A stretch of DNA of 36,585 nucleotides from a virus. Position 1 is the first letter of the stretch. Every line of letters begins with the position of its first letter. Position numbers and translations under genes: made by a program. The DNA lies in the IMG/VR virus record IMGVR_UViG_3300019776_000022, positions 1 to 36,585 of that record. The stretch is one strand, 5' to 3'. Positions 1-36,585 of this stretch are shown here, piece by piece. The notes under the pieces are model-generated. The model worked only from the letters and a program-made list of their open reading frames with translations. It ran no database searches and had not been told where the DNA came from.

Positions 1-99
1 CAAGGTTCTTACCACCGTTACCAGTACCATCACCGTACAAGTCACCAGAAATGCGGTTCAACAAACGAGCTTCAGAAACTTGCATACGACCATCTAACA
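1..99. repeat. Terminal direct repeat, left copy (circular assembly overlap)
   Basis: Bases 1-99 are identical to bases 36487-36585, by direct reading. The repeat lies inside the capsid gene, whose frame continues across it without interruption. It is therefore best read as the overlap left when a circular or terminally redundant genome was assembled, giving a unique length of 36,486 bp. A true 99-bp terminal repeat is not excluded. Confidence 0.95.
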
Positions 100-445
100 A
101 GTCGATGATTGCTTCTTTGCTGCTGTTTTGTAACATTTCTAAGCCAGACATTGTTACTGAGTCAGCATACTGAGAAATCTTATACTGAGCAGCAGAAATT
201 GGGCTATCTGGAGCAATGTTCAATACTTCGTAACCGCTATAAGAATTAGCGTTATTAGTATTTGGGTCGTTGTACATAATTTCTTCAAGAATCACATTAC
301 CGCCTGAGAATGGGCGTACATTGCCCTTCTGGTTCAAGCGCTGAAGAATTGCGTTGTTTTGTGTTAAGTTGTCTGCCAATTCACCGCTACGACTTTGAAT
401 AGTGGTAGCGATAATATCGGTAATCGCTGAGTTAGCAAATGCCAT
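1..445 (-). CDS. Major capsid protein, N-terminal part (continues at 36486)
   Basis: This is the start of the major capsid gene, split by the window ends. The ATG is at 445-443, preceded by AAGGA, and the protein opens MAFANSAITDIIATTIQSRS. The frame runs through base 1 and continues without a stop at 36486-35957, giving 324 residues in total, a usual size for an HK97-fold capsid subunit. The N-terminal arm contains a run typical of these capsids, in which residues promising a self-assembling head are followed by ISAAQYKISQYADSVTMSG. The scaffold gene lies directly upstream and a decoration-type gene directly downstream. The role is inferred from length, position and family resemblance; no catalytic motif is expected. 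Confidence 0.85.
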   Translation of the reverse strand, partial: MAFANSAITDIIATTIQSRSGELADNLTQNNAILQRLNQKGNVRPFSGGNVILEEIMYNDPNTNNANSYSGYEVLNIAPDSPISAAQYKISQYADSVTMSGLEMLQNSSKEAIIDLLDGRMQVSEARLLNRISGDLYGDGTGNGGKNL

Positions 446-470
446 GATTATTATCCTTAGTTAAAAAATT

Positions 471-482
471 GCCAAAATTGGC
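471..482 (-). terminator. Weak hairpin between scaffold and capsid genes
   Basis: Read on the minus strand, GCCAATTTTGGC is followed by AATTTTTT. The stem is only 4-5 bp, so this is at best a leaky terminator or a processing hairpin. It lies in the 40-bp gap between the scaffold stop and the capsid start, where it could help set the scaffold-to-capsid ratio (inference). Confidence 0.3.
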
Positions 483-485
483 TAG

Positions 486-1574
486 TTAAACCCTGCGGCT
501 CATTGCCTCGCCTAATTGCTCGGACAATAAAGACCGTCTATCCTTTTTATCTCCAGGTTCTGCCACTTTTCCGCTAGGTGTAACGGATTTAGGACTTACT
601 GCTGCAGCCTTAGCCTTCGCTACTTGCTGTGCTTTAATTGCCGCCTGTTTAGCGTCTTTCAGGAGTCTTTCCTGTTCGAGCGACCAAACTTCGTCATTCA
701 TCCGCACGGCTTTCTTGTAGGCCGTTTCTAGGTCTTGGGCTTTCCCTAACTCAAGTAATTGAGCCATTTCTTCCCTTACCACATCAAAGTGAGGGTAATT
801 AACCGTATCACTCTGGTACTTCTGAATCTCATTCGTTAAGCGTTGTTGTTCTTCTTGTTGAAAACGACTCTTAATGGATGAAACCTCTTGATTCACCTGA
901 TTTAACTGGTTCATCAGTTGTTGCGTGTAACCGTCTACTTGTGCTGGTGGCACAAATTGACCTTCACCATTTAATTGTAAACCATAATCTGATGCAAGTC
1001 GTTGAAACATTTGTACTTTTTGTTCATATGGCGCTTTTGTTAAAATCATGTGCGCACGACCAAGATTATTAATCCATGCGGCAGGACTAATGTTTTGGGC
1101 TTGTAGTTCAGGAACAAAAGGTGCAATAGCTTCTTCGTAGGCTCTAGCACGGTCAGCTTCAGCTTTATAAGTGCTTACGCCTTTCTTATACTCGGACTCA
1201 CGCTGATTGGCATATTCTGCAAACTTAATGAAGTCTTGCTTGCTAATCTGCTCGCCAGCTTCCATTTTGTCCCAAATAGCAACATATTCTTTTTTCCATG
1301 TAGATGGGCGAGTTACAGGCTTGACTTCTTCTGCAGCCTCCTGCGCTTCATCCTTGTCTGCAGATTCAACAGCCTCAAGAACTTCGGCAGATTCTTCTCT
1401 ATCTGCCTCGCTAGTTTCAGCTTCGTTGGACTTCTCGGCAGCAGCTTCTTCAGCAATAGCGTCTGTTTCAGGCTCGACAATCTCTTTCTCCTCTGGGGCT
1501 TCTAAAGTGCCTTCTTCTGCAGCTTCCATAGCCTGCATTAATAGTTCTCTACGGTCTAATTGTTCATCTGACAT
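486..1574 (-). CDS. Probable scaffolding protein
   Basis: This 362-residue protein sits directly upstream of the major capsid gene. It has a very acidic, low-complexity N-terminal third (Glu/Ala-rich to about residue 85), a middle region with an aromatic patch (STWKKEYVAIWDKMEAGEQI), and a long glutamine-rich coiled-coil stretch around residues 215-255. The C-terminus is basic, ending GEAMSRRV. An acidic, helical, coiled-coil protein with a short basic C-terminal tail just before the capsid gene is the usual form of a phage scaffold, whose basic tail docks to the capsid. The start has a good site, AGGAGAAACCCC before the ATG. No protease gene is seen nearby, so the scaffold is probably released intact or cut by host enzymes. 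Confidence 0.75.
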   Translation of the reverse strand: MSDEQLDRRELLMQAMEAAEEGTLEAPEEKEIVEPETDAIAEEAAAEKSNEAETSEADREESAEVLEAVESADKDEAQEAAEEVKPVTRPSTWKKEYVAIWDKMEAGEQISKQDFIKFAEYANQRESEYKKGVSTYKAEADRARAYEEAIAPFVPELQAQNISPAAWINNLGRAHMILTKAPYEQKVQMFQRLASDYGLQLNGEGQFVPPAQVDGYTQQLMNQLNQVNQEVSSIKSRFQQEEQQRLTNEIQKYQSDTVNYPHFDVVREEMAQLLELGKAQDLETAYKKAVRMNDEVWSLEQERLLKDAKQAAIKAQQVAKAKAAAVSPKSVTPSGKVAEPGDKKDRRSLLSEQLGEAMSRRV

Positions 1575-1598
1575 GGGGTTTCTCCTAAGTTATCAGGT

Positions 1599-1976
1599 TT
1601 ATCTAAGTTTTTCGTATGCCAATTCTGCAATCTGGCGCTTTCTTGCTTCTTTAGACTTGGTACTCATGTCTATTTTTTGGTGCTGCATTGGTACATCATT
1701 TCCGAGTTCAATCATTCGGTGTTGTTTAAGGTGCGCCCTGTGGTGGCTACGGCTTTTAATCCATGAGCCATCTACTTGGCTTACATAACCTTCAATGTCA
1801 GACATCACCATTGGAGCTTCCCTGCGTGTCATTTCTTCCTTTTGCTTCCAAGCTTCTTCAGCTTCTGGCGTACCTAGGGTAAACCCCCAGAACTCAAGGT
1901 AAAACTCCTTGTCAGACTGTTGTTTTTTTGCAACATGGTTGCCTTCACTAAATCCACAATTAGGGCAAATCTTCAT
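1599..1976 (-). CDS. Small protein with N-terminal CxxC zinc-ribbon half, head-associated position
   Basis: This 125-residue protein opens MKICPNCGF, one CxxC knuckle of a zinc ribbon; no clear second CxxC is present. The remainder is charged, with a histidine-rich patch (KSRSHHRAHLKQHR) in the middle and a basic C-terminal helix. It lies between the glycosyltransferase and the scaffold. The ATG overlaps the glycosyltransferase stop (TAATG arrangement), and the AGGAGG ribosome site sits in the end of that upstream gene, indicating translational coupling. I do not recognise the family beyond the zinc-knuckle start. A nucleic-acid or protein-binding morphogenesis factor is possible, but this rests on position only. 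Confidence 0.65.
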   Translation of the reverse strand: MKICPNCGFSEGNHVAKKQQSDKEFYLEFWGFTLGTPEAEEAWKQKEEMTRREAPMVMSDIEGYVSQVDGSWIKSRSHHRAHLKQHRMIELGNDVPMQHQKIDMSTKSKEARKRQIAELAYEKLR

Positions 1977-2683
1977 TACATCCTCCTTATTAAGTCTGGT
2001 ACTTGGTCATATTCTTCTTGACGCAAAGCAACAACAGAGTCATACCAATTTCCGTTTTTCCAGCGCCAGCAGATATATTCTTCCTTGGGTAGCAGCACAA
2101 TGGTCTTAACCCCCAATGCGCCTGCAAGGTGAGCGGTTCCTGTGTCTACAGTCACAATGCCTTTCATCGCTTTCATGTGGCGTGCTGTGACCGACCAATC
2201 TGTTTTCCAACCGTCATCAGGCAATGGGTGAAAAAAGCCGTCATGCTCTGGGGAAAGGCTATAAGCGTTATCCCCTACTAATTCGTACATTTTGTGGTCA
2301 GGAATAGACTTAATATGGAATAGGATATTGCGACTTGCGCCCCAATTCACCCCTATTTTTTGCTCAATATTAGACGGTTTAGCGTCTAAATACCCTTCAG
2401 AACCTACTATTTTCTTGGTTGTAATGGGAAATAGTGATTTTGCGTACTTATTAGCGCAAGAAATGTAGTAAGGAAGGCTCATGTTGCCAAGCCAATAGTC
2501 ACATTCCACTACATCAGGACATTCTGGTTGGTTTGTAAGGACATCTACACATTCCATCTGCCCTAAAAGCCCAAGTAATGAGCCATGAGTCAGTAATACG
2601 ACCTTTTTAGCGCCCATAACCTTAAAAAATGGCAAGAAACGAGCAAACATAAAAATGTCGCCAAATCCTTGCTCCATTTGCAC
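1976..2683 (-). CDS. Glycosyltransferase of the TPR/GT9-like type (conventional start at GTG 2683)
   Basis: From the first conventional start this gives 235 residues. The opening MQMEQGFGDIFMFARFLPFF matches the EQGxGDxxxFxRxLP block that begins the catalytic part of the TPR-linked glycosyltransferases related to GT9 and GT41. The C-terminal part has GIVTVDTGTAHLAGALG followed by TIVLLP, the second conserved block, which binds the sugar nucleotide. The GTG at 2683 lacks a ribosome site, and similarity continues in frame upstream of it (see the entry at 2684-2896), so the real protein is probably about 300 residues. It may glycosylate virion proteins or host surface sugars; it lies between the tail-fibre block and the head genes. 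The family call is firm but the start is not. Confidence 0.8.
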   Translation of the reverse strand: MQMEQGFGDIFMFARFLPFFKVMGAKKVVLLTHGSLLGLLGQMECVDVLTNQPECPDVVECDYWLGNMSLPYYISCANKYAKSLFPITTKKIVGSEGYLDAKPSNIEQKIGVNWGASRNILFHIKSIPDHKMYELVGDNAYSLSPEHDGFFHPLPDDGWKTDWSVTARHMKAMKGIVTVDTGTAHLAGALGVKTIVLLPKEEYICWRWKNGNWYDSVVALRQEEYDQVPDLIRRM

Positions 2684-2896
2684 AACAATAGACTTGTTTA
2701 AAAGGGATTCACCACGCCATACCGCAGGGTTTTTGGGCTTTTGTGTGTATGGTGTTACTTGGTTTGCAAGAATGTCAGGATGCCAACGGTATTCAAACAG
2801 TCTAAAACCAGCGTCATAGCGACCTTGGTGTAAATGCTCGTAAGCTTCTTTGTATTTTGCGTGGGGGTTTACAGGATAAGTGCTAATAGGGCCTCT
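2684..2896 (-). other. In-frame upstream coding extension of the glycosyltransferase with no ATG, GTG or TTG
   Basis: The glycosyltransferase frame stays open upstream to a TGA at 2899-2897. It encodes TPR-like sequence, including QGRYDAGFRLFEYRWHPDIL and then VWRGESLLNKSIVVQMEQG, which is just what precedes the catalytic domain in this family. No ATG, GTG or TTG occurs in this stretch. The extension overlaps the end of the upstream gene (stop at 2871-2869) in its -1 frame. Either translation enters by a -1 shift, or it starts at a rare codon (ATT at 2887 is preceded by GAAGAGG), or a base is wrong in the assembly. Confidence 0.65.
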
Positions 2897-3345
2897 TCAT
2901 CGTCTAATTCTGCTTGCCGTTTAGCTTCTAGTACCGCTAACTCCTGCTCTAGGCGAAGTTTTGCGGCTCTCATTGCTACTGCGGTTTGCAGGTCTTGTTG
3001 TTGCTTCTCAAGATTAGCGATGTACCTGTCAATATTTGCTAGCTGTGACGGTGTATCAGCGCTAACTACTTGATTGGATTGTACTTTATTCTGTTGTTTT
3101 TTGGCAACTGGTTTAGGGTCAACTAAATCAGCAATGGTTTTCTTGCGATTTTCAGCGTCAGCTTTTAACGCAGCAATGCGTCTTTCTTCAGCTTTACGCT
3201 TTTTGCGGTCTAGTTCTTGGTAATGCTTCCACTCTTCTTTTGTCCAACCGTCACCACCTGTAGGGCCTGTAGGCGTAGGTGGGGTAATGACTATTTGAAA
3301 TGCGTCATTTTGAAAGGCGGTTGGCTGAAAAGCGGTTTGAAACAT
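2869..3345 (-). CDS. Coiled-coil protein of the tail-fibre block, unknown function
   Basis: This 158-residue protein begins with FQ-type repeats (MFQTAFQPTAFQNDAFQI), then a proline/glycine linker (TPPTPTGPTGGDGW), and then a long charged helix to the end. The helix is rich in Lys, Glu and Gln, and a coiled coil is likely over residues 35-70 and 105-155. The FQxxAFQ opening is a recurrent start in phage structural proteins, but I cannot assign a function. Its start touches the stop of the 82-residue gene upstream. Its last codons overlap, in another frame, the beginning of the glycosyltransferase coding similarity, which makes the pair a candidate for frameshifted expression. Confidence 0.7.
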   Translation of the reverse strand: MFQTAFQPTAFQNDAFQIVITPPTPTGPTGGDGWTKEEWKHYQELDRKKRKAEERRIAALKADAENRKKTIADLVDPKPVAKKQQNKVQSNQVVSADTPSQLANIDRYIANLEKQQQDLQTAVAMRAAKLRLEQELAVLEAKRQAELDDEEALLALIL

Positions 3346-3593
3346 TAGCCTACTAAAGCCTTAACTTCATCTTCAGTTAAACCTAATTTAGCTAGTTTAG
3401 CTAGTGCAGAAGTTTTTGTATCAATAGCTGCCTGGACATCAGCTTGGGCTTGTGCTTGAAGTTCAATAAGTTTAGCTTCTGCGGCAGATTTATCGTAAGC
3501 TACTTCGTTTTCATTAGCGTCATAAGCTACATTACCACGAATGGTTACGATTGCTGGATTAAGTTCATAAATAGCATCATGTAAAGTAATCAT
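3345..3593 (-). CDS. Small tail-region protein, unknown function
   Basis: This is an 82-residue protein opening MITLHDAIYELNPAIVTIRG, with an alanine- and glutamine-rich helical middle and a C-terminal LGLTEDEVKALVG. Small proteins with this kind of start are common beside phage tail fibres, where some act as fibre assembly factors. Here it overlaps the fibre-type gene at 3590 by ATGA and the coiled-coil gene at 3345 by one base, so it is translated as part of the fibre block. An assembly role is inference from position. Confidence 0.65.
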   Translation of the reverse strand: MITLHDAIYELNPAIVTIRGNVAYDANENEVAYDKSAAEAKLIELQAQAQADVQAAIDTKTSALAKLAKLGLTEDEVKALVG

Positions 3594-4051
3594 GATGCAA
3601 TCTCCATAAGAATAATCTCACTAACTCCTGACATATAAACTGTGCCACCAGCATAAACAGCATATTTTGTTGAATAAGTTACTGCCGATGTGGTAGCTGG
3701 AGCATCTAAAGTAAATTTAGTTGCATAAGATGTTGTTCTGCCAGCACTTGCTGTATAAAACATATAGGGTGCAAATTTAGCTATTTCGGTACTGTTCCTA
3801 TAAACACTTAGAATCCATCCTGTATTATCACTTTTATCAAAATTTGGATGATGAATAGAAACAAGTATTTTGCTTGTAGCAAACTTAGGGGTAATTGAGG
3901 CTGTTAATCCAGTATCAACTAAAGAAGTAGATGATGTAGAAACGCTTGTTGAGTATGTTCCTTGAACAACTTGCAACACTTTTCCAGCACTAGCCTGTGT
4001 AGTGGAATTGTTAAAGGTTAGACCATTAGTCCCATCAATAATCATTGTCAT
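3590..4051 (-). CDS. Small beta-rich tail-fibre-type protein
   Basis: This 153-residue protein opens MTMIIDGTNGLTFNNSTTQA, an opening used by many short phage fibre or tip proteins. It continues with serine- and threonine-rich beta strands (the TYSTSVSTSSTSLVDTG run) typical of trimeric fibre heads. It has no signal peptide or catalytic motif. It overlaps by one base the S74 fibre gene upstream. It is probably a separately encoded receptor-binding or tip domain assembling with the other fibre products, judging by composition and neighbours. Confidence 0.65.
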   Translation of the reverse strand: MTMIIDGTNGLTFNNSTTQASAGKVLQVVQGTYSTSVSTSSTSLVDTGLTASITPKFATSKILVSIHHPNFDKSDNTGWILSVYRNSTEIAKFAPYMFYTASAGRTTSYATKFTLDAPATTSAVTYSTKYAVYAGGTVYMSGVSEIILMEIAS

Positions 4052-4980
4052 TATTTAGCCTCCAATGCTGCTACTTTAGTTTTAAGTTCTTCTATCATTG
4101 TTTGTTGTTCTTGGATTGCAGCAGTTAATGTAGCTACTAAAAATGATGTATCTACGCTTTGTGCTTTTATTGTGCCATCTTCATTCACTTCGTCTTTTTT
4201 ACCAGTAACAGCATCAGGGCAAATTTCAGCTAATTCATGGGCAATAAAGCCTTGTCCTTCAGAGCCATCAGCTTTCCATGTATAGGTTACTGGCTTTAAT
4301 ACAGAAACCTTAGCTAAAGCACCTGTCATTGGTGAAACATTATCTTTTAAACGATAGTCCGATGCAGATGAATATGAAGTTGTAGAACCGTTTGTAGAAA
4401 TTTCGCCTACATAATTTGAAGAAAAGAAATAAGCAAGAGTAGCAGCGCCACCACTAGCATTTTTTATGCCAATTCCATAACCGCCACTTACAAAATTAAA
4501 ATAACCAGCATATTGAGAAGTTGTGGCTTGATTTACATATAACTTAGGTCCTGTGCTAGCAGCACCAACTCCTAAATTACCGCTAGTATCAATACGCATT
4601 CGTTCTGTAGCACCGCCAGTAGCAAAAGCTAAAGCATTTTGCGACCTTATGCCAAAATCTGAAGAAGATGCACCAGTGATTGTTCCAGCACCATTTCCAA
4701 TATAACCCAACAAAGTAGAAGTGTTATATCTATATGTTGTATATAAATCAGTTGCGTTTGTTCCATTAAAAGCAATAACTTCACGACCTGAATTTCCACC
4801 GCCAGTTATTTCAACTTTTGCTGCTGGACTAGCTGTACCAATGCCTACATTTTGTGCTGTGTCTACAGTAATAGCAGTAGTAGGTGTAGAGCCTGTTTGA
4901 ATTTCTAATTGACCGCTAGTATCAGCGGACATATTTAAAGCTGTCCCAGCAGTAGTGCCAGCTATGATTTTTGAACTCAT
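4051..4980 (-). CDS. Tail fibre with C-terminal S74 intramolecular chaperone
   Basis: This 309-residue protein has a beta-rich N-terminal two thirds (VGIGTASPAAKVEITG and GNLGVGAA, repeated fibre motifs). Its C-terminal domain from about residue 205 is a peptidase S74 chaperone: the cleavage-site SDYRLKDN (Ser207), then VTYTWKADGSEGQGFIAHEL, and a closing coiled coil (TAAIQEQQTMIEELKTKVAALEAK region). In this family the chaperone drives trimerisation of the fibre and cuts itself off at the serine. The protein is therefore a receptor-binding fibre or spike that matures by autocleavage. It is one of four adjacent fibre-like products. The C-terminal domain is clear; the receptor is unknown. Confidence 0.88.
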   Translation of the reverse strand: MSSKIIAGTTAGTALNMSADTSGQLEIQTGSTPTTAITVDTAQNVGIGTASPAAKVEITGGGNSGREVIAFNGTNATDLYTTYRYNTSTLLGYIGNGAGTITGASSSDFGIRSQNALAFATGGATERMRIDTSGNLGVGAASTGPKLYVNQATTSQYAGYFNFVSGGYGIGIKNASGGAATLAYFFSSNYVGEISTNGSTTSYSSASDYRLKDNVSPMTGALAKVSVLKPVTYTWKADGSEGQGFIAHELAEICPDAVTGKKDEVNEDGTIKAQSVDTSFLVATLTAAIQEQQTMIEELKTKVAALEAK

Positions 4981-5132
4981 TCTAATTCCTCATCTGTTGG
5001 TCTAGCTAGTGTAGGGTGTTCCCATTTAGCAATGTAATCGCCATCACCATCATCTTGTAATGTAATAAACCCAAAATTTCCAAAATCTTCCATAGTTAAT
5101 GATGGGTATATTTTTAATAATTTTTCAAACAT
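4977..5132 (-). CDS. XkdW-like small protein (51 residues)
   Basis: The ATG at 5132-5130 overlaps the stop of the upstream fibre gene (TAATG), which fixes the start. The longer reading from 5216 would run back inside that gene and is rejected. The protein opens MFEKLLKIYPSLTMEDFGNF and contains LQDDGDGDYIAKWEHP, followed by PTDEEL. This QDDGxGxYIxxW...PTxEEL pattern resembles the XkdW family found next to phage tail-fibre genes, whose exact role is unknown. Its stop overlaps the start of the S74 fibre. A fibre-assembly or chaperone role is inference. Confidence 0.65.
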   Translation of the reverse strand: MFEKLLKIYPSLTMEDFGNFGFITLQDDGDGDYIAKWEHPTLARPTDEELE

Positions 5133-5677
5133 TATGCAGTCCTTACTAAAGAGCCTGAAAATTGGACATACCCAATACCGCTTTGTGTATTTAAAGAACC
5201 GCCACTTCCTTGCCAAACATACAATTCAACATAATCAGTAGAACCATTCATATAAATTACAGAAGAAACGCCTGAATTTCCACCAAGCAAGACATTGTTA
5301 GGGGCTATTGAACCACCACAATAAAGTGAACCATTTTTGTAAATTGCAGAACCAGATATTCCTGTTACGCTTCCTGTCATTGCAACAAAACCATTAATTT
5401 GGTAATAACCAGCAACAGTAGGTGTAAAACGATAATTTGTGGTGCTATCAAAACAATTTGCAGTATCAAACGCTTCTGTATCAAGTTGTAATTTTGTGTA
5501 AGTTGAATTTGCAATGCTTTGTGCAGAATTACGATAAGCACTAAACGCTGGCATATTACCGCTAACCATTACTGTGCCAGTAGCTGCTGGAAGTGTTGCT
5601 GTGTTTGTGCCAGCTACGGTTGGAACTGTAAGGCTAACTGTACCGCTTGTATCGCCTGAAATGACTACGCTTGACAT
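5132..5677 (-). CDS. Fibre protein with C1q/TNF-like C-terminal domain
   Basis: This 181-residue protein has a short repetitive N-terminus (SGTVSLTVPTVAGTNTATLP) of the kind that attaches to a fibre shaft. From about residue 45 it shows a globular beta domain: FSAYRNSAQSIANSTYTKLQ, FDTANCF, YRFTPTVAGYYQINGF, and near the end YVELYVWQGSG with FSGSLV. The order FxAxR..., GxYxxxxF, VxLxV, FSGxLV is that of C1q/TNF-like jelly rolls, which form trimers and are used by phages as receptor-binding heads. It lies just downstream of the large fibre and overlaps the XkdW-like gene. Confidence 0.75.
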   Translation of the reverse strand: MSSVVISGDTSGTVSLTVPTVAGTNTATLPAATGTVMVSGNMPAFSAYRNSAQSIANSTYTKLQLDTEAFDTANCFDSTTNYRFTPTVAGYYQINGFVAMTGSVTGISGSAIYKNGSLYCGGSIAPNNVLLGGNSGVSSVIYMNGSTDYVELYVWQGSGGSLNTQSGIGYVQFSGSLVRTA

Positions 5678-5686
5678 ATTTTCCCT

Positions 5687-7990
5687 TTATAGAACTACCC
5701 AGCGACTACCGCTAGGAACAGTTACTGTTTGACCAGAAGCTACTGTCATAGGGCCAACAGAACTTGCTGAAGAACCGCTAGGAATAGAGTAGCTTGCAGA
5801 AACAGTATTAGAGTTTACAACTAAGCCATTACTTGCGCTTACGATTGGGGCGGTTAAAGTGCTACTTGCATAAGTAAAACTAGACGACTGATTTAATGTC
5901 GTTGTGCCTTGACCAAACGGTACATAACTTGTAGTAAATGTAACTCCTGGTGCTTTGCCATTAAATGTTGACCAATCTGTGCTTGTTAAGTAGCCATTTA
6001 CGCTTCCTGTGGCGGCAGCCATAGAAATAGTAGGGGTTGTACCACCGCTTGACACTACAGGTGCAGTTGCGCCTACGCTTGTTACTGGCGCAGTACCATT
6101 GGAAGCAGCAGTCAAGCGACCTTGTGCATCAACAGTTAAAGAAGCGTAAGTATAAGAACCAGCGCTAACTGCGGTGTTTGCAAGGCTAATTGTGCCTGTG
6201 GATGTAATTGGGCCACCAGTTAAACCTGTGCCAGTTGCTACAGAAGTTACAGTACCACCGCTAGATGGGGCAGTATTGGTAACAGTAAAGTTAGGGTAAG
6301 TACCAGTAACGCTAATGCCTGTACCGCTAGAAATGGCTACTGTTTGGTCTGGCGCTGTATTGGTTACAGTAACCGCACCAGTTGAGCCACTTACGCTAAT
6401 TCCAGTACCAGCAACAGCAGAAGTAACGCCTGTATTGGTGATGTTTAGCGTGCCACTTGTAGTAATTGGGCTACCAGTTACAGAAATACCTGTTCCACCT
6501 GTGGCGGCTACGCTAGTAACCGTACCACCTGAAGATGGGGCTGTATTAGTTACAGTCAATACACCATTAGCAGACTTGCTTACAGAAATGCCCGTGCCTG
6601 CGGTTAAGTCGGTATTTTTCCAATAACCATTACCACCGTCATAAGTCAAAATATTGCCGTTGGCTGCTGAAGTAAGCTGGACATTGGAATCTGTCCCACC
6701 TAATACTGAGCCATGATTAAGTTCTACAGAAATAGAACCTGCGCCACCGCCAGCAGCATTAAGAATTGTTCCTATTTGAACTTTTACATTTGGCGCTACA
6801 GGCTTTGTTTTGGTAGGATTGCCAGTTATAGGGTTGTACCAAATAGTGTCGCCATCAGCCCATGTTTCGCCATAAGCCGTGCCATTGGTTGTAACACCAT
6901 GAACCACGCCAAAAGTGGTAATACGACCAAATCCATTTAACGCAATGTTTTCAGTAGCAACACCAAGAATTAAATTGCCATCAGTAATGCCAGCAATTGT
7001 GGGGGCAAAAGTAACTACGCCACTTGCGCCTACTGTGCCTGTTTGATAAATAATTTGTAATGGACTATCCGTAATAGCGGTAGAGGCTTTACCGTAATAA
7101 AACAGTTCCTCGCCCACTTGCTGGGTGATATTGCCGCCACCCATACCCAAGTTCCATGAGCCTGTAGTGCCGTCATACCATTGTTTGCCTGCGGCTACGG
7201 TTACTGCAGAGCCATTATTAAACTGAATATATGGGTTTGCGCCATCAATTACTGGAGCAGATAATGTAGGTGCTGTACCAAATACCAATGAACCAGAACC
7301 TGTTTCATCTGTCATTGCTGCGGCTAAATTGGCAGAAGATGGGGTTGCAGCCCATGTTCCTACGGCTGCTGTGCTAAATGAAATAGTGCGGTTAGCAGAT
7401 AAATCACCACCACCTGTAAGCCCTGTGCCTGTGCTAATTGTGCGGCTTGTTGGGACTGTGCCAGCAATATCAGGTTGAGTTAAAACAACTGTTCCTGTAT
7501 ATCCATTAACGCTTGTGACCGCATCTGTGTTGTCAATCTTTTCCCATACAGAACCGTTATATACAGCCCAGTCGCCAATTTGCCAATCAGTTACACCGTT
7601 AAGGTTGGTTGTACCTGCAACGCTAACAACATAGTAATAACCCTTAGTTCCAGTTGAGCTAGTTAATGTTGGTGTATTTGTTGTTGCGTTCCAAGTACCC
7701 TGATAGTTTAAATCACCCATCTGTGGAATTTGGGAAGTTGGCACTTTGCCGCCAGCATCCAAAGTCGCAACGCCTAATGGTTGGGCTTTTTCGGTAGTAG
7801 GTATATACCCTGATACTGTTACACCGCTAATTGTGCCGCCAGTAATAGCTACGGCATTAGCGTTTTGCTCTGCCATTGTGCCAAGACCATTAATCACATG
7901 GTCATCATTCCAATCCGATGGGCGAATTAGGGATGTGTCATCTCCGTCAGGTATCGTTGAAACCTTACTATGTGTGACATTAATTGCCAT
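5687..7990 (-). CDS. Large repetitive tail-fibre protein
   Basis: At 767 residues this is the largest fibre product. The N-terminus (MAINVTHSKVSTIPDGDDTS, then DWNDDHVINGLG) is the anchor form common to phage fibres. The middle contains a carbohydrate-module-like block (YYYVVSVAGTTNLNGVTDWQ). From about residue 455 to 640 it becomes a series of near-repeats of TGISVSG...VTNTAP separated by SSGGTVTSV. These are shaft repeats, visible also in the DNA. The C-terminus is a short beta head ending TVTVPSGSRWVVL. It overlaps the HNH gene upstream by one base. The fibre role rests on composition, repeats and neighbours. Confidence 0.85.
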   Translation of the reverse strand: MAINVTHSKVSTIPDGDDTSLIRPSDWNDDHVINGLGTMAEQNANAVAITGGTISGVTVSGYIPTTEKAQPLGVATLDAGGKVPTSQIPQMGDLNYQGTWNATTNTPTLTSSTGTKGYYYVVSVAGTTNLNGVTDWQIGDWAVYNGSVWEKIDNTDAVTSVNGYTGTVVLTQPDIAGTVPTSRTISTGTGLTGGGDLSANRTISFSTAAVGTWAATPSSANLAAAMTDETGSGSLVFGTAPTLSAPVIDGANPYIQFNNGSAVTVAAGKQWYDGTTGSWNLGMGGGNITQQVGEELFYYGKASTAITDSPLQIIYQTGTVGASGVVTFAPTIAGITDGNLILGVATENIALNGFGRITTFGVVHGVTTNGTAYGETWADGDTIWYNPITGNPTKTKPVAPNVKVQIGTILNAAGGGAGSISVELNHGSVLGGTDSNVQLTSAANGNILTYDGGNGYWKNTDLTAGTGISVSKSANGVLTVTNTAPSSGGTVTSVAATGGTGISVTGSPITTSGTLNITNTGVTSAVAGTGISVSGSTGAVTVTNTAPDQTVAISSGTGISVTGTYPNFTVTNTAPSSGGTVTSVATGTGLTGGPITSTGTISLANTAVSAGSYTYASLTVDAQGRLTAASNGTAPVTSVGATAPVVSSGGTTPTISMAAATGSVNGYLTSTDWSTFNGKAPGVTFTTSYVPFGQGTTTLNQSSSFTYASSTLTAPIVSASNGLVVNSNTVSASYSIPSGSSASSVGPMTVASGQTVTVPSGSRWVVL
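6170..6620 (-). repeat. Shaft repeats inside the large fibre gene
   Basis: Several imperfect copies of a unit encoding TGISVxGxxxxxTVTNTAP and SSGGTVTSVA lie in tandem. They are recognisable in DNA by recurrent GTATTGGTAACAGTAA-type and GGTACCACC-like blocks. Such repeats recombine readily and can change shaft length. The boundaries are approximate. Confidence 0.6.
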
Positions 7991-8472
7991 TATTTATGCC
8001 TCGCAAAAGAACCATGATATTTATCTCTAGCTTCAATGGCTACAAGCTGTGCAAGCTCTAAATCATCAAATCTATCTCTATACATAGTTTGTTTATTTTT
8101 AGTGATAACTACAGTCCATTTGTTTCTGCCTGAATCCCAGCTAACACCTTTTACACCACTTTTGCTAGTTTTTCTTAATCCAGTATTACAAATTTGCTCT
8201 GACCTTGTTGCTGGTCTTAAATTTTCAATATTGTTGTTTAAAGGATTTCCGTCAATATGGTCTACTTCATTAGGCATATAACCATGAAACATAAGAAATA
8301 CAAGACGATGTGTTTTGTAATGTCTTTTGCAGATGGTAATTTGCCTACGGTCACCGTCAAATGTACCAGCTTCTGTGCCAATTAAATCATTTCGTTTATA
8401 TGGCATTACTTTCCAATACAGATGACCGTTTTTGTAGTCAAAATGCTTTATAAGAAATTTTTGTGTAATCAT
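7990..8472 (-). CDS. HNH endonuclease with AP2-type DNA-binding domain (homing type)
   Basis: This 160-residue nuclease has an HNH core with HR at residues 55-56, then EVDHIDGNPLNNNIENLRPA from residue 69, which holds the catalytic His and the metal-binding Asn. A C-terminal AP2/NUMOD-like segment follows (SKSGVKGVSWDSGRNKW, then DKYHGSFA). This architecture is that of free-standing homing endonucleases. It is inserted with one-base overlaps between the portal gene (8472) and the large fibre gene (7990), breaking an otherwise structural run. Two further genes of the same design occur at 16665 and 21417. Some HNH proteins assist terminase, but the AP2 tail favours homing. Confidence 0.88.
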   Translation of the reverse strand: MITQKFLIKHFDYKNGHLYWKVMPYKRNDLIGTEAGTFDGDRRQITICKRHYKTHRLVFLMFHGYMPNEVDHIDGNPLNNNIENLRPATRSEQICNTGLRKTSKSGVKGVSWDSGRNKWTVVITKNKQTMYRDRFDDLELAQLVAIEARDKYHGSFARHK

Positions 8473-10742
8473 TACTGTACGCCAATTATCTTTCCGTCAG
8501 CGCCTCGAACTACTGTCTTAGGGCGGTTATGTTGAGCGTTAATTGTATCAACTAAAGCGCTAATTGCTTGTGCCATTTGAGCGTTTCCTTGACCAATAGC
8601 GTTAGCAATCGGTTGCATTGGATGTTCCATAGCATGAGCCAAAGATTCTTCAGTCATATACGCTTGTGCGCCATCAGATTCGTCAGCGCCAATGCGAGCA
8701 ACCTCAATCTTTGCGCCATTGTTGATGTGAGCCAATAGAACTTGGGTATTGCGCTCAGTCATAGACTTCATTTGCGCTACTTTCATCTCCATCTCTCTAT
8801 CCATCATATTGCGCTGCTCTTCAAGCTGGAATTTGAGTTGATTTTCTTGCGCTTGGTACTCTTGTTTAGCCTTTTCAAGCTGCATTTGGTTTTGCATCTT
8901 AGCTTGCTCAAGTTGAGCCTGCATTTGCATCTTTTGCATCTCAATTTGTGACTGCATTTGCATCTTTTGCATCTCTGGAGTAGGTGGTTTAGGCTGACCT
9001 TCAGCTTGTTTAGCCATTTGACGGAATTTATCAGCAGTTTCGTCAATAATGCCTTCAAGTTGCTTGCCAGCTTTGAACGCAGTAACGCCAAATTTCAACA
9101 TTTCGATGAGCATTGGGGTTAATTCTGGGTTTGCAGTAGAAGCAGGAATTGCTTGAGTCATAAATCCACCAACAGCTTGCAAGAATGCCATTCTATCGGC
9201 TTTTTCTTGCTGCTCATCTTGGTAAATCATTGAGTCAGAAGTGACTTCAATGCGGAAATTCTTAGCTGCTTCGTTACGCAACAGGGCAATAGCTTGTGGA
9301 ATCAACGCTTGGTCTTGCGGTGATAGCTGCATTGCACCAGAAATCTGGATTAGCGTGTCATCTGTAAAATGATTGCAGATAATCTGGGCTTTAATAGACA
9401 ACAAGCTAGTAGCAAAGTCCACTACTGCGTGTTGCATAGTCTTTAAACGACCAGAAGCGTTGTTACTCTTAATGATTTGTGCGCCAAGAGTTTCATTAGG
9501 GTCGGTTTGACCACGCTGAATGTCGGCAATACCCATCAATTCGTAGATTTGACCCTTAACTTGCTCCATTGCTTGGTAGCACTGGGCTAAAGCGGCAGCA
9601 AATGGGGCAATATCAACCAGGTCAATAGCACCTTTCATGCCTTGCTTTTCAGCAAAAGCCATCCAGTTATGTACTGGAATTAAGGTATTGTTTTCGCCTT
9701 CAGAAAATAAACGCTGCAATTCGCTGTTTGATGCGTCATAAACACCACGCACCTTCAATGCGTTAATTAAGCCATCAATTCTGTCACACAGAACATCTAA
9801 TTCTCTTGCTTGGTCTTGGTAGATAACAAAGTCAGGAATCGGCTCAAGGCTGTCAGTTGTGAGTGTGCTATAGAGAGGCTTAGGGCAAGGCCAGAAGTTC
9901 TCAAGACCCAAAGGGTCATCTCGTTCATCCAGTATCTTTCCGAGGGACTTAGAAATCCACAATACTTTGCCTGTTTCTTTGTCCCAGATTTCATAGATTA
10001 ATGCCTCATATACACCGTCATCAGATTTATAAGATTGCTTTAAATCGTCAGGCTTGGTATCAAGAGGTATCTTGTAGCCTAATTCTTCGCCAAAACGCTC
10101 TACCAATGCTGGGCGGCTCATGTAAACCTTGCGCCATACAGCAGTTACTTCTTCCCATGTGCGAGCAATGGTGTGACCAAAGTCTTTCCAATGCACATAG
10201 TCTACAGGGGCGCACTCATACTCAATGCGTTCCTGATTCTCGTTTTCCATGCCGCCTTCAGTTTCAGCTTCGTCAGCATCTTCTGTAACGCTAAAGCCAT
10301 CTTCTGGAGCGCCATCGGCTTCATCAGCAGCTTCACCTACAATATGTGGCTCATAACGAACCCAAGAAACGCCACGACCACCCAATAGACGGTCTAGCAC
10401 TGCGTTATTCATTGCGGACTTGTAATCGCCATAATGCTCTAATTCGAACTCTAAGGCTCGCTCAAGCATCATTGAGGCTACACGCCCTATGGGGTCATTG
10501 TCCCTAAACCTACGGCTAACATCAGGTCTAGGCAATCTTGCAAAGATAGCTGGCTGAATAGTCTGTACATTGCTCCAGAGGATGTTGAAGCGTGCATTAG
10601 GGTTTCTGTCGTAGCGGCTATCATCTTTATATTTCTTTACAATGCGGTCTGCCCTGGCTTCCCAACGCTTATATGAGCGCTCATAGCCCATAATCGTTTT
10701 ATAAAGCGACTCGTATGAATGACTGTTTTCTTCTTTTTGCAT
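8472..10742 (-). CDS. Portal protein (P22-like)
   Basis: The chosen ATG (10742-10740) has GGGAGAATTTG before it and overlaps the terminase stop as ATGA, giving 756 residues; a reading from 10781 would run back into the terminase gene. The N-terminal half has the portal pattern: YERSYKRWEARADRIVKKY, then RFNILWSNVQTIQPAIFARL and a long clip/wing region. The C-terminal quarter is an extended helix of Gln/Met repeats (QMQSQIEMQKMQMQAQLEQ and similar), as in the barrel of long portals. It forms the dodecameric ring through which DNA is packaged and to which the gp4-like adaptor binds. It lies directly after the large terminase. Confidence 0.9.
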   Translation of the reverse strand: MQKEENSHSYESLYKTIMGYERSYKRWEARADRIVKKYKDDSRYDRNPNARFNILWSNVQTIQPAIFARLPRPDVSRRFRDNDPIGRVASMMLERALEFELEHYGDYKSAMNNAVLDRLLGGRGVSWVRYEPHIVGEAADEADGAPEDGFSVTEDADEAETEGGMENENQERIEYECAPVDYVHWKDFGHTIARTWEEVTAVWRKVYMSRPALVERFGEELGYKIPLDTKPDDLKQSYKSDDGVYEALIYEIWDKETGKVLWISKSLGKILDERDDPLGLENFWPCPKPLYSTLTTDSLEPIPDFVIYQDQARELDVLCDRIDGLINALKVRGVYDASNSELQRLFSEGENNTLIPVHNWMAFAEKQGMKGAIDLVDIAPFAAALAQCYQAMEQVKGQIYELMGIADIQRGQTDPNETLGAQIIKSNNASGRLKTMQHAVVDFATSLLSIKAQIICNHFTDDTLIQISGAMQLSPQDQALIPQAIALLRNEAAKNFRIEVTSDSMIYQDEQQEKADRMAFLQAVGGFMTQAIPASTANPELTPMLIEMLKFGVTAFKAGKQLEGIIDETADKFRQMAKQAEGQPKPPTPEMQKMQMQSQIEMQKMQMQAQLEQAKMQNQMQLEKAKQEYQAQENQLKFQLEEQRNMMDREMEMKVAQMKSMTERNTQVLLAHINNGAKIEVARIGADESDGAQAYMTEESLAHAMEHPMQPIANAIGQGNAQMAQAISALVDTINAQHNRPKTVVRGADGKIIGVQ

Positions 10743-12088
10743 CAAATTCTCCCTGTTGAAGGCTTGGGTGTATGTTTCCACAAGTCATTCAACGACACAT
10801 CGGTTTGCCCTACAAACACCCCTCTAATCGAGTCATCTTTCGAGGGCAACTTAGCTTCTTCTTTCCAAGCAATAGCTAACATCCTAAATGCGTCAGCACC
10901 ATGAGAAGTCCAATCATGTCTAGGTTTATCCCTAAACACCTTCTTGTCCTCATCGTATTCACGCTGATATTGCCGTAAACATTCAATGCCATCTTCGCAC
11001 TTATGGTCAAACCAAGACCGCATTAACGCTAGCCTTGTTGCTTGAATTCCATCTTGAAGTGACAAACTTGGCACAATTTTCAGATATTTTAACGGAATTT
11101 TGTCAGAAAGTTGCTCAATTATGGACTTATTTGATGCAAGTGTCTTTGCTCGAGCATCGTGAGGCAAATAATGAGTGCCATAGTTATAGCCTCTTTCCCT
11201 CTCTCTAGTCTGAATAATTCCTGCATAAAACGCTACTGGCTGACCATTGGATGAATGGTAGTCAAGCATACGAATCTCGCCATGCACCACTTGAAACCAC
11301 CAAATAGCGGTGTCATCTGAATAACCCAAGTCCCATGCTGTATGCACAGGAAACATAGGGTCATATTCAACTGTAGTCACACGCCCAGCATCGGTAAGCT
11401 GACGCATCTCTTTACCGTAGTAAGCGCCAAGGATTGCAGATTCAAAGTCACACTCAAACTCTTGCAGGTATTGGTCTTGAGTCATTGACCTTGCAGCATC
11501 TTCTAATTCTTCTTTGGCGAGCAGCCCAGTTTGGCTAGCCCTTAGGGTTTTGGCATACCAAGTCTTTGACTTAACGGCATTGTTATAGATGTCCCAGAAG
11601 GCGTTGTGGCCTTTAGGTGTTCCAATGAAAACGGCCCAACCGAGTCTATCTGCCAACAAAGGCCGAATAATCTCGCCCCAAATACGAGGGCGCATATCTG
11701 CGTACTCATCTAGGACAATCCCATCAAGGTATAAACCTCGTAAAGAGTCAGCATTATCAGCACCAAACAACCTAATCCTTGCGCCATTTATTAGTTCCAC
11801 CCATAGTTCTGATTGATTAGCTTTAGCCATTACAGGCTTACTAAAGCGTAACAGGTAGTCCCAAGCGATATTCTTGGCTTGGCTGTAGTATGGTGCAACA
11901 TAAGCGTAACGACCATCTTCTTTGCCCTCTATTAGGGCTTTATAGATTAATTCGTTAATGCAGCTAACTGTCTTGCCACATCTACGGTGAGCAACAATAA
12001 CAGCCCAGCGTTGCTTTCTTTCGTGGAAATCTAGGAATACATCACGAGGTTGGTAGTCTAGCTCTACCTCTTGGACTATTTCTTCCAA
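10742..12088 (-). CDS. terL: Terminase large subunit
   Basis: This 448-residue packaging motor has an ATPase domain with Walker A AHRRCGKT (residues 33-40), Walker B GIVLDEYA (123-130, catalytic Glu128) and the coupling motif IGTPKG (155-160). The nuclease domain begins with DLGYSDDTAIWW (Asp253 the first metal ligand) and ends with HGADAFRMLA near residue 425. It translocates DNA into the procapsid and cuts it. It overlaps the small subunit by 13 bases upstream and the portal start by four bases downstream, the standard packaging order. The length is normal and all key residues are present. Confidence 0.96.
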   Translation of the reverse strand: MEEIVQEVELDYQPRDVFLDFHERKQRWAVIVAHRRCGKTVSCINELIYKALIEGKEDGRYAYVAPYYSQAKNIAWDYLLRFSKPVMAKANQSELWVELINGARIRLFGADNADSLRGLYLDGIVLDEYADMRPRIWGEIIRPLLADRLGWAVFIGTPKGHNAFWDIYNNAVKSKTWYAKTLRASQTGLLAKEELEDAARSMTQDQYLQEFECDFESAILGAYYGKEMRQLTDAGRVTTVEYDPMFPVHTAWDLGYSDDTAIWWFQVVHGEIRMLDYHSSNGQPVAFYAGIIQTRERERGYNYGTHYLPHDARAKTLASNKSIIEQLSDKIPLKYLKIVPSLSLQDGIQATRLALMRSWFDHKCEDGIECLRQYQREYDEDKKVFRDKPRHDWTSHGADAFRMLAIAWKEEAKLPSKDDSIRGVFVGQTDVSLNDLWKHTPKPSTGRI

Positions 12089-12306
12089 GACACCACCATG
12101 CGTACAGGCTTATCTTCATTACCATCTAAAGTTGTATTTGATAGGTCTGGCGCTACCTTTTTAAGTAGTATTTCAGCAGCTTTAAGCTGAGTAGGCTTCA
12201 TGTCTATTTCATCATTAATGTGCTTTGCAAGCCTGTCAATGATGGCGGCAATTTGAATCTTATCTCTCCAAGCCTGAGTAAGTTCTAATTTCTTTCTAGC
12301 AGCCAT
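12076..12306 (-). CDS. terS: Terminase small subunit
   Basis: The protein has 76 residues from the ATG at 12306, which has GGGG a few bases upstream; an alternative ATG at 12318 adds four residues. It opens MAARKKLELTQAWRDKIQIA, then RLAKHINDEIDMKPTQLKAA, and ends with a short beta segment (KPVRMVVSWKK) that overlaps the large subunit. A small helical DNA-binding protein immediately before the large terminase is the usual small subunit, which recognises the packaging site and forms a ring. The start overlaps the end of the GIY-YIG gene. The call rests on position and helical pattern. Confidence 0.75.
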   Translation of the reverse strand: MAARKKLELTQAWRDKIQIAAIIDRLAKHINDEIDMKPTQLKAAEILLKKVAPDLSNTTLDGNEDKPVRMVVSWKK

Positions 12307-12865
12307 ATTGCACCCCATAAGCGTTTAATTCGGTTTTAAGGGCATTTTCTAATTTAGATGACTTTTGTATGTCTTTTAAAAATTTAGGAAATAGGCTGTT
12401 ATACAAAGATTCAGCGCAAACTTTAATTAATTTGCCATGAGTGCAATTAGGAGTTGATATAGTTGATTTCAACAAACCACCATTGCTATGCTTGTACCAA
12501 TAGGCAAACTCACCCATTCTTGACATAACAGCGTCAAATACTTGTTTATGGTAATACTGAGCAAAAGGCACACCTTTTCTTGCGGGGAAAGTATTAGTCA
12601 AATTAGGGGTGTTATTAATCCAATCAGACTCTACTTGATAAGCAAATGCTTCATCACAACAATAGGCAACAATGCTACGCTTGACTTCTAAATTATCAAG
12701 CCATATCTCTTTGATTCTATTGGTTTTTTTTGAGCATACTCCTCTACGAGTTTCTTTTTCGTGGGCTTTTATGCGTTTGCCTGTACCTTTTCCAATGTAA
12801 AACACCTCGTCATTGCGAGGGTCTATTAATTGGTATATGTACCATTTATACTCTTTTTTATCCAT
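12296..12865 (-). CDS. GIY-YIG endonuclease
   Basis: This 189-residue protein has the GIY-YIG fold at the N-terminus: KWYIYQLIDP (residues 7-16) for the first strand and VFYIGKGTGKRIKAH (21-35) for the second, with the catalytic Tyr and Arg31. A later EIWLDN segment follows and a glutamate near residue 75 may act in metal binding. The C-terminal half is unlike known linkers and may bind DNA. It is wedged just upstream of the small terminase, with its end overlapping that gene. A free-standing homing nuclease is likely; a role in packaging cleavage is less likely. Confidence 0.82.
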   Translation of the reverse strand: MDKKEYKWYIYQLIDPRNDEVFYIGKGTGKRIKAHEKETRRGVCSKKTNRIKEIWLDNLEVKRSIVAYCCDEAFAYQVESDWINNTPNLTNTFPARKGVPFAQYYHKQVFDAVMSRMGEFAYWYKHSNGGLLKSTISTPNCTHGKLIKVCAESLYNSLFPKFLKDIQKSSKLENALKTELNAYGVQYGC

Positions 12866-12894
12866 ACATTCTCAAGTAATTGATTTGTAAGGGT

Positions 12895-13008
12895 TTATTG
12901 TAACTGCTTTTTTAATTCTTCGTGAAGATGTTTTTCTAATGACTTAGGAGCTATAAGCCCCCATATAGCTATCATTAATCCACTCATAAACCAATCAAAT
13001 CTATCCAT
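12895..13008 (-). CDS. 37-residue single-span membrane protein
   Basis: Reading the gap on the minus strand gives MDRFDWFMSGLMIAIWGLIA, followed by a charged amphipathic tail (PKSLEKHLHEELKKQLQ). Residues 6-20 are a hydrophobic segment and the tail is strongly charged. The start ATGGATAG overlaps the stop of the upstream 89-residue gene, so coupled translation is expected. I do not recognise a family. A small inner-membrane protein is the most that can be said. Confidence 0.6.
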   Translation of the reverse strand: MDRFDWFMSGLMIAIWGLIAPKSLEKHLHEELKKQLQ

Positions 13009-13270
13009 TTTTTTGATAGTTTTTTATCCAACCAGAGCGCTTTATTAAATCTAAACCAATCCAATGTATATTATCTTGTAAAGCATCAAGTTCTGTACAT
13101 TTTTCCATAAATTTAGTGTAATTCCATTCAGCCTCTATTTGTGATTCATCTAGCTTTTTTTGTAAATCTCGTATTGTTTCAATGATGGAATCCATTGTTA
13201 CATCACCAACCACTAAACCACCAACTACTTTATGAGCCTCTAAAAAGTCAGCTAATTCGTTTGCTTTCAT
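13001..13270 (-). CDS. Small protein with coiled coil, unknown function
   Basis: This 89-residue protein opens MKANELADFLEAHKVVGG and has a helical, coiled-coil-like middle (IRDLQKKLDESQIEAEWNYTK). It is preceded by TACAAGGGGAATGT, a copy of the AAGGGGAA ribosome motif seen mainly before early genes, which suggests it may be expressed with them. The stop overlaps the start of the membrane protein at 13008. No family is recognised. Confidence 0.65.
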   Translation of the reverse strand: MKANELADFLEAHKVVGGLVVGDVTMDSIIETIRDLQKKLDESQIEAEWNYTKFMEKCTELDALQDNIHWIGLDLIKRSGWIKNYQKNG

Positions 13271-13289
13271 ACATTCCCCTTGTAAAACT

Positions 13290-13928
13290 TTACTTTAATA
13301 CTTTTTCTACCTCTTGGGCAATTTTTTCTTTGCGTGTTGTTTCTTTACCAAGTTTTTTTGGTTCAAATATTTGGTAATGCGTAGCTTCATCAGCGCCATA
13401 ACCAGGGTATTTAACTCCATGATAGCCTTGGCTTATTAATTGGTCTACAAAGTATTTATCAATATCTTCTGGTGTTGCTAACTTTAACTTTTCTTCGTCT
13501 AGCAAACGCTTAACTACAGCGCCTTTACCTGTGGCGGCAACCTCACCAATTTCAGGGTTTGTAGTAAACCAAATAGTGCCATCTGCTGATTTATTAATAT
13601 TAAATCCACGCTTTGCAATATTTGCAGCAGCTTCAGGAGTTGTCCCATGATAAATAGCCGTTGTACCCATAACTCCAGGCATTAACTGGGTTAATTCAGC
13701 TATTGCTTCTGGGCGGTAATTAGGGTTTGGTTGCCCTGTAGCAAAATCAGTCTTATTCCAGCTACCAATAGCGCTGTCTAATGCGGCTTGGTTTGTGGCT
13801 AATTGCTGTGGCAAAGTCTTAATATGCTCAGACAATGCACGAGTCATAGGCGAATCTGTAGCAGGTGCGGCTAATGTCCCATCTTGGGCATAGCCAGTTT
13901 GGCGCAATACATCAGCTAGCGTAGCCAT
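13290..13928 (-). CDS. ADP-ribosyltransferase-like (ART-fold) protein
   Basis: This 212-residue protein has an N-terminal helical part (to about residue 88) and a C-terminal domain with an ART-like order of motifs: AIYHGTTPEAAANIAKRGFN (91-110, with the NAD-binding-type His), GTIWFTTNPEIGEVAA (117-132, aromatic strand), then GYHGVKYPG and THYQIFEPKKL (183-193). The YHGT...FTT...YQIFEP pattern is that of ADP-ribosyltransferase-like domains embedded in phage polyvalent or head proteins. It may modify a host protein or be injected with DNA. The catalytic glutamate is not certain from reading. It lies near the front of the late operon. Confidence 0.55.
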   Translation of the reverse strand: MATLADVLRQTGYAQDGTLAAPATDSPMTRALSEHIKTLPQQLATNQAALDSAIGSWNKTDFATGQPNPNYRPEAIAELTQLMPGVMGTTAIYHGTTPEAAANIAKRGFNINKSADGTIWFTTNPEIGEVAATGKGAVVKRLLDEEKLKLATPEDIDKYFVDQLISQGYHGVKYPGYGADEATHYQIFEPKKLGKETTRKEKIAQEVEKVLK

Positions 13929-13930
13929 AT

Positions 13931-14119
13931 TTAAGCAATATCAGGGTCGTGAATCTTATTCATTGCAGCGTGTAATGCTTCTTTACGCTTCATACGCTTT
14001 TGTTCTTGATTGTTTAGTGTGTTCTTGTAACCTTTTGGCGGCAACATAGAATAGTCTAACTTTTGTGGCTCTTTGCCACTTTTTGCTTTTGCGTTGGAGT
14101 CTTGGCGGTCGTATTTCAT
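13931..14119 (-). CDS. Small basic protein, unknown function
   Basis: A 62-residue lysine-rich protein opening MKYDRQDSNAKAKSGKEPQK, with LDYSMLPPKGYKNTLNN in the middle and a basic helix after it. The start overlaps the stop of the upstream 61-residue gene by ATGA. It is likely disordered at the start and may bind nucleic acid. No family is recognised. Confidence 0.6.
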   Translation of the reverse strand: MKYDRQDSNAKAKSGKEPQKLDYSMLPPKGYKNTLNNQEQKRMKRKEALHAAMNKIHDPDIA

Positions 14120-14301
14120 GCGTTCTCCGCTACATATTTAGCGTATTGCTCTTCAAGTTTTGCTTTTCGCTTGCCTTTTGCGTGACTTCGCTCTTCACTT
14201 AATGCAATAGCAATGCTTTGGGCTTTACTTTTTCCAGCCTTGCGTTCTGTGGTGTAATTTTTACCGACTGATTGGGCTGACCCAGACTTATCCATTGGCA
14301 T
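14116..14301 (-). CDS. Small basic protein, unknown function
   Basis: A 61-residue protein, MPMDKSGSAQSVGKNYTTER, then AGKSKAQSIAIALSEERSHA and a Lys/Glu-rich C-terminal helix. Short proteins with the KAQSIAIALSE block are common in phage genomes and uncharacterised. It overlaps the next small basic gene, so the two are made together. Confidence 0.6.
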   Translation of the reverse strand: MPMDKSGSAQSVGKNYTTERKAGKSKAQSIAIALSEERSHAKGKRKAKLEEQYAKYVAENA

Positions 14302-14309
14302 ATTGAGTC

Positions 14310-14669
14310 CTATTTTAAAAAGCGTAGTTTGTAAAGGGTTGAGTCAATGAGTTGTGCAATCTCATCAATAATATTCTGTAATTGGGTTTCTTGCGGCAAA
14401 TCTTTGCGTGCCTCTTCCACAAATTTATTCAATGATTCCAAGTACTTAAGCGCATCTTTTGGCTGATGGTACACACTTGGGAATGTTTTTAGTTGCTCAT
14501 AGCAACCCATATAGGCTTCAACTAAATCGTCTATTAAATCAACGATTCCGTCATAGTAACCGCCTAATGCCTTGTGCTGGGCGTAGGAATTAGTTGACCA
14601 ATGAAAGAAATGGGTATTAGTTGCACTATGCAACAAGGTTGCGGCAAATAAAGCCATGTTTTCATTCAT
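14310..14669 (-). CDS. Dps/ferritin-like helical protein (DUF5856 type)
   Basis: This 119-residue, all-helical protein opens MNENMALFAATLLHSATNTH, then FFHWSTNSYAQHKALGGYYD and GIVDLIDDLVEAYMGCYEQL. The His-x-x-x-His spacing with a following acidic helix (HFFHW...H...YYDGIVDLIDDLVE) is that of Dps-like four-helix bundles, and short phage versions are placed in DUF5856. Iron binding or DNA protection is possible for the fold but unproven here. The start has GGAGAATTAAT, a good ribosome site. It follows the VRR nuclease at the front of the late operon. Confidence 0.7.
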   Translation of the reverse strand: MNENMALFAATLLHSATNTHFFHWSTNSYAQHKALGGYYDGIVDLIDDLVEAYMGCYEQLKTFPSVYHQPKDALKYLESLNKFVEEARKDLPQETQLQNIIDEIAQLIDSTLYKLRFLK

Positions 14670-14670
14670 A

Positions 14671-14958
14671 TTAATTCTCCATTTCGTACAATTTTAGCAC
14701 TTCTAAAGACTCTTGCACAGAATTTACTCGGTGTAATGGGCCACCTGTCCAGTTAGCAAAAAGCGTTATTTGTTGTGGGGTCAATTTCTTATCAGCCCCA
14801 TCTTTTACTTCTATTAAAATAGTTTGGTCTGCATAGCACACCATTAAATCAGGGATTCCTCCACCGACTGTATGCAAAAGAAACACCGTAGCGCCATAAT
14901 CTCGTAGCGCTTTTACAACATCCTTTTGATTTTTATCAACTTTTTTAATATAAGACAT
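14671..14958 (-). CDS. VRR-NUC-type nuclease
   Basis: This 95-residue stand-alone nuclease is the first gene of the late strand. The PD-(D/E)xK core reads GGGIPDLMV (Asp37), a strand, then ILIEVKDGADKKLTPQQ with Glu50 and Lys52 in the E-V-K motif and the following Gln in helix. These are the VRR-NUC/Holliday-resolvase-like residues. A role in resolving branched DNA before packaging or in host DNA breakdown is plausible. It starts 45 bp from the divergent metallophosphoesterase gene and has no obvious ribosome site. Confidence 0.82.
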   Translation of the reverse strand: MSYIKKVDKNQKDVVKALRDYGATVFLLHTVGGGIPDLMVCYADQTILIEVKDGADKKLTPQQITLFANWTGGPLHRVNSVQESLEVLKLYEMEN

Positions 14959-15003
14959 AATTTTATGTTAGTGTTTAGCAACTTACAGTATAAGGGGAAT
15001 TAA
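14959..15003. promoter_or_regulatory. Divergent control region between late and metallophosphoesterase genes
   Basis: This 45-bp gap must serve transcription in both directions. For the plus strand, TTATGT and CAGTAT are spaced 17 bp apart, followed by TAAGGGGAATTAA before the ATG. For the minus strand, TTATAC and TAACAT are also 17 bp apart. Both matches are modest and overlap one another, so firing in one direction may exclude the other (inference). Confidence 0.4.
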
Positions 15004-15963
15004 ATGTCAAATTATTATTTAACGGATGAAGAATTCATTAAAGAATGGCAGCGCATAGGTTCACCGCTTACATTTGCCAAAGTCCATGCAATGGCAGAAA
15101 GAGCCGTATATAACCGCAGACGCTCTATTGAAGCAAGACATGGCATCAAATTACCCACATCTATTGACAGGCGTGTCAGCGAATACAAAAAAACAGAGCA
15201 AACAGTAGGTAATACTCGTAGAGGTATGGACATTGAAAAGGGTCGTGTCATTGTGTTTTCTGACGCACACTTTTGGCCTGACCATACTACAACCGCATTT
15301 AAAGCCCTTATAGAAATGATTAAAGAGTTTAAGCCTACAGCTATAGTCTGTAATGGTGATGCTCTTGATGGCGCTTCTATTAGTCGTTTTCCTAGGGCTG
15401 ATTGGGAAAGAATACCAACCGTTAAAGAAGAATTAGAAGCGGTGCAATATTACCTTGGTGAAATTGAAGCTGTTGCTAGAGGCGCTAAATTGTTTTGGCC
15501 TTTGGGAAACCATGACGCTAGACTCGAAATGCGTATTATTGAAAACCTACCAGCGTTTGAGGGTGTCAAAGGCACCACTCTTAAAGAGTATTTCCCTATG
15601 TGGAAGCCATGTTGGTCATTTTGGGTAAATGAAGATACTTGCATTAAACATCGCTGGAAGGGTGGTTTTAATGCTGGCAGGGCTAATGCGCTAAATTCTG
15701 GCGTCAATATGATTACAGGTCACACACATCACTTAAGTGTTATGCCTGTAAACGACTATAACGGTGTGCGCTGGGGTGTTCAAACAGGCACATTATGCGA
15801 CCCTAACGGTCAGCAATTTGCATACACAGAAGATACCCCTAAAGATTGGAACGCAGGCTTTGTTATGCTTTCATTTGAGCGCAGCAAACTACTTCAACCT
15901 GAAATGATTAGGGTTTGGGGCGAGGATGAAGTGGAATTTAGAGGCAAGATACACAGCGTATGA
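15004..15963 (+). CDS. Metallophosphoesterase (calcineurin-like), DNA-associated
   Basis: This 319-residue protein carries the full metal-site series of calcineurin-like phosphoesterases: DAH (residues 87-89), GD (118-119), GNHD (168-171) and GHTHH (239-243). Residues 1-60 form a helical leader (DEEFIKEWQRIGSPLTFAKV, YNRRRSIEARHG) that looks like a DNA-binding helix-turn-helix. This form is frequent in phages and is thought to act as a nuclease or phosphodiesterase, like SbcD/Mre11. The start has an ideal TAAGGGGAATTAA site. The last base group overlaps the SprT-like gene (ATGA). Confidence 0.88.
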   Translation: MSNYYLTDEEFIKEWQRIGSPLTFAKVHAMAERAVYNRRRSIEARHGIKLPTSIDRRVSEYKKTEQTVGNTRRGMDIEKGRVIVFSDAHFWPDHTTTAFKALIEMIKEFKPTAIVCNGDALDGASISRFPRADWERIPTVKEELEAVQYYLGEIEAVARGAKLFWPLGNHDARLEMRIIENLPAFEGVKGTTLKEYFPMWKPCWSFWVNEDTCIKHRWKGGFNAGRANALNSGVNMITGHTHHLSVMPVNDYNGVRWGVQTGTLCDPNGQQFAYTEDTPKDWNAGFVMLSFERSKLLQPEMIRVWGEDEVEFRGKIHSV

Positions 15964-16307
15964 AGCTAACACCAGCTATTCTTAAGAATCTATACAGTGC
16001 TATTTACTGTATGAAGCCTTTTGATAGGTGGGCTATGCCATTGCCAGAGCAAATTAACTTTGTGGTGGATAAAGACCCACAAGTAATGGGTACTTATTTA
16101 TACGATGATGGCGAAAAGTGGGAACACACTATTACTATTTCTTCTGCTCGGTGCGGTCATCTTGATACTGTAATTCGTGTTTTGTGCCACGAATGTATCC
16201 ACATGAGCCGTCACAAGACGAGCAAGTGGACTCACCACGATAAGGAGTTTCGTAATAGAGCGCACCGTATCTCGTCTGAATTGGGATTCGACCCCCTCGA
16301 ATTGTAG
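15960..16307 (+). CDS. SprT-like zinc metalloprotease
   Basis: This 115-residue protein has the zinc-protease helix LCHECIHMSRH, with HExxH at residues 77-81, and WTHHDKEFRNRAHRI downstream supplying the third ligand His, as in SprT/Spartan. The family cuts DNA-bound proteins or handles protein-DNA crosslinks, and small SprT-like proteins are common in phages. It is translationally coupled to the metallophosphoesterase, which suggests a joint role on DNA ends or crosslinks (inference). Its stop lies one base from the stop of a small convergent gene. Confidence 0.82.
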   Translation: MKLTPAILKNLYSAIYCMKPFDRWAMPLPEQINFVVDKDPQVMGTYLYDDGEKWEHTITISSARCGHLDTVIRVLCHECIHMSRHKTSKWTHHDKEFRNRAHRISSELGFDPLEL

Positions 16308-16388
16308 TTAAAACTGTAGGGTTATCCATACAGCTATTATAGGCAGTAATATAACTAGCACACCAAACGCAAGCAGTATGTCATTCAC
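16308..16388 (-). CDS. 26-residue membrane peptide gene (GTG start)
   Basis: A GTG overlapping the HNH stop (GTGA) opens a frame reading MNDILLAFGVLVILLPIIAV and ending WITLQF, almost wholly hydrophobic, one membrane span. It ends against the SprT-like stop on the other strand. The tidy stop-start overlap and hydrophobic content favour a real gene, but it is very short and has no known family. Confidence 0.42.
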   Translation of the reverse strand: MNDILLAFGVLVILLPIIAVWITLQF

Positions 16389-16690
16389 TCATTTCCCTTT
16401 CCAAGTTTCTGATTGACTCGTTCCAACAACTCCTCCTCGGTAATGCCCCATTTATTTGCAAAACCCTTGTGACCCAATCCGTGAACGCCACTATTTCCCC
16501 TATGGTGTTCTGGGCATAATGGGATGACAGGGGATGCAGACCGTTTACCTCCAAACCTGCGGATATGATGGAGTTCTGACGGAGTGCCTTCAAACCCAAG
16601 CTTGGTGGAACAGAGAATACATCCGAGTTCGGCAATCTTGTTAAGAGCGTTCTTTTCATCTTTATTAACCATTATTTGCAAAATTTCCAT
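16385..16690 (-). CDS. HNH nuclease, Ref-like
   Basis: The longest reading is 101 residues; a start at 16672 (MVNKDEKNALNK) is equally plausible and would give 95. A CxxC pair (ELGCILC) is followed by PSELHHIRRFGGKR, then VIPLCPEHHRGNSGVHGLGH and KGF. The order Cys-Cys, HH, IPLC-x-x-HH, GVHGLG-x-x-F matches the Ref (RecA-dependent) nuclease group and related phage HNH proteins. It may act with recombination rather than homing, since it lacks an AP2 tail. Its start overlaps the end of the neighbouring HNH gene. Confidence 0.75.
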   Translation of the reverse strand: MEILQIMVNKDEKNALNKIAELGCILCSTKLGFEGTPSELHHIRRFGGKRSASPVIPLCPEHHRGNSGVHGLGHKGFANKWGITEEELLERVNQKLGKGNE

Positions 16691-17162
16691 GATATTTATA
16701 GCGCATTGCGTCAGCTACAAATTTAGCATAATCAATATCGTTATACATGCCAAAAAATTTTTGTTTTCCATTAACTCTAATTAAAACTTTCCATTGATTT
16801 GTTGATTTGTGCAAATATACATTTTTATAACCAGATGTATTATTTTTGTTAATTTTTCGGTTGTATTGATTTTCTGTTGCGTTTGCTTCACGCAAATTTT
16901 CAATACAGTTATTTAATGGGTTTCCGTCTATATGGTCTATCATTTTAGGCAAATAACCATAATGGTAAAAATAAATAATGTGATGATATAAATATCTTTT
17001 TGATAAAACCATTACCCTTTTATAGCCAAATTTATTAAAACAACAACCAACTTGAGCGTTTATTTTGCAACGATTATTTCTTTTTATTTTGTTATACAAA
17101 TTTCCATCTTTGTACTCAAAAATTTTATGCAAATATTTTTGGGATATAATTTGGTCAGCCAT
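16665..17162 (-). CDS. HNH endonuclease with AP2-type domain (homing type)
   Basis: This 165-residue relative of the genes at 7990 and 21417 has tandem His at 60-61, then KMIDHIDGNPLNNCIENLRE and a C-terminal AP2-like segment (NTSGYKNVYLHKSTNQWKV, then YKYHGNFA). One Asn of the usual NNN run is Cys (NNC), a small change next to the active site. It starts after GAGGTATTGC. Its codons are more AT-rich than those of its neighbours, which fits recent arrival. It sits between the PD-(D/E)xK gene and the Ref-like HNH gene. Confidence 0.85.
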   Translation of the reverse strand: MADQIISQKYLHKIFEYKDGNLYNKIKRNNRCKINAQVGCCFNKFGYKRVMVLSKRYLYHHIIYFYHYGYLPKMIDHIDGNPLNNCIENLREANATENQYNRKINKNNTSGYKNVYLHKSTNQWKVLIRVNGKQKFFGMYNDIDYAKFVADAMRYKYHGNFANNG

Positions 17163-17192
17163 GCAATACCTCTATATTGTGGTGGTTAGAAG

Positions 17193-17223
17193 CCCCTATG
17201 TAGCGGAAACTACTAGGGGTTTT
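17193..17223 (+). terminator. Intrinsic terminator-like hairpin
   Basis: CCCCTATGTAG and CTACTAGGGG pair over 10 bp with one bulged base around a CGGAAA loop, followed on the plus strand by TTTTCGTTATTTT. The strong stem and T-run point to termination of plus-strand transcripts, although both flanking genes lie on the minus strand. It may stop readthrough from the metallophosphoesterase/SprT pair entering the minus operon. Confidence 0.65.
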
Positions 17224-17225
17224 CG

Positions 17226-17600
17226 TTATTTTACACCATCCGCAAACGAATACCATAACTTGTAAAATTCCTTAAATGACCCAAATCCTATGCCAGCTTT
17301 AAATGGCTTTCCATCTGCGGTGTATTGCCAATACTCTTGAATGTTTGTGCCATTGTCAGTATCGCCTATGATAACAACCACAATAAACTTAGGTGTAGCA
17401 GCCAACGCTTGCAACATACGCTTTTGGCCTTCACTCATCTTTTCACCTGGGCGCTTCCACTCAAGAATTAAAAAGTAACCGTTGCGCTCTGCTATGCCAT
17501 CTACATTGCTTGGTAAAAATGCTGGATTTGACTCAATTACACCTTTAAAATCTCCATAGTCGGTGTGCGTGGCAAACATATTGCGCATTAACTTAGCCAT
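17226..17600 (-). CDS. PD-(D/E)xK nuclease-like protein
   Basis: This 124-residue protein contains NVDGIAERNGYFLILEWKRP, in which Asp34 and Glu47-Trp-Lys49 form the D...ExK metal site, and a following helix SEGQKRMLQALA. This resembles VRR-NUC and restriction-like folds. Methionines at residues 1 and 5 are both possible starts; the second makes a TAATG overlap with the upstream gene. It is a stand-alone nuclease domain in the replication operon, possibly resolving recombination intermediates (inference). Confidence 0.7.
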   Translation of the reverse strand: MAKLMRNMFATHTDYGDFKGVIESNPAFLPSNVDGIAERNGYFLILEWKRPGEKMSEGQKRMLQALAATPKFIVVVIIGDTDNGTNIQEYWQYTADGKPFKAGIGFGSFKEFYKLWYSFADGVK

Positions 17601-17764
17601 TGGTTTTTTAAAGCCCTAATGCTTGCAATCTCTAACTGTATGGTTTCATCAGCTAACTCATGGGCTAACTTAGTAGCTCTTTCAAAGTTACCTTTAAGGG
17701 TAGCTACATGGTAGGCTTTAAGTAGCTTTTGAATGTTTAAGTATGGTTCGCAATAGTCTTTCAT
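17588..17764 (-). CDS. 58-residue helical protein, unknown function
   Basis: Reading the gap gives MKDYCEPYLNIQKLLKAYHV, then ATLKGNFERATKLAHELADE and TIQLEIASIRALKNQWLS. It is mostly helical and charged. The start overlaps the upstream stop as ATGA and the stop overlaps the next gene, so it belongs to a tightly packed translation chain. No family is recognised, but the uninterrupted packing makes it convincing. Confidence 0.7.
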   Translation of the reverse strand: MKDYCEPYLNIQKLLKAYHVATLKGNFERATKLAHELADETIQLEIASIRALKNQWLS

Positions 17765-18090
17765 CGTGTCATCTTTTCTATGTTTCTGTTACTTGCTTCT
17801 TGACTTCGCCATGCTTCAAAACGCATCTTTGCAGCCTCCAATTTCCACCTAAGCGACTCAACTTGTTCTGTAGCTGTGCCAATCGCCTTGCATAAATCTT
17901 GGTACTCTTGCGAGCGATAAGCTTCTCGTTCTTGAGCGCCCAAACTCTGTTCGTCTGTTTGCGCCATTTTAATCGCCTTAAGAGAACTTTTAAAAGTTTC
18001 AAGTTCCGCAAGTTGCCCTTTAGCTTTGGCATATAAAGGCGCTGTCTTAAAGATAAAATCAATCGCATCGTTTGGGTCGTAATCTTTCAT
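17761..18090 (-). CDS. 109-residue coiled-coil protein, unknown function
   Basis: The chosen start is ATG 18090, which overlaps the stop of the upstream membrane-protein gene (ATGA); a longer reading from 18138 begins at TTG inside that gene. The protein opens MKDYDPNDAIDFIFKTAPLY, then AKAKGQLAELETFKSSLKAI, and is helical and charged throughout. Similar short phage proteins with an LYAKAKG block near the start are common and uncharacterised. It overlaps the 58-residue gene downstream. Confidence 0.7.
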   Translation of the reverse strand: MKDYDPNDAIDFIFKTAPLYAKAKGQLAELETFKSSLKAIKMAQTDEQSLGAQEREAYRSQEYQDLCKAIGTATEQVESLRWKLEAAKMRFEAWRSQEASNRNIEKMTR

Positions 18091-18233
18091 TTGAGGGCCA
18101 ACCATAAACCAATTTGAGCAAAGGCATAGCCACCCCAAATCATAGCGTTAGATGTAGCGCCTTTTTTTAATTGTGCAAGGCAGACTATTAAATACCCAAG
18201 CCCTGTAGCACCTACTATTATTTTTTCCAGCAT
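18087..18233 (-). CDS. 48-residue two-span membrane protein
   Basis: From ATG 18233, preceded by GGGGAGAAAAAGG, the frame reads MLEKIIVGATGLGYLIVCLA, then QLKKGATSNAMIWGGYAFAQ and IGLWLALK. Two hydrophobic stretches are separated by a short polar loop. The stop overlaps the next gene's start. Size and topology would suit a small holin-like or host-membrane effector, but neither is shown. Confidence 0.65.
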   Translation of the reverse strand: MLEKIIVGATGLGYLIVCLAQLKKGATSNAMIWGGYAFAQIGLWLALK

Positions 18234-18400
18234 CCTTTTTCTCCCCTATTTCCTTTAGCGTATTGGTCTACAAAATCATTAAATAAGTGGTGTATTTTTG
18301 GTGAATCACTTACATATTTTCTAAACCAAGCCAACCCTTTTTTATGCCGTAAGTGGCATAGAAACCTTACACCACACTCATGCCTAGCTTGTTCATACAT
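18218..18400 (-). CDS. 60-residue basic protein, unknown function
   Basis: The protein opens MYEQARHECGVRFLCHLRHK and continues KGLAWFRKYV, with a basic C-terminus ending GEKGCWKK. The MYxxARHECxVRxL opening is a recurrent start of short phage proteins of unknown role. It overlaps the replisome-organiser-like gene upstream by 34 bases and the membrane-protein gene downstream, as part of the same chain. Confidence 0.62.
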   Translation of the reverse strand: MYEQARHECGVRFLCHLRHKKGLAWFRKYVSDSPKIHHLFNDFVDQYAKGNRGEKGCWKK

Positions 18401-18738
18401 TTGCGTTTAAGACTGTCATAAGAATCGTAACCAGTACCCAAGACACCAAGTTCTCTAGCTTTGGCTTCAATGCCTTCATTGCTAAACATCCATCGTTTGT
18501 CAATTTTTTCTTTCTTGGGTTCAATTACTAATTCATCCTCATAGCGCTCACCATTAAGCCAAGTGCTTGCATGGGGTATGTATTCTAATTCGGTTTCTTT
18601 TGCTTTCCAGTATTTGCAATGTGTGTCAATAGCTTTTGCAGCCATAAGCTGTTGCTCTGCGGATAATTTAGCCCAGGCTTTTCTTGCAGCTGCTTTAGCA
18701 ATTTTTCGTGGATATAAAGACCAGAATTCATCAAACAT
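18367..18738 (-). CDS. Replisome-organiser-like protein (C-terminal domain type)
   Basis: This 123-residue protein opens MFDEFWSLYPRKIAKAAARK, continues AWAKLSAEQQ and reaches EYIPHASTWLNGERYEDEL. The FWxxYPRK...KxAWxKL...YIPHxSTWLNxxRWED pattern is the C-terminal domain of phage replication-initiation proteins of the lambda O/DnaT-related kind, which recruits host helicase or primase. The usual N-terminal DNA-binding half is absent, so it is either a short stand-alone loader or works with a partner. The start has GGAGAAAGGA. No phage polymerase is present, so this is the main visible replication gene. Confidence 0.72.
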   Translation of the reverse strand: MFDEFWSLYPRKIAKAAARKAWAKLSAEQQLMAAKAIDTHCKYWKAKETELEYIPHASTWLNGERYEDELVIEPKKEKIDKRWMFSNEGIEAKARELGVLGTGYDSYDSLKRKCMNKLGMSVV

Positions 18739-18747
18739 TCCTTTCTC

Positions 18748-19059
18748 CTACTGCATTACTCTTGGGCTTGGTGGTGTTGGTGGGCTAGGTGGTACTGTGT
18801 AGCCTGTGTTACCAACAACGCTTTGTGTGTAACCATTTGGTGTCGTGATAACGACTTGGTTAGGATAAATTGTAGCAGTTTGAGTTGTGTAACCTTGTGG
18901 GTTTACAAATTGCGCTGTGTTGCCTTGAATTTGTACTGTGCCAACATTGTAGCCACGACTGTCAGTCATTGGATAAGTTTGTGCTTTTGCTGGAACTCCG
19001 TATGCAAACATACCGCCTAACAATGCACCTAATAAACAACTACCGATAAAGTCTTTCAT
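18748..19059 (-). CDS. Exported proline-tailed protein
   Basis: This 103-residue protein starts with a signal peptide, MKDFIGSCLLGALLGGMFAY, followed by GVPAKAQ as the cleavage region. The mature part holds beta repeats of the form GYNVGTVQIQGNT, GYTTQTATIYPNQ and NGYTQSVVGNT, and it ends in a proline-rich tail (PPSPPTPPSPRVMQ). It should be periplasmic. A surface-exclusion or cell-wall-related role is possible but not shown. The start carries the TTAAGGGGAATTAA site and a promoter-like AT-rich stretch just upstream. Confidence 0.7.
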   Translation of the reverse strand: MKDFIGSCLLGALLGGMFAYGVPAKAQTYPMTDSRGYNVGTVQIQGNTAQFVNPQGYTTQTATIYPNQVVITTPNGYTQSVVGNTGYTVPPSPPTPPSPRVMQ

Positions 19060-19370
19060 TTAATTCCCCTTAAATGTTTACTCGTTATTGAGTATTTATA
19101 GTTTGCCCCATAGTCTTTTATCAGTCTATAAGTATTTAACCTTAGTTGTATAAATACCACTCCCAAAAGGTTTAAGCACACCTAGCCTACCTAAATGTGC
19201 CTTCAGAGTTCTCCCAGTAAGGAATCGCCCACCCAACAGTCTTACGAGGCACAGGCACTATCTTCGCCACCTGTATTGCGCTATTTCAGCCTCTTACCCT
19301 TCTGGTAACGCTACAACCTTATGACGCCACGATGTCGTTAGAGCCGCCATCATAAGGGGTACTGATTCTA
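19060..19370. other. 311-bp gene-free stretch with many inverted repeats, candidate structured RNA
   Basis: No convincing gene is present. Next to the exported-protein gene are the ribosome motif and an inverted repeat TACTC-N6-GAGTA (19079-19094). From about 19170 to 19357 the DNA is clearly richer in G and C than its surroundings and holds five consecutive inverted repeats: GCACA/TGTGC (19176-19200), GTAAG/CTTAC (19217-19245), ACAGG/CCTGT (19251-19274), TTACC/GGTAA (19294-19308) and CCTTATGA/TCATAAGG (19317-19357). The spacing fits a folded RNA made from the minus strand as part of the repressor operon leader. A short plus-strand frame opening MCLQSSPSKESPTQQSYEAQ (from about 19196) is judged doubtful. 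Confidence 0.5.
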
Positions 19371-19937
19371 CTACAAGTATTTGCTCATGTGGAATTCCCC
19401 ATGAAAACCAAAGGTTTGCAGGTTAGTTATTTCTCTTTCATAAGAAAACTGCCTTGCTAGCATCTCTGGCGCAAATTTAATGCCATTACTAACCAAGTAA
19501 TCTCGGTTGAGGTGACATATTAGGTCATCTTCGTTTTTGTCGCTGTAAACGAACTGCGGAGTGTTGGTTAATTCCAACAACTTTTTACTGCGTAGCGAAA
19601 AACCACCATTGCCAACCTTTAATCCTTCAGGATGCCAAGGCCATACTGCGCCAATATAGTCATAATCTAAAAATTGAGGCTGCCAAGCGTTTGCGTCAAT
19701 TACCCAGCCATCCCATTGCACAATCAAAACAAAGTCCGTATGGATGTATTTATGCAGTTCTTGAAGAATAAATTTGCTATACGCTTGACGACTGTTAATG
19801 CTCATGTGGTCAATAAACAATTCACCACCAAATTGGATGTGTCGTTTACTGCGTTCTATGGCTTTTTTGGCTTTGTCAGGCTGCACCGAGTCTATGGCGC
19901 AGATGGTTACATTACTCAGAATCATCTTGTTCGCCAA
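19371..19937 (-). CDS. DUF5672-type glycosyltransferase
   Basis: This 188-residue protein shows the DUF5672 pattern: VQWDGWVIDANAWQPQFLDY, DYIGAVWPWHPEGLKVGNGG, FSLRSKKLLE, then EDDLICHLNRDYLVSNGIKF, APEMLARQFSYE and the closing FGFHGEF. The QxDGW, DYIGAxWP, VGNGGFSLRSK and EDxxICR-like blocks are those of this GT-A-like family, which modifies surface or capsular sugars. It lies directly after the repressor, overlapping its end by 26 bases; a start at 19925 would reduce the overlap. Its place next to the repressor suggests expression in the carrier state and a change of host surface (inference). Confidence 0.85.
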   Translation of the reverse strand: MANKMILSNVTICAIDSVQPDKAKKAIERSKRHIQFGGELFIDHMSINSRQAYSKFILQELHKYIHTDFVLIVQWDGWVIDANAWQPQFLDYDYIGAVWPWHPEGLKVGNGGFSLRSKKLLELTNTPQFVYSDKNEDDLICHLNRDYLVSNGIKFAPEMLARQFSYEREITNLQTFGFHGEFHMSKYL

Positions 19938-20181
19938 AAGCGTTGTTTTTTAGCAACTCAGGCCAAAGTAACCAAAAATTTGTAGGAAACAAGTCTTTAC
20001 GACTAACAAGACCATTGCTTTCTTTTTCAATTCTTGCGCCCAATAACATATATTTGTCGGCTGGAATTCCACGAACACGCCATTGCGACACCGCTGCTGG
20101 AGCTACATCGCACATTTTGGCAACTTTTCCAGTGCCGCCTAAAAGGTCAATGATTGCTGTATCTGTTAGTTTTAATTTCAT
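19912..20181 (-). CDS. Cro/CI-type helix-turn-helix repressor
   Basis: This 89-residue protein has a helix-turn-helix in residues 17-42 (GTGKVAKMCDVAPAAVSQWR, then VRGIPADKYMLLGARIEK), as in YdaS/Cro-like phage regulators. Its C-terminus has the recurrent FPTNFWLLWPEL segment. It lacks a LexA-like cleavage domain. It faces the early operon across a 125-bp region with two palindromes and is probably the repressor of the early promoter. The start has no ribosome site and sits about ten bases from a -10-like TAATAT, so its messenger may be leaderless. No integrase accompanies it. Confidence 0.82.
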   Translation of the reverse strand: MKLKLTDTAIIDLLGGTGKVAKMCDVAPAAVSQWRVRGIPADKYMLLGARIEKESNGLVSRKDLFPTNFWLLWPELLKNNAFGEQDDSE

Positions 20182-20190
20182 AATGAAGCC

Positions 20191-20220
20191 ATATTAACAT
20201 AGGAAAGTGCGTAAATACAA
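20191..20220 (-). promoter_or_regulatory. Repressor promoter, probably giving a leaderless transcript
   Basis: On the minus strand TTGTAT (20220-20215) and TAATAT (20196-20191) are 18 bp apart. Transcription should begin within a few bases of the repressor ATG at 20181, and no Shine-Dalgarno sequence lies between. This is the arrangement of lambda PRM. Confidence 0.5.
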
Positions 20221-20222
20221 CG

Positions 20223-20258
20223 CTTTGAAAACTATTTTCACAAAGTAATTCACATGTG
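20223..20258. promoter_or_regulatory. Operator-like palindromes
   Basis: TGAAAA-CTA-TTTTCA (20226-20240) is a perfect inverted repeat, extended by CTTTG and CAAAG to a near-perfect dyad over 20223-20245. A second perfect palindrome, CACATGTG (20251-20258), overlaps the -35 of the early promoter. Both lie between the repressor and early start sites, where operators are expected. Confidence 0.55.
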
Positions 20259-20276
20259 TTAAAGTCTGTATATAGC
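20249..20276 (+). promoter_or_regulatory. Early promoter of the plus-strand operon
   Basis: TTCACA (20249-20254) and TATAGC (20271-20276) are spaced 16 bp apart. An inverted repeat ATAGC-N6-GCTAT follows in the leader (20272-20287), and then the TTAAGGGGAAC ribosome motif before ATG 20307. This is a plausible sigma-70 promoter, overlapped by CACATGTG. Confidence 0.5.
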
Positions 20277-20306
20277 AATTTCGCTATGTATTTAAGGGGA
20301 ACTTAA

Positions 20307-20507
20307 ATGTCTGAATTACACCAAGTAATGCTGGAAATGGAAGAGCGTTTAGAAGAAGCACTCCAAAACATGGAATACGGCACAGACCTATCACAAGACG
20401 ATGTAGATGTTATTCGTGCTGCTTGTGGCAAACCAAACAACAAACGGAATGTATTGCTTCAATCTGTATTTGAGGACTTTGGCACTATTTTTGGAGGTGC
20501 AAAGTGA
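20307..20507 (+). CDS. First early protein, small acidic, unknown function
   Basis: This 66-residue acidic protein opens MSELHQVMLEMEERLEEALQ, a charged helix, and then continues DLSQDDVDVIRAACGKPNNK. It is the first gene after the early promoter and has the TTAAGGGGAACTTAA ribosome site. Its end overlaps the ERF start (GTGA). The position suggests an early takeover or regulatory role, but no family is recognised. Confidence 0.7.
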   Translation: MSELHQVMLEMEERLEEALQNMEYGTDLSQDDVDVIRAACGKPNNKRNVLLQSVFEDFGTIFGGAK

Positions 20508-20944
20508 TTAATCAATCAGAAAGCATTGCTAACCTTGCAGCGGCTTTATCTGTAGTGCAAGGCAAAATGTCTTATGCAGTTAAAGATTCTGCAAACCCAT
20601 TTTTTAAATCTAGGTACGCTGACCTTGAGTCAGTATGGGATGCCTGCCGTAGCTTGCTAGCTGATAATGGTTTAGCGGTTATGCAGTTTCCTGGTCTTTA
20701 TACAGACCATGACAAGTCTATGTCTTTGACTACTATTATTAGCCACAAATCAGGCGAGTTTATTAGCCAAGAAATGTCTGTACCAGTTACTAAAGCTGAT
20801 GCACAAGGCGCAGGCTCAGCTATCACATATATGCGTAGATACGCATTAGCAGCAGTAGTAGGAGTAGTGCAAGCGGATGATGACGGTAATGCCGCCAGCA
20901 ATCCACAATCTAAACCAGCAGTTGTAAAACCTAAAGAAATTTAA
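20504..20944 (+). CDS. erf: ERF-family single-strand annealing protein
   Basis: This 146-residue protein reads GTG at 20504 as start, with GGAGGTGCAAA before it. The core has LAAALSVVQGKMSYAVKDSA and NPFFKSRYADLESVWDACRS, then LLADNGLAVMQFPG, and later SAITYMRRYALAAVVGVVQA with DDDGN. The KSRYADLExVWDACR and SAxTYxRRYxLxxxxGVxxxDDDGN blocks are diagnostic of ERF annealing proteins of P22 type, which pair single strands during phage recombination. It lies before an SSB-like protein and a RecB/Cas4-like exonuclease, a standard recombination set. Confidence 0.93.
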   Translation: MINQSESIANLAAALSVVQGKMSYAVKDSANPFFKSRYADLESVWDACRSLLADNGLAVMQFPGLYTDHDKSMSLTTIISHKSGEFISQEMSVPVTKADAQGAGSAITYMRRYALAAVVGVVQADDDGNAASNPQSKPAVVKPKEI

Positions 20945-20955
20945 GGGGAAATGAA

Positions 20956-21213
20956 ATGGCTTATACACCAAAAGAAGGTAGTGGCTCGTTATTTAAAAAT
21001 GACCGCAAAACAACGGAAACTCATCCTGACTATACAGGCTCAATTATGGTTAATGGAAAAGAGCATTGGTTTAGCGCTTGGGTTAAAGAAGGCAAAAAAG
21101 GCAAGTTTTTTAGCGTTTCTATTGGCAAAGAAAAGCAACCAGTAGGCTTTACACCTCGTGGCGCAGATGAATTGCCACGCAACACGATTGAAGATGACGC
21201 AGTTCCATTTTAA
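20956..21213 (+). CDS. SSB-like protein with acidic C-terminal tip
   Basis: This 85-residue protein opens MAYTPKEGSGSLFKNDRKTT and contains a beta core (YTGSIMVNGKEHWFSAWVKE, then KGKFFSVSIG), resembling DUF736-like small OB-type proteins. It ends EDDAVPF, which matches the DDxIPF tip by which bacterial SSB recruits partners. Together with its place straight after ERF, this supports single-strand DNA binding. The ribosome site is TTAAGGGGAAATGAA. It is small for an SSB and the OB fold is not provable by eye. Confidence 0.7.
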   Translation: MAYTPKEGSGSLFKNDRKTTETHPDYTGSIMVNGKEHWFSAWVKEGKKGKFFSVSIGKEKQPVGFTPRGADELPRNTIEDDAVPF

Positions 21214-21222
21214 GGAGTGATT

Positions 21223-21420
21223 ATGCTAAGTCATATCAAAGATGTTATTGGCGACAAAGCCAGAGTTTCTACAGAGCCTTTTGGCGTTGATGAAGAAAGA
21301 CAGCTAATAGCATTTGAGGTTAATGACTTAGCTGCTGTCATCCGTGATGTCATACAAGTATGCAGCGATTGTTGTGTTTCAGAAGTTGATAGAAATGCAA
21401 TTTTGGAACTTTTAAAATGA
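21223..21420 (+). CDS. Small early protein, unknown function
   Basis: From ATG 21223, five bases after AAGGAG, the protein has 65 residues: MLSHIKDVIGDKARVSTEPF, then GVDEERQLIAFEVNDLAAVI and VCSDCCVSEVDRNAILELLK. The reading from GTG 21217 is rejected because that codon lies in the ribosome site. A Cys-x-x-Cys-Cys cluster is present, with no known family. Its stop overlaps the HNH start (ATGA). Confidence 0.7.
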   Translation: MLSHIKDVIGDKARVSTEPFGVDEERQLIAFEVNDLAAVIRDVIQVCSDCCVSEVDRNAILELLK

Positions 21421-21917
21421 TTACAAAAGAACTTTTACATTCAATTTTTTTATACAAAGATGGCAACCTATATAGAAACAAAACAGGTAAATTAGCTTCT
21501 GTAAAAAGAAAAGATGGATATAAAAGAACTTGCGTAAATGGAAAAAGATATTTAAGTCATAGAATTATTTTTATGATGTTTTATGGATATATGCCTAAAT
21601 ATCTTGACCACATTGACGGAAATCCAAGCAACAATAATATTGAAAATTTGCGTGAGGCTACACCATCTCAAAATCAATGGAATAAACCTTATACAAAAAT
21701 GTCAAATGTTGTTTGGCATACACAAAGAAAAAAATGGCAAGTTAAATTTAAAATTAACAATAAACAAATTTCTTTTGGTCTTTATAAAGATGTAGAAGAA
21801 GCAATACTTTTAGCAAACAAAGTTAGAAAAAGTTTGCGTGGCGAATTTTTAAGGGGAATTAAATGTCACAACATTGGTATGACGCAAAAACTGGCGAACC
21901 AAGATATACGATTGTAG
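21417..21917 (+). CDS. HNH endonuclease with shortened AP2-type tail (homing type)
   Basis: This 166-residue protein has HR at 48-49 and YLDHIDGNPSNNNIENLREA from residue 63, then KMSNVVWHTQRKKWQVKFKI and FGLYKDVEEA. The AP2 lead-in (SGxKGV) seen in the other two copies is reduced here to KMSNVVW, a visible deletion. The last 20 or so residues, after LRGEFLRG, run through the ribosome motif and first 55 bases of the exonuclease gene. This read-through tail is unlikely to matter for function. It interrupts the recombination set and is more AT-rich than its neighbours. Confidence 0.85.
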   Translation: MITKELLHSIFLYKDGNLYRNKTGKLASVKRKDGYKRTCVNGKRYLSHRIIFMMFYGYMPKYLDHIDGNPSNNNIENLREATPSQNQWNKPYTKMSNVVWHTQRKKWQVKFKINNKQISFGLYKDVEEAILLANKVRKSLRGEFLRGIKCHNIGMTQKLANQDIRL

Positions 21918-22612
21918 GCTCAAATGGGAAAATTAGAAACACCACTTTGCGTGACGCAAAAGCAGCACCTGGCACTCTTGTCCCATCCGTTTCTACAATT
22001 AACAGTCAGCTATCTAAATCTGGACTTGACACATGGAAACAAACACAAGTCTTGTACGCAGCCGTTGAATACCCACGCTACGAAGATGAAGAAGAAAAAG
22101 ACTGGATTTACAGAATATTAGAATTAGCCAAGCGTAAAAGCCGTGAGGCCGCTGACCGAGGCACTATCATCCACGATTGGATTGAAAGCTTCTACAACCA
22201 AGAATTTGTGCCAGAGATGCCTGACTATGTCCGTAAGGTAGATGACGCTGTAACGGCTCATTTTGGCAGCCAGCTATGGATTCCTGAACAGTCATTAGTA
22301 AATGCTCAAGAAGGTTATGGCGGTAAGTGCGATTTATATTGCAAGCCAACTCATAATTTCGGTGGGGTCGTAATTGACTTTAAAACTACGGAGAAATCCC
22401 CTGGTGATTTAACACCCTACCTAGAGCATACACTACAGTTAGCAGCGTATAGAGAGGTTTTAGCCCCTTCTGCACGATGCGCCAATGTGTACATAAATGG
22501 CGATACTAACGAGGTTGCTATATATGAACATAGTGAACAAGACTTACGAGATGGTTATGAAATGTTCTTATGCTTATTGCGTATTTATCGTTTAAAGAAT
22601 AAACTTGTGTAA
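21863..22612 (+). CDS. PD-(D/E)xK exonuclease (RecB/Cas4-like)
   Basis: This 249-residue protein shows the RecB/Cas4-type core: VPSVSTINSQL (residues 40-50), RGTIIHDWIE (99-108, the motif I His), an acidic strand around IPEQSL (Glu142), GGKCDLYC (Asp157), VVIDFKTTEKS (Asp172, Lys174) and LEHTLQLAAYREVL (Gln192, Tyr196). These are the motif I, II, III and QxxxY residues of nucleases that resect DNA ends for annealing. With ERF it forms an alpha/beta-type recombination pair. TTAAGGGGAATTAA precedes the ATG, which lies inside the end of the HNH gene. Confidence 0.88.
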   Translation: MSQHWYDAKTGEPRYTIVGSNGKIRNTTLRDAKAAPGTLVPSVSTINSQLSKSGLDTWKQTQVLYAAVEYPRYEDEEEKDWIYRILELAKRKSREAADRGTIIHDWIESFYNQEFVPEMPDYVRKVDDAVTAHFGSQLWIPEQSLVNAQEGYGGKCDLYCKPTHNFGGVVIDFKTTEKSPGDLTPYLEHTLQLAAYREVLAPSARCANVYINGDTNEVAIYEHSEQDLRDGYEMFLCLLRIYRLKNKLV

Positions 22613-23145
22613 TGAAAAGGCTTAATCCAAAAACAAATCAAGAGTTTAAAAGAGGCGATACCAGAGATGATGGGTATTGTTTTTTAACCTATTTGTATCG
22701 TGTAAAAAAAGATGGTTTTTACAGAGAAGCGTGGACTAAGCCTGAATTGTTTGAAAAAAGCAAATTGCAACAAAAATTAGGGTCTGTTGAACATAATAGA
22801 AAAAATCAATCAAATCCTGTATTTAGAGCAAAGTGCATGGTAAATGCAGCAAAAACTAGATGTAAAAAATATGGTGGTGAAGTAACCGTAACATGGGAAT
22901 GGATTGCAGAAAAAATTAAAAATGGCAAATGTGAATTAACAGGTTTGCCTTTTGATTTGTCTGGCGTAAAAAATAAAGGCAAAAATCCATTTTCACCATC
23001 TATAGATAGAATTGACCCAAACAATAAAAATTATGAAGTTGGGAATGTAAGAATAATTTTGCAATCATTAAATATGGCTTTAAGCAATTATGGCGTTGAG
23101 CATTTACTTTTTATAACAGATGCTTTACGAAATAAGTTAAACTAA
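22612..23145 (+). CDS. HNH-type endonuclease, second family
   Basis: This 177-residue basic protein has a nuclease core in its last third: NGKCELTGLPFDLSG (residues 105-118), then PFSPSIDRIDPNNKNYEVGN (126-145) and VRIILQSLNMA. The CxLTGxPF...PSIDRID...GNVxxxxxxxN order marks a group of phage HNH proteins distinct from the AP2 type. Residues 1-100 probably bind DNA. It overlaps the exonuclease stop (TAATG arrangement). The following gap shows RNA-like pairing, so an intron-like or mobile unit should be considered. Confidence 0.8.
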   Translation: MKRLNPKTNQEFKRGDTRDDGYCFLTYLYRVKKDGFYREAWTKPELFEKSKLQQKLGSVEHNRKNQSNPVFRAKCMVNAAKTRCKKYGGEVTVTWEWIAEKIKNGKCELTGLPFDLSGVKNKGKNPFSPSIDRIDPNNKNYEVGNVRIILQSLNMALSNYGVEHLLFITDALRNKLN

Positions 23146-23435
23146 CTACGAGGCGGCAGGTGGATTTCCCCTTTCCAACCGCACACATCACGGAGTGTCC
23201 TGCCCCTCACCTTTTTCTATGGGCGAAAGTGTAAAGAAACGAGTAGCCCACCCTATTAGGGCGTTAAGCCGCCAATGTAGGATGCAGTAATTGGGTAGTT
23301 TTGCGGCTTTCTGGCCCATTGATAGCAACTGCCAAATACAGCCCTGTTGTTTTTTGTACACATTAGGGTTTGTCATTAGTGACATTGCCTGCCATTTCAA
23401 ACAAACTATGATTGTTGTTTACATAAGGGGAAATT
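23146..23435. other. 290-bp gene-free stretch with GC-rich inverted repeats, candidate structured RNA
   Basis: No gene is convincing on either strand. GGCGGC (23152-23157) can pair with GCCGCC (23268-23273), enclosing ACAC/GTGT (23183-23198) and GCCC/GGGC (23246-23262). An alternative pairing is GGCAGG/CCTGCC (23155-23204). Further on, TGTCA-TTAG-TGACA (23371-23384) forms a perfect inverted repeat near the next gene. A transcribed structure within the early operon, a regulatory leader for the 67-residue gene, or a replication origin are the main options. Confidence 0.45.
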
Positions 23436-23639
23436 ATGAAAGAGCATCAGTTATTTTCAATTTATTGCGGTGACACACTTATTGATGTTTGGGGTGAGGC
23501 CATGTCTATGGATGACATTACCGACTACCGCATAGCCGACACCGATATTAGCGTTTTAGAAATGATTTTAGAGCTTGACAAAGAAGGCAAGTTTGAGCAA
23601 TCAGTCCATGAGCGTATGTATGAGGTGCGCAATGCGTGA
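23436..23639 (+). CDS. Small acidic early protein, unknown function
   Basis: A 67-residue acidic protein, MKEHQLFSIYCGDTLIDVWG, then EAMSMDDITDYRIADTDISV and a charged helix. ATAAGGGGAAATT precedes the ATG. It follows the second gene-free stretch and overlaps the Cys-rich gene. No family is recognised. Confidence 0.68.
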   Translation: MKEHQLFSIYCGDTLIDVWGEAMSMDDITDYRIADTDISVLEMILELDKEGKFEQSVHERMYEVRNA

Positions 23640-23859
23640 ACCATGCCCATGCGATAAATGCGAACTTAAATACAAGTGCGAAGAAGATGAAATGGCCTGT
23701 AGAGCCTTTGCATACTTTGTGCGGTATGGCAGTTTTGAAGATTACACAGTTCGTATGCCTGATAAGCAGTTATTCACTAAAATATTTTATGAGGATGACA
23801 AGGACTTAAAAAACTACCTTGTGTCGCTAAAAATAAAAGACCAAATGCAACTATTTTGA
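23632..23859 (+). CDS. Cys-rich small protein, probable zinc binder
   Basis: From ATG 23632 the protein has 75 residues; the longer reading from TTG 23575 lies in the preceding gene. It opens MREPCPCDKCELKYKCEEDE and continues MACRAFAYFVRYG. Five cysteines in CxCxxCxxxxxC...C form suit a zinc knuckle, and short phage proteins with this CxxCxxxxxC...ACxxFxxY layout are common and unassigned. It overlaps the upstream gene by eight bases. Confidence 0.7.
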   Translation: MREPCPCDKCELKYKCEEDEMACRAFAYFVRYGSFEDYTVRMPDKQLFTKIFYEDDKDLKNYLVSLKIKDQMQLF

Positions 23860-23866
23860 GGCAGCC

Positions 23867-24010
23867 ATGAATGAACCTAAAACATTAAGAGAAATTGGGC
23901 TAGAACTAGGAATTAGCCACCAAGCGGTAACTGAAATATTAGAAAGAGCATTAAAAAAAATGCGTAAAGTATTGAAAGATAGAGGAATTAGGCTGGAGGA
24001 CTTAGTGTGA
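23867..24010 (+). CDS. Miniature sigma-region-4-like helix-turn-helix protein (47 residues)
   Basis: The frame from ATG 23867 reads MNEPKTLREIGLELGISHQA, then VTEILERALKKMRKVLKDRG and IRLEDLV. The TLREIGLELGIS-x-x-AV-x-x-I-x-x-RAL-x-K-x-R layout is the helix-turn-helix of sigma-70 region 4, which contacts the -35 box and the polymerase flap. Nothing of regions 2 or 3 is present. It could act as a small transcription activator of later genes by substituting for, or bridging to, host sigma region 4 (inference). It overlaps the next gene (GTGTGA). Confidence 0.72.
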   Translation: MNEPKTLREIGLELGISHQAVTEILERALKKMRKVLKDRGIRLEDLV

Positions 24011-24273
24011 ACAATGAACCAGTAGCGTGGATTGCAGTAGGAGACAACACAAGCGTATTTTTTGACTTAGATTGCGCTTTGGCTATTGATGACAACCCAA
24101 CCCCACTCTACACCCATCCAGCAAAGACACTAACAGATGAGGAAATAGATTACATTACAAAAAAGTATTTTGACATCCATCCTGAAGCAAAACTATCGGA
24201 ACAATTCAGAATTAAATTGTATGAGTTAGAAGATTTTGCTAGAGCAATACTAAGAAAGGCACAAGAGAAATGA
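24007..24273 (+). CDS. Small phage protein of the EPVAW type, unknown function
   Basis: An 88-residue protein with GTG start (GTGA overlap, GGAGGA upstream). It opens MNNEPVAWIAVGDNTSVFFD, then TPLYTHPAKTLTDEEID, and ends FARAILRKAQEK. The EPVAW...YTxPxxxLTDEEI...FARAIxxK order is very frequent in phages and has no assigned function. It overlaps the small membrane gene by ATGA. Confidence 0.7.
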   Translation: MNNEPVAWIAVGDNTSVFFDLDCALAIDDNPTPLYTHPAKTLTDEEIDYITKKYFDIHPEAKLSEQFRIKLYELEDFARAILRKAQEK

Positions 24274-24356
24274 TTGCAACAATGTTTTTATTTTTATTGC
24301 TAGTTATAGTTATTTTATATGCGTTGCATCATGCTTTAGAAGATTATTGGAAATAG
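24270..24356 (+). CDS. 28-residue membrane peptide gene
   Basis: ATGA overlap with the preceding stop opens MIATMFLFLLLVIVILYALH, then HALEDYWK. One membrane span with a short charged end is evident. The coupling and hydrophobicity favour a real gene; the function is unknown. Confidence 0.5.
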   Translation: MIATMFLFLLLVIVILYALHHALEDYWK

Positions 24357-24364
24357 GGGAAACT

Positions 24365-24547
24365 ATGAGTACAAGAAGTTTTGGAATGGTTGGTAAAAGC
24401 TATAAAACGGCTTCAGAGGCGTTTAAAGACGCTGACTATGCCACAGGTATAGAGATGCCACAAAAAGCCGAATACGACCATTTATGGGCTGTTTTTGGCG
24501 CTATTACAGCGTTAGTTCTAGTTGTGTGGCTAGTTAGCCGTTTTTAA
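24365..24547 (+). CDS. Small C-tail-anchored membrane protein
   Basis: From ATG 24365, after AATAGGGGAAACT, the protein has 60 residues: MSTRSFGMVGKSYKTASEAF, a polar part, and a C-terminal membrane span (LWAVFGAITALVLVVWLVSR). It is the last gene of the early operon and its end overlaps by 14 bases the end of the convergent endolysin gene. No family is recognised. Confidence 0.68.
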   Translation: MSTRSFGMVGKSYKTASEAFKDADYATGIEMPQKAEYDHLWAVFGAITALVLVVWLVSRF

Positions 24548-25043
24548 TCATTTGCAACGCTTCTTGTTCTTCCCTATCTACTCGTGCCAACCAACCACGA
24601 CCAAAGGTAGGGAAAGTTTTTAATGAGCGATAGTATTGTCTGCGAGCATCTGAGAATTGAGTGATAAGAGTTGCAATATTACTGTTTCGAATTTGCTCTC
24701 TTGTTCTAGGGCCAATAATTCCGTCAGGTACGCATCCAATAGACTGTTGAAGCAATTTAACACTCCGACCTGGCCCTGCGTTAACTCCAAAGGAAAATAC
24801 AACAAAGTTGAGTCCCCTAGGCAATACTTCCGCATAACAAGGCCTCCAATATTTTTGTTCATACAAAGGTGCTACATCGGTTTCTGTAAGGTTTTTCATG
24901 GTAGATACAGGATGACCTACCCATTCTTCCCAAACACGCTTGGTAACGCCTAAATTAGTTTCTCCACCTGGGTCGTCTTTGTGATTAACCCATCCACCTT
25001 CAAACTTTAATACCAAATCAAGACACTCTTTAAAGTCGCTCAT
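24534..25043 (-). CDS. Endolysin, GH108 N-acetylmuramidase with peptidoglycan-binding domain
   Basis: This 169-residue lysin opens MSDFKECLDLVLKFEGGWVN, with the GH108 catalytic Glu15 in EGG and the HKDDPGGETNLGVT block (21-34). The second half is a PG-binding-3-type domain (GVNAGPGRSVKLLQQSIGCV, then PDGIIGPRTREQI). It cleaves the glycan chain of peptidoglycan. No signal peptide or anchor is present, so it needs the holin for release. It is the last gene of the late operon, after Rz/Rz1. Confidence 0.93.
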   Translation of the reverse strand: MSDFKECLDLVLKFEGGWVNHKDDPGGETNLGVTKRVWEEWVGHPVSTMKNLTETDVAPLYEQKYWRPCYAEVLPRGLNFVVFSFGVNAGPGRSVKLLQQSIGCVPDGIIGPRTREQIRNSNIATLITQFSDARRQYYRSLKTFPTFGRGWLARVDREEQEALQMIKNG

Positions 25044-25435
25044 TTAATACCCATTTGTGCGTTTAGCCACTCTTGTAAACTGACTAATTGTTGGGTTGTT
25101 TCGGCACATTTAACAAGTAAGCCGTTGGCGGTGAAATCATCAATATTGAGGGCGGTGTTGCCATTGGCGGGCAATTTGCTGGTATTGGGCTGGCGCACGC
25201 CGTTAGCATAATAGTTACGCAATAGATTAAGTTTAGCTTCATATTCTTTTTCTATTCCTTTAGTTGTAATTTCTTGTTGTTTCTTAATTGATTCCACATG
25301 GGCTTCTTGTGCTTTGGCGGCATTTTCTACTTCTACTTTGTATTCTTTAAAGTCACGGTTACGCAAACCCCATCCAGAGGCAAAGGCTGTAATTAATAAA
25401 AAAGCAGCAATACCTAGTTTTGCATAATCAATCAT
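25040..25435 (-). CDS. Inner-membrane spanin (Rz-like)
   Basis: This 131-residue protein has an N-terminal membrane segment (KLGIAAFLLITAFASGWGLR) and a long periplasmic coiled coil (KEYKVEVENAAKAQEAHVES, then KKQQEITTKGIEKEYEAKLN), followed by a C-terminal domain with CAETTQQLVSLQEWL. This is the Rz plan: an i-spanin that joins with an outer-membrane lipoprotein to fuse the membranes at lysis. The partner is encoded inside this gene in the +1 frame (25084-25242). It overlaps the endolysin start by ATGA. Confidence 0.85.
   Translation of the reverse strand: MIDYAKLGIAAFLLITAFASGWGLRNRDFKEYKVEVENAAKAQEAHVESIKKQQEITTKGIEKEYEAKLNLLRNYYANGVRQPNTSKLPANGNTALNIDDFTANGLLVKCAETTQQLVSLQEWLNAQMGIK
25084..25242 (-). 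CDS. Outer-membrane spanin lipoprotein (Rz1-like), nested in Rz
   Basis: The +1 frame inside the Rz gene reads MKLNLIYCVTIMLTACASPI and continues proline-rich (PANCPPMATPPSILMISPPT) to 52 residues. The lipobox LTAC (13-16) is ideal for signal peptidase II and the mature part is short and proline-rich, as in lambda Rz1. It is wholly embedded in Rz, again as in lambda. The pair would link the inner and outer membranes, which confirms a Gram-negative host. Confidence 0.85.
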   Translation of the reverse strand: MKLNLIYCVTIMLTACASPIPANCPPMATPPSILMISPPTAYLLNVPKQPNN

Positions 25436-25980
25436 CTAAATCCTGATATACGAGGTGAAAACACAAAAGTTGCTTGGTATGGATTTGGTTTGGGGTCTAT
25501 ATTAGGGTCTGCTAAAGCAAAAACATTATGCCCAAAATTACAATAGATACACCGATTAAATCCGATTGGGAATACCCAACGGAACTGAAATAGATTATTA
25601 GCAGTAACAAAACACCAACCAGCTTTAGCGTTATCGTTATCTTTAATTGAAATATCGCCAGCCACAGTAACTTTATATGGTGCAAAAAGGTATTTAAGTG
25701 CAAAAGAATAAGCAGGATTACGACAGAGCCACTTAACTTTACTAAAATATCCTTTTCCATTAATTCTTTCAAAAGTTGCATCACCATCTAAAGTGTTGTC
25801 AGGAGTCATAAACCAGTTAAGGCATGAAGGCAACACAGGGCCTATAGCTTTATAATAATGATTATCACACCACCACAACTTTTGTACTGCAAATAAAGGC
25901 AATACAGGGGCTAAAATTAGCCCTATAAGTGTTAAAACAAGACTAATTGGTACTAGCCATATGTAAATGATATAAATCAT
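25432..25980 (-). CDS. Membrane protein of the lysis region, unknown function
   Basis: This 182-residue protein starts with a hydrophobic hairpin (MIYIIYIWLVPISLVLTLIG, then LILAPVLPLF). A long soluble part follows, with Trp and Cys (KLWWCDNHYY, LPSCLNWFMTPDNTLDGDA, GFNRCIYCNFG). The DNTLDGD stretch and the ending FVFSPRIS recur in an uncharacterised family of phage membrane proteins next to lysis genes. It overlaps the holin stop and Rz start by ATGA. It may act in host-envelope interference or lysis timing. Confidence 0.7.
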   Translation of the reverse strand: MIYIIYIWLVPISLVLTLIGLILAPVLPLFAVQKLWWCDNHYYKAIGPVLPSCLNWFMTPDNTLDGDATFERINGKGYFSKVKWLCRNPAYSFALKYLFAPYKVTVAGDISIKDNDNAKAGWCFVTANNLFQFRWVFPIGFNRCIYCNFGHNVFALADPNIDPKPNPYQATFVFSPRISGFR

Positions 25981-26285
25981 TCTGGGAATTTTTTAGCCAA
26001 ATAATCTTCAAAAAGCATAATTGCACGACTACCCATGTGACCTGAAACACCAACAAAAGCCGCAGTAATTAATGGGGAAATGTTAGCGTTTTCGCATAAC
26101 CAAAAAGTAATAACGCCAGCAAAAGCAGAAGTAGCAATTTCACCCATAAATTCAGCAATATTAAAAGCCCTTGCGTGACCCTTTTTAACTTTGTTCATAA
26201 AACTAATAAAACCACCTAAAGATGAAAGTCCAAAGACCCATAAATAAGTAAGAAATGAATAAGATGTAGGGTCTTTTTCTAACAT
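25977..26285 (-). CDS. Holin, LydA-like
   Basis: This 102-residue protein opens MLEKDPTSYSFLTYLWVFGL and has hydrophobic segments at about 13-30, 51-68 and 69-85 (SSLGGFISF, TSAFAGVITFWLC, PLITAAFVGVSGHMGSRAI). The GGFISFMNKV, FAGVITFWLCE and GHMGSRAI elements are those of the LydA-type phage holin family. It would permeabilise the inner membrane and release the muramidase. It lies at the head of the lysis cassette. Confidence 0.82.
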   Translation of the reverse strand: MLEKDPTSYSFLTYLWVFGLSSLGGFISFMNKVKKGHARAFNIAEFMGEIATSAFAGVITFWLCENANISPLITAAFVGVSGHMGSRAIMLFEDYLAKKFPE

Positions 26286-26286
26286 T

Positions 26287-26472
26287 TTATGCTTTCTTTT
26301 TAACAGTTTTAATAGTTTTTTTTGCTACTTTTTTGGCAACAGTTTTTTTAATTGGCCTTTCGCACTCAGGCGCAACATAGTCTTGTTGTGTGGCAGGAAA
26401 AGGCCAAGAAGTATCTACAGATACCTTTGGCATATATCCTAATTTGTCAAAAACCCATGAAATGATAAACAT
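26287..26472 (-). CDS. Small lysine-tailed protein, unknown function
   Basis: From ATG 26472 the protein has 61 residues; the longer reading lies within the tail gene. It opens MFIISWVFDKLGYMPKVSVD and ends in lysine/valine repeats (KKTVAKKVAKKTIKTVKKKA), a histone-like basic tail. Between the collar tail gene and the holin, it may bind DNA or membrane; nothing further can be shown. Confidence 0.62.
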   Translation of the reverse strand: MFIISWVFDKLGYMPKVSVDTSWPFPATQQDYVAPECERPIKKTVAKKVAKKTIKTVKKKA

Positions 26473-26473
26473 A

Positions 26474-27223
26474 TTAAGTCTTAATAATAAAGTTGATACC
26501 AAGGTATGGAGGCAGGTTAGCGTTTGTACCACTTACACCAGTAGTGTTTACAGTAATACCTGTTGTTGCTGTGCCAGTATTTGTAACATCCTGTCTTGTA
26601 AATCCACCGCCAGAATAGTTAGCGCTATCAGCAACAGTTGAACCATTTGAGTGTGCGTGTCCAGGGTCTGTAATTGTATGAGTATGGCTTACAACTACCG
26701 CATCAGCAGAACCACCTGTAGCGCCAATGGTCGTGCCGTATGGCATACGATTAGTATAGTTTGGCAAATTAAATGTAGTAGAGCCGTCACCAGAGCCAAA
26801 AGTAGTGCCAACAATCGCAAACAAAGCAGCGTAAGTAGTACGAGAAACTGCAGCGCCAGCACACAACAAATATCCAGTAGGAGCAGAAGTTGTAGGCCAC
26901 ATTTGAATAGAGCCAGTTTTTACTTGATAAATGGCATCAATTTCGGCTTGAAGAATAGCTACTTCTGCGGCTAAATTAGTGTCTACATAAGTTTTATTAG
27001 TAGCATCTTGATTAGAAATAGGTGTTGCCACATTGATAATTAGATTATCAGTCATATTCAATGTGCCTGACATTGGTGTTTGACCATCAGAAGCTATTGA
27101 GCCTGTAAGGGCAGAAGCAATATCTGACAATGTGTTATTAGCCCATGTAGAGCTAATCGTTGTACCTGAAACTACTGGATTACCAGCAGGTAGGTTATAT
27201 GTACCGCTACCGTTTCTACTCAT
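26474..27223 (-). CDS. Tail protein with phage collar domain
   Basis: The start at 27223 has AAGGAG at good spacing; the longer reading from 27244 runs into the upstream gene. The 249-residue protein has GTYNLPAGNPVVSGTTISST at the start, a helical stalk, then the collar domain (QVKTGSIQMWPTTSAPTGYL, LCAGAAVSRTTYAALFAIVG, TTFGSGDGSTTFNLPNYTNR) and a histidine-rich end (VVSHTHTITDPGHAHS). Collar domains sit in short fibres or tips and often bind metal via the HxH pairs. It is separated by half the genome from the main fibre block. Confidence 0.85.
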   Translation of the reverse strand: MSRNGSGTYNLPAGNPVVSGTTISSTWANNTLSDIASALTGSIASDGQTPMSGTLNMTDNLIINVATPISNQDATNKTYVDTNLAAEVAILQAEIDAIYQVKTGSIQMWPTTSAPTGYLLCAGAAVSRTTYAALFAIVGTTFGSGDGSTTFNLPNYTNRMPYGTTIGATGGSADAVVVSHTHTITDPGHAHSNGSTVADSANYSGGGFTRQDVTNTGTATTGITVNTTGVSGTNANLPPYLGINFIIKT

Positions 27224-28895
27224 TTGTTGCTCCTTGTGCGCCACGAATTAACAATAATTGGGCAAGTCTTTTTTGTTCATCAGTTAAGTTTGCAGATGGC
27301 ATTTTACTAGCTATTTTCCCAGCGCCATAAGCACCAAGACCTACTGCTCTTGGACTAGTTAATGGCAACAACGCTGCGGCCCCTGGGTTTACCGTCAATG
27401 CTCCAGTAGCTCCAATTCCTAATGCTGTTCCTTGTCCAGCTAACCCTCTTGGAGTCCAAGAAGAAAGCGCTTGACCTGATAAAGCAGGCATTAAATCGCC
27501 ACCGCCTTGTTTTGACAATTCATTTGCCAATTCTTTTCTGTAAGCAAAACTAGTATTAGCATTATTACGAGTTAAAGATTGCAATTTACGAATAGCTGTA
27601 TCCGCAGATGCTCTGTCACCCAAAGATAAGGCTCTTTCAATTTCACGCTCTAGTGTTATAGATTCTTCATACGCTTTCATTGTTTTAGCGTAATTTTTAT
27701 CTTGATTAACAATTGTGTCTTTTACTGCATTGCGAACTGAAGTAATTGCTCTTTGTGCTTGGCGCTGCATAGGGCTTTCAGGATATAAAGCGTCTAAACG
27801 CTGTTTTAAAGCGTCTAATCCTTCGGATGTATGCAATGTTGGGTCTTTTTTCCATTCATTAACAATTGACTCTAATTCTTTAACTTTGGTCAATTCTTCT
27901 TTGCCAATTTTAAATTTGCTAGTAGTTGATGTTTCAACTTTTAAAGATTGTATGGTTTCATCCAATTTGTCTGCAATTGGAGCAAAATTTAAACGCTTCA
28001 TTGGTGTAGGCAATGCTTGACCTGCAACAATTTCTTGGTTTGGCATTGTTGTTTTAATGCCTTCTTTGTAACCAGCTAAACGATTTGCACGAATATTAGC
28101 CAATGCTTGTTTTGCTTCATCCAGAACTTCAACAGTTGGCACTTCGCCTTTAAGGTTCTGTAAAAATGTTTGATTGCCTGTTTTGCCAGCTTGATATGCT
28201 TGACCAATGGCTTCTTCTCCTGCGCCAGTAGTCATTCCTAAGCCTCTGCGCAAGCCGCTAGCAAGCGCTTTACCGCCAGAAGTAATTGCGCTAGGAATAG
28301 TGCCTAATAAAGCATTTACAGGGGCTTCAGCGCCCTTTTGTGCATAGAAATTTACACCTGTTTTACCTTGTTCTTCTGGTATTAATGCACCCTGAACTAC
28401 AGAACCACCAATATTTTGAAGAACAGGAGCAGCTTTTGCAAAACTAGGAATTGCGCCAATAGCTTTAGATATTCCTGCTGCAGGAGCAACAGCACCAGCA
28501 ACTTGACCAGCTAAATAACTACTTGGGTTAGCTTCTTGATATGGCTTTGCTTCTTGTGCAAATTTTTGAGCAGTTTGGCTGCCTAAATTACCGCCTGTGG
28601 CTAATTGTGCTGCCCCTACTGGTACATCTACCATAGACTTTGTAAAAGCTGCCATAGCAGACTCTAAAGGCCTTGGTTGCGCTTGCACATTTAATTGCCC
28701 ACGATTAATTGGGCGACCTAAAGCAGCGCCACCACCAGTTTCTCCAAATTGACCGCTAGAAGCAGGTGTTGGAGTGATTTCTTGAGGTTTATACAGTTGT
28801 TGTGCTTGAGCAATAACATCTGCCTGAGAAGCGCCAGCAGGGCCTTCTAAGGTAATTGTTTTGCCATCAGGTGCTTGGACTGTATATTGAGCCAT
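27216..28895 (-). CDS. Probable internal virion / DNA-ejection protein
   Basis: This 559-residue protein starts MAQYTVQAPDGKTITLEGPA, then GASQADVIAQAQQLYKPQE, an opening seen at the start of large phage internal proteins. It continues with Ala/Gly-rich hydrophobic stretches (AGQVAGAVAPAAGISKAIGA) and a helical body. These features fit proteins ejected ahead of DNA to form a channel, like P22 gp16/gp20, which have similar positions. Overlap with the preceding gene is TAATG. The role is by composition and order, not by a catalytic motif. Confidence 0.62.
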   Translation of the reverse strand: MAQYTVQAPDGKTITLEGPAGASQADVIAQAQQLYKPQEITPTPASSGQFGETGGGAALGRPINRGQLNVQAQPRPLESAMAAFTKSMVDVPVGAAQLATGGNLGSQTAQKFAQEAKPYQEANPSSYLAGQVAGAVAPAAGISKAIGAIPSFAKAAPVLQNIGGSVVQGALIPEEQGKTGVNFYAQKGAEAPVNALLGTIPSAITSGGKALASGLRRGLGMTTGAGEEAIGQAYQAGKTGNQTFLQNLKGEVPTVEVLDEAKQALANIRANRLAGYKEGIKTTMPNQEIVAGQALPTPMKRLNFAPIADKLDETIQSLKVETSTTSKFKIGKEELTKVKELESIVNEWKKDPTLHTSEGLDALKQRLDALYPESPMQRQAQRAITSVRNAVKDTIVNQDKNYAKTMKAYEESITLEREIERALSLGDRASADTAIRKLQSLTRNNANTSFAYRKELANELSKQGGGDLMPALSGQALSSWTPRGLAGQGTALGIGATGALTVNPGAAALLPLTSPRAVGLGAYGAGKIASKMPSANLTDEQKRLAQLLLIRGAQGATNE

Positions 28896-29986
28896 TATTT
28901 AACTCCAATAACAGACCATCCTGATTGCGCAGGAGCAGCTGGATTAGCTTGTGGTGCAGCAGGCGGCATTGCTTGCGCACCCATTTGTGTTCCCATTGGG
29001 CCAGCAGCCATACCAATATCACGCTCTGCTTGCGCTCTCATTCGAGCTTTTTGTGCAATTTGTTCTGGTTTATCACCAAACTCAGGGAAATAAGTTTTTC
29101 TATTTGCTTCAACTTCGTGAGCATTAGTGCCAGCACCAGTTTTAAAACGCAAATAAGCTTCAGTCCATTGGTTTTGTGCTTGTTTTGCTTGTTGCGCAGC
29201 AGCAGGTGTAATCGCATTAAATATGCCGCCAGCTAAATTTGTAGCCACTTGTGCTGTAGGACTGTTAGGATTAAAACCTTTTCCATATACATCATTTAAC
29301 TCATTGGAAGCGCCTACCATTTGACTACGGAAAACAGAAGCTTTAGCTTGTGATTCTGTTTGATTTCCTTTGCCCATAACTGGCTGACCGCCAGCCATAA
29401 CAGGAGTTGTTGCACCTGTTCGTGTGTTTACAAGCATTACTCCATTAGGAGTTTCGACCACTTGACCAGCAGGTGCATTAACTTCTTTTTTAAGTTCACG
29501 CTGAAAATCAAGCAATGAACCTTTAAATCCTTGAGATTTTGCAAGGTCATATTCTTGCATTGTTGCTGTAGGTGTTGCTGCTTTAGGGATAACATTTCCA
29601 ACAAGAGCAGGGATAAATTCTTTGCCAGCGCCATATTGAGAAGAAGTTGCAAGACCTAATGCACCTTTTGTGTCGCCTGAATTAAGTTTTTCCATAATAG
29701 CTGTTTGCTCTGCGTTTCTGCCTTCACGCAATTGTTTTGCTAATTCAGCGGCTTTAGTATCAGCTTTTTCGCCAATATATTTAGAAGCCATAATGTTAGC
29801 TAAAGGTACTAATTGTTGCGCCCAAGAAGGAGCAACATAACGGCCACTAATCATTTGACCTTGTGGTTGTGCGCTTTGCTGCATCAACATATTTGCCATT
29901 TGTTGTTGGCGGTTTAGTTGTTGTTGTTGAGCAAATTGTTCTGGGGTTAATGTCCCAGCTTGTGCTAAGTTATATGCGTCTGCCAT
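28895..29986 (-). CDS. Probable ejection protein, Gln-rich
   Basis: From ATG 29986, with GGAGAATAAT in front, the protein has 363 residues. It opens MADAYNLAQAGTLTPEQFAQ, is very rich in Gln (QQQLNRQQQMANMLMQQSAQ), and then shows an Ala-rich helical body and a proline/alanine tail. The start at 30013 lies inside the upstream gene and is rejected. It lies in the ejection-protein block and is probably another internal virion component. Confidence 0.6.
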   Translation of the reverse strand: MADAYNLAQAGTLTPEQFAQQQQLNRQQQMANMLMQQSAQPQGQMISGRYVAPSWAQQLVPLANIMASKYIGEKADTKAAELAKQLREGRNAEQTAIMEKLNSGDTKGALGLATSSQYGAGKEFIPALVGNVIPKAATPTATMQEYDLAKSQGFKGSLLDFQRELKKEVNAPAGQVVETPNGVMLVNTRTGATTPVMAGGQPVMGKGNQTESQAKASVFRSQMVGASNELNDVYGKGFNPNSPTAQVATNLAGGIFNAITPAAAQQAKQAQNQWTEAYLRFKTGAGTNAHEVEANRKTYFPEFGDKPEQIAQKARMRAQAERDIGMAAGPMGTQMGAQAMPPAAPQANPAAPAQSGWSVIGVK

Positions 29987-29987
29987 A

Positions 29988-30368
29988 TTATTCTCCGTAA
30001 TTACCCCAGCCATTTTTGCCAGTATAGTAATCGCTCATTGGATTCCAAGTGTTGCTACCTAATTGACTGATTTCAGCCTTCATTTCAGGGCTTTGTTGTG
30101 TGCCAAAGTAGTTTGCTGCTCTGTCAGCAAAAGAAGCGCCAGCTTGAGGTTGTTTGTTTCTCAAAGCCATAGCCATAGCCATAGGGTTCATACCACTTCC
30201 ACCGCCACCAACACCGCTAGCTTGATTAACTAATTGATTTTGTTGAGCAATCATGGCATTTTGATTAGCCTGTTGCTGTGCAATATTCTGAAATACAGGG
30301 TTTAAGCCTTGTTGGTCTAAGCCTTGTGCTTGCATAATATACGGATTGTTTTGTGCGTATGGGTTCAT
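29988..30368 (-). CDS. Gln/Asn-rich structural protein
   Basis: This 126-residue protein opens MNPYAQNNPYIMQAQGLDQQ and is rich in Gln and Asn, with a glycine spacer and a MAMAMAL run (GGGGSGMNPMAMAMALRNKQ). It has low complexity and is probably disordered. It overlaps the 100-residue gene by ATGA and sits among the ejection genes, hence a likely minor virion protein. Confidence 0.6.
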   Translation of the reverse strand: MNPYAQNNPYIMQAQGLDQQGLNPVFQNIAQQQANQNAMIAQQNQLVNQASGVGGGGSGMNPMAMAMALRNKQPQAGASFADRAANYFGTQQSPEMKAEISQLGSNTWNPMSDYYTGKNGWGNYGE

Positions 30369-30667
30369 AATCGCCTAATCAAAGGAAGTTTGTCAAAAAA
30401 TACATATAAGTGCCGCCAGTTTCCTGTGTTAATAACATCAGCTTCTGAAGGAAAAAACTCGACAGCATCACAATGACTAAACCCACAATCGGCTTTAATT
30501 CTTTGCAAGTCATCCCATTTTATTCCATCTTTACCATCTTTTCTACAAATATCAAGTCTTAACGAAACCTTGTCTTGAAACCCATAAACCTTATATTCTT
30601 CGTTTTCCCATACTGCTACGCTAGGCTCTCCAAAATAAGACCATGCACTTTCATTTACTGGTGTCAT
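30365..30667 (-). CDS. Small conserved-looking protein in the ejection block, unknown function
   Basis: A 100-residue protein opening MTPVNESAWSYFGEPSVAVW, with SLRLDICRKDGKDGIKWDDL and DAVEFFPSEADVINTGNWRH, and ending in a basic segment (FFDKLPLIRRL). The ordered, mixed-charge sequence is unlike that of its low-complexity neighbours and resembles a small enzyme-like or host-interaction domain of unknown family. It overlaps both flanking genes by a few bases. Confidence 0.65.
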   Translation of the reverse strand: MTPVNESAWSYFGEPSVAVWENEEYKVYGFQDKVSLRLDICRKDGKDGIKWDDLQRIKADCGFSHCDAVEFFPSEADVINTGNWRHLYVFFDKLPLIRRL

Positions 30668-31554
30668 TAAAACGCCATCATTGCCGCACCGCCTAAACCT
30701 AATAATCCACTCGTCAAATTGCTGCTTGAGGCTTGAGAAGCGTTATTAGCCGCTGTGTTGTAGTTACCTTGAGCAGTTGCCGCACCTAACAAGTCTGCGC
30801 CTTGTGTAGTAGCTTGCTGTGCAATGTTATTGACAAAGTTAGGGCTACTTACCTGTGCGCCTGTACGCACCGCATTGAGTGTATTAATAGGCTCATTACG
30901 CATATATCCAGCTTGCTGGAATCCTTGCTGATTTGCTGCCAAACCAGTTTGAGTTCCTTGCACTACAGCGCTTGTCATTAAATCGTTTTCACGCTGATTT
31001 TGCTGTGTCATAGCACGGTTATAAGCCTCAGTACCAGGCACTACGCCTTGATTGGCTAATTGCGCTTGCAAAGCTTCACGACCTTGAGCAATCTGCGGTT
31101 GCAATCTACGCATGATGGAATCTTGCATAGTTTCGCCAGGATTAATGCCTGTTTGAGCCAAATTACTTGTATCAAAAGGCTTATTAAGCATTTCTTCTAC
31201 ATACCCAAGACCTTTTCCAGCCAAATTGCCCAAACCAAGGCTAGTTTGGTTTTGAATGTCTAAAAGCTGTTGCTGTTCAGGAGCAAGTGTTTGTTTGGCT
31301 GACCATGTAGGATTGCCATAAATATCCCATTGTGATTCAGGATTAATGGAATATTCAAGATTTCCATAAGGCGTGTATTGGTTTACACGATTAGCAGCTA
31401 CAGCTGTACGAGCAGCATCTAAGTTACTTTGTGCGGTAGCTTGTGCTGCGCCAGTATAGTCAGGAGCAGGAGCGCCACCACCTTTGCCGCCTCCAAAGGG
31501 TGTGCGTTTGCCTTCAAAAGTCCAACCGCTATGCTTGCTCTTTAATATGCTCAT
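30667..31554 (-). CDS. Probable virion/ejection-associated protein
   Basis: This 295-residue protein has a glycine start (GGGKGGGAPAPDYTGAAQAT) and RVNQYTPYGNLEYSI, an element that recurs near the start of phage internal and tail proteins. Helical Gln-rich segments follow (QPQIAQGREALQAQLANQGV) and the C-terminal glycine-rich segment is hydrophobic (SGLLGLGGAAMMAF). It lies with the other ejection candidates and overlaps the acetyltransferase gene by 26 bases. A DNA-transfer role is inferred. Confidence 0.6.
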   Translation of the reverse strand: MSILKSKHSGWTFEGKRTPFGGGKGGGAPAPDYTGAAQATAQSNLDAARTAVAANRVNQYTPYGNLEYSINPESQWDIYGNPTWSAKQTLAPEQQQLLDIQNQTSLGLGNLAGKGLGYVEEMLNKPFDTSNLAQTGINPGETMQDSIMRRLQPQIAQGREALQAQLANQGVVPGTEAYNRAMTQQNQRENDLMTSAVVQGTQTGLAANQQGFQQAGYMRNEPINTLNAVRTGAQVSSPNFVNNIAQQATTQGADLLGAATAQGNYNTAANNASQASSSNLTSGLLGLGGAAMMAF

Positions 31555-31981
31555 TTTTGCGTTCCTTAATCCATCTACAATCAGCTTTGTTCATTTCAAA
31601 AACTACTAAATCACCGTCATCATCGTGCATTTCTACAAACCGCTTAACTTCTGTAAAACCTAGCTTTTGGTCATATTCCATAGCTTTTGTGTTTTTACTA
31701 TTTACTATTCCAAATACTTTTTTAAGCCCACATTTATTAAAAGGGTAATCAAATGCCGATTTTAACAACTCTTTTGGTGTATAACCACCTTTTAAATTGA
31801 CCATGTGCATCTGACAAGTCTTACCAATAAAAGCGGTATATCCAATTACCCATTCAATTTGTTTGTCATTGTTAGCCCAAAAAATAGCCTGTAAATCTCC
31901 GCAAGGCTGTACGCCAATTTCATTAAATAATATCTGTATTGCAATATTCTTTAATTCTGGTGTATTTGCCGAAACAAGCAT
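31529..31981 (-). CDS. GNAT-like acetyltransferase
   Basis: This 150-residue protein has a GNAT-like order: an acidic N-terminal helix, a beta region (EWVIGYTAFIGKTCQMHMVN), then FNKCGLKKVFGIVNSKNTKA and MEYDQKLGFTEVKRF. The VNSKNTKAMEYDQKLGFTEV run matches the V-x-x-x-N-x-x-A-x-x-x-x-x-x-LGF motif of acetyltransferases. Similar proteins occur among internal virion genes of podoviruses. It sits between the gp10-like stabiliser and the ejection genes. The substrate is unknown. Confidence 0.78.
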   Translation of the reverse strand: MLVSANTPELKNIAIQILFNEIGVQPCGDLQAIFWANNDKQIEWVIGYTAFIGKTCQMHMVNLKGGYTPKELLKSAFDYPFNKCGLKKVFGIVNSKNTKAMEYDQKLGFTEVKRFVEMHDDDGDLVVFEMNKADCRWIKERKNEHIKEQA

Positions 31982-33982
31982 TTACAGTACGCCTCCTCGT
32001 TCCATTACATAATCAGTTGAAGCCCAATGCAATTCTATATCTCTTGACGCTACATTAATATTAATCGAACCTGTAAATCCTAGCCCAGAAACACCTTGCC
32101 ATATTTTGGTTGTAACTAGACCGCCAGCCCAAATATTGTTATCCCATGTAGCAACATCCCATGATGAGGCTGTAAATAAGCTAGGGTTAAAGGAAACAGC
32201 GCCTAATTGGCTTTGAGTGTCAAAATCCACGCTAATACCGCATACTACTGAAGGAATACCGCCAGCAGACTGCAATATTGGGCGAACCATAGTAAAGCGC
32301 TTTAGCTGACCTGGGCTTTCAAAATAACTATAAGCTTGTTGTGCTGTAGCGGTAATGTTTGCACCATCGTCAGAGGTAGCATCGTAAAAAGTGCCTACAA
32401 ATCCATCTGAACCAAAGTGCATATCTGCATCGCCTGATACTTCCCAGCAATACGCTTGAATACCTGTAAACCTAGCCCATGCTTTAGTAATGGTATGCAT
32501 TACAAACTGTTCCATGCCAGCATTGGTAGGAATAGACAAAATAAGCATATTTTCAGAGGCGTAATAATTAATTTGCCATCCAAAATTAGCGTAGTAAGTA
32601 GTTGCGGCTTGGCTTACAGCGTAGTAAATCTTATCTGTAAGGTTAATTCTAGGGTCTAGGCGGCTAGATTGTAGTGCAGAGGCAAGAGGCACTAAACCGT
32701 CTTGAGTAAGCAATAGAAGGTCGCCAGCCCATTTAAAGAAGCATCTACGACTAAAGGTTTGACCTAATTGCCATACGCCTTTAAGAAGCCATTTGTCAGC
32801 AATATCAGGGTCAGTACCGTTATAAACAATAACCTCGCCCATACTGGTTACAAATACAGCATAGTCGTCAGCGCCTTGACCAGCATCAAGTGTCCATGTA
32901 CCCATTGCTTGTAAATAACCAGCATTACGAGCAATACCACCAAAATAAAGCGGTGAAGCAGGCCCACCAAGAGCATCTACATCAAGATACCAGCAAGTCA
33001 TGCTGTCTTTTTCGGTGAAATATAGACGGTTTTTAAACAAATTCACATTAATAAATTTGCTTGAATCTACGCCTGTAATACCAATAACTGTGTATGAGCC
33101 TACTACAGTAGCGTTAGCCGCTGGAGTGGTTGCCATTGTGTAAGTAAAGGTGCTTGCGCCCGTCTTTGTAATGACATAAGTGCCGTTGTATTCGCTAGAA
33201 CTAGCACCGCTAATAGTAACCCTGTTGCCTGTAATTAAGCCATGTGGTGCTGCGGTAGTTAAAGTAGCTGTTGTGCCAGAACGAGTAATACTGCTAATTG
33301 TTTGTGCAGTATCGGTAGTGGCTATAAAAAACCAGTTATCCCCATCGTAAACCATTGTTGGGTCTTGACCATTACAAGCTACTAAAAAGTGACCTGCTTG
33401 GTTGGTTAAGTTTACAAACTGAAATTTATCGTCAGTAATGCCGCTAAAAACCTCTACTGCTGTTTGGTTTTTTACATCATATATTTTTGTGCCAGCAAAG
33501 CCAAATATGTCATACCCATCAACTGTTGTGTAGTTTGTTACTGTGTTTATAGGGGTTGTTAAGCCTATGGTGTAAGCGCCAACCACAGTAGCGTTTGAAT
33601 TAACAACCGCTAAAAGGTCGTATGTAAAAGTATTTGCTCCAGTTACAGTAATTTCAAAAACACCGTTATAAGCCGATGGGGTAGCGCCAGTTATAGATAC
33701 ATATTGACCAGTTGTAAGACCATGCGCTGAAGCTGTAGTTAAAGTAGCAACCAATCCAGCATAAGTAATGCTAGAAATGGTTTGAACACCTGTTGAGGTG
33801 GTTAATGTAGATATTCTTGTAAAACCCTTACGCAATGTCACATCGGTAGGGGTGGGAAACCAGTTTACAAGCTGAACCGCATCAGTTGGACTCATGTTTG
33901 CAAGGGAATCCCTAGCGTTCCACCCACCAATAGGGGATGGCACAGAAGTAGTTACAGCGCTACGCTTTTGTGCTATTGCCAT
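31982..33982 (-). CDS. Tail-hub / DNA-stabilising protein (P22 gp10-like)
   Basis: This 666-residue protein opens SVPSPIGGWNARDSLANM (residues 13-30) and LVNWFPTPTDVTLRKGF, the start form of the hub/stabiliser proteins of short-tailed phages. A beta module of about 73 residues occurs twice (67-139 and 227-299, 160 residues apart). The remaining body is beta-rich with YFGGIARNAGYLQ and GEVIVYNGTDPD. It would close the portal channel and carry the tail tip. It follows the gp4-like adaptor by two bases. Confidence 0.72.
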   Translation of the reverse strand: MAIAQKRSAVTTSVPSPIGGWNARDSLANMSPTDAVQLVNWFPTPTDVTLRKGFTRISTLTTSTGVQTISSITYAGLVATLTTASAHGLTTGQYVSITGATPSAYNGVFEITVTGANTFTYDLLAVVNSNATVVGAYTIGLTTPINTVTNYTTVDGYDIFGFAGTKIYDVKNQTAVEVFSGITDDKFQFVNLTNQAGHFLVACNGQDPTMVYDGDNWFFIATTDTAQTISSITRSGTTATLTTAAPHGLITGNRVTISGASSSEYNGTYVITKTGASTFTYTMATTPAANATVVGSYTVIGITGVDSSKFINVNLFKNRLYFTEKDSMTCWYLDVDALGGPASPLYFGGIARNAGYLQAMGTWTLDAGQGADDYAVFVTSMGEVIVYNGTDPDIADKWLLKGVWQLGQTFSRRCFFKWAGDLLLLTQDGLVPLASALQSSRLDPRINLTDKIYYAVSQAATTYYANFGWQINYYASENMLILSIPTNAGMEQFVMHTITKAWARFTGIQAYCWEVSGDADMHFGSDGFVGTFYDATSDDGANITATAQQAYSYFESPGQLKRFTMVRPILQSAGGIPSVVCGISVDFDTQSQLGAVSFNPSLFTASSWDVATWDNNIWAGGLVTTKIWQGVSGLGFTGSININVASRDIELHWASTDYVMERGGVL
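33086..33304 (-). repeat. Second copy of the beta module in the gp10-like gene
   Basis: Codes for AQTISSITRSGTTATLTTAA and related strands through NATVVGSYTV. It pairs with 33566-33784 and has most residues in common with it. Confidence 0.8.
33566..33784 (-). repeat. First copy of the beta module in the gp10-like gene
   Basis: Codes for VQTISSITYAGLVATLTTAS through NATVVGAYTI. It is an intragenic duplicate of 33086-33304, with the copies exactly 160 codons apart. Confidence 0.8.
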
Positions 33983-33984
33983 AG

Positions 33985-34890
33985 TTAGCTTCCATAGCCA
34001 GTATCAGGGATATTAGCGTAGCCAATAAGAACCTTAGATGGGTAAGGAGCAAATGATAAGTTTGGAGCGCCTTTATCATTGGATTTAGCAACAGACAAGT
34101 AACGCATATAATCTTGCATCAATGCTGTTGTATCAAAGTTTTTAACTTGGAAATACTTTAGCTTTGTAGCTAAAACAATAATACGGTCATCAAATACGGT
34201 TGTGTCGCTATCAGCAGTAAAGCTGGTTTTTACTTCGCCTGTGGCGCTTCTAGCCCAACCTTTAGAACGGTATTCCCAACCAATATATTCGTTGGTATTC
34301 ATTGGAGGCCATACTTGAAATTGATTGTCCAAAATACGCCAGCGAATACGAGGGCCAGTTGAAATATAACCAGACTTTAGCCATTGCCATTGTTGAGCAT
34401 CTTCAGGGCCTAAAGCTTCCCAATGCTTAGTCTTATCCCATTGAGTGCGGTCTGTAATAGCCTCAAAATCAAATGGTAAATCGTATGCAGTTTGCGCCAA
34501 TACAATAGCGCCATTACCGCTTCCTGAAGCCATTTGGCTCATAACAATATCTTGACCAGAAACGCTTACAACTTGGGTGTCTTGGTTAATGTTATAACCT
34601 GTAATACCCCATTGGCTATCTACAGCAGTAATGTCCACCCCTGGGTCTACCACAAGGGTAGTAGAACCATTTACAGAGGTGGCATTACAGTTAATAGCCT
34701 GTGTGTAAAAACGATATTGAACTTGTAAAGCTTGCCAGTCGTGTTCTTTGACCAAATTATAGCCTGAGCCATTCATTAGAGCCAGAATTTGCTGCACATC
34801 TTGTGATGTATTACCAATCACATAGGTAGGCACAGCCAAGTTTAACTCGGCTGCGGTTTGCTGAACCAGCTGCAACATCGTTTGGGACAT
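33985..34890 (-). CDS. Head-closure / tail adaptor protein (P22 gp4-like)
   Basis: This 301-residue protein opens MSQTMLQLVQQTAAELNLAV with a helical start, then ALMNGSGYNLVKEHDWQALQ and beta strands (SVNGSTTLVVDPG), DLPFDFEAITDRTQWD, and a closing segment with IGWEYRSKGWAR. The Trp-rich LVKEHDWQALQ and the PxDFxxIxDRTxWD stretch match the adaptor of short-tailed phages that fits beneath the portal. Its place between capsid-region genes and the gp10-like protein supports this. Confidence 0.75.
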   Translation of the reverse strand: MSQTMLQLVQQTAAELNLAVPTYVIGNTSQDVQQILALMNGSGYNLVKEHDWQALQVQYRFYTQAINCNATSVNGSTTLVVDPGVDITAVDSQWGITGYNINQDTQVVSVSGQDIVMSQMASGSGNGAIVLAQTAYDLPFDFEAITDRTQWDKTKHWEALGPEDAQQWQWLKSGYISTGPRIRWRILDNQFQVWPPMNTNEYIGWEYRSKGWARSATGEVKTSFTADSDTTVFDDRIIVLATKLKYFQVKNFDTTALMQDYMRYLSVAKSNDKGAPNLSFAPYPSKVLIGYANIPDTGYGS

Positions 34891-34891
34891 A

Positions 34892-35518
34892 TTAGGCCTC
34901 TACTACTTTCGGTTTACGGTTTTTGGGGGTCTTTTCCGCAACAGCCGCAAGTATCGCTGACATCTGCTCTTGCATAGCAGCCAGCTTCGCCTCTGTTTCT
35001 GCCTTTATTTTAGCATTTTCTTCCTTTAATGCTTGCAATTCTTGCTCTCTTTGTGCAACTTCTGCAGAATCGTTAGCTAAATTAAGGAAAGCCTTGGCTT
35101 TTTCACGGAAAGAATGAGGGGACATCCCTGCAATCATGCCAATACGCTGTAATTGTTGGTCAGAACAGTTAGCAATATCTTCTACTGTACGGAATTTAAT
35201 ACCTTTTAACTCTTCTGCTTGGCTACGGCTAATTAAAGTCCATTGCTCTACAGGAGTGCCAATAATCTGCTCTTGGCTACCTACTTGATTCTGATAATGC
35301 GCCCATTGGCGTGGAAAACGAGCCTTATGGGAGTCGTTTGCATAAGTGTCAATTTCAGTTAAATTGTCGCCTGGTACGCAAATCCGTACGAAATCAAATT
35401 CTTTAAAAATCGGTCTGCCAGCAGCAATAGACTCATCTTCTTGCTTTACTGACCGTTTATAGAATGTGACTGCTAATCTTGAATCTGCATTTCCTTCATC
35501 GGATGGAAGCATTGCCAT
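34892..35518 (-). CDS. Head-region protein with helix-hairpin-helix-like and coiled-coil parts
   Basis: This 208-residue protein has a mixed N-terminal domain (SRLAVTFYKRSVKQEDESIA, FVRICVPGDNLTEIDTYAND). A helix-hairpin-helix-like stretch follows (ELKGIKFRTVEDIANCSDQQ, then LQRIGMIAGM). It ends with a coiled coil from about residue 145 and a basic tail (PKNRKPKVVEA). It lies between the decoration and adaptor genes, in the usual position of a minor head protein. A specific role is not evident. Confidence 0.65.
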   Translation of the reverse strand: MAMLPSDEGNADSRLAVTFYKRSVKQEDESIAAGRPIFKEFDFVRICVPGDNLTEIDTYANDSHKARFPRQWAHYQNQVGSQEQIIGTPVEQWTLISRSQAEELKGIKFRTVEDIANCSDQQLQRIGMIAGMSPHSFREKAKAFLNLANDSAEVAQREQELQALKEENAKIKAETEAKLAAMQEQMSAILAAVAEKTPKNRKPKVVEA

Positions 35519-35553
35519 TGTAAATCTCCTTAAGTGGTTAAGGTACTACGGTT

Positions 35554-35590
35554 AAAAAAAGAAAGGGACTCCCCTTGTGAGGGAATCCCT
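35554..35590 (-). terminator. Strong intrinsic terminator after the decoration gene
   Basis: On the minus strand AGGGATTCCCT and GGGGAGTCCCT pair over 11 positions (two G-T) around CACAA, followed by TTCTTTTTTT (35563-35554 region). Direct repeats GGTACTAC flank it at 35542-35549 and 35593-35600. It should limit transcription from capsid and decoration genes into the adaptor genes. Confidence 0.85.
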
Positions 35591-35616
35591 ATGGTACTAC
35601 TTAATCTTCAATTTGA

Positions 35617-35898
35617 TTAAACTGAAGCCTTACTGAACCAGCCATAATCACCAGAAGCCATAGCTGTAGTTGGGCCAGCATAAGTGCCAGCAGAACCAGT
35701 TGCTACGAAAGTTGTGGTGTTGATAGAGCAGGTTGCTGTTGAAGCTGCAATAGCCTCGCCAGCTTGTGCGAACACATAACGCTTGCCATCTGAACCAAAT
35801 GTTTCAGCGCCCAAAGGGCCGAATGTTGGTACACCAGCATTGGTTGTTTGCAGACTAACTAAATCTACGCCTGCGATAGGGAGTACGGTAAATGCCAT
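35617..35898 (-). CDS. Head decoration-type protein
   Basis: This 93-residue beta-rich protein, opening MAFTVLPIAGVDLVSLQTTN, then AGVPTFGPLGAETFGSDGKR and YVFAQAGEAI, follows the capsid gene. Small beta proteins with the GPLG...GxDGxRYVFAQAG form next to capsid genes are usually decoration or minor capsid proteins that stabilise the head. It stands between two terminators, so it is probably expressed with the capsid by partial read-through. Confidence 0.68.
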   Translation of the reverse strand: MAFTVLPIAGVDLVSLQTTNAGVPTFGPLGAETFGSDGKRYVFAQAGEAIAASTATCSINTTTFVATGSAGTYAGPTTAMASGDYGWFSKASV

Positions 35899-35927
35899 GA
35901 TAATTTCCTTTAATTGAGTAAATAGAC

Positions 35928-35953
35928 AAAATTAAATAGGGGTTTCCCCCTAT
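35928..35953 (-). terminator. Intrinsic terminator after the major capsid gene
   Basis: On the minus strand ATAGGGG-GAAA-CCCCTAT forms a perfect 7-bp stem with a GAAA tetraloop, followed by TTAATTTTG. It begins four bases beyond the capsid stop (35957). Confidence 0.8.
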
Positions 35954-35956
35954 CTA

Positions 35957-36585
35957 TTAGGTTGTCAACAAGCCTTGTAGGAAGCTGTTAGAAGTTGTCA
36001 AGTTACCAGCCCAACCGTAGAGCTTCACGATTGCGTCTTGGTTAATTGCTTGACGCTCGCCACCAATAGGTACAAAGTTACGCTCTTTGTGTGGGCGTAA
36101 GAAGATGTAGTTGGTGTTCAACAAGTACATGTATGTAGCTGTTTCTTGTGAGCCATAACCGCCACCCAATACCACATCAGCAGATGTACCGCCACCGTAG
36201 AACTTGAGGGAAGCAAAGCCAGAAGCACCAGACTCTTCAGAAGCGATACGCTGAATAGCTTGCAATGCGCCAACATAATATTGGTACATTGTGTTGCCAG
36301 CAACGATAAGGTCAGCCTTGTCTGTTCCACGAATTTGCTTGATAGCAGCTTCTGTCATCTTAGCCAAGATGTTTACAGATGTAGCGCCTGTAGTTACTTG
36401 GTTTTGCCAGAATGTCCAGTTAGCACGGTTAATACCACCGTATGTACCTGTTGTTGGAGTAGCAGAAACAGCAGCAGCCAAACCGTCAAGGTTCTTACCA
36501 CCGTTACCAGTACCATCACCGTACAAGTCACCAGAAATGCGGTTCAACAAACGAGCTTCAGAAACTTGCATACGACCATCTAACA
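35957..36585 (-). CDS. Major capsid protein, C-terminal part (begins at 445)
   Basis: This is the continuation of the capsid frame entering from base 1; bases 36487-36585 duplicate bases 1-99. Recognisable parts are MQVSEARLLNRISGDLYGDG, NGGKNLDGLAAAVSATPTTG, TYGGINRANWTFWQNQ, then ADLIVAGNTMYQYYVGALQA, GGGYGSQETATYMYLLNTNY and a terminal domain with RQAINQDAIVKLYGWAGNLT. The NLDGL...TYGGI-x-R...W-x-N pattern and the C-terminal Y-x-G-NLT fit HK97-fold capsids. The stop at 35957 is followed by a terminator, as expected for a heavily made protein. Confidence 0.88.
   Translation of the reverse strand, partial: LDGRMQVSEARLLNRISGDLYGDGTGNGGKNLDGLAAAVSATPTTGTYGGINRANWTFWQNQVTTGATSVNILAKMTEAAIKQIRGTDKADLIVAGNTMYQYYVGALQAIQRIASEESGASGFASLKFYGGGTSADVVLGGGYGSQETATYMYLLNTNYIFLRPHKERNFVPIGGERQAINQDAIVKLYGWAGNLTTSNSFLQGLLTT
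36487..36585. repeat. Terminal direct repeat, right copy
   Basis: Identical over 99 bases to bases 1-99 and in the same direction. See the left copy for the reading. Confidence 0.95.

Follow-up and report, generated by a model that had tools for sequence, protein, structure and literature searches.

A stretch of the minus strand of a tailed-phage genome almost certainly carries a noncoding RNA gene, identified from Rfam match and fold together as a full-length member of family RF02932 (Betaproteobacteria-1 RNA). The family is already catalogued, with its function unassigned there, so the RNA is not new as a family; RF02932 was not named anywhere in the literature that we searched, and wider prior reports are possible. 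Our whole explanation, to which we assign a probability of roughly 45%, is that this is an independent RNA gene with its own promoter, expressed early and trans-acting, probably partnered by a host protein. The window (the whole 36,585-nucleotide stretch of DNA analysed) is attributed to a tailed phage on the basis of the following genes.

8472-10781, 10742-12088, and 31982-33982, minus strand: portal, terminase large subunit, and amidase-like lysis/structural genes

Scanning the whole window against Rfam returned a single match, to RF02932 at 19357-19231 on the minus strand, which scores 80 bits against a curated cut-off of 49.4 bits and is not truncated.

19150-19358, minus strand: extended RF02932 RNA gene, with a core (P1, P2, P3, PKa, PKb, and PKc) and a 3′ tail (P4, P5, R1, and R2), whose ends we infer from the Rfam match and from tail conservation in relatives
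19231-19357, minus strand: Rfam-modelled part, RF02932 positions 1-120 of 120

A first-pass annotation, made from the letters alone, had proposed a structured RNA across 19060-19370 and left its strand unfixed. The RNA is confirmed by the Rfam score and by covariation, although it takes up only about 19358-19150 of that interval, and it lies on the minus strand. This strand assignment follows from the Rfam match and from folding of the 311-nt interval, a check that the annotation had suggested: the minus strand exceeds its shuffles in stability (z -2.86, 0 of 100 shuffles as stable), but the plus strand does not (z -0.64). Folded alone, the Rfam part has ordinary stability relative to shuffles (z 0.46), which would follow if pseudoknots account for much of its pairing. 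The stretch is indeed richer in G+C than its surroundings (0.495 at 19200-19399 vs. 0.34-0.445 in adjoining 200-base windows), and, as had been noted, it holds no good gene, with no conserved reading frame or peptide on either strand and any of the six frames open in at most 4 of 46 relatives. That the stretch had not been recognised as tmRNA, RNase P RNA, 6S RNA, or a tRNA is also borne out, since covariance models report RF02932 alone and ARAGORN nothing; the same Rfam run, proposed as a further check, recovered the catalogued family that had been missed.

All three hairpins of the RF02932 consensus are present and covarying in the window RNA. Comparison with relatives nevertheless shows the Rfam structure, which has these hairpins only and no pseudoknots, to be incomplete: three predicted pseudoknots display strong compensatory change, two of which recur in four relatives that played no part in finding them. 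In the proposed topology, the P3 loop pairs with two upstream segments (PKa and PKb) and the P1 loop pairs with the P2 loop (PKc).

19317-19357, minus strand: P1 hairpin, 19357-19350 with 19324-19317 (strands CCTTATGA/TCATAAGG); two-sided changes in all seven pairs counted
19278-19311, minus strand: P2, 19311-19307 with 19282-19278; 96.0% of cells paired, two-sided changes in all five pairs
19236-19261, minus strand: P3, 19261-19257 with 19240-19236; 99.1% of cells paired, top-ranked covarying column pairs
19246-19293, minus strand: PKa pseudoknot, 19293-19289 (GAGGC) with 19250-19246 (GCCUC); 90.7% of cells paired, two-sided changes in 5 of 5 pairs
19251-19274, minus strand: PKb pseudoknot, 19274-19270 (ACAGG) with 19255-19251 (CCUGU); 95.1% of cells paired
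19303-19329, minus strand: PKc pseudoknot, 19329-19327 (UGG, P1 loop) with 19305-19303 (CCA, P2 loop); 81.1% of cells paired
19262-19288, minus strand: joining segments UGAAA (19288-19284) and GGUGGCGAAG (19271-19262), mostly upper-case in the Rfam consensus

Across an alignment of 45 diverse relatives (A1), the proposed core structure scored 0.588 for covariation, with 86.9% standard pairs, compared with 0.221 and 67.3% in shuffled controls (0 of 500 reaching the observed score) and at most 0.162 in slid versions, figures to be read with the caveat that the A1 sequences are related to one another. The compensatory changes that the first-pass annotation had named as a check are thus present in related phages. 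A helix-free mutual-information scan of A1, limited to column pairs able to form standard pairs, likewise placed pairs of P3, PKa, PKb, and P2 at the top. The three core pairs of PKc form in 45 of 45 sequences, with two-sided changes in two of the three, and PKc reaches 6 bp in some relatives. Pairing is lowest in P1 (67.9% of cells in A1), likely because the alignment is shifted there between groups.

Some of this conservation was imposed by the search. Since the pattern used to collect relatives fixed UGAAA, GGUGGCGAAG, AG, and GCC, the GG-CC pairs of PKb and two P3 pairs are partly fixed by construction in A1, and the strict invariance of the two joining segments is partly a pattern artefact. 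Four members found with the Rfam model (L184, L188, L189, and L190; L numbers designate loci) provide a fair check because the pattern missed them. All four retain P2, P3, and PKb despite letter changes, at 4-5 of 5 pairs each, and form 5, 3, 4, and 4 of 5 PKa pairs, respectively, while change is also seen among held-out relatives in the otherwise invariant GG-CC pairs of PKb.

Conservation extends 70-80 nt beyond the end of the Rfam model, so that the RNA, judged from its relatives, is nearly twice the model length; neither this tail nor the pseudoknots are in that model. Our parser recognised the tail in 146 of 156 members.

19221-19230, minus strand: strand A (GGGCGAUUCC), pairing with R1 (helix P4) or alternatively with R2
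19211-19222, minus strand: word R1 (CCUUACUGGGAG), in the P4 loop region, identified by R1/R2 comparison
19174-19201, minus strand: P5 hairpin, GGCACAUUUAG-GUAGG-CUAGGUGUGCUU, supported by covariation and predicted fold
19160-19170, minus strand: word R2 (CCUUUUGGGAG), 3′ of P5, a near-repeat of R1

P4 and P5 covary, with a score of 0.369 vs. 0.210 for shuffled and at most 0.114 for slid versions. With the tail included, the five inverted repeats on which the first-pass annotation was built can be sorted: CCTTATGA/TCATAAGG (P1), ACAGG/CCTGT (PKb), and GCACA/TGTGC (part of P5) are conserved, whereas GTAAG/CTTAC and TTACC/GGTAA exist in the window without support from relatives as helices.

The words R1 and R2 vary between phages, yet match each other inside one RNA. 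The longest common R1/R2 word averages 6.7 for own pairs vs. 4.26 when pairs are crossed (none of 10000 permutations reaching the own-pair value); in L154, CCAGGCGGATAAA occurs twice, as R1 and R2, and in L058 GGACAGGA does so. Part of the cause may be a shared pairing partner, the upstream strand A. Pairing energies of A with its own R1 are better than with the words of other phages (0 of 20000 permutations as good), and own A:R2 pairs are better than cross pairs (127 of 20000), although kinship among sequences inflates these and similar tests, and support for A:R2 pairing is modest. The predicted minimum-energy fold of the window tail has A paired with R2. Co-change of the words is not universal, with one word only changed in L007 and L041; between L154 and L155 both words differ and A has no matching change. 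Exchange between A:R1, the local helix P4, and A:R2, a longer-range helix that would enclose R1 and P5, could provide a conformational step, and a true two-state switch of this kind is conceivable, at roughly one chance in three. We regard as a long shot the further idea that R1 and R2 are a variable specificity word shown twice by a conserved pseudoknotted scaffold, that is, an exchangeable recognition word (or word-driven two-state switch) acting via a host protein; we know of no described RNA family with such a design. In L084 and similar loci, a subgroup of lake-phage RNAs, the R word appears a third time (GAGCAGTAA), 3′ of P1.

Relatives were collected with degenerate DNA patterns derived from the core, the first of which matched 53 viral stretches and a looser one at least 119 viral and 29 genome stretches, and the family comparison took in about 150 relatives. 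Most of these are phage contigs, and on this distribution the RNA belongs chiefly to phages. The genuine members among the genome matches fall mainly to Burkholderiales, in whose genomes RF02932 occurs, and to Thauera. They are sparse: 4 of 399 genomes in the order of a Paraburkholderia genome had a match above the cut-off, and a broader set of 369 genomes from that Paraburkholderia's class yielded the centre genome alone. Each of 14 phage records tested held exactly one core-pattern match. A nucleotide search with the window RNA found no near relatives among annotated phages and plasmids; GC-rich relatives led instead to an isolate, Acidovorax phage AP1, in which the RNA occupies an unannotated gap after the primase gene (OM049504, 11874-12045). 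Some contigs begin or end inside the RNA (L016/L008 and L022/L028; IMG/VR 3300032241_000056 and _000348), as if a conserved RNA common to co-occurring phages had broken the assemblies. Core and tail types appear shuffled between phages, and the chromosomal copies L065, L083, and L076/L077 (Caballeronia) have a different tail, with an H-NS-like gene upstream of the RNA in L065 and L083.

On the minus strand of the window, the gene order runs from a Cro-like gene through a DUF5672 gene, the RNA, and a small exported protein to a replication initiation protein.

19912-20181, minus strand: Cro/repressor-like HTH protein, upstream on the same strand (phrog_35, P22_Cro, YdaS)
19371-19937, minus strand: DUF5672 protein, variable cargo between Cro and the RNA (PF18922, E 4e-20); the "glycosyltransferase" of the first-pass annotation
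18748-19059, minus strand: small putative exported protein, downstream, with no family match
18367-18738, minus strand: replication initiation/primosomal-like protein, downstream (phrog_270, E 1.4e-19)
19365-19393, minus strand: sigma70-type promoter-like site, TCCACA-17-TAGAAT, ending 7 nt before P1; transcription start expected near 19358

Of 157 loci, 82 have the Cro-like family upstream and 86 have the replication protein downstream; in a second group, a helicase and a Toprim primase sit directly upstream of the RNA. The cargo genes between these neighbours and the RNA vary, and flanking genes differ among relatives. A single sigma70-type site is uninformative by itself, as the scan yields as many in shuffles. 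The placement of the hexamer, however, is conserved in AT-rich (lake-phage) relatives, where TAnnnT falls 3-7 nt before P1 in 31 of 44 distinct upstream regions, compared with one or two at most other upstream positions, and this suggests a promoter. Relatives with GC-rich sequences lack a promoter-like site at the corresponding place, which counts against our reading of an RNA with its own promoter. The earlier suggestion of expression in the carrier state, based on the upstream repressor, is not supported: the HTH protein matches P22 Cro and YdaS besides a generic phage repressor family, and a promoter-like site of its own precedes the RNA.

The strongest rival, which we rate as unlikely though well ahead of the other alternatives, is a cis-acting leader of the early/replication operon, the form in which the regulatory leader of the first-pass annotation survives. 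The nascent RNA would bind RNA polymerase or a host factor and confer termination resistance downstream, with the R1/R2 exchange as a timing step; it would work in the manner of HK022 put or lambda nutR while being neither of them. HK022 put and lambda nut are antitermination sites near the start of early-operon transcripts, and the window RNA resembles them in layout, as in lake phages it has Cro on one side and replication genes on the other, begins right at its promoter-like site, and is co-directional with the genes downstream. In most relatives the RNA and its closest neighbours share a strand (133 of 141 upstream, 114 of 123 downstream), and intrinsic terminators are not enriched 3′ of the RNA (5 of 91 vs. 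39 of 282 in the control), with none typical at its 3′ end. Unlike put, at about 200 nt and with three pseudoknots, the RNA is far larger and also occurs outside phage operons. A put-like element would always lie upstream of the operon it serves and on the same strand, yet co-directionality is 93%, the downstream genes are not fixed, and in GC-rich phages the RNA sits 3′ of helicase and primase. The chromosomal copies adjoin H-NS, HipBA, UmuC-like, or DUF2934 genes, some with no such operon and several with no co-directional gene downstream, and in L073 the RNA lies between opposite-strand genes; the fold is kept nonetheless.

These copies outside any operon, some between opposite-strand genes, favour an independent trans-acting gene, and we place trans action itself a little short of even odds. 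Under this preferred reading, the RNA would be transcribed early from its own sigma70-type promoter, together with the Cro/replication block; its 3′ end would arise by processing, or else the transcript would read through, as no terminator lies downstream; and the product would be a folded RNA, not a peptide, acting in trans and most likely bound to a host protein. A host partner is favoured because the nine carrier phages compared have no protein family in common (blastp 1e-4), the widest occurring in six, and a universal phage-encoded partner is accordingly unlikely from these comparisons. Of the other eight RNA-bearing phages compared, four have relatives of a small protein that the window encodes at 20956-21213 on the plus strand. 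Mimicry of 16S rRNA was also considered: UGAAA and GGUGGCGAAG (19288-19262, minus strand) can be found, in that order, within the 16S platform of E. coli, our reference, from position 692 onwards. We rejected it, since alignment scores were mostly not clearly above shuffles, and judge the likeness coincidental because divergent members (L188, L189, and L190) lack the exact motif.

A replication-origin RNA, acting as primer or R-loop transcript to aid the start of phage DNA synthesis, is improbable: both main groups place the RNA near replication genes, with an initiator downstream or helicase and primase upstream, but copies exist outside any replication block. Still less probable is an antisense immunity RNA whose R words would be complementary to repeated target sites. 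P4 CI and P1 C4 are small phage immunity RNAs, and the window RNA shares with P4 CI and P1/P7 C4 a small size, paired repeats, and, in lake phages, an immunity-region location. Its fold is far more elaborate, however, its repeats lie within the RNA itself and not in a separate target, and the search for antisense sites to the R words (the L084 word being too short to include) gave 7-8 nt matches that were scattered over the loci examined without a consistent position, with no complementary leader-transcript target nearby. Chance inverted repeats or a missed small protein can be set aside, as five-base repeats are common on their own but the Rfam score and the absence of a conserved frame contradict this explanation and the covariation refutes it.

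Among other structured RNAs, GOLLD and ROOL are several times longer than the window RNA. They are described as large noncoding bacterial RNAs with elaborate folds and unassigned roles (PMC12286853), features that the window RNA shares. Their sequences are unrelated to it, and neither has an Rfam match in the window.

These results would give an orphan Rfam family a phage home, probably mainly in Burkholderiales phages, judged by genome matches. Beyond its catalogue entry, RF02932 gains pseudoknots, a tail, paired words, and phage context, and with them a full extent, a promoter-like site in one large group, and a three-pseudoknot fold open to testing. Folding this dense and conserved is typically seen in RNAs with a protein or ligand partner or with catalytic activity. 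Because a phage isolate, Acidovorax phage AP1, carries the RNA as a single-copy gene, deletion and pull-down should be straightforward, and the matched R1/R2 words raise a precise new question.
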